From Syntrophorhabdaceae bacterium (GTDB lineage: Bacteria; Desulfobacterota; Syntrophorhabdia; Syntrophorhabdales; Syntrophorhabdaceae): a DNA stretch of 57,811 bases. Under the pieces are notes generated by a model that saw only the letters and a program-made list of their open reading frames with translations, had not been told where the DNA came from and ran no database searches. The DNA lies in assembly GCA_036504895.1 (NCBI GenBank), contig DASXUJ010000097.1:1-57811 (forward strand), written 5' to 3'. The position numbers and the translations under genes are program-made. This document shows, piece after piece, positions 1 to 57,811 of the stretch (positions within the stretch are counted from its first letter, which is position 1; every line of letters starts with the position of its first letter).

Positions 1-420
1 CTCACGCTCTCTGTCGCCGCCTACCACATAATAGCTGTAGTAGATATCTTTCAGGCTGAAAGGGATCACCGTCTCGACTTCCAGGCTCATGGTGTTGTCC
101 AGGGCATCTTCGTCCAGAAAGGGCACGCTTACCCTCTTCGCAATGACACTGTAGCTGGAAAGGGCGCACGCCGCATCCCGGGATTTGACGCCATTTTCAT
201 GGACAAGCTGTTTCAGCTCCTGTGCCAGGAGACTTTCATTTACGATATTGCCGTCGTTCAAAAGATTTTCTTCAAATGACTTTGCCGCGGCTTTTTGAAG
301 CCTGAACCCGTCTTTGCCGTGCCTGAGCACGCAGATCTTGATGGACGTGGTCCCGATATCCACCCCTATAAGCTCGTTACTTTTGGTCAAGCCAAGTTTA
401 TTCAACAAGTCGGAAGTCAT
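1..420 (-). CDS. pilM: Type IV pilus assembly protein PilM, C-terminus beyond window
   Basis: An open frame of 140 codons starts at ATG 420 and runs off the left edge. It is preceded by GGAG about 8-12 bases upstream. The product begins MTSDLLNKLGL and then has the actin-like phosphate-1 motif GVDIGTTSIKICVL (about residues 20-33). Further on come the PilM-typical stretches LKQLVHENGVKSRDAACAL and VETVIPFSL. PilM is a cytoplasmic FtsA/actin-like ATPase-fold protein that binds the N-terminus of PilN and links the inner-membrane PilNOP complex to the pilus motor. Roughly 60% of a usual 350-residue PilM is missing here because of the window boundary. pilN, pilO, pilP and pilQ would be expected just outside. 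The pilin, prepilin peptidase and minor pilins elsewhere in the window support the call over other actin-fold proteins. Confidence 0.85.
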   Translation of the reverse strand, partial: MTSDLLNKLGLTKSNELIGVDIGTTSIKICVLRHGKDGFRLQKAAAKSFEENLLNDGNIVNESLLAQELKQLVHENGVKSRDAACALSSYSVIAKRVSVPFLDEDALDNTMSLEVETVIPFSLKDIYYSYYVVGGDRERE

Positions 421-539
421 GCCGATTATCTTCTCTCCGTCACCATTTTGACATGTAACCGGACAATGATTTTCAACTTATCCGGAAAGTGATGCTCTTG
501 TGCCGCAAAATGGTCTTTCCATGGGATATACATTCATCC

Positions 540-582
540 AAAATATCAGGGAATCGCTTTTCGAGTCAATGACATATGTCAC
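540..582 (-). promoter_or_regulatory. Promoter of pilM with palindrome at the -35
   Basis: On the minus strand TTGACT (569-564) is followed after 18 bases by TATTTT (545-540). Immediately upstream and abutting the -35 is the perfect 12-base palindrome TGACATATGTCA (570-581). The same arrangement, with the core GTGACnnATGTCATTGACT, lies in front of pilA at 22160-22178. The start of pilM is about 110 bases downstream. The promoter assignment is inference from consensus and from this repetition. Confidence 0.5.
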
Positions 583-594
583 TTCAGGCTACCT

Positions 595-1947
595 TCAATA
601 TGCACCCTTGCCTCCAAAAATGGCACGGACTGTTTTCAACATGATGATGACGTCGAGCCAGATAGACCAGTTGAGCACATATAAATAATCCAGCTTCACC
701 CGTTCCGCATACTTGGTATCGCTCCTGCCGCTCACCTGCCAGAGGCCCGTCATTCCCGGTTTTGTCCTGGAGTAGATCATCCGGTAAGAGTCCCTGAATT
801 CCTCGAGGGCCCCCTCCAGATCGGGTCTGGGTCCCACAAGAGACATATCGCCCTTCATGACGTTCAGGAACTGAGGGAGTTCGTCCAATGACGTTCTGCG
901 AAGAATTCTGCCTATCCTGGTTACCCTGGGATCGGCTTTCAATTTATTCCTTTCTTTCAAATCCTTAAGGGCCTGCTCATTCCCATTCAGATACTCCTCG
1001 AAGGCAGCCTCACCACCCGCCTTCATGGTCCTGTACTTAATCATCTTGAACTGTGCAAGATTTATACCGCATCGTCTTTGCACGAAGAAGACGGGTCCCC
1101 TGGAATCAATTTTTATGAGTATGGGAATGAGGAGGAAGAAGGGGAGGAACAAAATGAGTCCCGCCGCAGACAAAAGGACGTCAGTAATCCTTTTGATAAC
1201 CACCCTTCTTCGTGAGAGAAGGCCGTTATTTGTGGTGATAAGAGCGATATTCTTTGTGAGGAAGGTGCGTATCTCGGTATTCATAAATGAAAGGCCCGAG
1301 ATACTCGATACAAGGATCATATTGTCCACCTTGTGTTTCAGGGCTTTGACGGTCTCCTCATCGGCATATTCCATGGGGACGAAGCAGGTATCTATCCGGC
1401 CTTTAAGGGAATCAAGGTAGAGGTTGTTCACGATTGCGTAGCCGGAGTACCATTCTTTATTGAGCGAGTCTTTCAGGGCGTTCATCCGGTCCCCTCTTCT
1501 GCGCTCGAAGAGAGATGCCTGTCTCCTCCGGCCGAAAATCTTATAGAGCATAAATTTCATTCCCATCCTGCCGAGGGGAATGAGAAAAGCCATAAAAATA
1601 AAACTCAAAGTGATGACGATCCTGGAAACCGCTTCCGCTTCCTTTTGAAGGGAGAGTATGACCCATACCACGAGAAAAGATATAAAGAGGCCTTTGAGTA
1701 ACAGGAGAAGCTCATCCCACACCGTCATAACCGTGCCGTAACTGCCGCGGTATGCCAGTGCGGCAGCAATTACCGGAGGGATCCAGGCCTTATCCAACAG
1801 GTAGAGCGAAAGACCATGACCGAGAGGGACGAGCCCGAGATACTCCTGGGAGGCCGACCTCGCAATAAAGGCGCCCAAAATGCACAGGTCGATAAGCAGG
1901 AGGTCAAAGATAAAAAGAATAAGGGTGTTGCCCTTATGGCTACGCAT
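595..1947 (-). CDS. Polyprenyl-phosphate sugar-1-phosphate transferase (WbaP/WcaJ-like)
   Basis: The 450-residue product has the architecture of polyisoprenyl-phosphate hexose-1-phosphate transferases that start glycan repeat units on undecaprenyl phosphate at the inner membrane. N-terminal hydrophobic segments (about residues 8-30, 80-100, 108-125) precede a cytoplasmic region. A further membrane segment (about 255-280) leads into the catalytic domain. That domain shows FKMIKYRTM (300-308), the basic stretch RVTRIGRILRRTSLDELPQF (341-360), MSLVGPRPDL (368-377) and KPGMTGLWQVSGRSD (396-410). The intact catalytic domain indicates a functional enzyme; the sugar cannot be read from sequence. Its start overlaps the preceding glycosyltransferase by 8 bases, and it is the last gene of the glycan operon before pilM, which has its own promoter. 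Confidence 0.9.
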   Translation of the reverse strand: MRSHKGNTLILFIFDLLLIDLCILGAFIARSASQEYLGLVPLGHGLSLYLLDKAWIPPVIAAALAYRGSYGTVMTVWDELLLLLKGLFISFLVVWVILSLQKEAEAVSRIVITLSFIFMAFLIPLGRMGMKFMLYKIFGRRRQASLFERRRGDRMNALKDSLNKEWYSGYAIVNNLYLDSLKGRIDTCFVPMEYADEETVKALKHKVDNMILVSSISGLSFMNTEIRTFLTKNIALITTNNGLLSRRRVVIKRITDVLLSAAGLILFLPFFLLIPILIKIDSRGPVFFVQRRCGINLAQFKMIKYRTMKAGGEAAFEEYLNGNEQALKDLKERNKLKADPRVTRIGRILRRTSLDELPQFLNVMKGDMSLVGPRPDLEGALEEFRDSYRMIYSRTKPGMTGLWQVSGRSDTKYAERVKLDYLYVLNWSIWLDVIIMLKTVRAIFGGKGAY

Positions 1948-2833
1948 TCAGATGTCTCCCCGTCCATTTGGCTACTTTTTTAAGGACCCGTCCGTGCCTC
2001 AGGCCGAGGTAATAACCCCCGTACTTGAAAAATGCCTCGCCAAGGGCATAGAGGCCCCAGAAATACATGCCCTTGCTGAGGAGGTGACGGATCTCTTCGT
2101 CCAAAAACCTCAACCCCTCCCTTCGTCCTCGAGCGTAAGGCGCGAGCCATGGATGGCACGAAAAGGAGAGCCCGGCCCGGGCATATCGTCCGAATTGGCC
2201 TGCCCAGCTGTAGTCGTGGGAATGGACCACCCTTGCCCCGGGTGCGTAGGCGATGGAGTATCCCGATTTGAGGAGATTCGCCGCGTAGAGCATGTCTTCG
2301 AACATGATCAACTTATCGGGAAATCCTCCCAGCTCCTGGAATTCCTTTCCCCTTATTGCCGAGCAGACGTTGCTGAAGAAAAAGGCCTTGATGCCCAACT
2401 CTTCAACGTCATCCCAGCATCTCAGCGAGCCCGATTCAGGATAATTATAATTTCTGGCGAATGCTTCCGTAGGCTTCGCGTCGCCTCTCGGGATCTGCCT
2501 GCCGTAAGACGCAGCTATACGAGGGTCCCGGAGCGGCTCTATCAGGTGCTCTATGCACCTGTCATCGCACGGAAGGGCATCCTGGGTAAGGAATACGGTA
2601 ATATCCCCCCTGGATTGCATGGCCGCAAGGTTTCGAGTGCCTCCGTGGTTAAAGCTTTGTTTCGGGACCGTTATTACCCTTGCACCACATGATTCCGCCG
2701 CCCGGGCCGTCTCATCGGATGATGACGAATCGATGACGATAATTTCACAGGCAGCGGTCTGGGTTTTGAGGCTCGAGATGAGTCGCTCGATGGCGGGCAT
2801 GGCATTATAGGTGGGAATAATGACACTAACCAT
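1940..2833 (-). CDS. Family 2 glycosyltransferase (rhamnosyltransferase-like)
   Basis: The 297-residue GT-A protein begins directly with the nucleotide-sugar binding strand MVSVIIPTYNAMPAIERLI. It continues with EIIVIDSSSSDET (about 30-42) and FLTQDALP as the likely metal-binding loop (about 80-87). Acceptor-side residues include FPDKLIMFEDMLYAANLLKSG around 170-190. The arrangement NHGGTRNLA after the second strand is common in rhamnosyltransferase-like GT2 proteins, but donor and acceptor are unknown. It is predicted to add one sugar to the undecaprenyl-linked glycan on the cytoplasmic face. Its start overlaps the upstream GT2 gene by 8 bases and its end overlaps the sugar-phosphate transferase by 8 bases, which implies translational coupling. 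Confidence 0.88.
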   Translation of the reverse strand: MVSVIIPTYNAMPAIERLISSLKTQTAACEIIVIDSSSSDETARAAESCGARVITVPKQSFNHGGTRNLAAMQSRGDITVFLTQDALPCDDRCIEHLIEPLRDPRIAASYGRQIPRGDAKPTEAFARNYNYPESGSLRCWDDVEELGIKAFFFSNVCSAIRGKEFQELGGFPDKLIMFEDMLYAANLLKSGYSIAYAPGARVVHSHDYSWAGQFGRYARAGLSFSCHPWLAPYARGRREGLRFLDEEIRHLLSKGMYFWGLYALGEAFFKYGGYYLGLRHGRVLKKVAKWTGRHLNA

Positions 2834-3824
2834 GGAGGAGCTTCCTCCATTTTGCCTTCAAAAACCTCACGTCCCAAAGGGATGTCATCTCCGAGAGAAG
2901 CTCCCTGCTACCGACCTTTCTGGCGGACATGATCCGCCTTCGCTTCTCGAGCATGTGGGGAAGGGCCTTAAGGGCATCCCTCTTCGCCTTCAAATAGATG
3001 ATCCCACGCCCATGTTTCAGCACGAAGAATGCAAACTCGGAGATTATCCCGCACACAAAGGCCGGAAAGCAGACTGCGAGCACGGAAAGAGGGATATTTT
3101 TCATTCGCACGAATTCAGCGTTTCTTAAGGTGTAATAGACCTGGATATCACTCATATATCCGATCGAGGCGGTTACTTTGTGGATCACTGTGGCGGTGGG
3201 CACGAAAACCGCTTTCCAACCCGCGAGCTTGGCCCTGAGGTTGAGGTCCGTATCTTCATGGATCAGAAAGAAATCTTCATCAAAAAGACCTATAGAGTCT
3301 ATCATTTCCCTCCGGTACAGCGCAGCGCCTGCGCACGCGCCGAAGACTCTGCCCTTCTGGTCGAACTGCTCCGGCGCCTCGCCTTCTCCCCGCTTAAACC
3401 CCCTGAGAGCCCTCGTATATCCGTCTCCGGCGCTGTCTATCAGATGCGTCTGGTGGGAGACCAGTTTTGATGCACAGATCCCCACCTCGGGGTCTTGGTC
3501 CATGGCCTTGCATAGCTCAGCCAGCCACTCGCCGCAGGGCTCCGTGTCGTTATTGAGAAGGGCGATATACTTCCCTTTCGCGTGCCGGAGTCCTTCCGCG
3601 TTGCCTCCGGAAAAACCGAGATTCTCTCCGAGGCGAACTACCCTGCAGGAGCGGCCGAGCGGGCGCTCCCGAATAAAGGAGTCAATCTCGGCACGGGAAT
3701 TGTCGGAGGAGTCGTTATCGACCAGGATCAACTCAAAATCAATAAAAGTCTGTGTTTCCAGTGCCTCCAGACATCTTACGGTAAGCCCCTCGCCATTGAA
3801 ATTGAGTACAATGAGGCTAACCAT
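2826..3824 (-). CDS. Family 2 glycosyltransferase with C-terminal hydrophobic segment
   Basis: A longer frame opens at 3905, but the GT2 fold starts at MVSLIVLNFNGEGLTV. I therefore place the start at ATG 3824, giving 332 residues and an 8-base overlap with the preceding gene, the same geometry as the next junction. Motifs are ELILVDNDSSDNS, the metal loop ALLNNDTEPCGEWL, and FFLIHEDTDLNLRAKLAGW near the acceptor site. A hydrophobic stretch near LSVLAVCFPAFVCGIISEF probably anchors the protein to the membrane. The class resembles WcaA/rhamnan-type GT2 enzymes; specificity is unknown. It belongs to a run of coupled glycosyltransferase genes. Confidence 0.88.
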   Translation of the reverse strand: MVSLIVLNFNGEGLTVRCLEALETQTFIDFELILVDNDSSDNSRAEIDSFIRERPLGRSCRVVRLGENLGFSGGNAEGLRHAKGKYIALLNNDTEPCGEWLAELCKAMDQDPEVGICASKLVSHQTHLIDSAGDGYTRALRGFKRGEGEAPEQFDQKGRVFGACAGAALYRREMIDSIGLFDEDFFLIHEDTDLNLRAKLAGWKAVFVPTATVIHKVTASIGYMSDIQVYYTLRNAEFVRMKNIPLSVLAVCFPAFVCGIISEFAFFVLKHGRGIIYLKAKRDALKALPHMLEKRRRIMSARKVGSRELLSEMTSLWDVRFLKAKWRKLLHG

Positions 3825-4857
3825 GAGGTTTGCCTGTTCGACTGCGCCATTTGCGCAAAAGACGGCGGATTCGTGCGAGTACCGTGTCAGGGAGGGCCGG
3901 CTCATCCCGCACCATCCCGATCAGCCCCCCTCTCAGCACGGGATCGCCTAAGACAAGCTCTTCGGGATTTGACATACCATTCTTCCTCAGCGATTCGAAG
4001 CATGACCTCAGGACCCAGAAGAGCTTATCGTTCCCCTGCAAATTGATCGATCCGTAGAGCATCTCCAAGTCCTTGAGCACCCCAATGCCCCCCTGGTTGC
4101 GAAACAGGTGATCCCCTTCGTAAAATCTCATGTGGGCGGCCCAGATCCAGCATATTTCGAAGAGCATTGATCGACGATTCGATGATATGGTATTTCGATC
4201 GTGAATACGATAAAGGAGAAGAGGCTCTTCCAGAACAACGCATCTGTGCGCACGGATGACCCTGAGTGCATAATCCCAATCATGGACGAATCTGAGATCT
4301 CTCATCTCACCCACGGTTTCATATACGCTCCTGTGCATCACAAAATTACTCGTCGTGGCGATATAGTTCCCCATGACCAGGTTAAGGGCCGCATCGTCGG
4401 TTGCCCGAAAGCTTTTATCAGGTCGCTCAATTGCCCATGGCTCCATGTTTTGCCAGCCTCTTTTTATCCCCACAGTCATTCCTTTTCTGTCTACGAGCCT
4501 GATCCAGGATGACGCAAACTCGGCATTCCCGTGGGGCGTGAGCTGCTTAAGACTCTTTTCTATCCTCTCCTTCTCGTACATATCATCCGAGTTGAGAATG
4601 GCGAGATATTCTCCCCTGGCCAGGGCAAGACCTCTATTTATGGCATCATGGGCGCCCCTGTTCTCCTGAACATGGAGGGTAATCCTCTCGTCCCTTACCT
4701 GCCTTATTCTCTCCACTGAGCGGTCCTTCGACCCGTCGTCCACCACGATGACTTCCACATTATCGTAGGTTTGATCAAGGGCGCTTTGAATGGCCGAAGA
4801 AACGTAATCTTCATGATTATAGCTTGGTACGATTATCGAGCAGAGCCCGGGGATCAT
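3817..4857 (-). CDS. Family 2 glycosyltransferase
   Basis: The frame is open from 5001, but homology to GT2 enzymes begins at MIPGLCSIIVPSYNHEDY. The ATG at 4857 overlaps the stop of the upstream gene as ATGA, so I choose 346 residues. Visible elements are VEVIVVDDGSKDRS and AILNSDDMYEKERI, where SDD is the DxD-type metal site, followed by FVHDWDYALRVIRAH in the acceptor half. The protein should be a cytoplasmic inverting glycosyltransferase acting on the lipid-linked glycan. The extra 48 codons upstream are low-complexity Gly/Lys-rich and overlap the end of the fusion glycosyltransferase, so they are unlikely to be translated. Confidence 0.88.
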   Translation of the reverse strand: MIPGLCSIIVPSYNHEDYVSSAIQSALDQTYDNVEVIVVDDGSKDRSVERIRQVRDERITLHVQENRGAHDAINRGLALARGEYLAILNSDDMYEKERIEKSLKQLTPHGNAEFASSWIRLVDRKGMTVGIKRGWQNMEPWAIERPDKSFRATDDAALNLVMGNYIATTSNFVMHRSVYETVGEMRDLRFVHDWDYALRVIRAHRCVVLEEPLLLYRIHDRNTISSNRRSMLFEICWIWAAHMRFYEGDHLFRNQGGIGVLKDLEMLYGSINLQGNDKLFWVLRSCFESLRKNGMSNPEELVLGDPVLRGGLIGMVRDEPALPDTVLARIRRLLRKWRSRTGKPHG

Positions 4858-7800
4858 TGAACCGCCCTCCCCTTTTGTTCCATGGCCCTCTTCCATGTAT
4901 CCCCATAATGCATGGCTACGCTCCTGCCCGAGAAGCGCTCCCGTACATGCTTCGCCCCCTCCCTTGCCCTTTCGGAGAAGAATTCGAGGTCCCTTTTCCA
5001 CGCCTTGAATCTGTGTTGAATTTCTTCAATATCACCGGTTTTGTCGATTACCATCCCGGAATTATACTCTTCAAGAACTAATCTCACGTCCCCCACATCG
5101 GTAGAGAGGACGGGCAGGCCCATGGCGAGGGCCTCAAGCATCGCGATCGGCAAGCCCTCATATTGAGAGAGAATGATCAGGCCTCCGGCAACTGCCATGA
5201 TCTCCATCGGATTTTCTATAAATGGTATATACGTTACATTGGAAAGGACTCTCTCCCGGATGAAGTCTTTTACCGTGCCCGATAACTCGCCGTCGCCGAT
5301 CATGACGAAATGGTCGCCTTCATTACCGAGGGCCTGCTCCCCTTCCGCGAATTGAAGGAAATCGAGGGGCCGTTTTTGGGGAGTCATTCTTCCTATAAAA
5401 AGGAAAAGCTTTTTATCGGGCGGGAGTCTGTGTTTTTCCGAAATCGAGCGGGCCTCCTCACGTTTTTCAGTCGCCTCCTCGATCCTCTTCAGATCGATGG
5501 CATGGTAAATAAGGTCTATCTTCTCTTTTTCAATGTGATAGACATCGACGAAGGCATCCCGGATCTTGCTGTTGATCGCGATAAACCGATCGAAAGAGTG
5601 GATCCCCCTTTCATGGAATATATTTATCCATCCCTCGCCGGTGTCATATACCTGCTGGTCGACGATGGGAATATCTTCAAAGAGGCTTCTCACCTTCGTC
5701 AGGTTCCGGTGAAGCCAGGGTGAGCCGTTGCATATCCACACAAGGTCCGGATCATATACCGCTCTGAGATTACGGAGTGCGGGTATGAATTCCCCTCTCC
5801 CCGTAATCTCGGGTAAATCGTAGATACCCTCCACCTCGGGACCGAACTGATGGTGAAGGCTTCCCAGGGAGGGGTTCAGAGGCTCGAAATTGATGATCAC
5901 AAAATCATAGGAATCCCGCGATTGCGTTATTACCTCTATAGTGTTCCTCTCTACTCCCCCGACCGCCAGAAAAGTGGGCAGCACGAATATGAGCTTCTTC
6001 TTTTTTCTGAAAGGGGGCATGAAACCAGCCCCTCCCCCGGCTGCCTTGCCGGACGAGAGGACCGCCATGGGGCGCACTGGGGTCGTTTTGATCTTACCTT
6101 TCATGAAAGAATCGGTCTCGAAATTTATAAGCCTTCCATCCGGCGGTGCCGGTGGGAGCCTCATAAGTCTTCCCCCTGCCCTTCTTTGCAGAAATTCCTC
6201 AAGGGAGGAGCCCAGGGAGGAAGAGAAGAAAATCTGATCTCCTATATCCCTCAGCCCGACGGCGGGGTATGCTTCAAGGCTTCTCGATACCAGGAGGAAG
6301 CCCGGGCTGCCCATGTAAAGCGAGAGAAGCACCGCCTGAAGCTGCCATCTCTCGAGCATGGTGCCCCAGGAGCGGGGGGCGTACATGTAAATTCTCCCTG
6401 TCTCCTCCGGGGGCTGGGACTCTTTCTCGAGAATTCCGTCCCTTCTCGCCCTGTAACGCGTGTCTCCGATGATGAAACGATGATTGATTCCGAAAAGCGC
6501 GAGAAAGCGGTCGATTTCTTTCGGGAGAGGCATTTCGGGAAGGCGAATGGCAAGGCACACAGGCCGGGCGTGACGATGCGTCAAAGAGGTGAGTCGTCTC
6601 TTTATGCCCATTCTCTTCTGCTTCACCAATCCTCGCATTGCCCTGGAACAGCCCCTCCCATAACAGAGAAGCCGCACCATTCCTCTCGCGGCAATCCCCT
6701 CGTCCCGCTCCTGCCGCCCGCAGGGGGCCGGGCGAAGGCAATCGGTGAGGGCCCCTCCCGCCAAAGCAACTTCCCCGGTTGCTTCCGTGAGTGGTGTGAA
6801 GTCGGTGATGGTTGAAAAATTCCGGCTCACGGCCTTCAGGTCATAGATCTTAATGCGCGGGGTTCGGTAATCCCACACGAAACTCCAGGGGAAATAGGAG
6901 AACCTGAGAAAATCCTCCAAAAGCCCCGGTTCCTCGAGGCCCATGCCTTTCAGGACACCTAATTCATAATAGGCGCGGAAAAGGGCGAAATAGACCGATG
7001 ACAACAGAATATCCCGGTCCTTCCCCTGGGGATGCCTTTCCACCCTCTCACAAAGAGCGGCTATCTCAGCAAGACGGTATGAATTATTCTTCGGGTGAAG
7101 AAGTGTCCTGTTTCCGGCTCGCCCGGCGAAGCGATCGAACCTGCGACGGATCTGCATGATCTCCAGGAGACCCTCCAGTTCCGGGTGAAGCTTTTCAAGC
7201 ACATTCGCCATCTCCCCCGCATTCGCCTGTCTCATGCAAAACGCCGGCACTGAATAAGGATGATAGTGGTATGCGAGGGCGTCGGGGTGGTACACGATTT
7301 TAAGCCCTTTTTTGCTCAGGCGATAGCCGAGCTCGATATCTTCGTAATTCAATTTGTGAAACTGATGGCTGAAAAGGCCTCCGCAGGAGAGGAGAAATTC
7401 CCTCTCAATACTGATATTCGATGTGTAGAAATGCTGGAAATTGACCGGTTCCCGCGGCGTGAGACGGGGAAAGGCAAACTGCTCGCATCCGATCTCCGTG
7501 ATATGTTTCATGAGATGGCTCTTCCCCAGCTCCGGGTGCCATTCGATCCTGCCCAGTATTGCAGTATTCGGCCCTGCCCTTAGCGACGCATCGATATGGC
7601 GGTCCAGGCAGTCGGGTTCGGGAAAAATGTCATCCCCGGAAAACAGGAGAAGCCTTCCCCGGGCATGGGCTATCGCCTTATTTCTTGCGTGGGAGACCCC
7701 TTCGTGGGAGTTGCGCAGGAGGGTGATGGGAAGGTCCCGTATCGCCTCCAGCACCGCCGCAGTTTCATCGCCAGAGCCGTCGTCCGAGAATATGAGCTCA

Positions 7801-7904
7801 AAAGAATGGGGGGTGCTGTTCATCACACGCCGCCACGAATCAAGGAGACGCGGCAGGAGTCGGACGCGATTGTATGTTGCGATGATTACGCTTAATTCAA
7901 TCAT
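4854..7904 (-). CDS. Two-domain glycosyltransferase, GT2 plus GT4 fusion
   Basis: The 1016-residue protein carries a GT2 domain at residues 1 to about 240, with MIELSVIIATYNRVRLL, LIFSDDGSGDET and LLLFSGDDIFPEPDCL. A GT4 (GT-B) domain occupies about 636-1010, with IFVLPTFLAVGGVERN, LFLFIGRMTPQKRPLDF, VMIGDGE and the nucleotide-sugar site SQYEGLPIAMLEALAMGLPVLST. The roughly 400-residue middle is Arg/Gly-rich in part and I do not recognise it. It includes an ARRDG and YMYAPRSWGTMLERW region that could be a degenerate or unusual domain. A bifunctional enzyme adding two successive sugars is the simplest reading. The next gene overlaps by ATGA. The upstream methyltransferase ends 19 bases before this start. 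Confidence 0.85.
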   Translation of the reverse strand: MIELSVIIATYNRVRLLPRLLDSWRRVMNSTPHSFELIFSDDGSGDETAAVLEAIRDLPITLLRNSHEGVSHARNKAIAHARGRLLLFSGDDIFPEPDCLDRHIDASLRAGPNTAILGRIEWHPELGKSHLMKHITEIGCEQFAFPRLTPREPVNFQHFYTSNISIEREFLLSCGGLFSHQFHKLNYEDIELGYRLSKKGLKIVYHPDALAYHYHPYSVPAFCMRQANAGEMANVLEKLHPELEGLLEIMQIRRRFDRFAGRAGNRTLLHPKNNSYRLAEIAALCERVERHPQGKDRDILLSSVYFALFRAYYELGVLKGMGLEEPGLLEDFLRFSYFPWSFVWDYRTPRIKIYDLKAVSRNFSTITDFTPLTEATGEVALAGGALTDCLRPAPCGRQERDEGIAARGMVRLLCYGRGCSRAMRGLVKQKRMGIKRRLTSLTHRHARPVCLAIRLPEMPLPKEIDRFLALFGINHRFIIGDTRYRARRDGILEKESQPPEETGRIYMYAPRSWGTMLERWQLQAVLLSLYMGSPGFLLVSRSLEAYPAVGLRDIGDQIFFSSSLGSSLEEFLQRRAGGRLMRLPPAPPDGRLINFETDSFMKGKIKTTPVRPMAVLSSGKAAGGGAGFMPPFRKKKKLIFVLPTFLAVGGVERNTIEVITQSRDSYDFVIINFEPLNPSLGSLHHQFGPEVEGIYDLPEITGRGEFIPALRNLRAVYDPDLVWICNGSPWLHRNLTKVRSLFEDIPIVDQQVYDTGEGWINIFHERGIHSFDRFIAINSKIRDAFVDVYHIEKEKIDLIYHAIDLKRIEEATEKREEARSISEKHRLPPDKKLFLFIGRMTPQKRPLDFLQFAEGEQALGNEGDHFVMIGDGELSGTVKDFIRERVLSNVTYIPFIENPMEIMAVAGGLIILSQYEGLPIAMLEALAMGLPVLSTDVGDVRLVLEEYNSGMVIDKTGDIEEIQHRFKAWKRDLEFFSERAREGAKHVRERFSGRSVAMHYGDTWKRAMEQKGRAVQ

Positions 7905-7923
7905 ATTTGAAATAGATAGATCA

Positions 7924-9702
7924 TCAGCCGGCTTTTCGTGCTTTCCTCGTCTGCCCCGTGATCCTGGCTTTCATTCTGTAGTAGACGCTGAGGAGTCTCC
8001 AACCCCTGCCCGAGGTAATCTCGGAAAGATATTTCTCTTTTTCCTGCAGTTGGGCCTTGAGGTTGGTGAGGGGTACCCCCGCGAATTCCCCTCCCTCCAC
8101 ATCGAAGAAGTCGACAGGCGCGGTCCTCGTGTCGCTTTGAAAACGGGCCTCCCTCTCAAGATGCTCCGAAAAGCGCGATTTCGTATACCGGGGAAAGAAG
8201 GCCTGCAAAAGAGGTACGGCAAAATCGGAAAGACGGCGGGCCGTGACGAAGGGATAGACGTCCTGAAAGAGATAATAGAGGTTCCTGAAGAGAACGAAAT
8301 CAATGGGAATCGGATTGCGGGTACTCCATTTCCGGTCTATGAACTGCAAATCACCGCTCTCCTCTCTTACGAGGTTCCAGAAGCAATAATCGATTCCATC
8401 CCCCGATACGAGAGGGTAATCGCTTCCCTCTTCTCCTTCAACGGAAAAATGTGTGGTCAAATTCCCCATGAGCTCCCTGAGGAGCACGACCAGTCTCTCC
8501 CTTGAATTGCCGGAAATCGCTGCCTTGTATGCCTCGATGATCAACGGGTTTCCGGGGAGAAATGGCTGCTCCCCGTCGAGCCGGAATAGGGCGTTGCCGA
8601 AAGTGCCGTGTGTGACGCCCCCCTTTAGCGGCGCCCTCGTCACTTTATAATGATCTTTTTCACCTGTAACGGTTATAGAATGGTGAAGATCCGGCTTGGT
8701 AGTCTCCCGATTCCAGAACTTCCTGATGAGAAAATCCGTCTTGAGATTCACCGACTCCTTTTTTGCACAAAGAACAAGAAAAGAGTTGGCAAAATGATCC
8801 ATGAGCCCGGCTTTTTCGAGGGAGTGGATGAACAGGGTATCATGGAAACAGAACTCCCTCCCCCCGGTCCGATCCTCGAAAAGACCCCGCACAAATCCTG
8901 TCACGCCGATGTCGGTCACGCGAGGGTCCTCCCTGATTATGGTAGTCGGCATTTTGTAATCGGGGAAAAGGTGATAAAACTGCACGTAACCAAAACCCGC
9001 ATTCCTAAGCATCTCCTCCAGCTCGTTGCGGCTGAAGGTCAGGGCGGAATGGTCCGGATAATCCATAATTCCGGAAAATAGTTTTCCGTTGTGATCCTCG
9101 GCACACCCGGCCAGATATTTTGCACCCAGTTTATTCTCCACGGCAAAAAGCGCCACTCCCTCATCTGCTACCGACGCCGCAAGTTTTCCCAGAAAGTCCC
9201 TGCATACATCGGCCGGCCTTTGCGTGGGATTGTAATAGGGGATATATTCAAGTACACCGACGACACTGAGTAGTCCGTATTTACCCGAGAGGTTCATGGC
9301 AGTCACATCGCCCGCAAAGACCCTTACATTTGCAGCCTTCCTGCTGCGCAGGCGTACGTTCTTCGCCCTCTCAAGCGAACCCTCTATGGAGTCGACATTA
9401 TTGAATCTCTCGCTGAGCCAGGGCGTCAATGCGCCGTTTCCCGCCCCTATCTCCAGCACATTCCATTCCTTATTGAATAATTCGGATATGGCTTCGAGCA
9501 GATTGGTTCGCTGGTAGGAGAGGTGGTATTGGGACGGCCAATCTTTTATATATCCCTGGAGATCTACCGGGTAGCCCTCCATGTTATCAAGATTGCGCAG
9601 GACCCTTCCGACATACTCCTCGCTGCCGTCTTTATAATCGAGGAAAGGCGAGTCCCTACGCACATGAATACCAAGGGATTGATCATACACGCATTTATCC
9701 AT
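7924..9702 (-). CDS. SAM-dependent methyltransferase with large C-terminal extension
   Basis: The start at ATG 9702 has AAGGAG 8 bases upstream; the frame is open further but without family support. The 592-residue product has a class I methyltransferase core with motif I VLEIGAGNGALTP (82-94), acidic motif GDVTAMNLS, and VVGVLEYIPYY. After about residue 270 there is a long second region containing LQFIDRKWSTRN (452-463) and PIDFVLFRNLYYLF. This resembles the Asp-containing loop of kinase-like chain-terminating proteins. A short coiled coil (LKAQLQEKEKYLSEI, about 548-562) and SGRGWRLLSVYYRMK close the protein. Methyltransferase-kinase WbdD proteins cap glycans and set chain length in ABC-transporter-dependent systems. 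This gene lies next to Wzt/Wzm-like genes, so a capping role is plausible, but the kinase part is only inferred. Confidence 0.75.
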   Translation of the reverse strand: MDKCVYDQSLGIHVRRDSPFLDYKDGSEEYVGRVLRNLDNMEGYPVDLQGYIKDWPSQYHLSYQRTNLLEAISELFNKEWNVLEIGAGNGALTPWLSERFNNVDSIEGSLERAKNVRLRSRKAANVRVFAGDVTAMNLSGKYGLLSVVGVLEYIPYYNPTQRPADVCRDFLGKLAASVADEGVALFAVENKLGAKYLAGCAEDHNGKLFSGIMDYPDHSALTFSRNELEEMLRNAGFGYVQFYHLFPDYKMPTTIIREDPRVTDIGVTGFVRGLFEDRTGGREFCFHDTLFIHSLEKAGLMDHFANSFLVLCAKKESVNLKTDFLIRKFWNRETTKPDLHHSITVTGEKDHYKVTRAPLKGGVTHGTFGNALFRLDGEQPFLPGNPLIIEAYKAAISGNSRERLVVLLRELMGNLTTHFSVEGEEGSDYPLVSGDGIDYCFWNLVREESGDLQFIDRKWSTRNPIPIDFVLFRNLYYLFQDVYPFVTARRLSDFAVPLLQAFFPRYTKSRFSEHLEREARFQSDTRTAPVDFFDVEGGEFAGVPLTNLKAQLQEKEKYLSEITSGRGWRLLSVYYRMKARITGQTRKARKAG

Positions 9703-9785
9703 TCTCTGAGCTCCTTGATCTATAGGGGTAGTTGAAACCGGTCTTCCCCCCGTATGATGCATGCGGTCCGCTCCACAAGGTATTT

Positions 9786-10520
9786 CTAGGCCCCGTACGC
9801 ATTCATCACGTCTTCCGTTTCGCCGATCATCTTCACCGTATGATTTTCGATCCATAGCACGCGGCTGCAGATCCGCTCTATGTTTTGGCGGGAATGGGAT
9901 ACAAATACCATGGAGACGCCGCTCCGTTTGAAAGCCTCCATTCGTTCGAGGCATTTTTTTTGGAAGTCCTGATCCCCGACCGCGAGGATCTCATCGATGA
10001 GAAGGATGTCCGGGTCGAGATGAGAGACTACCGAGAACCCCAGTCTCGCAAGCATTCCGCTCGAATAGGTCCGGATGGGCTGATCGATGAATTCTTCGAG
10101 CTCTGAGAAAGCGATCACCTCATCCATCCTGCTCCGGATTTCCTTGCGCCCGAGACCCATGAGCACGCCTTTGAGCATGATATTCTCCCTCCCCGTCAGC
10201 TCGGGATGGAAGCCCGCGCCCAGCTCGAGAAGGGGCGACACCCGTCCCCGCACAAGGACCTGTCCTCGATTCGGCCTCAATACACCCGCGATAAGACCGA
10301 GGATAGTACTCTTGCCCGCCCCGTTCGGCCCCACGATTCCGAGCACCTCTCCTTTGTGCACATCAAAGGAGATATCCCGGATCGCCTGGTATTTGGCGCT
10401 CTTTAATGACTGAAGGCCCTTCCCGAGATGAAAGAGAAGGTTCTTGAGGCCCCCCGTGAAATGGTGGTAAAGGGGATAGCTCTTGCTCACTTTATCGAAA
10501 GTTATGACCGGTCCCGTCAT
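9786..10520 (-). CDS. Polysaccharide ABC exporter ATPase (Wzt/KpsT-like)
   Basis: The start at ATG 10520 overlaps the permease stop as ATGA, giving 244 residues. The protein has Walker A GPNGAGKST (64-72), a signature YSSGMLARLGFS (152-163) of the polysaccharide/polyol exporter subfamily, Walker B DILLIDEILAVGD (171-183), and switch His in VSHSRQNIE (208-216). It powers export of an undecaprenyl-linked glycan through the Wzm-type permease. It lacks the C-terminal carbohydrate-binding domain found in Wzt proteins that read a terminal cap, so it is the short KpsT/TagH-like form. The methyltransferase gene follows after 83 bases. Confidence 0.92.
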   Translation of the reverse strand: MTGPVITFDKVSKSYPLYHHFTGGLKNLLFHLGKGLQSLKSAKYQAIRDISFDVHKGEVLGIVGPNGAGKSTILGLIAGVLRPNRGQVLVRGRVSPLLELGAGFHPELTGRENIMLKGVLMGLGRKEIRSRMDEVIAFSELEEFIDQPIRTYSSGMLARLGFSVVSHLDPDILLIDEILAVGDQDFQKKCLERMEAFKRSGVSMVFVSHSRQNIERICSRVLWIENHTVKMIGETEDVMNAYGA

Positions 10521-11293
10521 AATACCTCCGCAAAACGCCATGAAAGCCGTCTGTAGATGAGATAGGACAGTCCGAGAAATGCAAAGGCGTACCCCAGGCT
10601 CACGAAGATGTAAAACAATTCGAGCCCTCCATGCATGAAGAGCCGGCGCCAACTCACCATCAGGGGCGCCAGGGGGTTCAGGGTTAAGAGGTCCCGGAAC
10701 CGCTCGGGCACCATGGTCTCCGGATAAATTATGGGGGTGAAATAGAAGACAAGGGTCAAGGCGATAGAGGTCAGCCTTTCCAGGTCCCGGAAGAAAAGAT
10801 TGAGGGAGGAGACCATGAGACAAAGGGCGTAAGTAAGGACGAACTGGGTTGCAAGAAGAAGGGGAATACCATAAACCCAGGATATATATGGATGTTTTCC
10901 GTAGAAGAAGAGGAAGAGGATGACCACCGGAATCGACAGTATATATTGCACCATATCCTGCAAGACGAGCGCAAAGGGGAGCATGTCCCTGGGGAAACTG
11001 GTCTTCTTGATGATAGATGCATTCGAGAGGAACACGTTGGGCGCGGCCTGCAGGGAGTTACTGAACCACTGCCACGGGAAGAGACCGGAGATGAGAAAGA
11101 GGATGTAATCTTCCACCTCGACCTTCATCACAATTCTGAAGGCGACAAAAAAGACGAGGGCAAAGGCAAGGGGATGCCCGACGGACCAGAGATATCCCAG
11201 GAAAGTGCTTTTATATCGTACCTTCAGGTCCTTTTGAATGAGGACCAGGATAATGTCGACGAACCGCCTCATTCTGTATGCAACCGACTCCAT
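10517..11293 (-). CDS. Polysaccharide ABC exporter permease (Wzm-like, ABC-2 family)
   Basis: The ATG at 11293 is preceded by GGAG with 5-base spacing; a GTG two codons upstream overlaps that site and is unlikely. The 258-residue product starts MESVAYRMRRFVDIILVLIQKDLKVRYKST, the conserved amphipathic N-terminus of ABC-2 exporters. About six membrane segments follow, for example LAFALVFFVAFRIV, YILSIPVVILFLFFY and YIFVSLGYAFAFLGLSYLIY. FYFTPIIYPETMVPE and NPLAPLMVSWR are typical family signatures. It forms the channel moving lipid-linked glycan to the periplasm, with the ATPase encoded immediately downstream in a 4-base overlap. Confidence 0.92.
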   Translation of the reverse strand: MESVAYRMRRFVDIILVLIQKDLKVRYKSTFLGYLWSVGHPLAFALVFFVAFRIVMKVEVEDYILFLISGLFPWQWFSNSLQAAPNVFLSNASIIKKTSFPRDMLPFALVLQDMVQYILSIPVVILFLFFYGKHPYISWVYGIPLLLATQFVLTYALCLMVSSLNLFFRDLERLTSIALTLVFYFTPIIYPETMVPERFRDLLTLNPLAPLMVSWRRLFMHGGLELFYIFVSLGYAFAFLGLSYLIYRRLSWRFAEVL

Positions 11294-11333
11294 GACCACT
11301 CCAGATTTATTAACACAGATTACGTTCCTGTAC

Positions 11334-13421
11334 TCAATTATTTTCGTAAAACCGGACCCGCTCCTCGAGATATCTGAGGAAATCCTCCCTGGCGACGTAG
11401 CGCCGGGAACGGGAGCTGGTTATCACGTAGACCTCTTCCTTCCCGTCTTTCAGGTTATCACGGGCTATCCGAAGCGCCCCTTCGCGGTTTCCCTTCGCAA
11501 ATTCGATGGACGCCTCCAGGTCATGTATCTTATAAATGAAGATTCCCCTCGGGTTGTGGGGTGTCCTGAATTTCGGAACATAGGGACCGAACTCGCGGAT
11601 ACGCGCGGCTGCCTTGTCCAATTCCCCGTTGGAGAAGTAAAAGGCGCCGGTCTCGAATGCATAAAGAGGCGATGCCGGATAAAGGAGCTGGGCTGTTCTG
11701 AAGTAATCATCCCCTTTCCCTCTCTCGCCAAGACCGGCATATGCCTGCCCCAGGACGAAATATTTCTCTCCGTTTCTGTCGTGGCCATTGTCGAGGCTGC
11801 GGATATATCCCCGCAACTCCTCTTCCATCTCCTTGCGATTGCCCTCATTTTTCTTATCCGCGGTCATCGAGGTGAGCAGCGACACCGCTCTCAGGTACGG
11901 CTCCTCGCTCAGAGGCATGCTTTCCATGGCATCCCTGTACGCGATGAGGGCCTTGACGGGAAACGAGTTTTCTTTGAACAGGTCACCCTGCTCCATATCC
12001 CTCTTCATCATGTCTACCTTATTGTGGAAGAGAAAGGAACCCAGGAGGGTCAACATTATGACGCCGAACACCGCGGGCCCCATGACGCGGCCTCCGCGGA
12101 CAGACGATGCCGCGGTCATCTCCCGTGAGCCCCCTTCCCCGAAGAAATGGGAGGTGAGCACAAAGAATGTGATTACATGGGACGTAACGTCAAATGAAAA
12201 GTCGACGAGGCTGAAGAGGAAGCCGCAACATGCGGTTATGAGAAGAAAGAAATCGAGGAGCCCCGCCCCTGCCGAGCGAACAGCCCGGCAAAAACCGAAA
12301 AGATAGAAGAAAAAACAGAAAAGCCCCACAGCGCCCGTCTCCACAAGAGTCTTCACTATCACACTATGGGCGACGGTCGTATACGAACCCCCGTCAAAGT
12401 ATTTTCTATACCCGTACTCAAACGCCCCCGGACCGAATCCGAAGACGGGTGCGTGGGAAAGGGCCTTCAATCCGTTTTTCCATATGTCGGTCCTCGTATT
12501 GAGCGTGGAAAAGTCTTTTGTCGCGCTCTTCGCCTTGGAGGCTATAATATCCTGTACTCCTCCTCCCCTCTTATTCCCGCCTTCATGGAGCAAAGTGAAG
12601 GTGATTATGAGTGCAAGACCTGCCACCGCGCAGAGTTTTATTGCCCCTGCCTTGTTGCGTTCAAAGAGCACCATGAGCAACGCGAAGGCGAGGCACAGGA
12701 CAAGAAGGGCGAGCGAAATACGGGACGAGCTCAAGACTGCTCCCGTGACAATAAGCCCTGAGGCCGCCACGGCCGCCGAGTTCCTGATCACGCCTCTTCC
12801 GGCGATTACGAAGTAAAGGGCTAGAGGGAAGAGGAAAGCCAGATATCCGCCGAGCATATTGTGGTGGAGATAGGAAGAAAAAGGGATCGAGGACTGCTCT
12901 CTCAGCACATGGGCGTACATGCCTTGCTGAAATACGCCGGTGAGATTCGGAAAAAGCATGAGGTGCTGAAGCGCCGCGGAAATGCCGCATCCGGCTGCCC
13001 CCGCCACAAGACCCGCCAGGCAGATCTCTTTCCGGGGAACCAGGAGATACAGGTATACCGCCCCCGCCGCCCAAATCAGGGTCTCGAGACTGAGGATGGC
13101 ATTGAACCTGTTCCATGAATAGAAAACCCCGATTCCATGCAATATGAGCAAAGGCAGGAAATACTTTGCGAACCCCAGGAAAGCTCGCGGGCTTCCTTTC
13201 CCTTCGAGGCGCAGCGCCGTAAGGGAGAGAATGAGAAGGAAGGCGAATAACCCATCGATCCAGAACCGGTCGATGTTCACGTAAAACAGGGCGAGGTGGT
13301 TCCCTCCGAGAAAAGGGACCAGACAAAAGGTGGCGAAGGCGAGAAGGCCGCTTATTACGGACCCTTCCCGTGAGTGATCTTCGATGCCCGCCACAAGCGC
13401 CCCATCGAGTCCCCTTATCAC
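11334..13421 (-). CDS. O-antigen ligase / O-oligosaccharyltransferase-like membrane protein with TPR-like tail
   Basis: The 695-residue protein has about ten to twelve hydrophobic segments between residues 20 and 450. In its large periplasmic loop is the Wzy_C-family pattern LNTRTDIWKNGLKALSHAPVFGFG (307-330), then VAHSVIVKTLVETG (350-363). Arg310 and His352 are candidates for the conserved catalytic Arg and His of WaaL/PglL/PilO-type enzymes, which transfer glycans from undecaprenyl pyrophosphate. The C-terminal 230 residues are soluble and contain TPR-like helices (YFVLGQAYAGLG, YAFETGAFYFSNGELDKA), as seen in several protein O-oligosaccharyltransferases. The start overlaps the lipoprotein stop as ATGA, tying it to the minor pilin genes. 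It could be a lipid A ligase, a polymerase or a pilin glycosylating enzyme; sequence alone does not decide. Confidence 0.8.
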   Translation of the reverse strand: MIRGLDGALVAGIEDHSREGSVISGLLAFATFCLVPFLGGNHLALFYVNIDRFWIDGLFAFLLILSLTALRLEGKGSPRAFLGFAKYFLPLLILHGIGVFYSWNRFNAILSLETLIWAAGAVYLYLLVPRKEICLAGLVAGAAGCGISAALQHLMLFPNLTGVFQQGMYAHVLREQSSIPFSSYLHHNMLGGYLAFLFPLALYFVIAGRGVIRNSAAVAASGLIVTGAVLSSSRISLALLVLCLAFALLMVLFERNKAGAIKLCAVAGLALIITFTLLHEGGNKRGGGVQDIIASKAKSATKDFSTLNTRTDIWKNGLKALSHAPVFGFGPGAFEYGYRKYFDGGSYTTVAHSVIVKTLVETGAVGLFCFFFYLFGFCRAVRSAGAGLLDFFLLITACCGFLFSLVDFSFDVTSHVITFFVLTSHFFGEGGSREMTAASSVRGGRVMGPAVFGVIMLTLLGSFLFHNKVDMMKRDMEQGDLFKENSFPVKALIAYRDAMESMPLSEEPYLRAVSLLTSMTADKKNEGNRKEMEEELRGYIRSLDNGHDRNGEKYFVLGQAYAGLGERGKGDDYFRTAQLLYPASPLYAFETGAFYFSNGELDKAAARIREFGPYVPKFRTPHNPRGIFIYKIHDLEASIEFAKGNREGALRIARDNLKDGKEEVYVITSSRSRRYVAREDFLRYLEERVRFYENN

Positions 13422-14152
13422 TTCGAGCCCTTCCCGGCGTCCATTTTAAAGGGATGCACCGACTCCCCTCCCTGTCCGTCGATGACTTTAACCGTGATGG
13501 TAACGTCCTCTTTGCCCGCAGCCTCGGAGGACCACTCGATCACGCCGCTTTGAGGGTCGATGGTCATACCCGGCAGGGGAGATAGGAGGGAAAAAGTGAT
13601 GGGGTCTCCGTCACGGTCCTCGGCCACCGCTTTAAAGGAGAGGCGGCTCTCCCCGGCGCCGGCCTCGGTGAGGGAGACTATCCTCGGGGTCGTATTCTTA
13701 ATCTCCGTTTCGAGTGTCCTTGACTGTCCGGCCTTTTTTCCGTCAAAGGGGGTGATCCTTACACTGACCCTGTCACCCCTCCTGAAGCAGGAAAGGCTCT
13801 TTCCCTCTCCTGCGGATTTACCGTTAATCGTCCAAAGAAAACCGAGCGTGATTCTGCCGGGGCTGCGGGGGACCTCCACAATGAGGGTGTCCTTCCCTTC
13901 CTCGGTGTGAGGGAGAAGCTTCGCTTTTTTCACGCCCTCCGTGAGAAATGTTTCTTCTTCGATATCTTTGATCCCCCGGTCGCCCGATTGCGTCTCCTCC
14001 TGCCCCTTTACCGGTATGGTTTCCGACGAGACCGGAGCCGCTCTTTCCGATCGTCCGCAGGCGCCGATGGAGATTATGAATAGAAGAAGAAAGCCGGTAA
14101 GGATGAGACTCTTCGATTTCTCGCCCTTCCGGTCGCATGGCACGCTCTCCAT
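13418..14152 (-). CDS. Lipoprotein with Ig/cadherin-like domain
   Basis: The chosen ATG 14152 lies just after the pilX stop and gives 244 residues; ATG 14164 is an alternative, and neither has a good Shine-Dalgarno site. A basic N-terminus, the hydrophobic stretch SLILTGFLLLFIISIGAC and a lipobox Cys at about residue 32 indicate export and lipidation. A linker rich in Glu and Lys follows. The C-terminal 90 residues (DRDGDPITFSLLSPLPGMTI and DPQSGVIEWSS) match the putative-Ig/dystroglycan-cadherin-like fold found in many surface proteins. Its position between pilX and the ligase-like gene suggests an outer-membrane or periplasmic accessory of pilus or glycan assembly, but no specific function is known to me. 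Confidence 0.65.
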   Translation of the reverse strand: MESVPCDRKGEKSKSLILTGFLLLFIISIGACGRSERAAPVSSETIPVKGQEETQSGDRGIKDIEEETFLTEGVKKAKLLPHTEEGKDTLIVEVPRSPGRITLGFLWTINGKSAGEGKSLSCFRRGDRVSVRITPFDGKKAGQSRTLETEIKNTTPRIVSLTEAGAGESRLSFKAVAEDRDGDPITFSLLSPLPGMTIDPQSGVIEWSSEAAGKEDVTITVKVIDGQGGESVHPFKMDAGKGSK

Positions 14153-14153
14153 G

Positions 14154-14852
14154 TCAGTAGGCATAGAGGACCGTAAGCCCCGCCTTCTCTTCCGGGCTGT
14201 TTGTTTTTTCTCCACGGACCTCGATCCGGTACATATAGGGAAAATGCTGCACCGAGATCATTCCGGTCTGGGTCTCCGCAGTCCCCTGGCCCTCCAGGGT
14301 AACCCCGCTCCGGTCGGAATTGCCCGCGACGGTATCCACTATCTTCGTGAAGACACTGTAGGACTGGCCGCTGCTTGCGCCTGCGAGGGTGAAGGTGATA
14401 TCCGGGTTTGCCTTGGCGTCGAGGTCGCTTCCACCGCAGCTCGCATCCCAGACCGATGTGGAGGTGAGGAGCTTGCTTCTGAAGCAGGTGTCCGTCAGGG
14501 AGGCCCTCTTTTGGACCTGGGCGTTCGTGATGGCTGAAAAGCCCGTCACCACGGTCGAGAGGTCGACGCCGCTTATCGCCCGGGGAACTATTTCCCGGGT
14601 AAATACGTCCATGCCGCCGAAAGATGCCTCCCGGGCAGTCTGATATCTTTTCTCCAGGCCGGTCACCTGTGTCCCCCGGTGCATGAAATAGTACACCGCG
14701 GCAACCATGAATGAACCCGCCACAATGAGGGCCGTGACCGCTATCAGGGCCGCTCCTTTGTATGGGTGATATGCTTTCGTGCATCCTCCTAATTCAAGAT
14801 ATTCTTGGTTCTGATCACCAGGCTGCTTAATTTCCACCGGTAATTCCGCCAC
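14154..14852 (-). CDS. pilX: Minor pilin assembly protein PilX-like
   Basis: The product is of the PilX class: a short N-terminus, then one hydrophobic helix (KGAALIAVTALIVAGSFMVAAVYYFMHRG) without the canonical prepilin Glu5 motif. An extracellular domain with one or two disulfides (DTCF, ASCGGSD) follows, ending in the YMYRIEVRGEKT strand typical of PilX. Order after pilY1-fimT-pilV-pilW supports the name. The start is doubtful: the GTG at 14852 overlaps pilW by 64 bases and has no clear ribosome site, whereas a perfect AGGAGG sits at 14789-14784 with an out-of-frame ATG directly after it. The true N-terminus may therefore lie near residue 24, or a one-base error may exist there. PilX-type proteins help initiate pilus assembly at the tip. 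Confidence 0.7.
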   Translation of the reverse strand: MAELPVEIKQPGDQNQEYLELGGCTKAYHPYKGAALIAVTALIVAGSFMVAAVYYFMHRGTQVTGLEKRYQTAREASFGGMDVFTREIVPRAISGVDLSTVVTGFSAITNAQVQKRASLTDTCFRSKLLTSTSVWDASCGGSDLDAKANPDITFTLAGASSGQSYSVFTKIVDTVAGNSDRSGVTLEGQGTAETQTGMISVQHFPYMYRIEVRGEKTNSPEEKAGLTVLYAY

Positions 14853-15904
14853 CCGCTACCCGCGATAACGGAAAGGTCGATGTTCCTGCCGAGACCGAAC
14901 TCGCCGACCGTTACAGTAGAGCCGCCCTGGTAGGAGAACATCCCATCCCGCTCGCCCTCATGGCTCAGAATATATATCCTCATCTCTTTCACCTGTTGCC
15001 TGACATTTTGGGCCGTGAGGGCCGAGATATTATTCGATTCGGTATCTATGATACCGTCCAGATTGGCGTCGAGCCTGAACACGACCTGCATGTCGGCCAC
15101 GCAATCGAGAAGAGGAAGAGGATTCGCCGTACTCCCGTCGGTATGGCTCACCGTACTCTTATAAAGTATTCCCGTACCGGGGGCGCAGCCCTGGGGCATG
15201 GGGTCCGGCCTTGCCACGTAATAATCGGCCCGGTTGAAAGGCATCCGCAAATTTGCGGCAGGGTCGACACCGTACACTATATATGAGGCCGCTGACGAGG
15301 GGGGCCGGAAATTGACAGGTATGGTCCCGGCGGAATCGGATACGGAGGTAGAGAAGGCCGTCCCGTTCATCACCAGCTGTCGGTCAAACCCTCCCGAAGC
15401 GCTTGGCCATATGACGACTACCCGCTCGTTCACGGCAAGGTCTTTTGCTGTCCCCCACATGCGGGCGGCAGCGCTGCCGTTGCTCAAATGACTCCACTTC
15501 TGCGATGTATCGCTGAATCCGACTGCTGTCGATTTTATGACGAGGTAGTCAGATCCGTTATAGCCCGTATTGTTGCCGGTCAGAACAGGGCGGGGAGGAT
15601 TAGAGGGGGAGTCGTTATACGCGCCCTGAGAGGCGCCTGCCGCCTCACTGTAACTGATCGCGCCCTGAAAAGACCATGGCAGCCCGAATCCCGCGAGCTC
15701 CGCATCGGCACGAAGCATCTCGAGCCCCACGAGCCTGTCCATGGCGCTCGCGACCGACTGGGTCTGTTGTCTTGACTGCTTTACGATCATGTCAATAGTC
15801 CCTGTATTCATGGTTACCACTATGATCACGATGGCCATCGCGACGAGCAGCTCTACGAGGCTCGCCCCTTCTTCCTTTGCGATGAAGGAGACTGTCCGTT
15901 TCAT
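14789..15904 (-). CDS. pilW: Minor pilin PilW-like
   Basis: The start at ATG 15904 overlaps the pilV stop as ATGA and gives 371 residues. The N-terminus MKRTVSFIAKEEGASLVELLVAMAIVI has the class III prepilin cleavage site after Gly in EEG|ASLVE, with Glu at mature position 5. The helix is followed by a large pseudopilin domain. Near residue 295 the segment LDANLDGIIDTESNN has the DxNxDG spacing of calcium-binding loops, and a Cys pair (GCAPG, LDCVAD) may form a disulfide. PilW sits with PilV, PilX, FimT and PilY1 in the tip complex that primes pilus assembly in the inner membrane. Reading frames open upstream of 15904 lie inside pilV. Confidence 0.85.
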   Translation of the reverse strand: MKRTVSFIAKEEGASLVELLVAMAIVIIVVTMNTGTIDMIVKQSRQQTQSVASAMDRLVGLEMLRADAELAGFGLPWSFQGAISYSEAAGASQGAYNDSPSNPPRPVLTGNNTGYNGSDYLVIKSTAVGFSDTSQKWSHLSNGSAAARMWGTAKDLAVNERVVVIWPSASGGFDRQLVMNGTAFSTSVSDSAGTIPVNFRPPSSAASYIVYGVDPAANLRMPFNRADYYVARPDPMPQGCAPGTGILYKSTVSHTDGSTANPLPLLDCVADMQVVFRLDANLDGIIDTESNNISALTAQNVRQQVKEMRIYILSHEGERDGMFSYQGGSTVTVGEFGLGRNIDLSVIAGSGWRNYRWKLSSLVIRTKNILN

Positions 15905-16290
15905 AGGTCCCTGCTCATAATCGAGGTGACGACGTGCTGATGGCCCGTGCCCTTCCAGCTCCAGGTCACCGAGATCCGCACGGCACGGCTGTTGCTCGCC
16001 GAGAGGTTTTGCACGGTCCATGTCACGTTGAACGGCACGTCCGTGTTCCTGAAGCGTCGCACCACCGTCGCATTACCACTTGCAAGAGCTGCAATATCCA
16101 TGCCCCTCAATATATTCATCCGGTCCTCCCCAAGCCTTACCGCCTCGTCGGTCATCTGGTTCTTGAGGTTATGCTCCACCGCGGCCGTAAGGGCCCAAAG
16201 GAGGGCCATCATACCGATAAATAGTATCAGCATGGCCACCATTACTTCTACCAGGGTAAACCCCTTATTTTTTAGTTTGGCAGTTCGCAC
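15901..16290 (-). CDS. pilV: Minor pilin PilV-like
   Basis: A GTG start at 16290 with CGGAG upstream yields 129 residues; it overlaps the end of fimT by 26 bases. The N-terminus MRTAKLKNKGFTLVEVMVAMLILFIGMMALL is a textbook class III signal: Gly|Phe cleavage, Glu at mature position 5, hydrophobic helix. The conserved PilV features LVEVMVAMLIL and an Arg-rich strand ending SVTWSWKG are present. Prepilin peptidase PilD, encoded upstream in the same operon, should process and methylate it. It is a minor pilin predicted to act with PilW, PilX, FimT and PilY1 in starting the fibre. Confidence 0.88.
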   Translation of the reverse strand: MRTAKLKNKGFTLVEVMVAMLILFIGMMALLWALTAAVEHNLKNQMTDEAVRLGEDRMNILRGMDIAALASGNATVVRRFRNTDVPFNVTWTVQNLSASNSRAVRISVTWSWKGTGHQHVVTSIMSRDL

Positions 16291-16834
16291 TGTTGCACGC
16301 TCCGAGAGGATCGGCCAGTTTTCCGACGCTCACTCTCGTCCGGGACAGGTCGACGCAATCGTAGGATGGGCTCGTCTGAGGCGTCAGGGAATAATCGATG
16401 CACACCGTCTGGTCGCCTGCGGAAAGCCCCCTCGAATCGAACCGTATGGTGGAATCCCCACCCCACCTGACGGGACGAGGAAAATTCTTCACGGAGGTTG
16501 ACTGACTGTTGGGGCAGAGCCCGTCCGCTACCTGGGCAGTGGGCTTATCCCAGAGGCAGAGAATTCCGTCGGAGGCCGTATTCAGTGTGCCGTTCCCGTT
16601 CGAATCCTGGTACACCCTCATCTGATTTGCCCCCAACGATACGAAGTGGGCCATATTTTTTCCCACCGCCATCATTCTGACGTTCATGAGATCGACATAG
16701 GCCTGTCGGATCTCATTGTCTATTTCATGCTTCGCCCTCCACCCGACAAAACTGACCGTGCCGAGACCCGCAATAATGCCCGCGATCGCGACCGCCGTCA
16801 ACACCTCCAACAGGGAAAAGCCCGAACGGTTCAT
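16265..16834 (-). CDS. fimT: Minor pilin FimT/GspH-like
   Basis: The 189-residue product starts MNRSGFSLLEVLTAVAIAGIIAGLG, a prepilin signal with cleavage after Gly5 and Glu at mature position 5. The C-terminal part follows the GspH/FimT pattern, with VRWGGDSTIRFDSRGLSAGDQTVCI. A loop DSNGNGTLNTASDG around residues 77-90 has calcium-loop-like spacing. Four or more cysteines near the C-terminus (VCIDY, YDCVD, GACNSANC) could form disulfides. In several bacteria FimT also binds DNA for natural transformation, but that is not evident here. Its start overlaps the pilY1 stop by 4 bases, which implies coupled translation. Confidence 0.87.
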   Translation of the reverse strand: MNRSGFSLLEVLTAVAIAGIIAGLGTVSFVGWRAKHEIDNEIRQAYVDLMNVRMMAVGKNMAHFVSLGANQMRVYQDSNGNGTLNTASDGILCLWDKPTAQVADGLCPNSQSTSVKNFPRPVRWGGDSTIRFDSRGLSAGDQTVCIDYSLTPQTSPSYDCVDLSRTRVSVGKLADPLGACNSANCQTKK

Positions 16835-19800
16835 TTTTCCTGGACTTGAAGTATTTTCTTCGTGGGCCTCGGCCCCACGAGCACGGAAAGCCCCTGCCCC
16901 TTGGGCGGGACCCCGACCAACGCGGCACTCCTTCTATTGCCGCGTTGGGTATAGACTTCCGACAGTCTCACCTGTTTTATCTCTCCCGTGGACACCTGGA
17001 GGAGGGCCTTGCCTCCCGGAAGGGTAGCGGCGCCCCCTGAATTGTAATTGAGGGCCCAGAGATACGTGTTTCCCCCCATTGTGCATGCGTCTGCCGACGG
17101 TGCGAAGGTAGTGAAGAATACGACGCCGCTGAATACGGCCAGGGGGTCCGTAATCACCCGTTCCGCGGTGACCGAGGCGGTCACGTCGAGGTTCACGAAC
17201 CAGCCGCCCGATGTGGACGCCAGGGTCGCAGCAGGCGAATCCGACGATTGATCGGTAAGGGTGCCCGCGGCGCCGGTGCAGGTGATAGTCATGCTGTTGG
17301 ACGTGCTATAACACGGCTCTTTCACCCCGTAAAGCCTTCTCTGGCCGGTCTGGTCGTCGAGCTCGGATCCCCTCTTGTAAAAGAACCGGCCCGTGCCGAA
17401 ATAGAGCCACAAGGTGTTTGCGCTCCTGTTCTGAAGCTTCGTGACGGCAGTGGTCACGGGACCTATACCGTCGATCAGGGTACTCACGCTCCACGAAGCA
17501 GGATTGGGGTCTTCCTGGGTCAGTACCCTCAATACCCCTCCATCGGTCCATGTGCCTGTGACGCAGGGGACGGAAGGGGATCCCAATCCGGTACATTTTT
17601 TCGTATAGCCCACATAGACCGCGTCATCCTGGTAGTGGCCGCTCGAACGCGGAGCGCCTCTCTCTGCGTCAAATGCCCCGTTATAGAGAGACCCGGCGAA
17701 GGCATTCGGAATCCCGGTCTCGCTATAAGGGTTTCCCGAGAAAGCATAAGGAAGGCCGGTCTTCAGATCGAGGACGAATAATTTCAGAGTCTGGTCCGAT
17801 TTGCCGAGGAACTCGTGATATGTCGTATCGATCGGCCCCGTGGGGCCGGAGCCGAAGACCACGAACCATTTTCCGTTTTTCGAGGAAGGGCCTATCCTTA
17901 CAATAGCGGGCCCGGAGGTGGCGAAACCTAAGGATTCGTGAGAATATTCCCACAAAAGGACCGGGCTTGCGGGATCGGTCACATCAATGGCGAAATAGGA
18001 AGAAAGCCCTACGCCGCTCACCGGGGTCTGCACGCATTCAGTGGTCGAGCAGGTCGTTCTGCAGGCCCCGCCTAAGCCGCTGCCCCCGATAAGCACGGTC
18101 CTCCAGGTGCTGCCGTCCAGGGGTTTGTCGCTCCCGGAAATATCCCCGTCCCCTTTTGCCCCTACGCTCGCATCGACCAGGAAATTGGGCGCGTCCACAT
18201 AATAAAGGTGACAATAGTTCGGGTCGGCGAGGTACTTCAGGTAGGGTAGCGCATTTTTCGGAATATAAGCCCACTCCTCTTTGCCCAGATCCGCGCCGCT
18301 GAGATAGGCCTTTTCCGAGCTCCCCTGGCCTGTCCATTGTTGAAGAAGGGTGCCTATCCTGAAGGCATGGAGCATCCCGTCGTTTGCGCCCACGTACGCC
18401 ATGCCCCTGGATCTATAGCCCGTCGAATTCACGAACCTTGCATAGCTCCCATCCTGGTACCCGTTCGGGGGCTGCAAATGGTAGCTGTTGAGGGCAGAGG
18501 AGGTCTGGGCCCTGGGGGTCGAGTCTATTATGTCTCCCAATTTCCACACGTGGGAGGCCGCCCCTATGGCAACCGTCCTGTTCCTGTAACCGGTCTGGTC
18601 CACCCCGTGGATATAATTTACTATCTTTTGCGCGTCTGCGATCCTCGCCGTCTCGTCCGCGCCCGAAGCCTGAATATAAGACCTGAAGGCTGAAGAGGCT
18701 CCGGCGGTGGTTAGGGAAAAATCGGTAAAGGTATCGCCGTCGAGTGTCGTATGGATGGTCCGGGCGTCGGTCCTCGACCAGAGGCTGTGTCCCGCCTCCC
18801 ATAAATTCTTTATCTCTTCCAATTTGATGGTATCGACGAGGGTGCCCGCGGTGGTAAGCCGGTTCGCCTTCACCTGATTATCATCGGAATCGAAGAAGAA
18901 TTCGATTACACGATCGCTGTCCAGGTCCAGCTTCTTGTTTTCGTCCGTATCCTCCCGTATATTGCTGCCCTGGAGAAAAGGGTCGATGTAATACCAGAGG
19001 TTCTGCATCTCCCCGGTCCATCCTATCTCGGTAGTGCCGAAGGACCTCTTGGGATAGAAGATGGCCTGCAGGATATTCGCCCCGCTCCCTTCGCTCGAGG
19101 CAAGCACGGATGCCGCGGTTCCGGAAGAGACCCGGCTCACCATATCGGCCAGGGCATTGGTGATCGATGTCTCCAGTTGGGCCCCGTCATCGGCTTCGAA
19201 GAAATTATAGGGAAGGCCTGTCTTTTTCGGGTCCCATCCTTTGCACTTGTCGTTCCACGTGCCCGATGGGTTGCACTGTGAAAGGGGGTAATTGTTCGGA
19301 GCAGCCCCGAAATTAACCGCCCTGCTGTTACACCAGGTGTTCGAGCCCACATCGGTAATATTCGACTTCTGCGAATTGTCAAAGGCGGAGCCGCAATCGC
19401 TGGTCAGGCCGGCCGTGAACCCCGTGAACGGATAAGGCCACGTATCGGTAGACGTATAATCATATCCCCCGAAGATGGCGGTGGTAATAAGGGCCGTCCT
19501 TCCCTGGGCCTTTACTCCCGGATCGAGATCGCCGAAAGTATATATGGTGTACACTGTAACATACTGGTTTGACGAGAGGCCCGTGTCGCTCCTCAGGTCG
19601 CCGCGCCGAATGCTCCTTGCCGCGATCACCGGGTCCACGTCGCCGTTCCAGGCCCCATCGGAGAGGAGGAGAACGAAGCCTTTTCTGCAAGGTATGGCGA
19701 TTGAAGATGAACCGGAGCAGTCGTAATAGGGGTCCTTGGTGCAATCACCCTTTGCGGTGGCGCCGCTGTTATTTACATAAGCATGATCGTTACTTTGCCT

Positions 19801-20697
19801 GTATAGGTCATAAGCCTCCCAGAGCGCCTCACCGGTGGGAGTGCCGTTATAGGGGATCTGGGTATTGATGGCGCTCTTGAGGTTGGCGAGGGTCGCCCCC
19901 TTCACGCCGCCCGTCGGAACAACCCCTTTATTGTCGGAATTAAAATAGATAAATTCAAAATTGACCTTGTTATAAAAATTATCCACTATGCCTGTCACCG
20001 AGCCTGATTCCACCTTGACCTGGACCTCGGCGGAAGACAGGGTGCCCACGGCACATGATGGCTGGCCGGAGATATTCTCGATAGTGAGGCGGCGCGTATT
20101 GGGACTGTTGGTATCGCTGTGATCAAACCTGAAGGAGCAGTGGAGGCCGTTTGTCGCGTCGATATTATGATATTTGATCTGCGCGCCCTCACCATTGAGG
20201 TAGGCGTCGCTTCCCCCTGTCCTGCCGCCCGTCATTGCCTTACGCGCCACATCGACTCTCGTGGAGGTCACCCAGTTGAGGAGATTGCCCGATATACAGC
20301 CCGATTGCCCTATCTTGTTGGTGTTGGTGCATGAGCTGTTTATCTTGAAATAGTTGTTCGTCCCATCGTACTGGTAATATTTCGTGTTGTCGAAGTACCC
20401 GTAATAGGAACCGGTGGGTACATAGTCTGCCCCGCCCGCTATGGGGTGAGAGCCGTCCCAGCATCTCCCCGTCTTGTTGGTATAACCCTGCCAGCTGCAC
20501 GGCAGGTATGCGGGAAACTGCATGCTCCCGGAAAAGTCCATCACAATCGAGACGCTGGGCGTCACCGCGGTCATCACGAAGGGCGGCACGCTACAGTAAT
20601 CGTTCATTGCGGCACTGACAAGACCCACATTGGCCCAGAGGAGAGGGCCGAATAACAGGAGCAGGATCGATATCCATGCCGGGCGCCCTCTTTTCAT
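16831..20697 (-). CDS. pilY1: Pilus tip adhesin PilY1-like with von Willebrand A region
   Basis: The 1288-residue protein has a signal peptide (residues 1 to about 30, basic then LLLLFGPLLWANVGLVSAA). A vWA-type domain begins at about 48 with the MIDAS motif DFSGS at 54-58. It contains many Cys and long Asn/Gly/Ser-rich loops. From about 700 a C-terminal region has PilY1 beta-propeller features: FVNSTGYRSRGMAYVGANDGMLHAF, KEEWAYIPKNALPYLKYL, TWRTVLIGGSGLGG and LWLYFGTGRFF. A DTDENKKLDLDSD segment near 580 resembles a calcium loop. PilY1 sits at the pilus tip, promotes pilus extension and mediates adhesion and surface sensing. It is coupled by 4-base overlaps to pilD upstream and fimT downstream. 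Confidence 0.9.
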   Translation of the reverse strand: MKRGRPAWISILLLLFGPLLWANVGLVSAAMNDYCSVPPFVMTAVTPSVSIVMDFSGSMQFPAYLPCSWQGYTNKTGRCWDGSHPIAGGADYVPTGSYYGYFDNTKYYQYDGTNNYFKINSSCTNTNKIGQSGCISGNLLNWVTSTRVDVARKAMTGGRTGGSDAYLNGEGAQIKYHNIDATNGLHCSFRFDHSDTNSPNTRRLTIENISGQPSCAVGTLSSAEVQVKVESGSVTGIVDNFYNKVNFEFIYFNSDNKGVVPTGGVKGATLANLKSAINTQIPYNGTPTGEALWEAYDLYRQSNDHAYVNNSGATAKGDCTKDPYYDCSGSSSIAIPCRKGFVLLLSDGAWNGDVDPVIAARSIRRGDLRSDTGLSSNQYVTVYTIYTFGDLDPGVKAQGRTALITTAIFGGYDYTSTDTWPYPFTGFTAGLTSDCGSAFDNSQKSNITDVGSNTWCNSRAVNFGAAPNNYPLSQCNPSGTWNDKCKGWDPKKTGLPYNFFEADDGAQLETSITNALADMVSRVSSGTAASVLASSEGSGANILQAIFYPKRSFGTTEIGWTGEMQNLWYYIDPFLQGSNIREDTDENKKLDLDSDRVIEFFFDSDDNQVKANRLTTAGTLVDTIKLEEIKNLWEAGHSLWSRTDARTIHTTLDGDTFTDFSLTTAGASSAFRSYIQASGADETARIADAQKIVNYIHGVDQTGYRNRTVAIGAASHVWKLGDIIDSTPRAQTSSALNSYHLQPPNGYQDGSYARFVNSTGYRSRGMAYVGANDGMLHAFRIGTLLQQWTGQGSSEKAYLSGADLGKEEWAYIPKNALPYLKYLADPNYCHLYYVDAPNFLVDASVGAKGDGDISGSDKPLDGSTWRTVLIGGSGLGGACRTTCSTTECVQTPVSGVGLSSYFAIDVTDPASPVLLWEYSHESLGFATSGPAIVRIGPSSKNGKWFVVFGSGPTGPIDTTYHEFLGKSDQTLKLFVLDLKTGLPYAFSGNPYSETGIPNAFAGSLYNGAFDAERGAPRSSGHYQDDAVYVGYTKKCTGLGSPSVPCVTGTWTDGGVLRVLTQEDPNPASWSVSTLIDGIGPVTTAVTKLQNRSANTLWLYFGTGRFFYKRGSELDDQTGQRRLYGVKEPCYSTSNSMTITCTGAAGTLTDQSSDSPAATLASTSGGWFVNLDVTASVTAERVITDPLAVFSGVVFFTTFAPSADACTMGGNTYLWALNYNSGGAATLPGGKALLQVSTGEIKQVRLSEVYTQRGNRRSAALVGVPPKGQGLSVLVGPRPTKKILQVQEK

Positions 20698-21491
20698 GTG
20701 CTCTCCAGGAACCTCAGGAAAGGGTCTATAATCCGGTCGCCGGCATAGACGTAGACAAGAGCGCCCAGGGAGAGAAAAGGGCCGAAAGGTATAGCGTACT
20801 TTCCGTCTTTCCCTTTCACGAGCATGAGGGGCACGCCTACCGCGGTCCCGAGGATCGAGCCTGCCATGAGGCTGAAGACTACCCCTTTCATCCCGCAGAA
20901 CGCCCCGATCATGGCGAGGAGCTTTATGTCGCCTCCGCCCATGCCTTCGCGCTTGGTAAGTAATTGATAGGTCCAGGCAATCCCGAAGAGAATGCCCCCG
21001 CCAAGCAATATGCCGTAAAGGGAATCGAGGATGCCGAATTTAGGGTCCATATCGCGGAAGAAGGGTCTCGCGAGAGAGAAGAGAAAGCCCACGATCACGC
21101 CGCCTATACTGAGGACGTCCGGAATGATCCTGAGTTCGAGGTCTATAAAGGATATGGCGATGAGGGCGGAGACGAAGAGAAGGAAGACCACCGTTTCTAA
21201 CGTGAGGCCGAGTTTCATGTACAGGAGAAAAAAGAACGCGGCGGTGACGGCTTCGACCATGGGGTAACGGGCCGAGATGGGTGCCCCGCAATCCCGGCAC
21301 TTTCCCTTAAGAAGGAGGTAGCTCAGGACCGGTATGTTATCGTAGAACCTGATCGGCTTCCCGCACTCGGGACAGGCGGATGGGGGACTCACGATCGACC
21401 GCTCCCTCGGGAGGCGATATATGCAGACATTGAGAAAGCTGCCTATGACGGCGCCGAGAAGGATAAAGCCTATGGCGATTAATACGTGCAT
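20694..21491 (-). CDS. pilD: Prepilin leader peptidase / N-methyltransferase PilD
   Basis: The 265-residue polytopic enzyme begins MHVLIAIGFILLGAVIGSFLNVCIYRLP, the conserved PilD start. A cytoplasmic zinc-type loop carries two CxxC pairs (Cys40/43 and Cys65/68). The two catalytic aspartates lie in FIDLELRIIPD (Asp117) and GMGGGDIKLLAMIGA (Asp188). It cuts class III signals after Gly and N-methylates the new terminus in the inner membrane; substrates here include PilA, FimT, PilV and PilW. It heads the pilus-glycan operon. A 35-codon open frame with a strong ribosome site ends inside its first codons, so translation may be coupled. Confidence 0.95.
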   Translation of the reverse strand: MHVLIAIGFILLGAVIGSFLNVCIYRLPRERSIVSPPSACPECGKPIRFYDNIPVLSYLLLKGKCRDCGAPISARYPMVEAVTAAFFFLLYMKLGLTLETVVFLLFVSALIAISFIDLELRIIPDVLSIGGVIVGFLFSLARPFFRDMDPKFGILDSLYGILLGGGILFGIAWTYQLLTKREGMGGGDIKLLAMIGAFCGMKGVVFSLMAGSILGTAVGVPLMLVKGKDGKYAIPFGPFLSLGALVYVYAGDRIIDPFLRFLEST

Positions 21492-21586
21492 GCGCGGTCC
21501 CTGTCTCTCCTGAACGTTTTGGATGGGGATGGACCCGAAGGCGGTTCCGGGGAAACCTCATTTCTACCACAATTACACACGAACAT
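21479..21586 (-). CDS. Possible 35-residue leader ORF before pilD
   Basis: An ATG at 21586 follows GGGGAGG with 5-base spacing, a stronger ribosome site than that of pilD. The frame encodes 35 residues beginning MFVCNCGRNEVSPE, with a Pro/Ser middle and a basic end, and stops with TAA within codons 4-5 of pilD. It lies between the pilA terminator and pilD. It may be a translated leader that couples ribosomes into pilD, or a chance frame. No family is recognised. Confidence 0.35.
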   Translation of the reverse strand: MFVCNCGRNEVSPEPPSGPSPSKTFRRDRDRACTY

Positions 21587-21604
21587 GAAAACCTCCCCTT
21601 CGAT

Positions 21605-21637
21605 GAAGAAAAGCGAGGGGGGCGTTATGCCCCCCTC
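21605..21637 (-). terminator. Intrinsic terminator after pilA
   Basis: GAGGGGGGC (21615-21623) and GCCCCCCTC (21629-21637) form a perfect 9-bp GC stem with a 5-base loop. On the minus strand it is followed by GCTTTTCTTC. It lies 15 bases beyond the pilA stop, so it should make a strong monocistronic pilA transcript and limit read-through into pilD. Confidence 0.85.
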
Positions 21638-21651
21638 TGGCTCATAAGCGC

Positions 21652-22092
21652 TTACTTCGGTTTGTAGGCATTATCGACATCACCACCCCAGTTCCAGGTT
21701 TTATAATCCGGTTGGCCTGTCAGGGTTAGGTGCTTCGTATCGACGCCGCTTCCGATATTTGCAAATGTTGCGTCAATTACCCTAGTGGCGGCAGTGTAAG
21801 TGAATCCCGCTCTTCCCGTCGGAACATCAACCCCATAAAGCGTCTTCAATGTTCCGCCCGAGGCATCGCCCTGGGCCACCGACGCGTCCTGTGTGGAGCC
21901 TGCTTCGGAGTAGTAGACCGATATCGCGTTCTTAAGGGCGCCCATGGCATGGACGACCTCTCCCACCTTTGCCTTCTTCGTGTAACCCGTGTAGGCGGGT
22001 ATGGCTATGGCGGCCAGGATGCCTATGATGGCGATAACGATCAGCAACTCGATCAGGGTGAAACCTTTTTCTCCTCTTTGAGCCTTAAACAT
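21652..22092 (-). CDS. pilA: Major type IV pilin PilA
   Basis: The start has GGAGG 7 bases upstream. The 146-residue prepilin reads [34 protein letters not shown]: a 9-residue basic leader, cleavage at Gly|Phe, Glu5 of the mature chain, and the invariant hydrophobic N-terminal helix. The globular part has no Cys and so lacks the usual C-terminal disulfide loop. It ends [13 protein letters not shown]. Mature length is about 137, intermediate between the short Geobacter-type pilins (about 60) and typical 150-residue ones. The aromatic content is moderate, and I see no basis to call it conductive. It has its own promoter and terminator and is transcribed ahead of pilD and the minor pilins. Confidence 0.95.
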
Positions 22093-22135
22093 GAAACACC
22101 TCCGAAAGGAATTTATAATATGTAGTACAGCTATA

Positions 22136-22178
22136 GTTATAAAAGGCCGTAGCCTTCAAAGTCAATGACATGCGTCAC
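22136..22178 (-). promoter_or_regulatory. pilA promoter with palindrome overlapping the -35
   Basis: On the minus strand TTGACT (22165-22160) is spaced 18 bases from TATAAC (22141-22136). Directly upstream is TGACGCATGTCA, whose half-sites TGAC/GTCA are symmetric. The 19-base block AGTCAATGACATGCGTCAC (plus strand 22160-22178) differs at only two positions from the block at 564-582 before pilM. A shared regulator of pilus genes is inferred. Confidence 0.6.
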
Positions 22179-22220
22179 ATAGGGATGGAAGAAGAGCGTG
22201 AGGGAGTGTATACGGGTTTT

Positions 22221-23162
22221 TCAGCGGTCCCCGGCAACGAAACAGGCGACACGATGGTCCTCGCTGCCCACGAGCTCGGGGGTCTCCCCCGCGCATTTGG
22301 CCACGGCCATTTCGCACCGGGGATAATAGACGCACCCGCGGTTACGGTCGAAGAGCTCCTGCCCCACGCCCATGCAGTATTCTCCCTTGATGGAGTGTAT
22401 GAGCATCCTTGTATAGGGATGAAGGGGCTCGTAAAACACCTTGTCCTTTGTTCCCGATTCCACTATCTTGCCGCCGTACATGACAATGATATTATCGGAT
22501 ATGAACCTTACTATATTAAGGTCGTGGGAGACAAAGAGCATGGAGATATTGAGCTGCTCCCGGATATCGATGAAAAGATTGACGATCTGGGCCTGAATGG
22601 AGACGTCGAGAGATGATACGGGCTCATCGGCTATTATGAATACGGGACTCGTGGCCAGGGCCCTGCCGATGGCGACGCGCTGGCGCTGGCCTCCGCTCAT
22701 TTCGTGAGGGAATTTGGGCATGAAATCCTCTCCCAATCCCACCTTCCTCAAGAGGTCGACAACCTGCCCCTTTATGGTGCCTTTGTCGGCCAGACCATGG
22801 AAAAGCAAGGGTTCTGCCATGATATCATAGACCCTCCTCCTCGGATTGAGAGACGAATAAGGGTCCTGGAAGATGATCTGCATCTCCCTCCTCAGGGTCT
22901 TCAGCTCTTTCCTCTTGACCTTCATGAGGTCCCGGTCCATGAAGGTGATCCTGCCTTCGTCGGGCGTATCGAGGAGTAGTATGCACCGGGCAAGGGTGCT
23001 CTTTCCCGAGCCGCTCTCCCCCACCACGCCGAGGGTCTGCCCCCGGTCGAGGTCGAAGGAAACCCCGTCAACGGCCCTGATTATCTCCTTGCCGTAAGAG
23101 AAGGCGGTCCTGCGCACCTCGTAGGTCTTCTTCAGTCCTGATACAGATAGCACCTTACCCAT
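22221..23162 (-). CDS. dppF: Oligopeptide/dipeptide ABC transporter ATPase (DppF/OppF-like)
   Basis: The 313-residue ATPase has Walker A GESGSGKST (about 48-56), Q-loop IIFQDPYSSLNPR, signature MSGGQRQRVAIGRAL, Walker B VFIIADEPVSSLD and switch LFVSHDLNIVRF. The oligopeptide-specific C-terminal extension contains the Cys cluster GCVYYPRCEMAVAKC. The PYSSLNPR motif is characteristic of the DppF/OppF half. It pairs with the DppD-like ATPase encoded just upstream, overlapping by 31 bases. No permease or substrate-binding protein gene is nearby, so the partner subunits must be encoded elsewhere or are lost; the substrate (peptide, nickel or other) cannot be deduced. Confidence 0.88.
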   Translation of the reverse strand: MGKVLSVSGLKKTYEVRRTAFSYGKEIIRAVDGVSFDLDRGQTLGVVGESGSGKSTLARCILLLDTPDEGRITFMDRDLMKVKRKELKTLRREMQIIFQDPYSSLNPRRRVYDIMAEPLLFHGLADKGTIKGQVVDLLRKVGLGEDFMPKFPHEMSGGQRQRVAIGRALATSPVFIIADEPVSSLDVSIQAQIVNLFIDIREQLNISMLFVSHDLNIVRFISDNIIVMYGGKIVESGTKDKVFYEPLHPYTRMLIHSIKGEYCMGVGQELFDRNRGCVYYPRCEMAVAKCAGETPELVGSEDHRVACFVAGDR

Positions 23163-24109
23163 TTTCCTCTTTCCACTTCCTTGAGCTCCGGCTCATCGCC
23201 CCTGCATATTTCCATTACGTGGGGACAGCGCGGGTTAAACTTGCATCCCGGGGGCAGATCGGACATTTTCGGTACGAAACCGGGGATCGCCTTCAGGCGC
23301 GCCTGATCGCTTTTCAGCCAGACCACCGATTCAAGCAACCCCTTGCTGTACGGATGGAGGGGAGCGCTGAAAAACTGGTCGACATAATTCTGCTCCACCA
23401 TCCTGCCCGCATACATGATACCTACCCTCTGGGCCAGGCCTTTTATAATACTAAGGTTATGGGTGATGAAAATCATGGACATGGCTTTCGCGGAAACCAG
23501 GTCCTGGAGAAGACACAGTATCTGGGACTCCGTTGCCACGTCAAGGGCGGTGGTCGGTTCGTCGGCAATTACGAGAGACGGATCGCAGGATATGGCGATG
23601 GCGATGAGCACCCTCTGCCTTTGGCCGCCGCTCAGCTGGTGGGGGTATTGGTTGAATTTCTTTTCCGGCTCATCGAACCCCACGCCACGAAGGAGTTCCA
23701 GGGCCCGGTTTTTTATCTCCGCCTTTGAGAGCTTCTTGTGGATCTCGATGGTTTCACAGATCTGGTCGCCGATCCGCAGTACGGGATTAAGGGCGCTCAT
23801 GGGCTCCTGAAAGACCATGCCGATCCTGTTTCCCCGGACCGTGTTCATTTCATCGAGGGTAAGGGCGAGAAGGTCCCGCTCCTCGAATATCGCCTTGCCG
23901 CCGAGTATCTTCCCGGGGGGCGGCACCAGCCGCATAATGGAGAGGGCGGTCATGGTCTTTCCCGACCCGCTCTCTCCCACGATGCCGAATACCTCTCCTT
24001 TATTAAGGGAGAGATCGAGGCCATTGACCACTTTCATTGTCATGGAATCAAGGGCAAAGCCGGTCGTGAGACCCTTCACTTTTAACAATGCCTTCCCTGT
24101 TTCATTCAT
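23132..24109 (-). CDS. dppD: Oligopeptide/dipeptide ABC transporter ATPase (DppD/OppD-like)
   Basis: ATG 24109 follows GGAAGG with 5-base spacing. The 325-residue product has Walker A GESGSGKTM (43-51), Q-loop MVFQEPMSALNPV, signature LSGGQRQRVLIAIAIS, Walker B LVIADEPTTALDV and IFITHNLSIIKGL. The C-terminal oligopeptide/HPY domain has KFNPRCPHVMEIC. The QEPMSALNPV motif assigns it to the DppD half of the heterodimer. The gene is first in a two-gene operon with dppF and has a good promoter at 24187-24160. The absence of adjacent permeases is unusual but known for some systems with split loci. Confidence 0.88.
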   Translation of the reverse strand: MNETGKALLKVKGLTTGFALDSMTMKVVNGLDLSLNKGEVFGIVGESGSGKTMTALSIMRLVPPPGKILGGKAIFEERDLLALTLDEMNTVRGNRIGMVFQEPMSALNPVLRIGDQICETIEIHKKLSKAEIKNRALELLRGVGFDEPEKKFNQYPHQLSGGQRQRVLIAIAISCDPSLVIADEPTTALDVATESQILCLLQDLVSAKAMSMIFITHNLSIIKGLAQRVGIMYAGRMVEQNYVDQFFSAPLHPYSKGLLESVVWLKSDQARLKAIPGFVPKMSDLPPGCKFNPRCPHVMEICRGDEPELKEVERGKWVRCYLYQD

Positions 24110-24138
24110 CCCGGCCTTCCCTTTGCCTCTAAAAACTT

Positions 24139-24167
24139 TTGATTATTTTAACCTTATGCATTATACT
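24139..24167 (+). promoter_or_regulatory. Possible guaB operon promoter
   Basis: TTGATT (24139-24144), 17-base spacer, TATACT (24162-24167). If used, it gives a 5' leader of about 285 bases before guaB. An alternative -35 TTGACA at 24211-24216 has only a weak -10 (TAGACG) 17 bases on. Confidence 0.45.
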
Positions 24168-25924
<1,757 letters not shown>

Positions 25925-25930
25925 GGTGTA

Positions 25931-27487
25931 ATGGACTACCACAAGGAAATAGTTTTAATTCTGGATTTCGGCTCTCAATATACCCAGCTCATCGCGAGAA
26001 AGGTGCGCGAGCTTGGGGTATATTGTGAGATATACCCTTTTAACCTGAGTCTCGATAAGATCGTAGCGATGAACCCGAAAGGGATCATCCTGTCCGGCGG
26101 GCCGAAGAGTGTCACCGAGGCTGACGCCCCCATATGCGACTTAGGCATCTTTAAGCTCCCCATTCCTATCCTGGGCATCTGCTACGGGCTTCAGCTTATC
26201 ACCACGGTGTATAAGGGGAAAGTAGATAAGTCGACCAAAAGAGAGTACGGGAAAGCCCACATATCGGTCAACGCATCAGTCAATGACCGGGACGCCCTCC
26301 TCGAAGGGATAAAGGACGGGGACGTCGTCTGGATGAGCCACCAGGACAGGATACTGACCATGCCCAAAGGCTTCAGGACCCTCGCCCATTCGGATAATTC
26401 ACCCCATGCCGCCATACGCTCCGCGGATGGATTGATCTACGGAGTCCAGTTCCATCCCGAGGTCCACCACACACCGAAAGGAAAGAGAATCCTCAAGAAT
26501 TTTCTTTTCAAGATCTGTAAGGCCAAGGGCCTTTTTTCCCCGAAGTCTTTTGTGAAGCTCGCTACGGACCGTATAAAGGAAGAGGTAGGGGACCGCACCG
26601 TCATATGCGCCCTCAGCGGGGGCGTCGATTCATCGGTAGTCGCCACATTGATCCATGCTGCCATAGGGGATAAGCTCCGCTGCGTCTTCGTGAATAACGG
26701 CGTCCTGAGGAAGGACGAAGAGAAGGAAGTAGTCGACATCTTTAAAGACAGGCTCCATCTGAACCTTAAATATGTGGACGCAACCGATCGATTTCTCGAT
26801 GCATTAAAAGGGGTAAAAGATCCTGAAAGAAAGCGTAAGATCATTGGTAAGCTCTTCATCAAGATTTTTGAAGAAGAGGCCAAGGCATCGGGCGACGTTC
26901 AGTTCCTCGCCCAGGGCACCCTCTATCCGGACGTAATAGAATCCATCTCTTCCAAAGGTCCTTCAGCCACTATAAAGAGCCACCATAACGTGGGGGGTCT
27001 CCCCAAGCGGATGAAGCTCAAGCTCCTGGAGCCGCTCCGCGAGCTTTTCAAGGATGAGGTAAGGATCGTGGGCAAAGAGCTCGGCCTGCCCGACAACATA
27101 GTCCAGAGGCAGCCTTTCCCCGGTCCCGGTCTCGCCATCAGGATCATCGGCGATGTCACCCGGGAGCGGCTGAAGATACTCAAAGAAGCGGACCATATCG
27201 TAAGGGAGGAAGTGGAGAGAAACGTCGCCTTCTCCCATATCTGGCAATCCTTCGGCATACTTATCCCCGTGAAGACCGTGGGGGTGATGGGCGACGAGCG
27301 GACCTATGCCAATGTCATCGCCATAAGGATCGTGGAGAGCGAAGACGCCATGACCGCCGATTGGGCGAGGATCCCCAATGACGTGCTCGACAGGATGGCG
27401 CGCAGGATAATCAATGAAGTACCCGGGGTAAACAGGGTCGTCTACGATATCTCTTCCAAGCCCCCGAGCACCATTGAGTGGGAATAG
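25931..27487 (+). CDS. guaA: GMP synthase (glutamine-hydrolysing)
   Basis: The 518-residue protein combines a class I glutamine amidotransferase domain (residues 1-195) with an ATP-pyrophosphatase and dimerisation domain. LGICYGLQ carries the nucleophile Cys84, and [11 protein letters not shown] supplies the catalytic His and Glu. The synthetase has the P-loop SGGVDSSV (about 228-235). The C-terminus ends [13 protein letters not shown], as in canonical GuaA. It converts XMP to GMP with glutamine-derived ammonia. The stop codon TAG is directly followed by the dnaE ATG, so the operon is unusually tight. Confidence 0.98.
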
Positions 27488-30400
27488 ATGGCGGATTTCG
27501 TTCATCTCCATCTCCACACACAATTCAGCCTCCTTGACGGGGCGATACGGTTCGACCGGTTATTCAAGCTCGCGAATGAATACGGCATGCCCTCGTGCAG
27601 TATCACAGACCACGGCAACATGTTCGGAGTGGTCGATTTCTATTTTGCCGCAAAACAGTACGGGGTAAAGCCGATCATCGGGGTTGAAGCATATATCGCC
27701 CCGAAGTCACGGTTCGATCAGAAAAAGGTGAGGGGCGAGGACAATGCGTTCCACATCGTCCTCCTCGCCCAGACCAACCAGGGTTACAAGAACCTCTGCA
27801 AGCTCATCAGCTTCGCCCACCTCGAAGGCTTCTACTATGTCCCCAGAATCGACAAGGAGCTTCTGAGGAAATACCACGAGGGCCTCATCTGTCTCACCGC
27901 ATGCATAAAGGGAGAGATCCCGTCCATGATACTGCGGGACAATGAAAAGACGATTCACGACACGGTTGAGGAGTATTATTCCATTTTCGGCGATAGGATG
28001 TTCTTCGAGCTTCAGGATAACGGCATCGCGGAGCAGACCAAGATAAACGAGGGGCTGGCGAGTCTCTCGAAACACTACGGTATTCCCCTGGTCGCGACAA
28101 ACGACTGCCATTACCTCCGTAAGGAAGAAGCCAAGGCCCATGAGCTGCTCCTCTGCATTCAGACGGGCAAGACCATGAACGACAAAGACAGACTGGCATT
28201 TCAAACCGAGGAGTTTTACTTCAAGTCGAAAGAAGTGATGGAGAGGGCCTTTTCCCAATACCCCGAAGCCTTGTCCAATACGATGAGAATCGCCGAGATG
28301 TGTAATGTCGAGATCGATGTAGATACATACCATTTCCCGGTCTTTACACCGCCCAAAGAGATGGAGATCGATGAGTATTTCGTGTCTCTCAGCGAGCAGG
28401 GTTTCCGCGAGCGCCTGGACCGCATTAAGGCCGCCTATGAAGTTTTCGAGCCCGCCCTCGAGGAGACTTACCGCGAAAGGCTTCTTTATGAGATCGATGT
28501 AATAAAGAGAATCGGCTTTGCCGGTTATTTCCTCATCGTCGCCGACTTCATCAGATATGCGAAGTCGGAGGGAATACCAGTGGGTCCCGGCAGGGGTTCC
28601 GCTGCCGGAAGCCTCGTTGCATACTGCCTCGCCATCACCGATATAGATCCCATCAAATATGATCTTATCTTCGAGAGGTTCTTAAATCCCGAGCGCGTCA
28701 CCATGCCTGATATCGACGTCGACTTCTGCAAGAAAAGAAGGGATGAGGTAATCAAGTATGTGACCGACAAATACGGCAAGGATAACGTGGCCCAGATAAT
28801 CACCTTCGGGACCATGCAGTCGAAGGCCGCGGTCCGGGACGTGGGCAGGGCCCTCGGGATCCCTTACGCGGATGTGGATAAGATCGCCAAGATGGTCACT
28901 TCCGCGGACAACGGCATAGAGAGATCCATGTCGGACGAGCCCCAGCTCGGCGACGCCTACCGCAATGATGAAAGAACACGAGAGCTTCTCGATAATGCAA
29001 TGGTCCTCGAGGGCCTCGCGCGTCATGCCTCGACCCACGCGGCGGGCATCGTGATCGCGAACAAGCACCTGTCGGAGTACCTGCCCCTCTATAAAGGATC
29101 GAAGGGCGAGGTAATCACCCAATACGCCATGAAGACCATCGAGAAAATCGGTCTTATCAAGATAGACTTTCTCGGTCTCGAAACCCTCACTATCATGGAT
29201 GAGGCAATAAAGCTTTTGAAGGCCCAGGGTGTCGACCTGGATATCAACAACCTTCCCCTCGACGACAGAAAGACCTATGAGCTTCTTGCCGCGGGGAACA
29301 CCTCAGGGGTGTTCCAGCTTGAAAGCAGAGGCATGAAAGACCTGCTCACCAAGCTCAAGCCTGCGACCTTCGAGGATATCATGCCCCTCATCGCCCTTTA
29401 CCGGCCGGGCCCCTTAAAGAGCGGCATGGTCGATGAGTTCATCAAGAGACGGAACAACCCGTCTCTTGTGAAATATGAGACGCCCCTCCTGGAAGGGGTG
29501 CTGAAGGACACCTACGGCGTCATAATCTATCAGGAACAGATTATGAAGATCGCCACGGTCCTTGCCAAATTTTCGATAAAGGACGCGGATGCCCTGAGAA
29601 AGGCCATGTCCAAAAAGGTGCCCGAGCAGATCGAGGCGTACAAGGAGCGGTTCATCACCGGCGCGACCGCCAACGGCGTATCCCTTCAGGCCGCACAGAA
29701 AATTTACGATATCATCCTTCAGTTCGGTGAATATGGTTTCAACAAATCCCATAGTACCGCCTATGGATTGATCGCTTATCAGACCGCCTATCTCAAGGCC
29801 CACTATTACGTCCCCTATTTTGCCGCCATCCTTACGAGCGAAGTGAACGATACGGACAAAATGGTCAAGTATGTATCGGAATGCAGGGAAGACGGAGTAG
29901 AGATCCTGCCCCCCGACATAAACAAGAGCGAGAAGTCTTTTACCGTTGTGGAGAATAAGATACGCTTCGGCTTGTCAGGGATAAAGAACGTGGGAGACGC
30001 AGCCCTCGACAGTATTCTCGCAGTCAGGGAAGAGCTCGGAGAGTTCACCTCCTTCACCCAGTTCCTGAGCGCCATAGACTCCAGGCGGGTAAACAAGAAA
30101 GTCATGGAAGCCCTCATAAAGGGCGGCTGCTTCGACAGCATGGGGCTCAAAAGGTCCCAACTCCTCCACGTGCTCCACGAGAAGTCCGATAAACTCCAGA
30201 AAAAAGATAAGAACCAATATCAGATGGATATATTCGGAACCGAATACGGGGCCGCGGAGACCATCAACATACCTGAGATGGAAGAGATCCCTCACGAGGA
30301 GCTTCTCCGGGGGGAGAAAGAAGCCCTCGGCTTCTACTTCAGCAGGCATCCCCTGGGCGCCTATGAGGAGCTTATCAACAGCATCACGCCCTACGACAGT

Positions 30401-30937
30401 CAAAATTTAAAAGAAACCACCGATATGTCGGAGGATATCCAGATCGTCGGCGTGGTGAGCACCTGCAAGGAAGTGGTAACCAAAAGGGGTGACAGGATGG
30501 CCTATATCACCCTCGAAGATACGAAAGGAACCGTAGAGGTGATCGTCTTTCCCGACCTCTACGGCAGAAATCAGAAGCATATCGCCGGCGAGAAACCTCT
30601 CATCGTGCTTGGAAACCTGGACAAGGTCGACGAAAACGGCGCGCGTATAAAGGCAAAGAATATAATCCTCCTTGAGGATATGGCCAGGGAGATGGGTAAG
30701 AGGGTGAAGCTCGGCATCGATTGCCGGGTATTCAGGAAAGAGGACTTGAGGGTCCTTAAAGATGTCCTCTTCAGCCTTAGGGGAAAGGCGAAGATATCGC
30801 TCGAATTCTCTTTTAACGGCGACAGGCGGTCCCTTCCCGTAAAGAACCTTCGCGTGGACCCCGCAAAAATGGATGTGGTATTGAAAAATTTTCCGGACGG
30901 AGTTTCGGTTGAGGTGTCGGATGAGACATTATCTTGA
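27488..30937 (+). CDS. dnaE: DNA polymerase III alpha subunit
   Basis: The 1149-residue replicative polymerase begins with the PHP domain (FVHLHLHTQFSLLDG, TDHGNMFG). The palm contains GPGRGSAAGSLVAY and the catalytic aspartates in PDIDVDFCKKRR (about 405-416). RHASTHAAGIVI, the fingers stretch IALYRPGPLKSGM and GYGFNKSHSTAYGLIAYQTAYLKAHY are all present. A helix-hairpin-helix and an OB domain (IVGVVSTCKEVVTKRGDRMAYITLED) complete it. Its ATG follows the guaA stop with no gap, and accA overlaps its last 17 bases. dnaE next to accA is a common bacterial pairing. Confidence 0.98.
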   Translation: MADFVHLHLHTQFSLLDGAIRFDRLFKLANEYGMPSCSITDHGNMFGVVDFYFAAKQYGVKPIIGVEAYIAPKSRFDQKKVRGEDNAFHIVLLAQTNQGYKNLCKLISFAHLEGFYYVPRIDKELLRKYHEGLICLTACIKGEIPSMILRDNEKTIHDTVEEYYSIFGDRMFFELQDNGIAEQTKINEGLASLSKHYGIPLVATNDCHYLRKEEAKAHELLLCIQTGKTMNDKDRLAFQTEEFYFKSKEVMERAFSQYPEALSNTMRIAEMCNVEIDVDTYHFPVFTPPKEMEIDEYFVSLSEQGFRERLDRIKAAYEVFEPALEETYRERLLYEIDVIKRIGFAGYFLIVADFIRYAKSEGIPVGPGRGSAAGSLVAYCLAITDIDPIKYDLIFERFLNPERVTMPDIDVDFCKKRRDEVIKYVTDKYGKDNVAQIITFGTMQSKAAVRDVGRALGIPYADVDKIAKMVTSADNGIERSMSDEPQLGDAYRNDERTRELLDNAMVLEGLARHASTHAAGIVIANKHLSEYLPLYKGSKGEVITQYAMKTIEKIGLIKIDFLGLETLTIMDEAIKLLKAQGVDLDINNLPLDDRKTYELLAAGNTSGVFQLESRGMKDLLTKLKPATFEDIMPLIALYRPGPLKSGMVDEFIKRRNNPSLVKYETPLLEGVLKDTYGVIIYQEQIMKIATVLAKFSIKDADALRKAMSKKVPEQIEAYKERFITGATANGVSLQAAQKIYDIILQFGEYGFNKSHSTAYGLIAYQTAYLKAHYYVPYFAAILTSEVNDTDKMVKYVSECREDGVEILPPDINKSEKSFTVVENKIRFGLSGIKNVGDAALDSILAVREELGEFTSFTQFLSAIDSRRVNKKVMEALIKGGCFDSMGLKRSQLLHVLHEKSDKLQKKDKNQYQMDIFGTEYGAAETINIPEMEEIPHEELLRGEKEALGFYFSRHPLGAYEELINSITPYDSQNLKETTDMSEDIQIVGVVSTCKEVVTKRGDRMAYITLEDTKGTVEVIVFPDLYGRNQKHIAGEKPLIVLGNLDKVDENGARIKAKNIILLEDMAREMGKRVKLGIDCRVFRKEDLRVLKDVLFSLRGKAKISLEFSFNGDRRSLPVKNLRVDPAKMDVVLKNFPDGVSVEVSDETLS

Positions 30938-31880
30938 CTTTGAGAAAAGGCTTGAGCCTTTAGAGCGAAGGCTAGACGAGATAAAGAGATTCTATGATGT
31001 GAGAGATCCCCATTATGCCCGGGAATTTCAATCCATTCAGAAAAAAGTGGCGAAGCTCGAGAAGGAGATTTACGGAGACCTTTCCCATTGGCAGAGGTCG
31101 CAGATCTCGAGACACCTGAACAGGCCCCACACCCTCGATTACATCGAAAATCTTTTTACCGACTTTACGGAGCTCCAGGGCGACCGCAAGTTCCGGGACG
31201 ATCCCGCCATCGTGGCCGGCTTTGCCTTTCATGAGGGCACGGGCGTGGCGGTAATAGGTCACCAGAAGGGAAAGGACATACGGGCCATGGCATACAGAAA
31301 CTTCGGCATGGCCCATCCCGATGGATATCGAAAGGCCATGAGGGTTATGGATATGGCTAACCGCTGGGGAAAGCCCATAATCACCTTCATCGACACCCCC
31401 GGAGCCTTCCCGGGGATCGAGGCGGAAGAGAGGGGTCAGGCAGAGGCAATCGCCTCGAGTATATGCTTTATGTTCTCTCTCGACGTGCCGGTAATCATCG
31501 TGGTCATCGGAGAGGGAGGGAGCGGAGGGGCGCTTGCCATAGGCGTAGGCGACCGGATCCTGATGCTCGAGAATGCCACCTACGCAGTCATTTCGCCCGA
31601 AGGATGTGCGGCCATCCTCTGGAGGGATGGATCGAAGGGCCCTCTGGCGGCCGAGGCCCTGAAGCCCACCTCATACGACCTTCTTAAACTCAAGGTAATT
31701 GACGATATTATCAGGGAGCCCTTCGGCGGTGCGCACAGGAATCAGGATGAAGCCATGGAGCATGTCAGGCCCGTCCTCACGAAATACCTGAAAGAGGTCA
31801 TGGCGATGAACCCTGAAGAGAGGAAACAGAAGCGATACGAGAAATTCAGGGGCATGGGCATCTTCGAAGAAAAGAGGTAA
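30921..31880 (+). CDS. accA: Acetyl-CoA carboxylase carboxyltransferase subunit alpha
   Basis: The start at ATG 30921 (MRHYLDFEKRLEPLERRL) has GAGGTG upstream and lies within the dnaE end; the four codons before it are not family-like. The 319-residue crotonase-fold subunit shows FTELQGDRKFRDDPAIVAGFA, GRPxxxI-type replacement VIGHQKGKD, YRNFGMAHPDGYRKAMRVM, FIDTPGAFPGIEAEERGQ and IGEGGSGGALAIGVGD. These are the biotin/CoA-site motifs of AccA. With AccD, encoded elsewhere, it transfers CO2 from carboxybiotin to acetyl-CoA for fatty acid synthesis. Confidence 0.97.
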   Translation: MRHYLDFEKRLEPLERRLDEIKRFYDVRDPHYAREFQSIQKKVAKLEKEIYGDLSHWQRSQISRHLNRPHTLDYIENLFTDFTELQGDRKFRDDPAIVAGFAFHEGTGVAVIGHQKGKDIRAMAYRNFGMAHPDGYRKAMRVMDMANRWGKPIITFIDTPGAFPGIEAEERGQAEAIASSICFMFSLDVPVIIVVIGEGGSGGALAIGVGDRILMLENATYAVISPEGCAAILWRDGSKGPLAAEALKPTSYDLLKLKVIDDIIREPFGGAHRNQDEAMEHVRPVLTKYLKEVMAMNPEERKQKRYEKFRGMGIFEEKR

Positions 31881-31895
31881 ACCGCCCTTCCCTTT

Positions 31896-33197
31896 TCAGG
31901 TCCTCCTCGGACCTAACCGGCGGCGCTCGAGCTTCACTTTCCTGATTCTCCTGCCTTCAATATCGACCACAGTGAATTTGTAGCCTCCCACGTAGACCAT
32001 CTCGCCCCCCCTGGCGATCCCCTGGAGCTGGCTCAGTATAAACCCTCCCAATGTCTCATAACCCGGACCTTCCGGTAAATCGAGGTCCATCTTGTTATTG
32101 AGATCCCTGATCGAGTAAGCCCCGTCTATAATCACCGAACCGTCCCTCAACCTCTCCATCCGGTCGTCTACGTCGGTCTCATCCATAATATCGCCGAATA
32201 TCTCTTCCATGATGTCTTCAAGGGTCACGATGCCGATGGTGCTCCCATATTCGTCGACTACCACCGCCATGTGGGAGCGCCTTTTCTGCATTTCTCTGAG
32301 GAGGGCGCTTATTTCCATGGTCTCGGGCACGAAGTACGGCTTCTTCAGCAGCCCCTCGAGATCGAATTCTTCCTTGAGCCATATATGTCTGGTAATATCC
32401 TTGTGATATACGATGCCTATCACATTGTCCGGATGGTCCCTGTAGACGGGATACCGGGAATATTCATTCTCTATAATATACTTGAGTATCTCATCTCTGC
32501 CCTCTTCTATGTCGATGGCGTAGACATTGGGCCTGGGCACCATGATCTCCTTCACCAGCCTGTCGGCAAACTTGAAGACGCTGTCGATCAGCTCTTCTTC
32601 GGTGCGGTCGAATACCCCCTTCCTCCTCCCCTCTTCAAGGAGAATCTTTATCTCCCCCTCGCCCACATGGTCCTCTCCTTTTTTCAGGCTTAAGCCCTTG
32701 ATGATGAACGTGGTGGACAGGCTGAGGAAATTGACCACGAAAAACAGGATCCTTGATGTGTAATCAAATAATGGCGCGATCCTGAGGGCAACCGACTCTT
32801 TATAGTTCATGCCGATATATTTCGGCACCAGCTCCCCGAAAACGAGAGTCAGGTATGTGAGGACGGCCACCACCAATACCAGCGAAACCGTCTCGGAAAG
32901 GTCTTTTGCAAGGAAACGGCCCATGAGGGGAGCGATGTATTTCACCGAGACAATTCCGCCCACCGCGGAGGCAAGGGTTCCGAAAAGGGTAATTCCCACC
33001 TGGACCGAGGAAAGAAATTTTTCGGGGTTCTCTTTCATGAGGAGCAGGATCTCCGCCTTCCTGTCCTTCTTTTCCCGAAGTAACTCTTTGATTTTACTTT
33101 TTCTCGACGAGACTATGGCCATCTCGCCGGCGGAAAAAATACCGTTCAGCACTATGAGGATTGCGATGAGAAGGACCTCGAAAGTCGGATTACTCAT
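31896..33197 (-). CDS. CNNM/CorC-HlyC family membrane protein with CBS pair
   Basis: The 433-residue protein has a DUF21 (CNNM) membrane domain with four hydrophobic segments ([40 protein letters not shown] and two more) and the conserved [14 protein letters not shown] tandem CBS module follows ([15 protein letters not shown] and [29 protein letters not shown]). A CorC/HlyC transporter-associated domain ([15 protein letters not shown]) ends it. Such proteins are linked to Mg2+ or Na+ handling or efflux. The start overlaps the stop of the large activase gene by 8 bases, so the two form an operon although no functional link is obvious. Confidence 0.88.
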
Positions 33198-36100
33198 TAC
33201 CCTGAAAGTGCTCTCTCACCTGATACATGAACGCGTCGAGCCTGGTGGTGATGTTCGTCATTCCCTGGCCCTCATACGCGACATTTAAGATCGGAATCTC
33301 ATATTTCTTCTGGATCAGCTTCATCATTGCGCTCGATATGGTCCCCGGCATACAGGTAAAAGGCATGGCGTTGATTATGCCTGATACCCCCTTCCCGATA
33401 AAGTCTATGCTTTTGCCCACGCTGAGGATAGCTTCCCCTTCAAAACTTACATCCACGTAAGGACGCGCTTTTTCGATGATCGACACCACCGTAGGCTCGG
33501 GACCGTAACGCAGCAGCCCCTTGAAGACCTTCTCCATGGCGTGCTCCTCTTTTTTCTGAACACGATCCGTAAGTATAACACTTAACGCATTGGAGAAGCT
33601 CGCATTTTTCAGGCTTCTTGCTCTTGCCGTGAAATTCACATAAGATATCCACTCTGCAATGGGCGCGAGCCACACCTGCCCCCCGAACTCCTCCACCTTC
33701 TTTATCAGGTATCCATTCGCAAATCGGTTTGACCTTATGTATATCTCACCCACGATACCCACTACAGGCTTCCGGACATCGTTCTTCGGGATCCCCAGAA
33801 ACGCGCGTGCAGACCGGTCGAGGACCGGTACGATATCTTCTCCTCCGCCTTCTATGGACCTGCGCACTGCAGAGAGGGCCTCTTCATAGACTATGTCGGT
33901 ATCCCCGATCCTGGTTTCAAAAGGTCTGGTTTCATGGAGCATCTTGATGAGAAGATCGGTAGCGACCACCGCCCTCCAACCGAGGCGGGAAAATTTGCCG
34001 CCCACTATATTGAGCTCCTTATAGAACCTGTCGTCCTGGTTAGGCGCGTAAATGGGCACATCAGGGAGGCCTATCTCATCAAGCACCATGCGGTGAAATT
34101 TATGGTATTGACCGAATCGGCACGGCCCACTCCCGGAAGGCATGAAGAAGGCGCTCTTTCCGGGATCGAAATCAGCCTTGGTTGCGTGCTTTACCATATC
34201 GCCGGTAGTGAGTATACAAGGATAACATTCTTTGCCGGTGGTATATTTTCTCCCTACAGTGACCGACTCCTCGTCAGATTCATCCATCACCGCCGCATCC
34301 ACACCGCACGCCCTAAAGGCGCCGGCAAGGGCATAGGCGTGATCGGTCATGTAGGGTATATAGATTCTCTTCCTGTGACCGTTCATCTTGTAGACATCGC
34401 TGCGCGCTTCCTTCCCTGCCTCTTCGATCCTGGCGTTCTTTATACTGTCGAGAAAGGCTTCAAGTCTTGTGACTGCCCCCGCGTCGGCACTGTGCTCGTC
34501 TATCTCAAGCTGGAGGTAGGGTTTTCCTTTCATAGTTTTTTTGAAGAAATGAGTGATAAAGGAGTCAGGTCCGCATCCGAAGTTCGTAATGTAGATGGCA
34601 TAAAGATTTTTATGGTTCCGGATGAACCTTGCTGCCCTCAGTATCTTGTGGCCATATCCCCAGTACATATCCTCGAGGCCCTGCCCGCTCTCGACATCAT
34701 TGGGAATGGGCAGCATATCAAGAGGAACCGGCATCACCCCGAGGTCGATAAGTTTTTTATTGAGGTTGAGGTTCGCCCCGGGGTCCGTACTGTTGTACGG
34801 TCTGCCGACCACTATCATTGCCTTCTCATTGCTCTTCAGACCGGATAATGCTTCGATCCCTTTTTGGAGGCATCTGCGGGTAAACTCCTCCTGGGCTCCG
34901 CTCGCGGCTTCGAACGCTTTTCTTATTGCCTTACGTGATTTGTGCAGGCTTTTCCCATAGGCGTAGAGCTCGTCAAGAACGACTTTGGCTCCTCCCCCCA
35001 GATGGATCACCGGAGAGTCCAATGTTACGCCCGAGCCGGCGAAATCTATGGAGGCATGCACTGTGTACGGGACGGATTGGGCGTAAGGGCAGGCGAAGGA
35101 ATTAGAGACGTTCTCCGTCGGCTTTTTCATATTGATAACGCTGGGAAGGAATATCCTCTTCACATCTTTCTTAATGAGGTTCAGGAGGTGGCCGTGAGCA
35201 AGTTTCACGGGGAAGCAGGTCTCCACTATAATATTCTCTCCCCCGTCACGGATAATCGATTTGTTGGTGGGATCGGACAGTATGACCGTAAAACCCAAAT
35301 TTACAAAGAATGTCTTCCAGAACGGCAGAAATTCATGCATGTTGAGAAGCATCGGGATGCCGATAGTCTCACCGTCACCGTTGCCCTCACACACTTCATG
35401 CATTATTTCGTTCCTGATTTTGAAAAGATCGGGAATATCTTTCTTTTCCTTCTTCTTCACCACATCGTATTTCTCGCATCTGCTCCCGTAATATAATGGA
35501 GCCTCCCGCTCAACCATAACTTTCCTGATCTCGCAGAGGTTCTCACATCCCTTACACTCGAAGGTCTCGACCTCGTAACTTCTCTTGCTCAAGTCGAAGC
35601 CCCTGAACGAGCTTTTTTCCCAGGTCTTCTCTTTCATTGCAAGGATAGCGACCCCGATGGCCCCTGTCACATCGTGATGGGGCGGCACCTTGAGGGGCCT
35701 GCCTGCCAACACTTTTTCAAAGGCCGCGACTACGCCCTTGTTGAAAGCCGTGCCGCCCTGGAAGAATATCCTGTTCCCGATGCGCCGGTCCCCCACCACT
35801 TTATTCAGGTAATTCATGACAATGGAGTAAGAAAGGCCGCTCACGAGGTCCCCCGTCTTTGCGCCCTTCTGCTGGTGATGGATTACATCTGACTCTATGA
35901 AGACCGTGCACCTTTCGCCCATCTTTATCGGTTGAGCCGATGCGAGGGCGAGGTCGGCGAACTCTTCCTTTACCGAAATACCGAGCCTCTCGGCCTGTTC
36001 CTCGAGAAAGGAGCCCGTGCCCGCGGCACAGGCCTTATTCATCTCGAAATCGACGATCACGCCCCTGTCGATGCTTATGTACTTGGAGTCCTGCCCTCCT

Positions 36101-37341
36101 ATTTCGAAAATTGTGTCTACTTCCGGGTCTATGGATATGGCGGCTTCCGCCTGGGCAGTAATCTCGTTTCTCACGATATCTGCGCCGATATAATCGGCAG
36201 TCAAATATCTTCCGGATCCGGTGGTCCCTGCGCCGATAATCTCCACCTTGTCGCCCACCTCGTCCGCGATCTCGGCCAATCCTCTCTTCACGGCTTCCAG
36301 GGGCCTCCCCTCGGTCATGAGGTACCTTTTTACCAGGACGTTCCTCTCTGCATCGATAACTACGAGATTGGTGCTGATCGATCCCACGTCCACACCCAAA
36401 TAAGCGGTAACCCTGGAATCGATTGTCCGTACCGCGTAGGAGACGTTCAGGTTTTGGTCCGAGATCTCGAGGGGCTCATGGGTCTCCTCCAGTCTCTGTT
36501 TCTCCAGGTATGTATCGAGCTCTTCGAAACCTTTGAACCGGCGTTTCAGAGACGGGTCTTCCTGTACCGTGACTACGGCCCCTATGGCGCCCATAGAGGT
36601 GAAATGATCGGGAACGATAAACTCGTCGTTCCCAAGACCGAATACGTCCTGAATGGCCTTTCTCATTCCTGCATTTTGCGCGACGCCGCCCACGAAAGCC
36701 ACAGGATTTTTGATATCCTTACCTTTCGCGATATTGCTTTTGAAGTTTCTCGCAAGGGCATAACAGAGTCCCGCAACGATCTCATAATCGGGGGTGGCGA
36801 TCTGTTGAAGATGGATCATATCCGATTTGGCGAATACGGTGCACCTGCCCGCAATCCTCGGGGGGTTGTTCGATTTCAGCGCCACTTCGCTGAATTCCTC
36901 GATAGTGAACCGAAGCCTCGATGCCTGCTGATCGAGGAAAGAGCCCGTCCCCGCAGCACATAAGGTGTTCATCGAAAAATCCCGGACCTTCAGTTTCCTG
37001 CTCCGCGTGCCCTTCTCGAAAATAATCAGCTTGGAGTCGGCTCCCCCGATATCTATCACGCTTCCCGCATGGGGGTAGAGAAAGCTGAACCCCTGGGTAA
37101 GGGCCACAATTTCGTTCACGAATGCAGCCCCCACAATGGGAGCGAAGGCATGGGCCGCGGTCCCTGTGGCTGCGATAAAATCGACGGGAAATTCTTTGAG
37201 CACTTCCTCTATGGCTTCCCTTCCTATTTCGAAAGGCCTTCCCATGTGGCGCGTATAGACTTCTCTTACGATGCTTCCTGCTTCGTCCATAACCACAAGG
37301 TCCACGCTCACAGAACCCAAGTCGATGCCTACCCTGTACAT
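33190..37341 (-). CDS. Giant acyl-CoA dehydratase activase-like protein (two BadF/HgdC domains plus dehydratase-like region)
   Basis: The ATG at 37341 has GGAGG 7 bases upstream; an ATG two codons earlier abuts that site. The 1383-residue protein has two ASKHA ATPase domains. The first shows GIDLGSVSVDLVV, DIGGADSK, LCAAGTGSFLDQQ and GRCTVFAKSD. The second, from about 315, shows GVDVGSISTNLVV, EIGGQDSK, ACAAGTGSFLEEQ and ERCTVFIESD. The Cys in each CAAGTGSFL corresponds to the [4Fe-4S] ligand of HgdC-type activators. The C-terminal half resembles HgdA/HgdB-like proteins: ETCFPVKLAHGH, NFGCGPDSF, KECYPCILTTGDMVK and MPFTCMPGTISSAMM. Smaller activases use ATP to inject low-potential electrons into dehydratases or double-cubane proteins. 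Whether this fused form acts alone is unknown. Confidence 0.85.
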   Translation of the reverse strand: MYRVGIDLGSVSVDLVVMDEAGSIVREVYTRHMGRPFEIGREAIEEVLKEFPVDFIAATGTAAHAFAPIVGAAFVNEIVALTQGFSFLYPHAGSVIDIGGADSKLIIFEKGTRSRKLKVRDFSMNTLCAAGTGSFLDQQASRLRFTIEEFSEVALKSNNPPRIAGRCTVFAKSDMIHLQQIATPDYEIVAGLCYALARNFKSNIAKGKDIKNPVAFVGGVAQNAGMRKAIQDVFGLGNDEFIVPDHFTSMGAIGAVVTVQEDPSLKRRFKGFEELDTYLEKQRLEETHEPLEISDQNLNVSYAVRTIDSRVTAYLGVDVGSISTNLVVIDAERNVLVKRYLMTEGRPLEAVKRGLAEIADEVGDKVEIIGAGTTGSGRYLTADYIGADIVRNEITAQAEAAISIDPEVDTIFEIGGQDSKYISIDRGVIVDFEMNKACAAGTGSFLEEQAERLGISVKEEFADLALASAQPIKMGERCTVFIESDVIHHQQKGAKTGDLVSGLSYSIVMNYLNKVVGDRRIGNRIFFQGGTAFNKGVVAAFEKVLAGRPLKVPPHHDVTGAIGVAILAMKEKTWEKSSFRGFDLSKRSYEVETFECKGCENLCEIRKVMVEREAPLYYGSRCEKYDVVKKKEKKDIPDLFKIRNEIMHEVCEGNGDGETIGIPMLLNMHEFLPFWKTFFVNLGFTVILSDPTNKSIIRDGGENIIVETCFPVKLAHGHLLNLIKKDVKRIFLPSVINMKKPTENVSNSFACPYAQSVPYTVHASIDFAGSGVTLDSPVIHLGGGAKVVLDELYAYGKSLHKSRKAIRKAFEAASGAQEEFTRRCLQKGIEALSGLKSNEKAMIVVGRPYNSTDPGANLNLNKKLIDLGVMPVPLDMLPIPNDVESGQGLEDMYWGYGHKILRAARFIRNHKNLYAIYITNFGCGPDSFITHFFKKTMKGKPYLQLEIDEHSADAGAVTRLEAFLDSIKNARIEEAGKEARSDVYKMNGHRKRIYIPYMTDHAYALAGAFRACGVDAAVMDESDEESVTVGRKYTTGKECYPCILTTGDMVKHATKADFDPGKSAFFMPSGSGPCRFGQYHKFHRMVLDEIGLPDVPIYAPNQDDRFYKELNIVGGKFSRLGWRAVVATDLLIKMLHETRPFETRIGDTDIVYEEALSAVRRSIEGGGEDIVPVLDRSARAFLGIPKNDVRKPVVGIVGEIYIRSNRFANGYLIKKVEEFGGQVWLAPIAEWISYVNFTARARSLKNASFSNALSVILTDRVQKKEEHAMEKVFKGLLRYGPEPTVVSIIEKARPYVDVSFEGEAILSVGKSIDFIGKGVSGIINAMPFTCMPGTISSAMMKLIQKKYEIPILNVAYEGQGMTNITTRLDAFMYQVREHFQGNE

Positions 37342-37433
37342 TTCCATTCCTCCGCCGGCTGAAAAGCTTTTGATTTTGTGAGGTCCTTATGTTAATTATA
37401 ATAAATATAGGAAGCAATCAACAAAAAAACAAC
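37342..37433. promoter_or_regulatory. Divergent promoter region between activase and acylphosphatase
   Basis: An ATTATAAT block (37395-37402) supplies a TATAAT on both strands. On the minus strand TTGATT lies 15 bases upstream of it, and on the plus strand TTGTGA lies about 15 bases upstream. Spacing is shorter than ideal in both cases, so these are only candidates. Confidence 0.3.
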
Positions 37434-37709
37434 ATGATGGGGCGCGCGCATATTTTTGTACGGGGTTTAGTACAAGGTGTCTATTTTCGACACTATACGG
37501 AGGGTACCGCGCTGAGACTCGGACTGACGGGATGGGTGAGAAACCTGAGAGACGGGCGGGTCGAGGTGCTGTGCGAGGGACCGATTGAGCGCCTCGAAGA
37601 GATGATCGAGTGGTGCAGGTCGGGTCCTCCGGCTGCGCGCGTCGAGGAAGCACAGGTCTCGTGGGAGGAATATACCGGTGAGTTCGACACCTTTACCGTC
37701 GGGTACTGA
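37434..37709 (+). CDS. acyP: Acylphosphatase
   Basis: Tandem ATGs at 37434 and 37437 begin the family sequence; codons upstream are AT-rich leader. The 91-residue product has the signature VRGLVQGVYFRHYTEGTALRLGLTGWVRNLRDGRVEVLCEG. The phosphate-loop Arg is in VYFR and the catalytic Asn in GWVRNL, and it ends with a conserved aromatic-rich strand (YTGEFDTFTVGY). It hydrolyses acyl phosphates such as acetyl phosphate or carbamoyl phosphate in the cytoplasm. No good ribosome site is visible. The following gene starts inside its end. Confidence 0.93.
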   Translation: MMGRAHIFVRGLVQGVYFRHYTEGTALRLGLTGWVRNLRDGRVEVLCEGPIERLEEMIEWCRSGPPAARVEEAQVSWEEYTGEFDTFTVGY

Positions 37710-38334
37710 CGTGCCTTATTACCCCCTCCTTTTGAATCTCAGGGGGAAAATCTGCCTTGTCATCGGCGGAGGGGCGGTTGCGGAGCGCAAAGTGCGGATG
37801 CTGCTTAAATTCGGCGCATCGGTGAATGTCGTGAGCCCTAAAATGAGCCGGAAGCTGCTACGCTGGGCCGAAGACGGGAAAATTACAGTCAGGCGGGGAG
37901 AGTATTACGAAAGCGACCTTGAAGAAACGTCTCTTGTGTTCGCGGCTACCGATCGGGAAGAGGTGAATGCCAGAGTGAAAGAGGACGCATCCCGGAGGCA
38001 TATCCCGGTGAATGTGGTCGATAACCCCCGGCTCTGCGACTTTATCGTGCCCTCTCTTGTCACCAAAGGACCTATCTCCATAGCGATTTCGACATCAGGG
38101 ACACTGCCTTTCCTGTCCAAAAGACTCAGGCAATTGATCTCCCGCGAGATTACATGGGATTATGTGAAATACGCACGTATCATGGGAAGGGTGAGAAGAC
38201 TGCTTATCGAGACCGAAAAAGATGGGAAGAAGCGAAAGGAGATCCTCAAACATCTGGGGGAGATGGAGATGGAAGAGGTTAACAGAATCGGTTTCCGAAA
38301 AATAAAGAGCAAGTTTCTTGCCTCTCACGAATGA
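37678..38334 (+). CDS. Precorrin-2 dehydrogenase / sirohydrochlorin ferrochelatase-like (Met8p/CysG N-terminal type)
   Basis: The 218-residue protein has the Rossmann start YYPLLLNLRGKICLVIGGGAVAERKVRMLLKFGASVNVVSP, then VFAATDREEVNARV and VNVVDNPRLCDFIVPSLVTKGPISIAISTSGTLP. This is the siroheme-synthase N-terminal module. It oxidises precorrin-2 to sirohydrochlorin with NAD+ and may insert iron. The GTG at 37678 has GGGAGG 9-10 bases upstream; GTG 37711 just after the acylphosphatase stop is an alternative nearer to usual family starts. It leads a tetrapyrrole operon with ccsA-like, hemA and hemC genes, which fits siroheme or alternative-heme synthesis. Confidence 0.92.
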   Translation: MSSTPLPSGTDVPYYPLLLNLRGKICLVIGGGAVAERKVRMLLKFGASVNVVSPKMSRKLLRWAEDGKITVRRGEYYESDLEETSLVFAATDREEVNARVKEDASRRHIPVNVVDNPRLCDFIVPSLVTKGPISIAISTSGTLPFLSKRLRQLISREITWDYVKYARIMGRVRRLLIETEKDGKKRKEILKHLGEMEMEEVNRIGFRKIKSKFLASHE

Positions 38335-39152
38335 GCACCTCCCTTCTCATTGCCGCCCTCTGCCTTTATCTCATCTCCACGCTCTTCTACCTCCTCCAGA
38401 TCTCGACAGGCGCACTCCGCATGGGTATTCCCGCCTTTATCTGCCTCGCCGGGGGGTTTGTCGTCCAATTAGTGTCCCTGGTTTTGAGATATTTTCAGGC
38501 AGGCTATGCACCTGTAACCAATCTTCCCGAGGCTCTTTCGTTTTTTGCCTTCTGTGTCGCGGGATTCTTCCTCTACCTGAGAAGATCCTATAAGATCGAC
38601 CTTGTGGGTGCGATCGTCGCGCCGGTCCTGTCTCTCATGCTCATCTGGTCCCTTACCTACGCGACTGCAATAAGACCCCTTCCGCCGGTACTCAAGAGCT
38701 TCTGGCTCCCAGTGCACACCTTCCTTGCCTTCTCAGGCAATGCCATATTCCTGGTGGCTTTTTTCGTGTCCCTCCTCTACATAGTCGTGGAGAGGAGTAT
38801 CAAAAAAAAGACTTCCCTCTCCCTCTCGCCCCGTATACCCTCTCTCGAAACCCTCGATGCGATCAACTACAGGTGCATGTCCTACGGTTTCCCCCTCCTT
38901 ACCGTGGGGATCATTACCGGTTCCATATGGGCGGGTTTCGCGTGGGGCTCCCATTGGAGCTGGGACCCGAAGGAAACATGGTCTCTTGTCACGTGGATCG
39001 TCTATGCCATCCTCCTCCATAACCGTCTGACAATCGGGTGGAGAGGCAGAAAAACCGCATATATGATGATCATAGGGTTCTTTTTCATGTTATTCACTTT
39101 CTTAGGCGTCAATCTCTTCACCGGCGGATTGCACTCCTATGGACAGTGGTGA
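38331..39152 (+). CDS. ccsA: CcsA/HemX-type cytochrome c assembly membrane protein
   Basis: The 273-residue protein has about eight hydrophobic segments. It carries the heme-handling WWD-type motif WGSHWSWDPKETWSLVTWI (about 203-221), and conserved histidines in PVHTFLAFSGN and LFTGGLHSYG. Proteins of this size beside hemA are often annotated HemX; others are the CcsA half of system II cytochrome c maturation, which moves heme to the outside of the membrane. Position between the Met8-like gene and hemA supports a role in tetrapyrrole economy. The start overlaps the previous stop by 4 bases, and the stop TGA overlaps the hemA ATG by one base. Confidence 0.88.
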   Translation: MSTSLLIAALCLYLISTLFYLLQISTGALRMGIPAFICLAGGFVVQLVSLVLRYFQAGYAPVTNLPEALSFFAFCVAGFFLYLRRSYKIDLVGAIVAPVLSLMLIWSLTYATAIRPLPPVLKSFWLPVHTFLAFSGNAIFLVAFFVSLLYIVVERSIKKKTSLSLSPRIPSLETLDAINYRCMSYGFPLLTVGIITGSIWAGFAWGSHWSWDPKETWSLVTWIVYAILLHNRLTIGWRGRKTAYMMIIGFFFMLFTFLGVNLFTGGLHSYGQW

Positions 39153-40462
39153 TGCTTCCCGTGAAGGAGACTCTCCATATAGGGGTCTTTGGCCTCAATC
39201 ACAATACCGCCCCTCTGGGCATAAGGGAAAGACTCTATATATCCGAGACGATCGCACCGGAACTCCTTCAGTCCCTCAAGCATAGGGGAATGGAAGAGAT
39301 CATACTCCTCTCCACATGCAACAGGACGGAGATCTATTATTCCTGCAGAGACCGTGTACAGGCCCTCGATATCATAAAGAGCGCGCTCCGGGACCGGTTC
39401 GCCGTCGAAGGGGAGCGGCTCGATCCCTACACATATGTATTGTACGATGAAGACGCATACCGCCATCTTTTTCGCGTATCATCGGGACTCGATTCGATGG
39501 TTGTGGGAGAACCCCAGATTCTCGGACAGGTCAAAGACGCGTACCGCCTCGCCACGTCCCATGGGGCCACGGGATTTCTCCTGAATAAGGTCTTTCATCG
39601 TACGTTTCACGTCGCAAAACGCATCAGGTCGGAGACAAGGATCGGCTACAATCCCGTCTCCATCAGCTCCATGGCGGTGGAACTCTCGAAGAAGATCTTC
39701 CTCGATTTGAGCCGCAAGAGAATACTCGTGATCGGCGCCGGCGAGATGTGCGAAATTGCGCTCAAACACTTCAAAAAGGAAGGCTTGAGCGAGATATTCA
39801 TTACAAACAGGACCTTTCAGGGCGCCCTTCGGCTCGCGGAAGAATATGCGGGGATCGCCTCTCCTTTCACGGAGATGGAGGACCTCCTCACACGGGTGGA
39901 TATGGTACTCTCGTCCACCGGCTCTGAACAGCCGCTCATCGGTGCGACCCTTGTCCATTCGGTCATGAAAAAGAGAAAGAACCGGCCTCTTTTTTTCATC
40001 GATATCGCCGTCCCGAGGGATATCGACCCGGGAGTCAATAAAATAGACAACGTATACCTTTACGACATCGACGATCTTAAAGACCTTTCCCAGAGACACC
40101 TTTCGGATCGTCTGAAAGAGTCGGAGAAGGCTCAGGAGATTATGGAGGAGGAAGCGGCAAAATTCTCCCACTGGCTTACTCGCCTTGATATGGCTCCCCT
40201 TATCGTAAAGGTTGCTCATAAAGCAGAGGATATCAGGTCGGCAGAGGTGAAAAAGGGGCTCTCCAAAATGAAAGATCTGGACGAAGAGACTGTCGCCCGG
40301 ATCGAGGCCATGACCAGGGCCCTTGTGAGCAAGCTGCTCCACCCCCACCTTGCCCTTATCAAAGATAACGGAAGCCCCGAAGTCCTGGATGTGATGAAAA
40401 GACTATTTGAAATTGAGGATGGCGATGAAGAAGAGATGGATACTGGGGACCAGGGGGAGTAA
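39152..40462 (+). CDS. hemA: Glutamyl-tRNA reductase
   Basis: I start at ATG 39152 (MLPVKETLHIGVFGLNHNTAPLGIRE), where family similarity begins, giving 436 residues. The nucleophile Cys56 lies in LLSTCNRTEIY. GLDSMVVGEPQILGQVKDAY, the NADPH site VIGAGEMCEIALKH, ITNRTFQGA and FIDIAVPRDIDPGV are typical, followed by the helical dimerisation domain. It reduces glutamyl-tRNA(Glu) to glutamate-1-semialdehyde, the first step of C5 tetrapyrrole synthesis. It overlaps ccsA by one base and hemC by 38 bases. Confidence 0.96.
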   Translation: MLPVKETLHIGVFGLNHNTAPLGIRERLYISETIAPELLQSLKHRGMEEIILLSTCNRTEIYYSCRDRVQALDIIKSALRDRFAVEGERLDPYTYVLYDEDAYRHLFRVSSGLDSMVVGEPQILGQVKDAYRLATSHGATGFLLNKVFHRTFHVAKRIRSETRIGYNPVSISSMAVELSKKIFLDLSRKRILVIGAGEMCEIALKHFKKEGLSEIFITNRTFQGALRLAEEYAGIASPFTEMEDLLTRVDMVLSSTGSEQPLIGATLVHSVMKKRKNRPLFFIDIAVPRDIDPGVNKIDNVYLYDIDDLKDLSQRHLSDRLKESEKAQEIMEEEAAKFSHWLTRLDMAPLIVKVAHKAEDIRSAEVKKGLSKMKDLDEETVARIEAMTRALVSKLLHPHLALIKDNGSPEVLDVMKRLFEIEDGDEEEMDTGDQGE

Positions 40463-41321
40463 GCTCGCCCTCACGCAGACGGGAATGGTGGTGGCCGAGC
40501 TCAGGTCCCTCTATCCTGAATGGGAGTTCACCACCAAGATTATTAAGACAACAGGCGATACCATATGGGATAAGCCCATTCATACTATCGGCGAAAAAGG
40601 GCTCTTTGTGAAGGAGATCGAAGAGGCACTCGAAAAGGGAGAGATCGATCTGGCCGTCCACAGCATGAAAGACCTTCCCACGGGACTCCCCTCGGGACTC
40701 GTCATTGCCGCCGTGCTCAAAAGAGAAGACCCGAGGGACGCCCTCTTGTCCCGCTCCCCCCTGAGCTTCGATACATTGAAACAGGGTGCGAGGATCGGCA
40801 CGAACAGCCTTCGCAGGAAATCTCAGATCCTTCATTGCCACCCCGGGGTCAAAATTATTCCGATCAGGGGGAACGTAGATACCCGCATCCGGAAAATGGA
40901 TGACCTTGACCTTCAAGCCATCGTTCTCGCCCTGGCCGGAATCAGGAGAATGGGTTATGAAGATTCGGTGCGGGACATCCTCTCCCTCGATATCCTGGTG
41001 CCGCCGTCAGGACAGGGCGCAATCGGGGTAGAGAGCCGTGACGAGGCGGAATCAATCGATCTCCTGAAGCCCCTGGACCACAGGGAAAGCCGTAAAGAGG
41101 TCGAGACGGAGCGCCTGCTTCAGACCATGATCGGCGGCGGATGCAGCGTCCCCCTCGGGATCAACGCGTGCATCGGCTCCGGGGAACTGGTCGTGCGGGC
41201 TGCCTACAGTGACGAACAGGGTCTTTCGCTCGTGAGGGTGAAGGAATCCGGCCCGGTGGAGACAGCCGCGCAGATCGTGAAGAGAGCCTTCGAGGGCCTC
41301 AATATAACCCTCCAACAATAA
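40425..41321 (+). CDS. hemC: Porphobilinogen deaminase (hydroxymethylbilane synthase)
   Basis: ATG 40425 has GAGG with 7-base spacing; two earlier possible starts lack that. The 298-residue protein begins MKKRWILGTRGSKLALTQ. It shows EKGLFVKEIEEALEKGEIDLAVHSMKDLPT with the catalytic Asp. GTNSLRRKSQ and IRGNVDTR form the substrate-binding Arg set, and GGGCSVPLG holds Cys240, which carries the dipyrromethane cofactor. It polymerises four porphobilinogens to hydroxymethylbilane. hemD and hemB are not in this operon segment. The plus-strand run ends here, facing ribF. Confidence 0.96.
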   Translation: MKKRWILGTRGSKLALTQTGMVVAELRSLYPEWEFTTKIIKTTGDTIWDKPIHTIGEKGLFVKEIEEALEKGEIDLAVHSMKDLPTGLPSGLVIAAVLKREDPRDALLSRSPLSFDTLKQGARIGTNSLRRKSQILHCHPGVKIIPIRGNVDTRIRKMDDLDLQAIVLALAGIRRMGYEDSVRDILSLDILVPPSGQGAIGVESRDEAESIDLLKPLDHRESRKEVETERLLQTMIGGGCSVPLGINACIGSGELVVRAAYSDEQGLSLVRVKESGPVETAAQIVKRAFEGLNITLQQ

Positions 41322-41376
41322 TGCATGTGCGGGAAATAAAGGACCCCCCGGTCGGTCGATGCTCAGCAGAAACTTC

Positions 41377-42309
41377 CTAATACCCTTCCTTTTCGCGGAA
41401 ATATGACCGTGTTTCCTCCACGTCTTGTCCGATCCTTTGCTTCAGCTCATCCACAGAGCTGAATTTCTTTTCATCCCTGATCCTCCGGTAAAAAAAGAGG
41501 GTAACCTTTTCGCCGTAGAGATCACCGTCGAAACCGAGGATGAAGGATTCTATCGTTAAATTCTCCCCGTCGAAGGTCGGGTTAAAACCCACGTTCGTCA
41601 CCGCCTTGAATACCTGGCCTTTTGCCATTATGGCGGAGGAATAGACGCCGGTTTTGGGGATAAGATCATATTCGGTGGTGACATTGACTGTCGGAAATCC
41701 GAGGTCCCTGCCCCGGCCGAACCCTTCCACCACCCGCCCTTCTATCATATAAGGACGGCCCAAGAAATCGATCGCCCTCTCCGTCTCCCCTTCAATAACC
41801 ATATGGCGTATACGGTTGCTGCCTATTTTTTCTCCGTGAAGGGTGATGGCCTCCACGATTTCGAAAAAAAAGCCGTATTTTTCCGAGAGCTTCCTGAGGA
41901 GGCCCACATCGCCCCTGCCCTGAGCGCCGAACCTGAAGTCATAGCCCACGATAAGCCCCTTGATGCCTATCCTGCCCACAAGAATATCCTTTACATACTC
42001 TTCCGGCTCGACCGACCGGAATTCTGTGGTAAAGGGGACGATGATCATCACATCGATGCCGGTTGATTCGACCAGCCTCTTCTTCAGGGTAAGAGGAGAG
42101 ATGAGCCCCACAAAAGCATCGGGTCTCACTATCGTAAGGGGATGGGGATTGAAGGTCATCAGCATGGAGGTCCCCCCGAGAGGAAGGGCCTTCTCCTTTA
42201 CCCGTTCGATTATCGCTTTATGGCCTATGTGGAGACCGTCGTAGTTGCCGATGGTCAGCACCGGATTTTGAAATCTCTCGGAAATATCGAGGGATTCAAA
42301 GATTATCAT
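41377..42309 (-). CDS. ribF: Bifunctional riboflavin kinase / FAD synthetase
   Basis: The 310-residue enzyme has the nucleotidyltransferase half with LTIGNYDGLHIGHKAII and TFNPHPLTIV. A riboflavin kinase half contains the family signatures GRPYMIEGRVVEGFGRGRDLGFPTVNV and GVYSS. TNVGFNPTF and ESFILGFDGDLYGEKVTLFFYRRIRDEKKF complete it. It makes FMN and FAD in the cytoplasm. The gene is monocistronic, convergent with hemC and divergent from tRNA-Leu. Motifs and length are normal. Confidence 0.96.
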   Translation of the reverse strand: MIIFESLDISERFQNPVLTIGNYDGLHIGHKAIIERVKEKALPLGGTSMLMTFNPHPLTIVRPDAFVGLISPLTLKKRLVESTGIDVMIIVPFTTEFRSVEPEEYVKDILVGRIGIKGLIVGYDFRFGAQGRGDVGLLRKLSEKYGFFFEIVEAITLHGEKIGSNRIRHMVIEGETERAIDFLGRPYMIEGRVVEGFGRGRDLGFPTVNVTTEYDLIPKTGVYSSAIMAKGQVFKAVTNVGFNPTFDGENLTIESFILGFDGDLYGEKVTLFFYRRIRDEKKFSSVDELKQRIGQDVEETRSYFREKEGY

Positions 42310-42319
42310 AATTCACCTC

Positions 42320-42346
42320 TTGACATAGGTTCAATATCCATATAAG
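42320..42346 (+). promoter_or_regulatory. Promoter of tRNA-Leu
   Basis: TTGACA (42320-42325) and TATAAG (42341-42346) with a 15-base spacer, ending 10 bases before the tRNA. The spacer is short, but no other promoter is visible. Confidence 0.45.
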
Positions 42347-42356
42347 TTAAAGGGGT

Positions 42357-42440
42357 GCCGAAGTGGCGGAATAGGCAGACGCGCTAGGTTCAGGGTCTAG
42401 TAGGTGCAAGCCTGTGCGGGTTCAAGTCCCGCCTTCGGCA
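42357..42440 (+). tRNA. tRNA-Leu(CAG)
   Basis: The acceptor stem GCCGAAG (42357-42363) pairs with CTTCGGC (42433-42439), with discriminator A at 42440. The D-arm has GGCAGACGC as in leucine tRNAs. The anticodon stem-loop CTAGG-TTCAGGG-TCTAG places CAG at 42391-42393. A long variable arm (TAGGTGCAAGCCTG region) and the T-loop GGGTTCAAGTCCC follow. The class II shape fits Leu. The 3' CCA is not encoded. Confidence 0.95.
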
Positions 42441-42836
42441 TTTTATTTTATCTCGATTATAAAGCCGATCCCGCCCACCTGCCACTGTTACATCCCTCTA
42501 TCCAACAGGCTTTGAGAATACCACAAGAACCGTTTCAGTACAATATTTAATGCAACCCAGGGCTGCCCGCCCGGAACAGGAGCCAGTCTCTTTAGGAGAG
42601 CAACGCCCTCCTCTCCTTTCATCCGGTTCAGCAGTATTTCTTTGCCCATAACAGCCCTCACAGGACCGGATCTCCCACGTGAACGCTCAATTTACGGTGG
42701 CGGATAAAGCAGCCGATATGTGCGTGCATGCCGCCTTCGGAAAACGGTTCGCCCCTGGCGATATTATTACGGGATCTTCGGCGCTAAAGGCCGCTCAAAC
42801 GACCCGAACCCGGGGAGGTCCTTCGCTTCCTTCGGT
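42441..42836. other. Intergenic stretch with short open frames, no firm gene
   Basis: Nothing certain is seen here. The minus strand holds two adjacent short frames: one ending at 42658 with MHAHIGCFIRHRKLSVHVGD, and one at 42649-42488. Both read more like protein than random, which may indicate a decayed gene. A 10-base repeat CCGCCTTCGG occurs at the tRNA 3' end and near 42730. Confidence 0.3.
42488..42649 (-). CDS. Possible small ORF or gene remnant
   Basis: A 53-codon frame starts at ATG 42649 with GAGGG four bases upstream. It begins MGKEILLNRMKGEEGVALLK and ends LKRFLWYSQSLLDRGM. Charged and hydrophobic residues alternate in a helical pattern and no family is recognised. It follows at once on another short frame, so it may be the 3' part of a broken gene. 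Confidence 0.22.
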   Translation of the reverse strand: MGKEILLNRMKGEEGVALLKRLAPVPGGQPWVALNIVLKRFLWYSQSLLDRGM

Positions 42837-43349
42837 CTAGGCCTTCGCTGCGGAAAGGCACCGAATGATCTCCCCCACATACATTCTGTGGTAATCTTTG
42901 AGAGGATAGAAATCTTCAATTTTGGAATCGATAAAATGCTCGGGATTAAGATCCTGATGATATATCTTCCTGCACTCGAGGACTAACCGAGCCTCAGCAA
43001 AATAGATGGTCTCCCCGTCAAAGACGGGCGTCAGGCCTGTCTCGGCCACCTTGTTCACGTCCCTTCCCGATTTGGAGCCGCAATAAGTAAGGATGTCCCT
43101 GTATTGCTCCTCAAGAAAGGTGAGGGTGTAGAGATCGGAGTTCTCCATAAACTCGTATGTATAGCGCGTCGGCCTTATCACGCAGAAGCAAACGTTTCTC
43201 TCCCACAGGACCCCCAGACCGCCCCAGGCACCGGTCATGGTATTGAATGCCTCTTTTGTCCCGGCCGTAATCAGCATCCACTCCTTGCCAATCAGCCTGA
43301 ATGGATTGTCGGCTATTTCCTCAGCTCTTAATTCCTTGAAACGTCCCAT
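42837..43349 (-). CDS. Flavin reductase family protein (FMN-binding split barrel)
   Basis: ATG 43349 follows GGGAGG at 5 bases, so the product is 170 residues; 14 codons further upstream are not supported. It shows EIADNPFRLIGKEWMLITAGTKEAFNTMTGAWGGLGVLWER, where the strand-turn TAG..xxxNTMTGAWG is the FMN-phosphate-binding part of the DIM6/NTAB flavin-reductase family. RPTRYTYEFMENSDLYTLTFL follows. Proteins of this type reduce or bind FMN and are frequent in anaerobes, where partners are often unknown. It is a single gene with its own ribosome site. Confidence 0.87.
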   Translation of the reverse strand: MGRFKELRAEEIADNPFRLIGKEWMLITAGTKEAFNTMTGAWGGLGVLWERNVCFCVIRPTRYTYEFMENSDLYTLTFLEEQYRDILTYCGSKSGRDVNKVAETGLTPVFDGETIYFAEARLVLECRKIYHQDLNPEHFIDSKIEDFYPLKDYHRMYVGEIIRCLSAAKA

Positions 43350-43491
43350 CGTCGCCTCCCTCGTCCCGACATGTGTTACTCCTGTAATCATAGGCGTGGA
43401 CCGATCGTTTTGTCAATGTCGGAGGCCCTCCCGGAACGAATGACCCCGCCACCTTTACGGCCCAAAAACATTCGCCATCACGCCTCGATTA

Positions 43492-43500
43492 TGTTATAAT
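43492..43500 (+). promoter_or_regulatory. Extended -10 promoter before the 110-residue membrane protein
   Basis: TGTTATAAT is a perfect extended -10 element. Only nine bases separate it from the ATG at 43510, so the transcript would be leaderless or carry one to three leader bases. No good -35 is seen. Confidence 0.45.
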
Positions 43501-43509
43501 TTTGCACTT

Positions 43510-43842
43510 ATGAACCAGCGAAAAAAGAGTGGAATCTTGTGGATCGTAATCGGCATGTGTGTTCCTTTGCTCGCCCTGCCTTTCCTGTCCGGGTGGTCGA
43601 AAGAGAGGGGCTTTTTTGAAAATGTCTACAAAATTGGGATACCCATAAAGAAAGATGTCCACGGCATGGCCGGCAACGAGCCCCTCGCCCATGTGGACGG
43701 CGGCCAAGGCGGCGGCTCAAAGCTCTCGATCCTCATTCCCAAGAGGATACCTTTCAGGTTCTTTCTTGTAGTCACGCTTATCTTCTTCTACATAGGGATC
43801 GTGAGATTGGCTCCCCCACGGCGGGAACAGGACGACGAGTAG
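43510..43842 (+). CDS. Small two-helix membrane protein, unknown function
   Basis: The 110-residue product has two hydrophobic stretches, ILWIVIGMCVPLLALPFLSG (about 9-28) and FRFFLVVTLIFFYIGIVRL (about 82-100). Between them lies a 50-residue polar loop that is Gly-rich near its middle (GGQGGGSK). A basic N-terminus suggests both ends face the cytoplasm. I recognise no family. No Shine-Dalgarno is visible; the ATG lies just after a TATAAT, so the message may be leaderless, or translation may begin at a later Met (MCVPL, residue 16). It stands alone between two minus-strand genes. Confidence 0.55.
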   Translation: MNQRKKSGILWIVIGMCVPLLALPFLSGWSKERGFFENVYKIGIPIKKDVHGMAGNEPLAHVDGGQGGGSKLSILIPKRIPFRFFLVVTLIFFYIGIVRLAPPRREQDDE

Positions 43843-43909
43843 CTACGCCTGGGGGCTTCCGACCGCTATCACTTCCTCCGACAAAGGTCCTGACCGGCCT
43901 TCCTTTATT

Positions 43910-43935
43910 CGCTCGCTCGCTCACTCACTCACTCA
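43910..43935. repeat. Tetranucleotide microsatellite
   Basis: (CGCT)x3 followed by (CACT)x3 and CA. It lies in the noncoding gap between the small membrane protein and a terminator, so length change would not shift a reading frame. Confidence 0.8.
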
Positions 43936-44041
43936 GGATAGAATACTGATATCGCAGTCTGCTTACCCGTCGTCGCCTGTCAACAAAAGGACTTTCGGCT
44001 CTATCCACGCCGACGTATAAAAAATCCATAAGGATTCATAC

Positions 44042-44078
44042 AAAAAGGCCCCTTCCCGCGAGGAGAAGAGGCCTTTTT
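44042..44078 (-). terminator. Terminator of the decarboxylase operon, probably bidirectional
   Basis: AAAAAGGCC (44042-44050) pairs with GGCCTTTTT (44070-44078), extended inward by CTTC/GAAG after one mismatch. U-rich ends on both strands would let it work in either direction. It lies 20 bases after the 162-residue gene. Confidence 0.8.
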
Positions 44079-44097
44079 CGTGTCCTTAGAATTACTT

Positions 44098-44586
44098 TTA
44101 CGCCTTCGCCACCTTCTTCTTTTCAGGGAAGAACTTCTTCATCACTGCGCTGTTGATGTTGAGAAAGACCCAAAGGACACAGAGAACAAAAAAGACGCCG
44201 GCAAACCGGATGGCAAGGGTGCTGAAGACCCACGTCATATTGTCTCTCGTGATCTTGACCGTAGTCTTGGCTCCTCCGTCCTTGAAGATGCCGATGGAGT
44301 GCCACTGGGCCCCGCCCTGGTCCTCAATGTACATCTGATCGCTCCAGTCACGGAACTTCTCGTCAGGATATTTGGCCATGGCGTCTTTGTAGAAGGCGAG
44401 GACCTTCTCGTAGGGAAGGTTGTATTCTATATAGATCGCCGTACTTTCGGTCTTGACGGTTGTGCCCCCCGGCAATAGCGGAGCATTCCAGGGCGGCTCG
44501 CCGCCCCCCCATGCCTGCAGCGAAAGGGGCGCCAGGACCAGACCGAACATAAGGCCTATAAAGATAGCAAAAATTGTTCTTTTCAT
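44098..44586 (-). CDS. Secreted-domain membrane protein, decarboxylase gamma-like
   Basis: The 162-residue product has a signal-type N-terminus (MKRTIFAIFIGLMFGLVLAPLSLQA). A soluble domain of about 90 residues follows, with YIEYNLPYEKVLAFYKDAMAKYPDEKF and HSIGIFKDGG. A single C-terminal membrane helix (STLAIRFAGVFFVLCVLWVFLNINS) leads into a Lys-rich tail (FFPEKKKVAKA). The helix plus basic cytoplasmic end resembles small gamma subunits (OadG/MmdD) of Na+-pumping decarboxylases. The gene directly follows the beta subunit by 14 bases. The periplasmic domain is not part of ordinary gamma subunits, so the assignment rests on context and may be wrong. Confidence 0.55.
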   Translation of the reverse strand: MKRTIFAIFIGLMFGLVLAPLSLQAWGGGEPPWNAPLLPGGTTVKTESTAIYIEYNLPYEKVLAFYKDAMAKYPDEKFRDWSDQMYIEDQGGAQWHSIGIFKDGGAKTTVKITRDNMTWVFSTLAIRFAGVFFVLCVLWVFLNINSAVMKKFFPEKKKVAKA

Positions 44587-44600
44587 ATGCGCGCCTCCTT

Positions 44601-45746
44601 CTACTCAAACATGGATATAAGCATGCCCGCCGCAGCCGGGGAACCGATCGATCCGGCGAGACAGGCAGCCATCGCGTGCATGAGCAGATAATTCTTCTTA
44701 TCGTACTGCTGACCCACCAGCTGAGAAAGCCTCGGAGCCATGGGAATGGCCGAAACACCGGAGTTACCGATGAGCGGGTTGATCTTGTTCTTTACCATCA
44801 GGTTGATGACCTTTACGGTGAGGATGCCGCCCGCGGTACAGACTACGAAGTCAAGAAGTCCAAGACCGAAAACCAGCATGGGCTTATAGGTGAGGAATAC
44901 ATGTGCCTGCATGGAGGCGCCCACGCTCAAGCCGAGGAAAATGGTGACGATGTCCATAAGAGGATTTGCCGCCGTGTCGGTAAGGCGTTTCACCACGCCG
45001 CTGACGCGCATGAGGTTACCGAACATGAGCATACCCATGAGGGGCATGACAGCCGGAACCATGAGGGCGATGATGCCGCCGCAGGTCAGGGGGAAGAGCA
45101 CTAATTCAGTGCGGGAGCACCTTCTCCCCACTTTCATTTTTATGAGTCGTTCCTTATCGCTCGTCATTAACCTCATGATGGGAGCCTGAATGATGGGTAC
45201 GAGAGACATGTAGGAATAGGCGGCCAGTGTGTTCGCACTCAGAAGATGGGGTGCGAGCTTTGCGGTAAGATAAATAGTGGTAGGACCGTCCGCCCCACCG
45301 ATGATGCCCACCGATGCCGCTTCTTTGATTGTGAAGCCGGCAAGGATCGTGCCGGTAAAGGTCACGAAGACGCCCAACTGTGCTCCAGCCCCGATAAGAA
45401 GCATCTTGGGGTTGGATATCATGGGCTCAAAATCCGTCATAGCCCCGAGGCCCAAAAATATGAGACAGGGGATTACCTCCCATAGTATGCCGTATTTATA
45501 AAAGAATTGAAGTAGCTCCGGGTGGCCGCTCTCGGTGTATCCGAAGAGGGGGGTATTCGGAAAATTGACCAGAAAGATCCCGAAGCCGATAGGCAGGAGA
45601 AGAAGAGGCTCGAAATCTTTTACAATCGCCATATAGAGAAAGAAGCACCCTATGGCCCACATTACCACGTGTTGCCAGGTCAAGCTGGGGAACCCCGTAG
45701 TCTTGAACGTGCCAACCAGCAAATCCCAAATCTCGTTAAAACTCAT
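44601..45746 (-). CDS. Sodium ion-translocating decarboxylase beta subunit
   Basis: ATG 45746 follows GGAGG at 6 bases. The 381-residue polytopic protein matches OadB/GcdB/MmdB: ILWEVIPCLIFLGLGAMTDFEPMISNPK (88-115), GIIGGADGPTTIYL with Asp153 as the Na+/H+ site, and the closing NPLIGNSGVSAIPMAPR with NYLLMHAMAACLAGSIGS. These subunits use decarboxylation of carboxybiotin to pump Na+ out. No biotin protein or carboxyltransferase alpha is nearby. In syntrophs the partner may be a glutaconyl- or methylmalonyl-CoA decarboxylase encoded elsewhere. The enzyme specificity cannot be read from beta. Expression is driven by a strong promoter with an operator just upstream. Confidence 0.92.
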   Translation of the reverse strand: MSFNEIWDLLVGTFKTTGFPSLTWQHVVMWAIGCFFLYMAIVKDFEPLLLLPIGFGIFLVNFPNTPLFGYTESGHPELLQFFYKYGILWEVIPCLIFLGLGAMTDFEPMISNPKMLLIGAGAQLGVFVTFTGTILAGFTIKEAASVGIIGGADGPTTIYLTAKLAPHLLSANTLAAYSYMSLVPIIQAPIMRLMTSDKERLIKMKVGRRCSRTELVLFPLTCGGIIALMVPAVMPLMGMLMFGNLMRVSGVVKRLTDTAANPLMDIVTIFLGLSVGASMQAHVFLTYKPMLVFGLGLLDFVVCTAGGILTVKVINLMVKNKINPLIGNSGVSAIPMAPRLSQLVGQQYDKKNYLLMHAMAACLAGSIGSPAAAGMLISMFE

Positions 45747-46173
45747 CAATAACCTCCTTCAGTATGACTTCCATAAAATATCCCCGCTCGAAGAGCCTCC
45801 CGGCCGGACCGGAACAAACCCCTTCGCGCAGGGCTTTGGACGAGTGCCCGACCCCTTGCAAACTAATGAAAAATTTCACTTGGCTATTACATTTACGATA
45901 TATTATTCCGAGAAACATGTCAACTTCTTATTTAAATAATTTGTACACAAATTACGCACTTCTTTGTTTCTTAGCGAATTTTCACATGAAATGCAAGCAA
46001 AATCACGACCGCTTCGTAACTCGCCCGAAAAGCCCTTCGCCATCTCTCACCGAAAAAATTTGGGGTACAAAGATATTCAAGCCGTGAGAGCACATTTTTC
46101 ACTTGCCGGCCCGGCCTCATGCGTATCCAAGGGCCGCGCCATTCATTGGAGAACCCCTGGCCCCGGTTTATGA
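45747..46173. other. AT-rich upstream region of the decarboxylase operon
   Basis: The 427-base gap carries the promoter and palindrome described separately (45895-45954). The rest, including about 46000-46173, shows no convincing gene or RNA. Open frames here have no ribosome site or family likeness. Confidence 0.5.
45895..45954 (-). promoter_or_regulatory. Decarboxylase operon promoter with 8-2-8 operator
   Basis: On the minus strand TTGACA (45923-45918) is 17 bases from TATCGT (45900-45895). Thirteen bases upstream of the -35 is the perfect inverted repeat TAATTTGT-AC-ACAAATTA (45937-45954). Such TTGTnnACAA symmetry is seen for GntR/FCD-type and other wHTH regulators. The predicted leader is about 145 bases. 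Confidence 0.6.
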
Positions 46174-46629
46174 TTGAAGGCCCTTGCCATCTGTGATAGG
46201 ATGGTGCATGTCAAACCGCCGCCACAAAAGGATTGCGGGTCCTCTTATTTGCTCCCCCTCCTCCTGCAAAGCTGTGGCACTGGAAAATACGTGAGCGCCT
46301 GGGTACGGCCCCGGCTCCTCCGGGATCTGTTCATTTTCTGGTTCGTAATTCTTCTGGTTATACTCGTCTGGAGGCATACCATGGCAGTCACGGGAATTCT
46401 CGTGGCAGCATATTTAATTCGATATCTCCTCTGGCCCGATAGGGAAGATCATGTATATTATGTGGCAGGGGCAATAATCGGCTCCGTGACCGAAATAGCG
46501 GCCACCACTGCGGGTGTCTGGAGTTATACCCTGCCTTCCTTTTTCAATATTCCCATATGGCTCCCTTTTGCGTGGGGCTTTGCGGTGGTTCTCATTATAA
46601 GGATTGCTCAGTCCCTCGCACGGGAATGA
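46174..46629 (+). CDS. Small integral membrane protein, unknown function
   Basis: The open frame gives up to 151 residues, but the N-terminal 35 look non-protein-like. Likely starts are GTG 46290 (VSAWVRPRLLRDLFIF) or ATG 46381, which has GGAGG 6 bases upstream and leaves 82 residues. Hydrophobic segments are LFIFWFVILLVILVW, ILVAAYLIRYLLW, YYVAGAIIGSVTEIAATTAGVW and LPFAWGFAVVLIIRIA. The stretch GSVTEIAATTAGVWSYTLPSFFNIPIWLPFAWG is strongly patterned like a conserved membrane family I cannot name. It converges with the HdrD-TVP38 gene. Confidence 0.5.
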   Translation: MKALAICDRMVHVKPPPQKDCGSSYLLPLLLQSCGTGKYVSAWVRPRLLRDLFIFWFVILLVILVWRHTMAVTGILVAAYLIRYLLWPDREDHVYYVAGAIIGSVTEIAATTAGVWSYTLPSFFNIPIWLPFAWGFAVVLIIRIAQSLARE

Positions 46630-46670
46630 GCAGGCGAAGAAGTTTTATCCCCGGGCTCCTGTCGCTCGCC

Positions 46671-48365
46671 TCAAGATCGATCGACGAAAAGTTTTCGAAC
46701 TATAGGCCTGAACGCGAAGGAGACCATGAAAGCCGCGGCCGCAACAGCCAGTCCCACTAAAAGACCTTTCACGTTTCCCCTTACCATATCAGTGAGCGAG
46801 CTGGCGAAGACCACATAGGCAACGCAGCCCGGGAGCATAAAGAAAAAGGTACACCAGAAATACCGGGTGAAAGGGATCGGAGTAATTCCGAAGAAATAAT
46901 TGAGTAGATTGAAGGGGAGGATGGGCACGAGCCTCGCGATTGCAACGGCTTTCCAGCCATGGGTGGCCACCATTTTTGTGAGGGATTCCCATTTCTCTTC
47001 CCCCCATCGTTTCCTCACCATATCACCTACCATGTACCGGGCGAGAAGGAATGAGACCGACGCCCCCAGTGTGGCCCCGGTGATTGAGAAGGCTACCCCC
47101 CACAGGGGTCCCCAGAGAATACCCGCCGCAAGAGACAATGGAATTGCAGGGATAAGAAGGACCGGGGCGAGGCAGTAGAGTCCTATGAAGACGGCCGGCG
47201 CAAGGATAGGATGATCGCTCAAAAAAACAAGTATCCCTTCAGGGCGAAAATATCCGGTGGATCTCAGCCACCACAGAAAACAAATCAGACACACAAGGAG
47301 AAAGGCCGTCAATAATCTGGGATTGAATATCTTTTCGCGTGAAGAGAGCAGGAGCCTTCCGGCCCATCCGGTCCCCGGCAGCCGGTTCTCGACAAGGGGA
47401 CTTATCCCCGGCAGCAACTCGAGGATGTGGCGCGCCTCCATGCCCTTCTCCATGAACCTCCCCCTACAACCCATGCAATACGTTACCAGGGTGTTAATTC
47501 CCGCCTCCCCTGCGATTCTCGCCGTAAATCTATCGGCGAGCCCGGGGTCCATGGCGGCCACGCCGCCTCCATGGCCGCAGCACATGGATCGAGGAGCTTC
47601 CGAGATCGACGGGCCCCCAAGGGATGAGAGGAGCCCCCCTGCCCCTTCCCGGACATCCTTCAGGCGCGACGCGCCGCATGGGTGGTGCAGATAGAGATGT
47701 CTGCTTCCGTCCCCGGAGGAATAACCGGCATGGCGGATCACGGTGAGGACGTGGTCCACCTGCACATCCTCAAGGGCGGCGGACAAAGTCTTTTGGCAGT
47801 TTACACAGCCCGTGATGATCCGTTTTACCTGCGCCTTATTGCAGGCCACGGAGACGGTGTCCCGCAATTCGGCCGCCCCAACCTCATCTCCGAGCTGGTA
47901 GAGAGGATCGCCGCAGCAATCGAGCGCCAACCCTACCCTCTCTCCCAGCGAGATTGCGAGAAAGTCACGCACCTGCCTTACAAGTCGCGGAGACGCCGCT
48001 GAAATGCCGCAGCCCGGCCAGAACAGGACCGGCAGAGGAGTGTAGTGCCGAAAGGGGAAACTGTGTCCGAGGGAGACGAAACTCCGGGCCTTGCGGAGTG
48101 CTCTTTCCTGAATTCCGCTGATCCGACCGGTCCTAACCATCCCGGCCTTTACCCTATAAAGCGCACGGGAGGGTGAGAGCCCTGAGGGACAATACTCATC
48201 GCAGACGCCGCAGTTCGCACAGAGGAAAAGATCCGTTCCGCCGCCCCTGATCACGCTACCGGGTGACCCGTATTGACCGAGAAAGGGGCACGCCCCCCGG
48301 CACACCCCGCAGTCACTGCAGGTTGTCTCAAAGGCTAACTCTCTGTCGGCCGCTTCATCCGTCAT
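46671..48365 (-). CDS. HdrD/GlpC-like iron-sulfur protein fused to a TVP38/TMEM64 membrane domain
   Basis: The 564-residue product starts with two ferredoxin-type motifs, CSDCGVCRGACP (16-27) and CANCGVCDEYCP (49-60). Two CCG cysteine-rich domains follow (LDCCGDPLYQLGD at 149-160 and SMCCGHGGG at 261-268, with CVNC and HHPCG between), as in HdrD, GlpC and LutA. From about 350 there are six or so membrane helices with the SNARE-associated/TVP38 signature ARLVPILPFNLLNYFFGIT (477-494). In E. coli the TVP38 proteins YdjX and YdjZ flank ydjY; here a YdjY-like gene overlaps the start by 4 bases. The fusion suggests that electrons or thiol/disulfide chemistry are delivered to a membrane transporter-like domain. 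The reaction is unknown. Confidence 0.85.
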   Translation of the reverse strand: MTDEAADRELAFETTCSDCGVCRGACPFLGQYGSPGSVIRGGGTDLFLCANCGVCDEYCPSGLSPSRALYRVKAGMVRTGRISGIQERALRKARSFVSLGHSFPFRHYTPLPVLFWPGCGISAASPRLVRQVRDFLAISLGERVGLALDCCGDPLYQLGDEVGAAELRDTVSVACNKAQVKRIITGCVNCQKTLSAALEDVQVDHVLTVIRHAGYSSGDGSRHLYLHHPCGASRLKDVREGAGGLLSSLGGPSISEAPRSMCCGHGGGVAAMDPGLADRFTARIAGEAGINTLVTYCMGCRGRFMEKGMEARHILELLPGISPLVENRLPGTGWAGRLLLSSREKIFNPRLLTAFLLVCLICFLWWLRSTGYFRPEGILVFLSDHPILAPAVFIGLYCLAPVLLIPAIPLSLAAGILWGPLWGVAFSITGATLGASVSFLLARYMVGDMVRKRWGEEKWESLTKMVATHGWKAVAIARLVPILPFNLLNYFFGITPIPFTRYFWCTFFFMLPGCVAYVVFASSLTDMVRGNVKGLLVGLAVAAAAFMVSFAFRPIVRKLFVDRS

Positions 48366-49033
48366 GCGGGCCTGTAGGTAAGGATGACTGGTTGGCTCTC
48401 AGATGCGGAAAGAAGCTCGGTATTCCCCTTGAATGAAGAATTGGGGCGCATGAAACGCCTGAACCCGCTGATCAGCGGGTATGCGGCATTGCTCGTGATG
48501 CCGACCCAACAGCTTTCGAGGCACATAATACACCCCGTGCCCTCTTCCCGGGCCGCTTTCCTGTTGCCTCCGAAGCGAATAACAAAATCTTTTCCCCCGG
48601 AATCACGAAAGATGCGGCCCAGCGGTATCTCATCCCCCACTCCAGGCAAGGAAGCGGTTACGATAAGCCGTTCCCCTGTAGTTGAACTGCCCTCCGATCC
48701 GGCCGCAAGGTCGTTACCCGGACGGGCGCCTATCTGCACCAGCCCGTCATGGAATGCAAGGGGCGTGCAGAAGGCCTTGAGGATCGCCTTGTCGGCGAGC
48801 TCCCCGTCTTTATATACGACACCCCAATGGGGATTGGCAGTGCCGAACCTCCTGCCGTTTGTTTCCGTGTAGATATGAAGGCTCTTTCCATCCCTGCCGG
48901 TTATCAGCGGCCGCTCTCTTGACGGAGCAGCCTTCTTATCATCGGCAAAGGGTTCCCCGTGGCCGGTTCCCGAAGGAATCGCCGCAAGCCAGATACCCCC
49001 CGCAACAATCCAGAGAAAAGTCCGGCGGTCCAT
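48362..49033 (-). CDS. YdjY-like exported cysteine-cluster protein with Tat-type signal
   Basis: The 223-residue product starts MDRRTFLWIVAGGIWLAAIPSG, an RRxFL twin-arginine signal that favours export of a folded, cofactor-bearing protein. The core NPHWGVVYKDGELADKAILKAFCTPLAFHDGLVQIGARPG and the cluster TGCIMCLESCWVGITSNAA resemble E. coli YdjY. Cys89, Cys168, Cys171 and Cys175 could bind an iron-sulfur cluster. E. coli ydjY lies between two TVP38-family genes and near the rhodanese gene ynjE; the same partners occur here. The gene follows the rhodanese by 8 bases. No biochemical function is established to my knowledge. Confidence 0.78.
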   Translation of the reverse strand: MDRRTFLWIVAGGIWLAAIPSGTGHGEPFADDKKAAPSRERPLITGRDGKSLHIYTETNGRRFGTANPHWGVVYKDGELADKAILKAFCTPLAFHDGLVQIGARPGNDLAAGSEGSSTTGERLIVTASLPGVGDEIPLGRIFRDSGGKDFVIRFGGNRKAAREEGTGCIMCLESCWVGITSNAAYPLISGFRRFMRPNSSFKGNTELLSASESQPVILTYRPA

Positions 49034-49041
49034 TAAACCTC

Positions 49042-49551
49042 TTACTTTGTCTTTTCCACCGGGTAATCGGCCTCACTCCATGCCTTTATGCCGCCCGGAT
49101 GGCGATAGACATTTTTGTATCCCAGCTTAAGAGCCCACATCGCACCGTTGTGGCTTCTCGTGCACTTGGTGAACCCGCAGTAGAATACGATCAATCTGTT
49201 TTTGTCGGGACCAAGGGTCTTTTCGAATTCCCCTTTGGTCTTGTCGTCGAGTTTGGTCACTTCAGGGATCGGAAATTCGAAATTGACCGCCCCCGGTATG
49301 TGCTGTTTCTTATAGCTGTCGGCATAGGGCATGGTATCTACGATAAGTATCTCTTTCTTCTCATCGATCCATTTCTTTAATTCGACTGTGGAGACTATCT
49401 TGTACCCTCCTCTTTCGACCTCTTTTGCGAAAGTTATGGCAACTTTTTCTTCGTCAAGCTCCTTCGTGCCCCATGCGGCGAATGAGGTGCCGGCGTACAG
49501 GACGAGCAGCGCGGCCGCTATCAGTGCACAAAACCTAACTTTCTTCTCCAT
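49042..49551 (-). CDS. Exported rhodanese-domain protein
   Basis: ATG 49551 has GGAGG 7 bases upstream. The 169-residue product begins with a Sec signal (MEKKVRFCALIAAALLVLYAGTSFA). One rhodanese domain follows with ILIVDTMPYADSYKKQHIPGAVNFEF. The active-site loop is YCGFTKCTRSHNGA, in which Cys125 is the persulfide-forming candidate. GYKNVYRHPGGIKAWSEADYP is the usual C-terminal end. It should act in the periplasm in sulfane-sulfur transfer or thiol exchange with its operon partners. The start overlaps the MauE-like gene by 17 bases. Confidence 0.88.
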   Translation of the reverse strand: MEKKVRFCALIAAALLVLYAGTSFAAWGTKELDEEKVAITFAKEVERGGYKIVSTVELKKWIDEKKEILIVDTMPYADSYKKQHIPGAVNFEFPIPEVTKLDDKTKGEFEKTLGPDKNRLIVFYCGFTKCTRSHNGAMWALKLGYKNVYRHPGGIKAWSEADYPVEKTK

Positions 49552-50035
49552 TCTTTATCCTCCTGTTCAGTATTCTATTCCACGCGGGGAGGCATATCCC
49601 CGGATTCAGACAACCTGCCGCGAAAAGAGATGCCGCCACACCCAATAAGATAAGATCCCGGTAAAATGCCCTTCTCAAGCCGTCGAGGGTGGCGATCTCG
49701 CCGGCGCCGAAGCAGCCGCAATCGATTATCATGTCGTTGAGCACGCCGTACCATAGCACCGCGACAAATAATCCGAGAAGACCGGTTATTACGGCCAGGC
49801 TTCCTTTCACATTGAAGATAAGGCCCACACCCGCCGCTGTTTCGAGGAGGGGAAGCCCGACCGCAACAATGGGCAATAGCTCTTCCGGCACGAGACCGTA
49901 TTGGGAAAGCAGCTTCGCGAAACCCTTGGGATCGAGAAGCTTAATCACTCCGCCGTATATAAAAAAGACTGCCAGGCCGAGGCGGAGGAACAGGCAAACC
50001 CATGGCAGTATCTTATATATGTTCGGTTTTTGCAT
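49535..50035 (-). CDS. MauE/DoxX-family membrane protein
   Basis: ATG 50035 has GGAG 7 bases upstream; earlier codons overlap the promoter. The 166-residue protein has four hydrophobic segments, with FLRLGLAVFFIYGGVIKLLDPKGFAKLLSQYGLVP and ETAAGVGLIFN as in DoxX/MauE proteins. MauE-type Cys106 and Cys108 lie in DCGCFGAG, plus two Cys near the end (GCLNPGICLP). MauE helps form disulfides in methylamine dehydrogenase; relatives are paired with thioredoxin-like or rhodanese proteins. Here it heads the four-gene redox operon and may shuttle thiols across the inner membrane. Confidence 0.83.
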   Translation of the reverse strand: MQKPNIYKILPWVCLFLRLGLAVFFIYGGVIKLLDPKGFAKLLSQYGLVPEELLPIVAVGLPLLETAAGVGLIFNVKGSLAVITGLLGLFVAVLWYGVLNDMIIDCGCFGAGEIATLDGLRRAFYRDLILLGVAASLFAAGCLNPGICLPAWNRILNRRIKNGEES

Positions 50036-50111
50036 CACCTGTCTCCGGTCCCGATCGAATCCGTCTGCGGTCCCCACAGGATACACGGTGTTCCGCCTGT
50101 GGCCCTCGACA

Positions 50112-50140
50112 AAGATAATGCGGTTATAGTTATAAGTCAA
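50112..50140 (-). promoter_or_regulatory. Promoter of the MauE-rhodanese-YdjY-HdrD/TVP38 operon
   Basis: On the minus strand TTGACT (50140-50135), a 17-base spacer, then TATCTT (50117-50112). The leader to the MauE-like start is about 70 bases. Confidence 0.55.
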
Positions 50141-50182
50141 ATAGATATTTTCTATGAAATGCAGGACAGTGACTGATATCTG

Positions 50183-51163
50183 CTATAATGAGAGGCGCCG
50201 AAGGGTCCGTACCTCCTCCATGACTTCGTGAAGATCGTCTCTGGTCACTGCCCGGAACGCCAGGTCGCGATAAGGTTTGACCCCTTTGAGCCCACGGGTG
50301 TACCAGATAAAGAACTTCCTGAAACAGCTCACTCCCTTCTTTTCGCCGTAATGGTCGATCACCATGTCGAGGTGGTCTCTCATCACTTCCACCACCTCTC
50401 CCGCGCCGACCTCGTCATGATCGGAGACAGGTTTTTCAAAGAAGCCGATGATATCCCGAAAAATCCAGGGGTTTCCGAGGGACCCCCTGGCAATGGCGAC
50501 GCCGTCGCAGTTCGTCTCTTCAAATGTTTTCATTACCGCGGCCAATGAGATGTTATCGCCGCTCGCGATTACCGGCACCGGGGATGCATTTTTCACGTCC
50601 CGTATCACCCCGTAATCGACCGCACCGCTATAGCCCTGGACTTTTGTTCTTCCATGAATGAAAAGAGCGCTCACCCCTGCGTTACAGGCCCTTTGCGCCA
50701 CCTCCATTGCATTTAACGAGCCCCCGTCCCAACCCGACCTGATCTTTACCGTTACCGGGACCCTCGAGCGCTGCACCATCATTTCCAGTAGGCTCTCCAA
50801 TCGGGCCGGCTCCCTGAGCAGGCCTGCCCCCATACCTTTCTTTGCAAGCTTCGGCGCCGGACACGCCGCGTTCAGGTCCAGCAGGTCGAACTCATAGCCT
50901 TCAAGGACTTCCATTGCCTTGAGCAGATATTTTTCGTCGTTACCCACAAGCTGCACACCGAGGGGTCGGTCCTTCTCCCCGGAAGAGAGCATGTGGAGAG
51001 TTCTCCTGTCCTTATGGCTCAAGGCACGTGCGTCAATCATCTCCGTAAAAGCCAGAGGAGCTCCGAACCGGCGCGCAATAACCCGAAAAGGCAGGTCGCT
51101 TACGCCTGCCATGGGCGCGGATACACAAGGATGGGAAAGATTGAGGAGGCCGAGCTGAAGCAT
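50183..51163 (-). CDS. dusB: tRNA-dihydrouridine synthase
   Basis: The 326-residue FMN enzyme reduces uridine in the D-loop of tRNA. The barrel begins VSAPMAGVSDLPFRVIARRFGAPLAFTEMI. It has FDLLDLNAACPAPKLAKKGMGAGLL with catalytic Cys101, TVKIRSGWD, IHGRTKVQGYSG and IARGSLGNPWIF at the phosphate site. The C-terminal helical domain KKGVSCFRKFFIWYTRGLKG fits DusB or DusA-like bacterial enzymes. A GTG one codon upstream (51166) is an alternative start; AGG is the only ribosome-site hint. It stands alone upstream of the redox operon. Confidence 0.94.
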   Translation of the reverse strand: MLQLGLLNLSHPCVSAPMAGVSDLPFRVIARRFGAPLAFTEMIDARALSHKDRRTLHMLSSGEKDRPLGVQLVGNDEKYLLKAMEVLEGYEFDLLDLNAACPAPKLAKKGMGAGLLREPARLESLLEMMVQRSRVPVTVKIRSGWDGGSLNAMEVAQRACNAGVSALFIHGRTKVQGYSGAVDYGVIRDVKNASPVPVIASGDNISLAAVMKTFEETNCDGVAIARGSLGNPWIFRDIIGFFEKPVSDHDEVGAGEVVEVMRDHLDMVIDHYGEKKGVSCFRKFFIWYTRGLKGVKPYRDLAFRAVTRDDLHEVMEEVRTLRRLSL

Positions 51164-51262
51164 CACCTATTTTAACTTCACCCCCCGCCGCTGTCAAACC
51201 GCCGGCCGAAGCTGACGAAGAAACCCCTTATTCAAGCTGATCCCGGCGTCATTATTGATTAA

Positions 51263-51298
51263 CAGAAAAAAGGACCGCTTCCATCAGGGGCGGTCCTT
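51263..51298 (-). terminator. Terminator after the Gly/Pro-rich secreted protein
   Basis: AAGGACCGC (51270-51278) pairs with GCGGTCCTT (51290-51298). On the minus strand a run of T follows (51269-51264). It lies 18 bases beyond the stop. Confidence 0.85.
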
Positions 51299-51315
51299 CA
51301 TTGGGGGCAGGGTTT

Positions 51316-51630
51316 TCAGGGGTATACGTAGACTCCGGGGGGCGGGGGTGGGGGCGGAACATAATAATAGGCTCTCGGAGCGGGGACACTATAATATACG
51401 GGAGGGGGCGGGGGCGCAGAATAGACCGTGGGCGCCATTGCGCTCGCGATGATGCCGCCCAATACCAGCCCTCCTACCGCAGCCCCGGCTATGGCCCAGC
51501 CGTTGCCGCCGTGATGGTGATATCCGCGGCCGCTGTAATACCCTCCGCGGGCCCAGGCGTCACTCATGACAGGGGCCGTTGCCATGAAAAGCATTGCCGC
51601 CAGCGATACGACTACTATTATCTTTTTCAT
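51316..51630 (-). CDS. Small secreted Gly/Pro/Tyr-rich protein
   Basis: ATG 51630 follows GGAGGAGG closely. The 104-residue product has a signal peptide (MKKIIVVVSLAAMLFMATAPVMSDAWA). A Gly/Tyr/His part (GGYYSGRGYHHHGGNG) follows, then a glycine-zipper-like hydrophobic stretch (WAIAGAAVGGLVLGGIIASAM). The end is rich in Pro and Tyr, with two polyproline runs. Similar short proteins in other Proteobacteria are of unknown role; envelope association is likely. It has its own terminator and a candidate sigma-54 promoter, so it is an independently regulated unit. Confidence 0.75.
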   Translation of the reverse strand: MKKIIVVVSLAAMLFMATAPVMSDAWARGGYYSGRGYHHHGGNGWAIAGAAVGGLVLGGIIASAMAPTVYSAPPPPPVYYSVPAPRAYYYVPPPPPPPGVYVYP

Positions 51631-51694
51631 TGCCTCCTCCTCCCGGGCGTCTCTCCTGTTGATTCACCCGTCTGTTTTTCATAACATTGAGAAG

Positions 51695-51710
51695 AGCAAG
51701 AGATATGCCA
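51695..51710 (-). promoter_or_regulatory. Candidate sigma-54 promoter
   Basis: On the minus strand TGGCATATCTCTTGCT has GG and GC separated by exactly 10 bases and matches TGGCA-n7-TTGCW well. Transcription would start about 54 bases before the secreted-protein ATG. Confidence 0.45.
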
Positions 51711-51910
51711 CAGCCCATCATTCTAAGCAACGTTGAATTTACACGTGATTTCCGACTCTTCCACCGCCAATCCGCCTTGCGATGAGGAAAGAATTGTCGA
51801 CTGGCGTCGTTCGGGACCGACAAAATCGTCGCGCCCTGGTGTTCCAGAGCTTTCTCCGTCAGGAATAATGGCGTGTGGAGCGATCGCGATTTAATTTCCG
51901 GGGGGGGTAA

Positions 51911-51937
51911 GACAGGGCGGCTCTTTCCCGCCCTGTC
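51911..51937 (-). terminator. Hairpin after the AbfD-like gene
   Basis: GACAGGGCGG (51911-51920) and CCGCCCTGTC (51928-51937) form a perfect 10-bp stem with a 7-base loop. It lies 28 bases beyond the stop. The downstream minus-strand sequence is TTACCCCCC, so it lacks a proper T-run and may instead be a 3' stabiliser or Rho-assisted site. Confidence 0.6.
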
Positions 51938-51965
51938 CCTCATAAAACGGTGTGTGTTAGGACTA

Positions 51966-53402
51966 TCAGTCCTTTATGCCTGCAAGTCTTTTTGCCGCTT
52001 TCTTTTTGCTTTCCGTATCGGTCTCACGAAAAATTGTTACCCTGTGGGCCTCGGGTGAGCCGCCGCCGTGGATATCGGAGATCGTGTCGGCGCTTTCCAT
52101 AGCCATCTTTTCGACGAGCCTGTACATCTTTACCCTGTTTTCCACGGGAACACCTTCTACTCCCTTGAGATATTTTCTGAGTAAATCGCCGATCTCCGGG
52201 TTCTCGAAATCGCGGTCGGAGGGAAGATCCGTCACGAAGCCGCCGCACGCATCGACCATAAGCCTGATGGCTTCCGCAAGCTCCTTTCCTTCATGAATCT
52301 TGGAGGCGTTGGCGAGCACGGTGTCGATAAAGTAGGTCCCGGAAGGCTGCTTCTTCCCCTCATATGAAGAGGCGAGGCAGCAGCCATAAAGGGTCTCGGC
52401 CCGGTGGATCATATCGATCACCTTCTGCTTCAGGTGGCCCGCTTTGGACGTTCCGTTATATTCCATCAGGGTAAGAGCTGCCCCCACCATGCAGTCGATC
52501 TTGCCTGATTTGCATCCGCCGTGGCTCTGCCGGTGCAAAGAGGAGAACTTCACCACCATGTCCTGGGCAAATTCCGTCTCACCGCACATAAAAACCCTCT
52601 CCCACGGCACGAAGACATCGTCAAAAATAAGGGTGGGGCAATACTTTGAATAGTAGACATTGCCGATATCACAGCCGTCCAGCTCACGCATGTCGAGGGT
52701 AGACCTGCCGACTACGTGGATAAGCCCCTTGGTGTCCGAAGGGATGGCAAAGGCGACTGCATAGTCTTTATCCGCCTTACCCATGGCCCTTGTGGGAAGG
52801 ACGATGATCTCGTGCGACGAGAGTGAGCCCGTCTGATGGGCTTTCGCACCGCGGACCACGATACCGTCATCCCGCCGCTCCACCACGCGCAGAAACATAT
52901 CGGGGTCCGGCTGTTCGTGGGGGTTCAGGGAGCGATCACCCTTCACGTCCGTCACGCCCGCATTGCCCGTAAGGTCGTTCTTCTGCATATGTTTCAGGAA
53001 CTCGATGAAATTCTGGTTATAATGGGTCCCATACTTCTGGTCAATGTCATAGGTGACGATGGAGAGACTGGATAGACAATCGAGTCCGGTGCACCGCTGA
53101 TGGCAGGTCCCGACAAAATTGGCCATTTTTCTATTCACTTTTACACGGGCCACGAGGTCCTCGATGCTGGCGGGGGGAAGATTAAAACGGCTCACCGGCT
53201 CGTTCAAGAGGGGGCTCATGGTCACAAAGAGGTCCTTGTTCTCCTCTTTTGCAGCCATTTCATAGGTTGCCGCGGTTGCCTCTATGCCGGCCCGAAGGCG
53301 CGGGTTATCCACCACGTTCGTGATACGCTCTCCGAACATATATGCCGTCGGCTTGAGAGCCCGTATCGATTCGATATACTCTTCCTTTGTTTTAAGACCC
53401 AT
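51966..53402 (-). CDS. abfD: 4-hydroxybutyryl-CoA dehydratase / vinylacetyl-CoA isomerase-like
   Basis: GGAGGAGG precedes the ATG. The 478-residue product belongs to the 4-hydroxyphenylacetate-3-hydroxylase/AbfD flavoprotein family. The [4Fe-4S] ligands of the dehydratase are all present: Cys100 and Cys104 in GTCHQRCTG, and His290 and Cys297 in LHRQSHGGCKSG, with the same spacings as C99/C103/H292/C299 of the clostridial enzyme. FAD-site stretches include HEQPDPDMF, VVRGAKAHQTGS and DDVFVPWERVFMCGE. The clostridial enzyme converts 4-hydroxybutyryl-CoA to crotonyl-CoA by a ketyl radical mechanism. Close homologues in syntrophs may act on other acyl-CoAs, so the substrate is uncertain. It follows a GntR regulator by 45 bases. 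Confidence 0.9.
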   Translation of the reverse strand: MGLKTKEEYIESIRALKPTAYMFGERITNVVDNPRLRAGIEATAATYEMAAKEENKDLFVTMSPLLNEPVSRFNLPPASIEDLVARVKVNRKMANFVGTCHQRCTGLDCLSSLSIVTYDIDQKYGTHYNQNFIEFLKHMQKNDLTGNAGVTDVKGDRSLNPHEQPDPDMFLRVVERRDDGIVVRGAKAHQTGSLSSHEIIVLPTRAMGKADKDYAVAFAIPSDTKGLIHVVGRSTLDMRELDGCDIGNVYYSKYCPTLIFDDVFVPWERVFMCGETEFAQDMVVKFSSLHRQSHGGCKSGKIDCMVGAALTLMEYNGTSKAGHLKQKVIDMIHRAETLYGCCLASSYEGKKQPSGTYFIDTVLANASKIHEGKELAEAIRLMVDACGGFVTDLPSDRDFENPEIGDLLRKYLKGVEGVPVENRVKMYRLVEKMAMESADTISDIHGGGSPEAHRVTIFRETDTESKKKAAKRLAGIKD

Positions 53403-53447
53403 ACTGCCTCCTCCTTATTGTAATAGAATGCGAAACGGGGATAATCT

Positions 53448-54149
53448 TCAGAACTCGGACCGCTCCTGTTCAGCCAGCATCTTTCTGACACTGGAGATGA
53501 CCTGAACTTTCACATTGGTGATGTGGTTCTTCAGGATTGTCTGAGCCCGTTCGAGACTTCTCAACGCTATGGCGTCATAAATCTCCTGGTGAGCCTGGTC
53601 CGTGGACGTGAGCGATGCGACGGGAAAGTAATTGCCGCCGTATTTGAGGAACAACATTTCAAAGACGTTCTGCAGGATGCGAAGCTGGGTTGCCTTTCCC
53701 GACAGGGATGCCAGGGTCATGTGGAACTCCCGGTTCTTAAAAAGCCTTTCCTTGAGATAAAATTCCCGCTCCGCCGACAGGTGCGCTTCAAGCGCCGCTT
53801 TGAGCTCCGAAAGCCCTTTCTTATCGATATGCTGAATGACGGAGGCTACGAGGGACGGCTCGATCAGCTCCCGCAATTCGTACAGCTCCTCCATCTCTTT
53901 CAGGCTGAAGGGCGCCATGGAGTAGCCGCGGTTCGGCTCATGAAGCACGAATCCCTGCAGCTCGAGCCATTTCAGTGCCTGGATAATGGGGGTGGGGCTC
54001 AGTTGAAGACGTTCTGCGAGGTCCCGATAGGCGATCCTTTGGCCGGGTACAAGCTCTTTGCTGTACAGCATGCGCCGGATTCCCTGATAGGCGATCTGGC
54101 TGCTGTCCTCCTGAGGCTTAGCTTTGGTTTCAGTCTTTGTCTTTGCCAT
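53448..54149 (-). CDS. GntR-family transcriptional regulator, FCD type
   Basis: The 233-residue product has a basic N-terminus (MAKTKTETKAKPQ). A winged helix-turn-helix at about 18-85 has YQGIRRMLYSKELVPGQRIAYRDLAERLQLSPTPIIQALKWLELQGFV. The FCD effector domain spans about 95-215, with EMEELYELRELIEPSLV, FKNREFHMTLASLSGK, and Asp/His positions suited to metal-bound organic acids. It probably senses an acyl or organic acid and controls its own gene with abfD and the divergent sucCD-like genes. No Shine-Dalgarno is seen; the start codon lies 5 bases after a -10 element, so the mRNA may be leaderless. Confidence 0.92.
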   Translation of the reverse strand: MAKTKTETKAKPQEDSSQIAYQGIRRMLYSKELVPGQRIAYRDLAERLQLSPTPIIQALKWLELQGFVLHEPNRGYSMAPFSLKEMEELYELRELIEPSLVASVIQHIDKKGLSELKAALEAHLSAEREFYLKERLFKNREFHMTLASLSGKATQLRILQNVFEMLFLKYGGNYFPVASLTSTDQAHQEIYDAIALRSLERAQTILKNHITNVKVQVISSVRKMLAEQERSEF

Positions 54150-54154
54150 GATTG

Positions 54155-54183
54155 ATTCTAATACAATTAAATTTAATTTGCAA
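54155..54183 (-). promoter_or_regulatory. GntR gene promoter with operator between -35 and -10
   Basis: On the minus strand TTGCAA (54183-54178), 17 bases, TAGAAT (54160-54155), then five bases to the ATG. The perfect 14-base palindrome AATTAAATTTAATT (54165-54178) fills the spacer, an arrangement typical of autorepression. Confidence 0.55.
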
Positions 54184-54313
54184 TTACATTTTTTAAATAA
54201 TTATTATTTTTCTATAATAGCCGTAGTGACGCGCGGGCCGCTCCCCAAATGATTTCGCTTTCGCCCCTTTTTAGTCTCACCCTTTTGTAATGCCTGTCGA
54301 AATACTTCTGATT

Positions 54314-54372
54314 TACAATATAATTGTATATATGATTTTTTCGTTGACAACCCGGGTTGGCAATCATATAAT
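54314..54372 (+). promoter_or_regulatory. Consensus sigma-70 promoter of the sucCD-like operon with upstream palindrome
   Basis: TTGACA (54344-54349), exactly 17 bases, TATAAT (54367-54372): a perfect consensus promoter. Fifteen bases upstream of the -35 is the perfect inverted repeat TACAAT-ATA-ATTGTA (54314-54328), a candidate GntR operator. The sucC-like start is about 60 bases after the expected transcription start. Confidence 0.75.
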
Positions 54373-54438
54373 TCTCTGGCTACGGGACTACAGGTTTGCG
54401 CAAAGGCCCAATAAATCTACCAAGGAACGGATATCATT

Positions 54439-55578
54439 ATGAGACTTCATGAACATGAAGCGTTAGATATTTTCGAGGAGCTCGGCATACCGGTCCCGCG
54501 ACGCGGCGTCGCCGGCACCATGCACGAGGCACTTCACCTTGCCGGAGAGATAGGATATCCCGTCATGTTAAAGGCGCAGGTCCTGGTGGGCGGACGCGGA
54601 TTTGCCGGCGGGATCAAGACCGCTTCCACGCCGGAGGAGCTCAAGAATATGGCGGATGTCCTTCTCGGCTCCGAAATCAAAGGGATGCCCGTTCGAAAGA
54701 TCCTGGTATGTGAGAAGGCGGAGGTGGCGCAGGAGCTTTATGTGGGGATAACGGTCGACGGCTACTCAGGCACCCCGGTTATCGTGGTAAGCACCGAGGG
54801 AGGAGTCCGCATCGAGGAAACGGCCGGAACGGCCCCGGAAAAGCTGGCTTCCATGCATATCGATCCGTCTTTCGGTTATTACCCTTACCAGGCAAGAAGA
54901 ATGCTCAGAATGCTGAATATACCCCAGTCCCTCATCAGCGCCTGGACCGACGTGATCGGTCAGCTTTATAAGGCCGCCGAGAACTATGAGGCCCTCATCT
55001 GCGAGATAAATCCTCTCGTGGTGCTGCCCAACGGAGGCCTTCTCGCGGTTGACGCAGTCCTTGAGGTGGATGATTCCGCGATCTCCAGAATACGCCAACC
55101 CCTCCCCGACCGTATAGAGCGGATCGAGAACCCCCTCGAGAAAAGGGGCAAAGAGATAGGCGTCACCTATGTCGATCTCGACGGGGATATAGGGATTATC
55201 TCTTCGGGGGCAGGCCTCGGAATGGCTTCCATGGATATCATCGGAGAGAAGATGAAGCCCGCCAATTTCCTTGAAACCGGGGGAGGCATTACCGCGGAGC
55301 TCCTTTACCGCTGCATGGACCTCATCATGAGAAAACCCGGCATCAGGGGTATCTTTATTAACGTGTACGGCGGGATCAACCCCATACATGAAGGCGCCAA
55401 AGGTGTAGTCCGCTATATTCAGGAGCATAACCTGCAGCTCCCGATAGTGGCAAAAGCCCTCGGGAACCGACAGGAAGAGACGTGGGAGATCTTCCGCTCC
55501 GCGGGTGTCCATGTGGTGACGGAAACAGCCACTGAGAAAGCGGTAGCGAAACTCTACGAATTGGTGGGTAAAAATTGA
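54439..55578 (+). CDS. sucC: Succinyl-CoA synthetase beta-like subunit (ADP/GDP-forming)
   Basis: The 379-residue ATP-grasp protein begins MRLHEHEALDIFEELGIPVPR. It shows GYPVMLKAQVLVGGRGFAGGIK (nucleotide loop), EINPLVV (metal site) and DLDGDIGIISSGAGLGMASMDII. NFLETGGGITAELLYRCMDLI and GIFINVYGGINPI lead into the CoA-ligase half. Length is close to the usual 385-390. It pairs with the SucD-like subunit encoded 61 bases downstream. Given the AbfD and GntR neighbours, it could make succinyl-CoA in the citrate cycle or serve another dicarboxylate or hydroxyacid. AAGGA sits 12 bases upstream of the ATG. Confidence 0.9.
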   Translation: MRLHEHEALDIFEELGIPVPRRGVAGTMHEALHLAGEIGYPVMLKAQVLVGGRGFAGGIKTASTPEELKNMADVLLGSEIKGMPVRKILVCEKAEVAQELYVGITVDGYSGTPVIVVSTEGGVRIEETAGTAPEKLASMHIDPSFGYYPYQARRMLRMLNIPQSLISAWTDVIGQLYKAAENYEALICEINPLVVLPNGGLLAVDAVLEVDDSAISRIRQPLPDRIERIENPLEKRGKEIGVTYVDLDGDIGIISSGAGLGMASMDIIGEKMKPANFLETGGGITAELLYRCMDLIMRKPGIRGIFINVYGGINPIHEGAKGVVRYIQEHNLQLPIVAKALGNRQEETWEIFRSAGVHVVTETATEKAVAKLYELVGKN

Positions 55579-55639
55579 CGGGCTACGGGAGATGCTCCTT
55601 TCCCGGGGCCACACAATATAAGAATATCGAGGTTTATTG

Positions 55640-56512
55640 ATGAGTATATTGATCGATGATTCAACCCGCGTCATTGTACAGGGCATCACAGGCCGTATCG
55701 GTACCGCCCAGACCCACTGGATGCTCGACTACGGCACAAAAATCGTGGGAGGCGTCACTCCGGGCAAGGGTGGATCTATCGTAGAGGGAGTTCCCGTCTT
55801 TGACAGTGTCGAAGAGGCGGTACGACAAACCGGCGCCAACGCATCCGTCTTTTTCGTTCCCGCCGCCTTTGTTCTGGATGCTTTCCTGGAGACTATCGAC
55901 GCAGGGATAAAACTGATCGTGATAGTGCCGGAGCACATACCGGTGCAGGACGTAATCCGCATGAGAAGCTACGCCGCGGACCGGGGAGTTTTCGCCCTCG
56001 GCCCCACCACACCGGGCATACTCGTCCCCGGGAAAGGCAAAATGGGCATCATGCCCGCATCTCTTTTCGCCCCGGGACGGGTCGGCATCATTTCAAGAAG
56101 CGGTACCCTCTCCTACGAATTTGCCGGCATTCTCTCGGAGATCAACGTAGGCCAAAGCACGGTCATAGGCATGGGGGCCGACCCCGTGGTCCTGAGGAAC
56201 CTGGCTGATATCCTGGAGCTTTTTGAGCAGGATGAGGGCACTGACGCCGTGATCATCGTCGGCGAAGTGGGCGGTGAGCAGGAAGAAAAGGCAGCGGGAT
56301 TCATTTCCCGCAAAATGAGCAAACCCGTTGCCGCCTATATCGCGGGCCGCCATTCTCCCCAGGGGAAACGGATGGGTCATGCAGGCGCAATCGTGCGCGG
56401 CACCTCCGGGACGGTCGACGCAAAACATGAAGCCCTGCGGGCGGCGGGCGCCGAAGTCCTCGATAGTCCGATACACGCGGCCCAATGGGCGAAGAAGCAT
56501 AAACTGCAATAA
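55640..56512 (+). CDS. sucD: Succinyl-CoA synthetase alpha-like subunit
   Basis: ATG 55640 follows GAGG with 7-base spacing (a TTG one codon earlier is unlikely). The 290-residue product has the CoA-binding start VIVQGITGRIGTAQTHWMLDYGTKIVGGVTPGKGG. IPVQDVIRM, GPTTPGILVPGKGKMGIMP and GIISRSGTLSYEFAGILSE follow. The phosphohistidine site GHAGAIVRG holds His247, equal to the catalytic His near 246 of E. coli SucD. It forms the heterodimer with the preceding subunit. Sequence is somewhat unlike canonical SucD (FFVPAAFVLDAFLETIDAG), leaving room for a different acyl substrate. Confidence 0.92.
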   Translation: MSILIDDSTRVIVQGITGRIGTAQTHWMLDYGTKIVGGVTPGKGGSIVEGVPVFDSVEEAVRQTGANASVFFVPAAFVLDAFLETIDAGIKLIVIVPEHIPVQDVIRMRSYAADRGVFALGPTTPGILVPGKGKMGIMPASLFAPGRVGIISRSGTLSYEFAGILSEINVGQSTVIGMGADPVVLRNLADILELFEQDEGTDAVIIVGEVGGEQEEKAAGFISRKMSKPVAAYIAGRHSPQGKRMGHAGAIVRGTSGTVDAKHEALRAAGAEVLDSPIHAAQWAKKHKLQ

Positions 56513-56839
56513 CCCCCAACAGGGACAACTTCGGCGGCGCCTTGGCCGGATATTCATATTCGCTGCCATCGCGCCGTTTTCCGTTCCCATTCTCTCCCGT
56601 CTCTTTTTTTAATCCCCTCACACAAAAAAATGCTTTTCCCTTTACATTTCCGTAGCGGCTAAAACAGTAAAAACCTCTAGTTCTTCTTGTACTTTTGCCT
56701 TTGCGTTACGGGTTTGGATCACGTACGTGTCCGTCCGGAAAGGACCTGCATTTGTACCATATGCCTTTACTTTCCCTCTCCTTTGTGCAAAAATAAATAC
56801 AGTATTAGACGAGGACGCGAAGTTATTCCGGAGGCTGTA
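56513..56839 (+). other. Gap between sucD-like and acyl-CoA synthetase genes
   Basis: No gene or clear terminator is found. A T7 run occurs at about 56604-56611 without a strong hairpin before it. The ribosome site GGAGG of the next gene is at its end. Open frames on the minus strand are shadows. Confidence 0.5.
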
Positions 56840-57811
56840 ATGAAAACAGGCGACATCAGAAAAATGTTCAATCCCAGAACGATCGCGGTCACAGGGGGGA
56901 GCGAGGAAGCAGGCACCGTGGGAAAAGCCCTCCTCGAGAATATGATCGGCGCCTCCCAGAACAGGCTCATCTGCCCCATAGATCCGCACAGGGAATCCCT
57001 GATGGGTATCAAGGCCTATCCACATCTCGCGGCCGTTCCGGGAGAAGTGGACCTCGCTGTTATCGCGTCGCCGGCGCCTGCCGTCCCTTCCTTTTTGGAA
57101 GAATGCGGAAAAATAGGGGTGGAGGCAGCGGTTATCATCTCCGCGGGCTTCAGGGAGATCGGCGCCGAGGGCCTTAAACTGGAGCAGGAAATAAGGCAGA
57201 TCAGGTCCAAATACGGAATGCGCATTATCGGGCCTCATTGCACGGGCATAATCCGCCCGGGCACAGGTCTCAACGCTTCCATAGTCCGTGGCCATCCCGG
57301 GGACGGCAATATCGCCTTCATCTCCCAAAGCGGCGCCCTAGGCGGCGCCATCCTCGACTGGGCGATAAAAAACCATATCGGCTTCAGCGCCTTTGTCTCC
57401 TTGGGCTCCATGATCGACATCGATTTCGGCGATCTTATCGATTTCCTCGGTGATGATTACTATACCAGGAGTATCATGGTTTATATGGAGGGCGTGGGGG
57501 ATGCGCGTAAGTTCATGACATCGGCCCGTGGCTTTGCAAGGAATAAGCCCATCGTGATCATCAAGCCCGGCAGGTTCTCCCACAGTGGAGAAAACGCCCT
57601 TTCCCACACGGGGGTCATGGCCTGCGAGGATACCATTTATAACGCCGCCTACCGAAGGGCCGGCGTTATAAGGGTCCGTGAAGTCTCGGAGCTTTTCAAT
57701 TCCGCGGCCGTTCTCGATTCAAAGCACCTGCCAAAGGGCAGGCGTCTCGCCATCGTCACCAATGCCGGGGGCTTCGGGGTCATGGCCACGGACGCGCTCA
57801 TCGAGCTCGGG
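56840..57811 (+). CDS. ADP-forming acyl-CoA (acetyl-CoA) synthetase, alpha/CoA-ligase part, 3' end beyond window
   Basis: ATG 56840 follows GGAGG at 5 bases. The 324 visible codons begin MKTGDIRKMFNPRTIAVTGGSEEAGTVGKALLENM, the CoA-binding Rossmann domain of NDP-forming synthetases. AVIISAGFREIG, GPHCTGIIRPGTGLNAS and FISQSGALGGAILDWA continue it. The phosphohistidine site ALSHTGVMA carries His256. These enzymes convert acyl-CoA, ADP and Pi to acid, CoA and ATP, or the reverse. The gene runs off the right edge; full-length forms are about 460 or 700 residues, the latter with an ATP-grasp beta part. It lies 327 bases after the sucCD-like pair in the same direction. Confidence 0.9.
   Translation, partial: MKTGDIRKMFNPRTIAVTGGSEEAGTVGKALLENMIGASQNRLICPIDPHRESLMGIKAYPHLAAVPGEVDLAVIASPAPAVPSFLEECGKIGVEAAVIISAGFREIGAEGLKLEQEIRQIRSKYGMRIIGPHCTGIIRPGTGLNASIVRGHPGDGNIAFISQSGALGGAILDWAIKNHIGFSAFVSLGSMIDIDFGDLIDFLGDDYYTRSIMVYMEGVGDARKFMTSARGFARNKPIVIIKPGRFSHSGENALSHTGVMACEDTIYNAAYRRAGVIRVREVSELFNSAAVLDSKHLPKGRRLAIVTNAGGFGVMATDALIELG

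Follow-up and report, generated by a model that had tools for sequence, protein, structure and literature searches.

Within the 57,811-nucleotide stretch of Syntrophorhabdaceae DNA analysed here (the window), four genes on the minus strand overlap or abut between positions 46671 and 50035, all of them open across their full length. They encode a MauE/DoxX protein, an exported rhodanese, an exported YdjY protein and a 564-aa HdrD-like/TVP38 fusion. The original prediction of a four-gene redox module with an HdrD-TVP38 fusion is confirmed by these intact reading frames and by their profile matches. The features are as follows:

49535..50035, minus strand: MauE/DoxX-family membrane protein, 166 aa (PF07291, E 5.7e-24); homologues adjoin the same rhodanese type elsewhere
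49706..49723, minus strand: DCGCFG motif of the MauE protein; DCGCF is invariant in 9 aligned MauE proteins, that of the window included
49042..49551, minus strand: exported rhodanese, 169 aa, with a TsoB-type rhodanese domain (PF00581, E 5.4e-19) and a hydrophobic signal sequence
49162..49179, minus strand: CGFTKC rhodanese active-site motif (CxxxxC, the Cys version of the TsoB UxxxxU), shared with relatives
48362..49033, minus strand: YdjY-domain exported protein, 223 aa, with an RR-type signal (NF040466, 84.2 bits, cut-off 50)
48509..48532, minus strand: YdjY CxxCxxxC (C168, C171, C175), conserved without exception in the 35 sequences compared, that of E. coli among them
46671..48365, minus strand: HdrD-like/TVP38 fusion, 564 aa (PF02754 and PF09335); architecture recurring in about 80 other loci; AlphaFold pLDDT 88
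47376..48365, minus strand: HdrD-like half with two 4Fe-4S motifs and two CCG motifs; invariant Cys and matching fold
46674..47330, minus strand: TVP38/TMEM64 (VTT, DedA superfamily) membrane half; PF09335 at 46803-47153; all-helical in the model

The MauE and rhodanese genes overlap by 17 bp, 8 bp separate the rhodanese from YdjY, and YdjY overlaps the fusion by 4 bp. A GGAG-like ribosome-binding site precedes the ATG of the MauE gene at 50035, and a promoter scan upstream of the module gave a single match (50140-50112), which is at chance level (2 found against 2.5 expected), so that the one shared promoter originally proposed is only putative. The neighbours of the fusion in the window are OadB/OadG-like genes, an unnamed membrane protein, YdjY, the rhodanese, MauE and Dus; the module has no arsenic or selenium gene next to it there.

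Both halves of the fusion can be placed in known families. The membrane half belongs to the DedA/VTT (TVP38) proteins, with PF09335 matching at E 6e-26 and 91.7 bits against a gathering cut-off of 33.9. The other half matches the CCG domain PF02754 (E 9e-11) and, under its cut-off, the 4Fe-4S dicluster model PF13183 (E 1e-4), and carries two 4Fe-4S motifs (C16,19,22,26 and C49,52,55,59) followed by two complete CCG motifs of the C..CC..CxxC type with five cysteines each (C119,150,151,187,190 and C230,262,263,297,300). None of the 18 cluster cysteines varies in an alignment of 58 sequences, and fold comparison returned LutA (Z 19.4), EtfD (Z 18.1 over 313 residues, the longest match) and HdrB (Z 17.5-17.8), so that the motifs and the fold together assign this half to the HdrB/HdrD CCG superfamily. 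EtfD, HdrB, HdrD and LutA share with the fusion the CCG-type fold and every cluster ligand, but their membrane part is a heme b protein or is absent, whereas that of the fusion is TVP38. The C-terminal half of NF045663 (diclust_near_Sec), which joins an FAD disulfide reductase to an HdrD-like domain, also matches the HdrD half (E 1e-41); its partner is not TVP38, and the fusion scores far under the NF045663 cut-off. The N-terminal domain is thus HdrD-like in motifs and fold, as originally proposed, but no HdrE-type cytochrome b gene lies beside it, and the protein is accordingly not the HdrD of an HdrED pair. Heme b in the membrane half is ruled out by the absence of an invariant histidine. 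The alignment of the TVP38 half contains neither an invariant histidine nor an invariant cysteine pair, which leaves no known cofactor to conduct electrons across it, and the earlier idea that electrons pass through TVP38 to a periplasmic carrier is unlikely for this reason. From its sequence, the TVP38 half is predicted either to anchor the protein or to let a small molecule pass.

The module is genuine and recurs in bacteria. At least 80 fusion loci were listed, from Thermodesulfobacteriota and Nitrospirota and including the isolates Desulfuromusa kysingii, Geomonas silvestris and Geomesophilobacter sediminis, and in nearly all of them a single frame holds both domains; 14 of 297 genomes of the phylum carry the fusion. 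Further HdrD-TVP38 fusions, a search for which was originally suggested as a check, do exist, and since the fusion is present in many independent genomes, an error of assembly or a join made by gene calling is ruled out. Among the literature results listed, no paper treats TVP38 jointly with heterodisulfide reductase, arsenosugar or YdjY.

The remaining genes follow the fusion to different degrees. YdjY, which is named by NCBIfam NF040466 rather than by Pfam and is identified here by its score and CxxCxxxC, is present as a single copy in the window genome and exceeds the cut-off in 14 of 297 phylum genomes, 8 of which also have the fusion (Fisher p 6e-9, a statistic that ignores shared ancestry). 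The window protein does have an RR-type signal, but the Tat export originally predicted does not hold for the family at large: plain Sec-like signals are common among the homologues, and the E. coli protein resembles a lipoprotein. No function for YdjY was found, nor any relative of solved structure by sequence; the best fold match, DUF371 (Z 5.7-5.8), is not confident and is not trusted. Rhodaneses occur in 46 of the 80 listed loci, and CGF(T/V)KC is shared by those of L059, L060, L071, L074, L090, L098, L103, L104 and L131. MauE is the loosest member, with 8 of 80, and no mau genes were seen in the neighbourhood of the module although the protein matches PF07291. Of the four-gene co-occurrence first proposed, the association of the fusion with YdjY and periplasmic rhodaneses is conserved, but MauE stands outside the widely conserved core.

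The three-selenoprotein (Tso) operon resembles the window in combining a rhodanese of the same subtype with a membrane thiol-redox part and an adjacent TVP38, which adjoins TsoB, the rhodanese-DsbD selenoprotein, in at least 7 of 10 Tso operons. TsoB (NF045694) is a single protein with a DsbD-like domain and a UxxxxU motif (PMC13188914), whereas the window has a CxxxxC rhodanese, a separate MauE and an HdrD domain fused to TVP38. The window rhodanese aligns with positions 15-159 of the 572 in NF045694 (E 8e-32, 110 bits), far under the 805-bit cut-off. Taking more than 805 bits, a DsbD-like domain and two Sec as defining TsoB, score and Sec content rule out membership in a Tso operon; the window genome contains no full TsoB, the match covering the rhodanese part only. 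The Tso link of the module's relatives runs through TVP38 and the rhodanese type. The E. coli parallel drawn originally, ydjX-ydjY-ydjZ-ynjA-ynjBCD-ynjE, does exist and likewise groups TVP38 proteins and a rhodanese with a YdjY that has the identical CxxCxxxC, but it is without an HdrD domain, MauE or ArsS and encodes an ABC transporter as well as a pair of separate TVP38 genes. YnjA was considered as a TIGR04169 homologue and ruled out, having no match to the TIGR04169-like model.

A wider context of ArsS, SaoL and Tso links, missed by the original prediction, is new here and stronger than the context noted earlier. Among the 80 listed fusion loci, ArsS is present in 13, TIGR04283 in 12 and TIGR04282 in 10, with at least one of these three “arsenosugar” genes in 17; the MerB-like SaoL is found in 6, SelD in 7 and YedF in 12. 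The TIGR04283 count takes high-scoring loci only, a first HMM pass (26) having been inflated by other glycosyltransferases. In all, 30 of the 80 have any of these genes, and the other 50 have none within the DNA covered. ArsS exceeds its cut-off in 12 of 14 fusion genomes, against 86 of 297 (29%) overall (p 1e-5, shared ancestry ignored), and lies in the same cluster as the fusion in L074, L131, L116, L123 and L090, of which L131 is from the window's family and L116 matches a genome of its genus. ArsS loci (TIGR04167, TIGR04169, TIGR04282, TIGR04283) resemble the window in having TVP38, and one (L209) also has MauE and a rhodanese; their TVP38 is mostly unfused, and is found near ArsS in 24 of 60 ArsS loci against 0 of 20 control stretches, the same counts as for TIGR04169-like genes. 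The window genome itself has ArsS and TIGR04169 on contig 67 and TIGR04283-TIGR04282-TVP38 on contig 112, so the module does not sit in an ArsS locus. The occurrence of its relatives among arsenic- and selenium-pathway genes suggests that the module handles a metal-like element across the membrane, and the sulfur/selenium-type thiophilic substrate proposed earlier fits with the several fusion loci that carry SelD and YedF.

Our leading interpretation, held tentatively and at somewhat less than even confidence, is a two-sided thiol-redox module around TVP38 that serves the metabolism of arsenic, selenium or sulfur as a thiophilic element; most likely it would supply an ArsS-type organo-metalloid pathway, itself connected to selenium, with its membrane and periplasmic arm. 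In the periplasm, the CGCFG thiol site of MauE would keep the CxxxxC rhodanese reduced or oxidised, the rhodanese would serve as a persulfide/dithiol relay, a task for which TsoB would use the DsbD domain within its own chain, and the three cysteines of YdjY would bind the element. A thiol-bound or free species might then cross the membrane via TVP38, in uptake or export, and in the cytosol the HdrD-like domain of the fusion, whose 4Fe-4S clusters would comprise an ordinary pair and a non-cubane pair, could reduce the disulfide, selenodisulfide or metalloid-thiolate adduct that reaches it, or work in the opposite direction, with the product passing to ArsS or to a selenium pool. This interpretation draws on the gene order, the fusion, its invariant cysteine motifs and its HdrB/EtfD-like fold, and on the linkage of relatives to ArsS, TIGR04282/4283, SaoL, SelD/YedF and the Tso operon. 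For DedA proteins, moreover, links to indium efflux and to selenite have been reported (PMC8679861). Against the interpretation stand the lack of an arsenic or selenium gene adjoining the module in the window, the 50 listed loci without them, and four genomes with adjacent but unfused HdrD-like and TVP38 genes, none with ArsS over the cut-off; the cited ArsS activity that we found is oxo-arsenosugar synthesis, and not from these anaerobes.

If arsenic were incidental, rhodanese and YdjY could instead feed a periplasmic persulfide or polysulfide/selenide shuttle through TVP38 to the HdrD domain for reduction, which is the original idea minus electron flow through TVP38. This is rather unlikely. 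In its favour, rhodaneses are common at the listed loci, SelD and YedF recur, one locus (L060) has a selenium-type operon, and ydjXYZ and ynjE share a cluster in E. coli, where ArsS is absent from it. However, ArsS, TIGR04282 and TIGR04283 equal the selenium genes in frequency, and the tie between TVP38 and ArsS holds also without any rhodanese. The length of the EtfD match, together with scores under their cut-offs for the GlpC, TfrB and LdhH models, would suit a membrane-anchored electron transfer of the EtfD/GlpC/LutA type, in which TVP38 does no more than anchor an HdrD-like half that links a soluble partner to the quinone pool. We give this little credence, since the invariant heme-ligand histidine is absent, no flavoprotein or ETF gene recurs in the conserved neighbour clusters, and a mere anchor fails to explain why unfused TVP38 pairs with ArsS and TsoB. 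Improbable, finally, is a TVP38 that flips a lipid or lipid carrier under control of the fused Fe-S domain as a redox switch, for instance in arsenolipid or glycolipid synthesis by TIGR04283-type glycosyltransferases, which would use the lipid carrier. The DedA relatives flip UndP or phospholipids (PMC10127716) and glycosyltransferases adjoin TVP38 in many loci, including in the window genome, but COG0398 proteins are placed apart from the UndP-flippase subfamily (PMC10127716), and two complete invariant CCG motifs would seem to exceed what a switch needs.

Little about the widespread TVP38 proteins has been explained. Three contexts (the HdrD fusion, ArsS loci and Tso operons) connect them with thiol redox chemistry and arsenic/selenium genes, the fusion pointing to a catalytic partner. 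If the two-sided thiol-redox module is correct, the E. coli ydjXYZ-ynjE cluster would become easier to understand, the ArsS pathway of anaerobes would gain a membrane arm and YdjY a concrete role. A bolder and unlikely version is a redox-driven metalloid/chalcogen carrier, a DedA-family protein with a built-in Hdr-type non-cubane Fe-S reductase that would take thiol-bound As/Se from YdjY, then move and reduce it for organo-metalloid synthesis; if true, this would be the first biochemical role of such a kind for the large TVP38 family.

All four minus-strand genes of the module gave clear family matches in profile searches, at coordinates that agree with the original prediction:

49535-50035, minus strand, MauE/DoxX protein (family match)
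49042-49551, minus strand, rhodanese (family match)
48362-49033, minus strand, YdjY (family match)
46671-48365, minus strand, HdrD-like/TVP38 fusion (family match)

Judging by the gene spacing, these are likely co-translated, since MauE and rhodanese overlap by 17 bp, rhodanese and YdjY are 8 bp apart, and YdjY and the fusion overlap by 4 bp; an upstream scan could demonstrate no promoter for the set. YdjY occurs once in this genome, and the TVP38 half of the fusion is one of six VTT matches. Downstream of the fusion lie a convergent 151-aa membrane protein without a confident family match (46174-46629, plus strand) and a sodium-pump decarboxylase beta subunit (PF03977; 44098-45749, minus strand), itself followed by a weak gamma-like subunit.

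The physical fusion of HdrD-like and TVP38 domains that had been proposed is real and widespread, recurring in 14 of 297 phylum genomes and in 295 stretches from a scan of named genomes. The 14 include G289, with a stop inside the match, and G042, whose gene is cut at a contig edge and is whole in the near-identical G078; four further genomes carry the two halves as adjoining separate genes. The best 80 of the 295 loci, a sample biased toward close relatives, were analysed: they come chiefly from Thermodesulfobacteriota and Nitrospirota, with a few under other delta/proteobacterial names, include isolates, and in nearly every case hold both domains in a single ORF. In a Caldimicrobium genome (L082/L134), a TAA lies inside the fusion match and the neighbouring ArsS is split over two frames, possibly through decay or sequencing error.

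The AlphaFold model of the fusion (pLDDT 88; all models are of single proteins) has an N-terminal half matching the folds of LutA (Z 19.4), EtfD (Z 18.1 over 313 residues) and HdrB (Z 17.5-17.8), and all 18 cluster cysteines are invariant across 58 aligned sequences. The TVP38 half shows neither an invariant histidine nor an invariant pair of cysteines in the alignment, which rules it out as a cytochrome or a dithiol relay. HdrD-like proteins of 807-895 aa also occur (L096:9914-12409, L073, L081, L085, L095 and L118), several of them at loci with MerB-like SaoL; the L096 protein (831 aa), the one examined for domains, has two tandem TVP38 domains, paralleling E. coli ydjX plus ydjZ. In a quick TVP38-domain tree with long branches, the window's fusion groups with those of Nitrospirota (SH-aLRT 92, inside a 99 group) and not with L116 and L131, the fusions from its family, a placement suggestive of transfer.

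The expected co-occurrence of the module genes held for rhodanese and YdjY, found at 46 and 30 of the best 80 of 295 fusion loci, and was loosest for MauE (8 of 80), as scored with HMMs built here from few seeds on genes called by a simple longest-ORF rule. Of the 297 genomes, 14 have YdjY above its cut-off, and the fusion is present in 8 of these 14 (p 6e-9, phylogeny ignored). Most MauE proteins adjoin a rhodanese of the CGF(T/V)KC type, and L074, L098 and L131 hold full or near-full sets. The CxxCxxxC motif is invariant among aligned YdjY proteins, that of E. coli included, and one 495-aa protein (L121:11926-13413) joins a YdjY domain to rhodanese repeats; its rhodanese part also reaches 70 bits, short of the cut-off, with ExtH, which belongs to the selenite/tellurite reduction operon. 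The presence of YdjY is not by itself a marker of the module, since a second branch (L145, L146, L147, L149, L169), which is a different system, adjoins unrelated genes resembling prenyltransferase/squalene-oxidase repeats. Two further families lack any Pfam or NCBIfam match: a membrane protein of ~150 aa with a WVWLxMRxN motif (L104:3107-3556 and relatives), encoded close to YdjY at about 11 of the fusion loci, and an exported protein of ~280 aa (L117:2522-3367 and relatives), which may be an outer-membrane barrel and lies close to the fusion at 14 loci.

By strict counts, the best 80 of 295 fusion loci include ArsS at 13, TIGR04283 at 12 and TIGR04282 at 10 (any of these, 17), and SaoL at 6, SelD at 7 and YedF at 12; 30 have at least one of the six. 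In L116, which matches the genome from the window's genus, the order is rhodanese, lipoprotein, fusion, YdjY, TIGR04169-like AhpD and ArsS, and in L131, from its family, MauE-rhodanese adjoins ArsS-AhpD-YdjY-fusion, with TIGR04282 and TIGR04283 close by. ArsS exceeds its cut-off in 12 of 14 fusion genomes against 86 of 297 overall (p 1e-5, phylogeny ignored), and in none of the four with adjoining unfused genes. At 60 ArsS loci picked away from fusions, TVP38 was present at 24, TIGR04169-like proteins at 24, TIGR04283 at 21 and TIGR04282 at 20, whereas 20 stretches elsewhere in the same genome set had none of the four; TVP38 is therefore a general member of ArsS loci, with the fusion as one of its forms. 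In the window's own genome, contig 67 carries ArsS with an AhpD-like partner, and contig 112 carries a TIGR04283-TIGR04282-TVP38 operon.

These proteins could constitute a thiol system facing both sides of the membrane, with MauE, the CxxxxC rhodanese and the three-cysteine protein on the outer face, the Hdr-type reductase on the inner face and TVP38 in between. Arsenic, selenium or sulfur species would fit as substrates because of the thiols, rhodaneses, non-cubane clusters and ArsS, SelD and SaoL neighbours; that the window's module acts on such species, and in which direction, we infer. ArsS is described, in work cited in PMC12159101, as a radical SAM enzyme that adenosylates arsenic in oxo-arsenosugar synthesis, and DedA proteins have reported links to indium efflux and selenite (PMC8679861). 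The window's rhodanese is of the type of TsoB, the rhodanese-DsbD selenoprotein of Tso operons, but has cysteines where TsoB has UxxxxU (PMC13188914), and MauE and the CxxxxC rhodanese taken together resemble TsoB with its DsbD domain. Of 10 Tso operons, at least 7 have TVP38 adjoining TsoB. L174-L182 are such operons with a TVP38 gene flanking TsoB, and in L176 TsoC directly adjoins the TVP38 gene.
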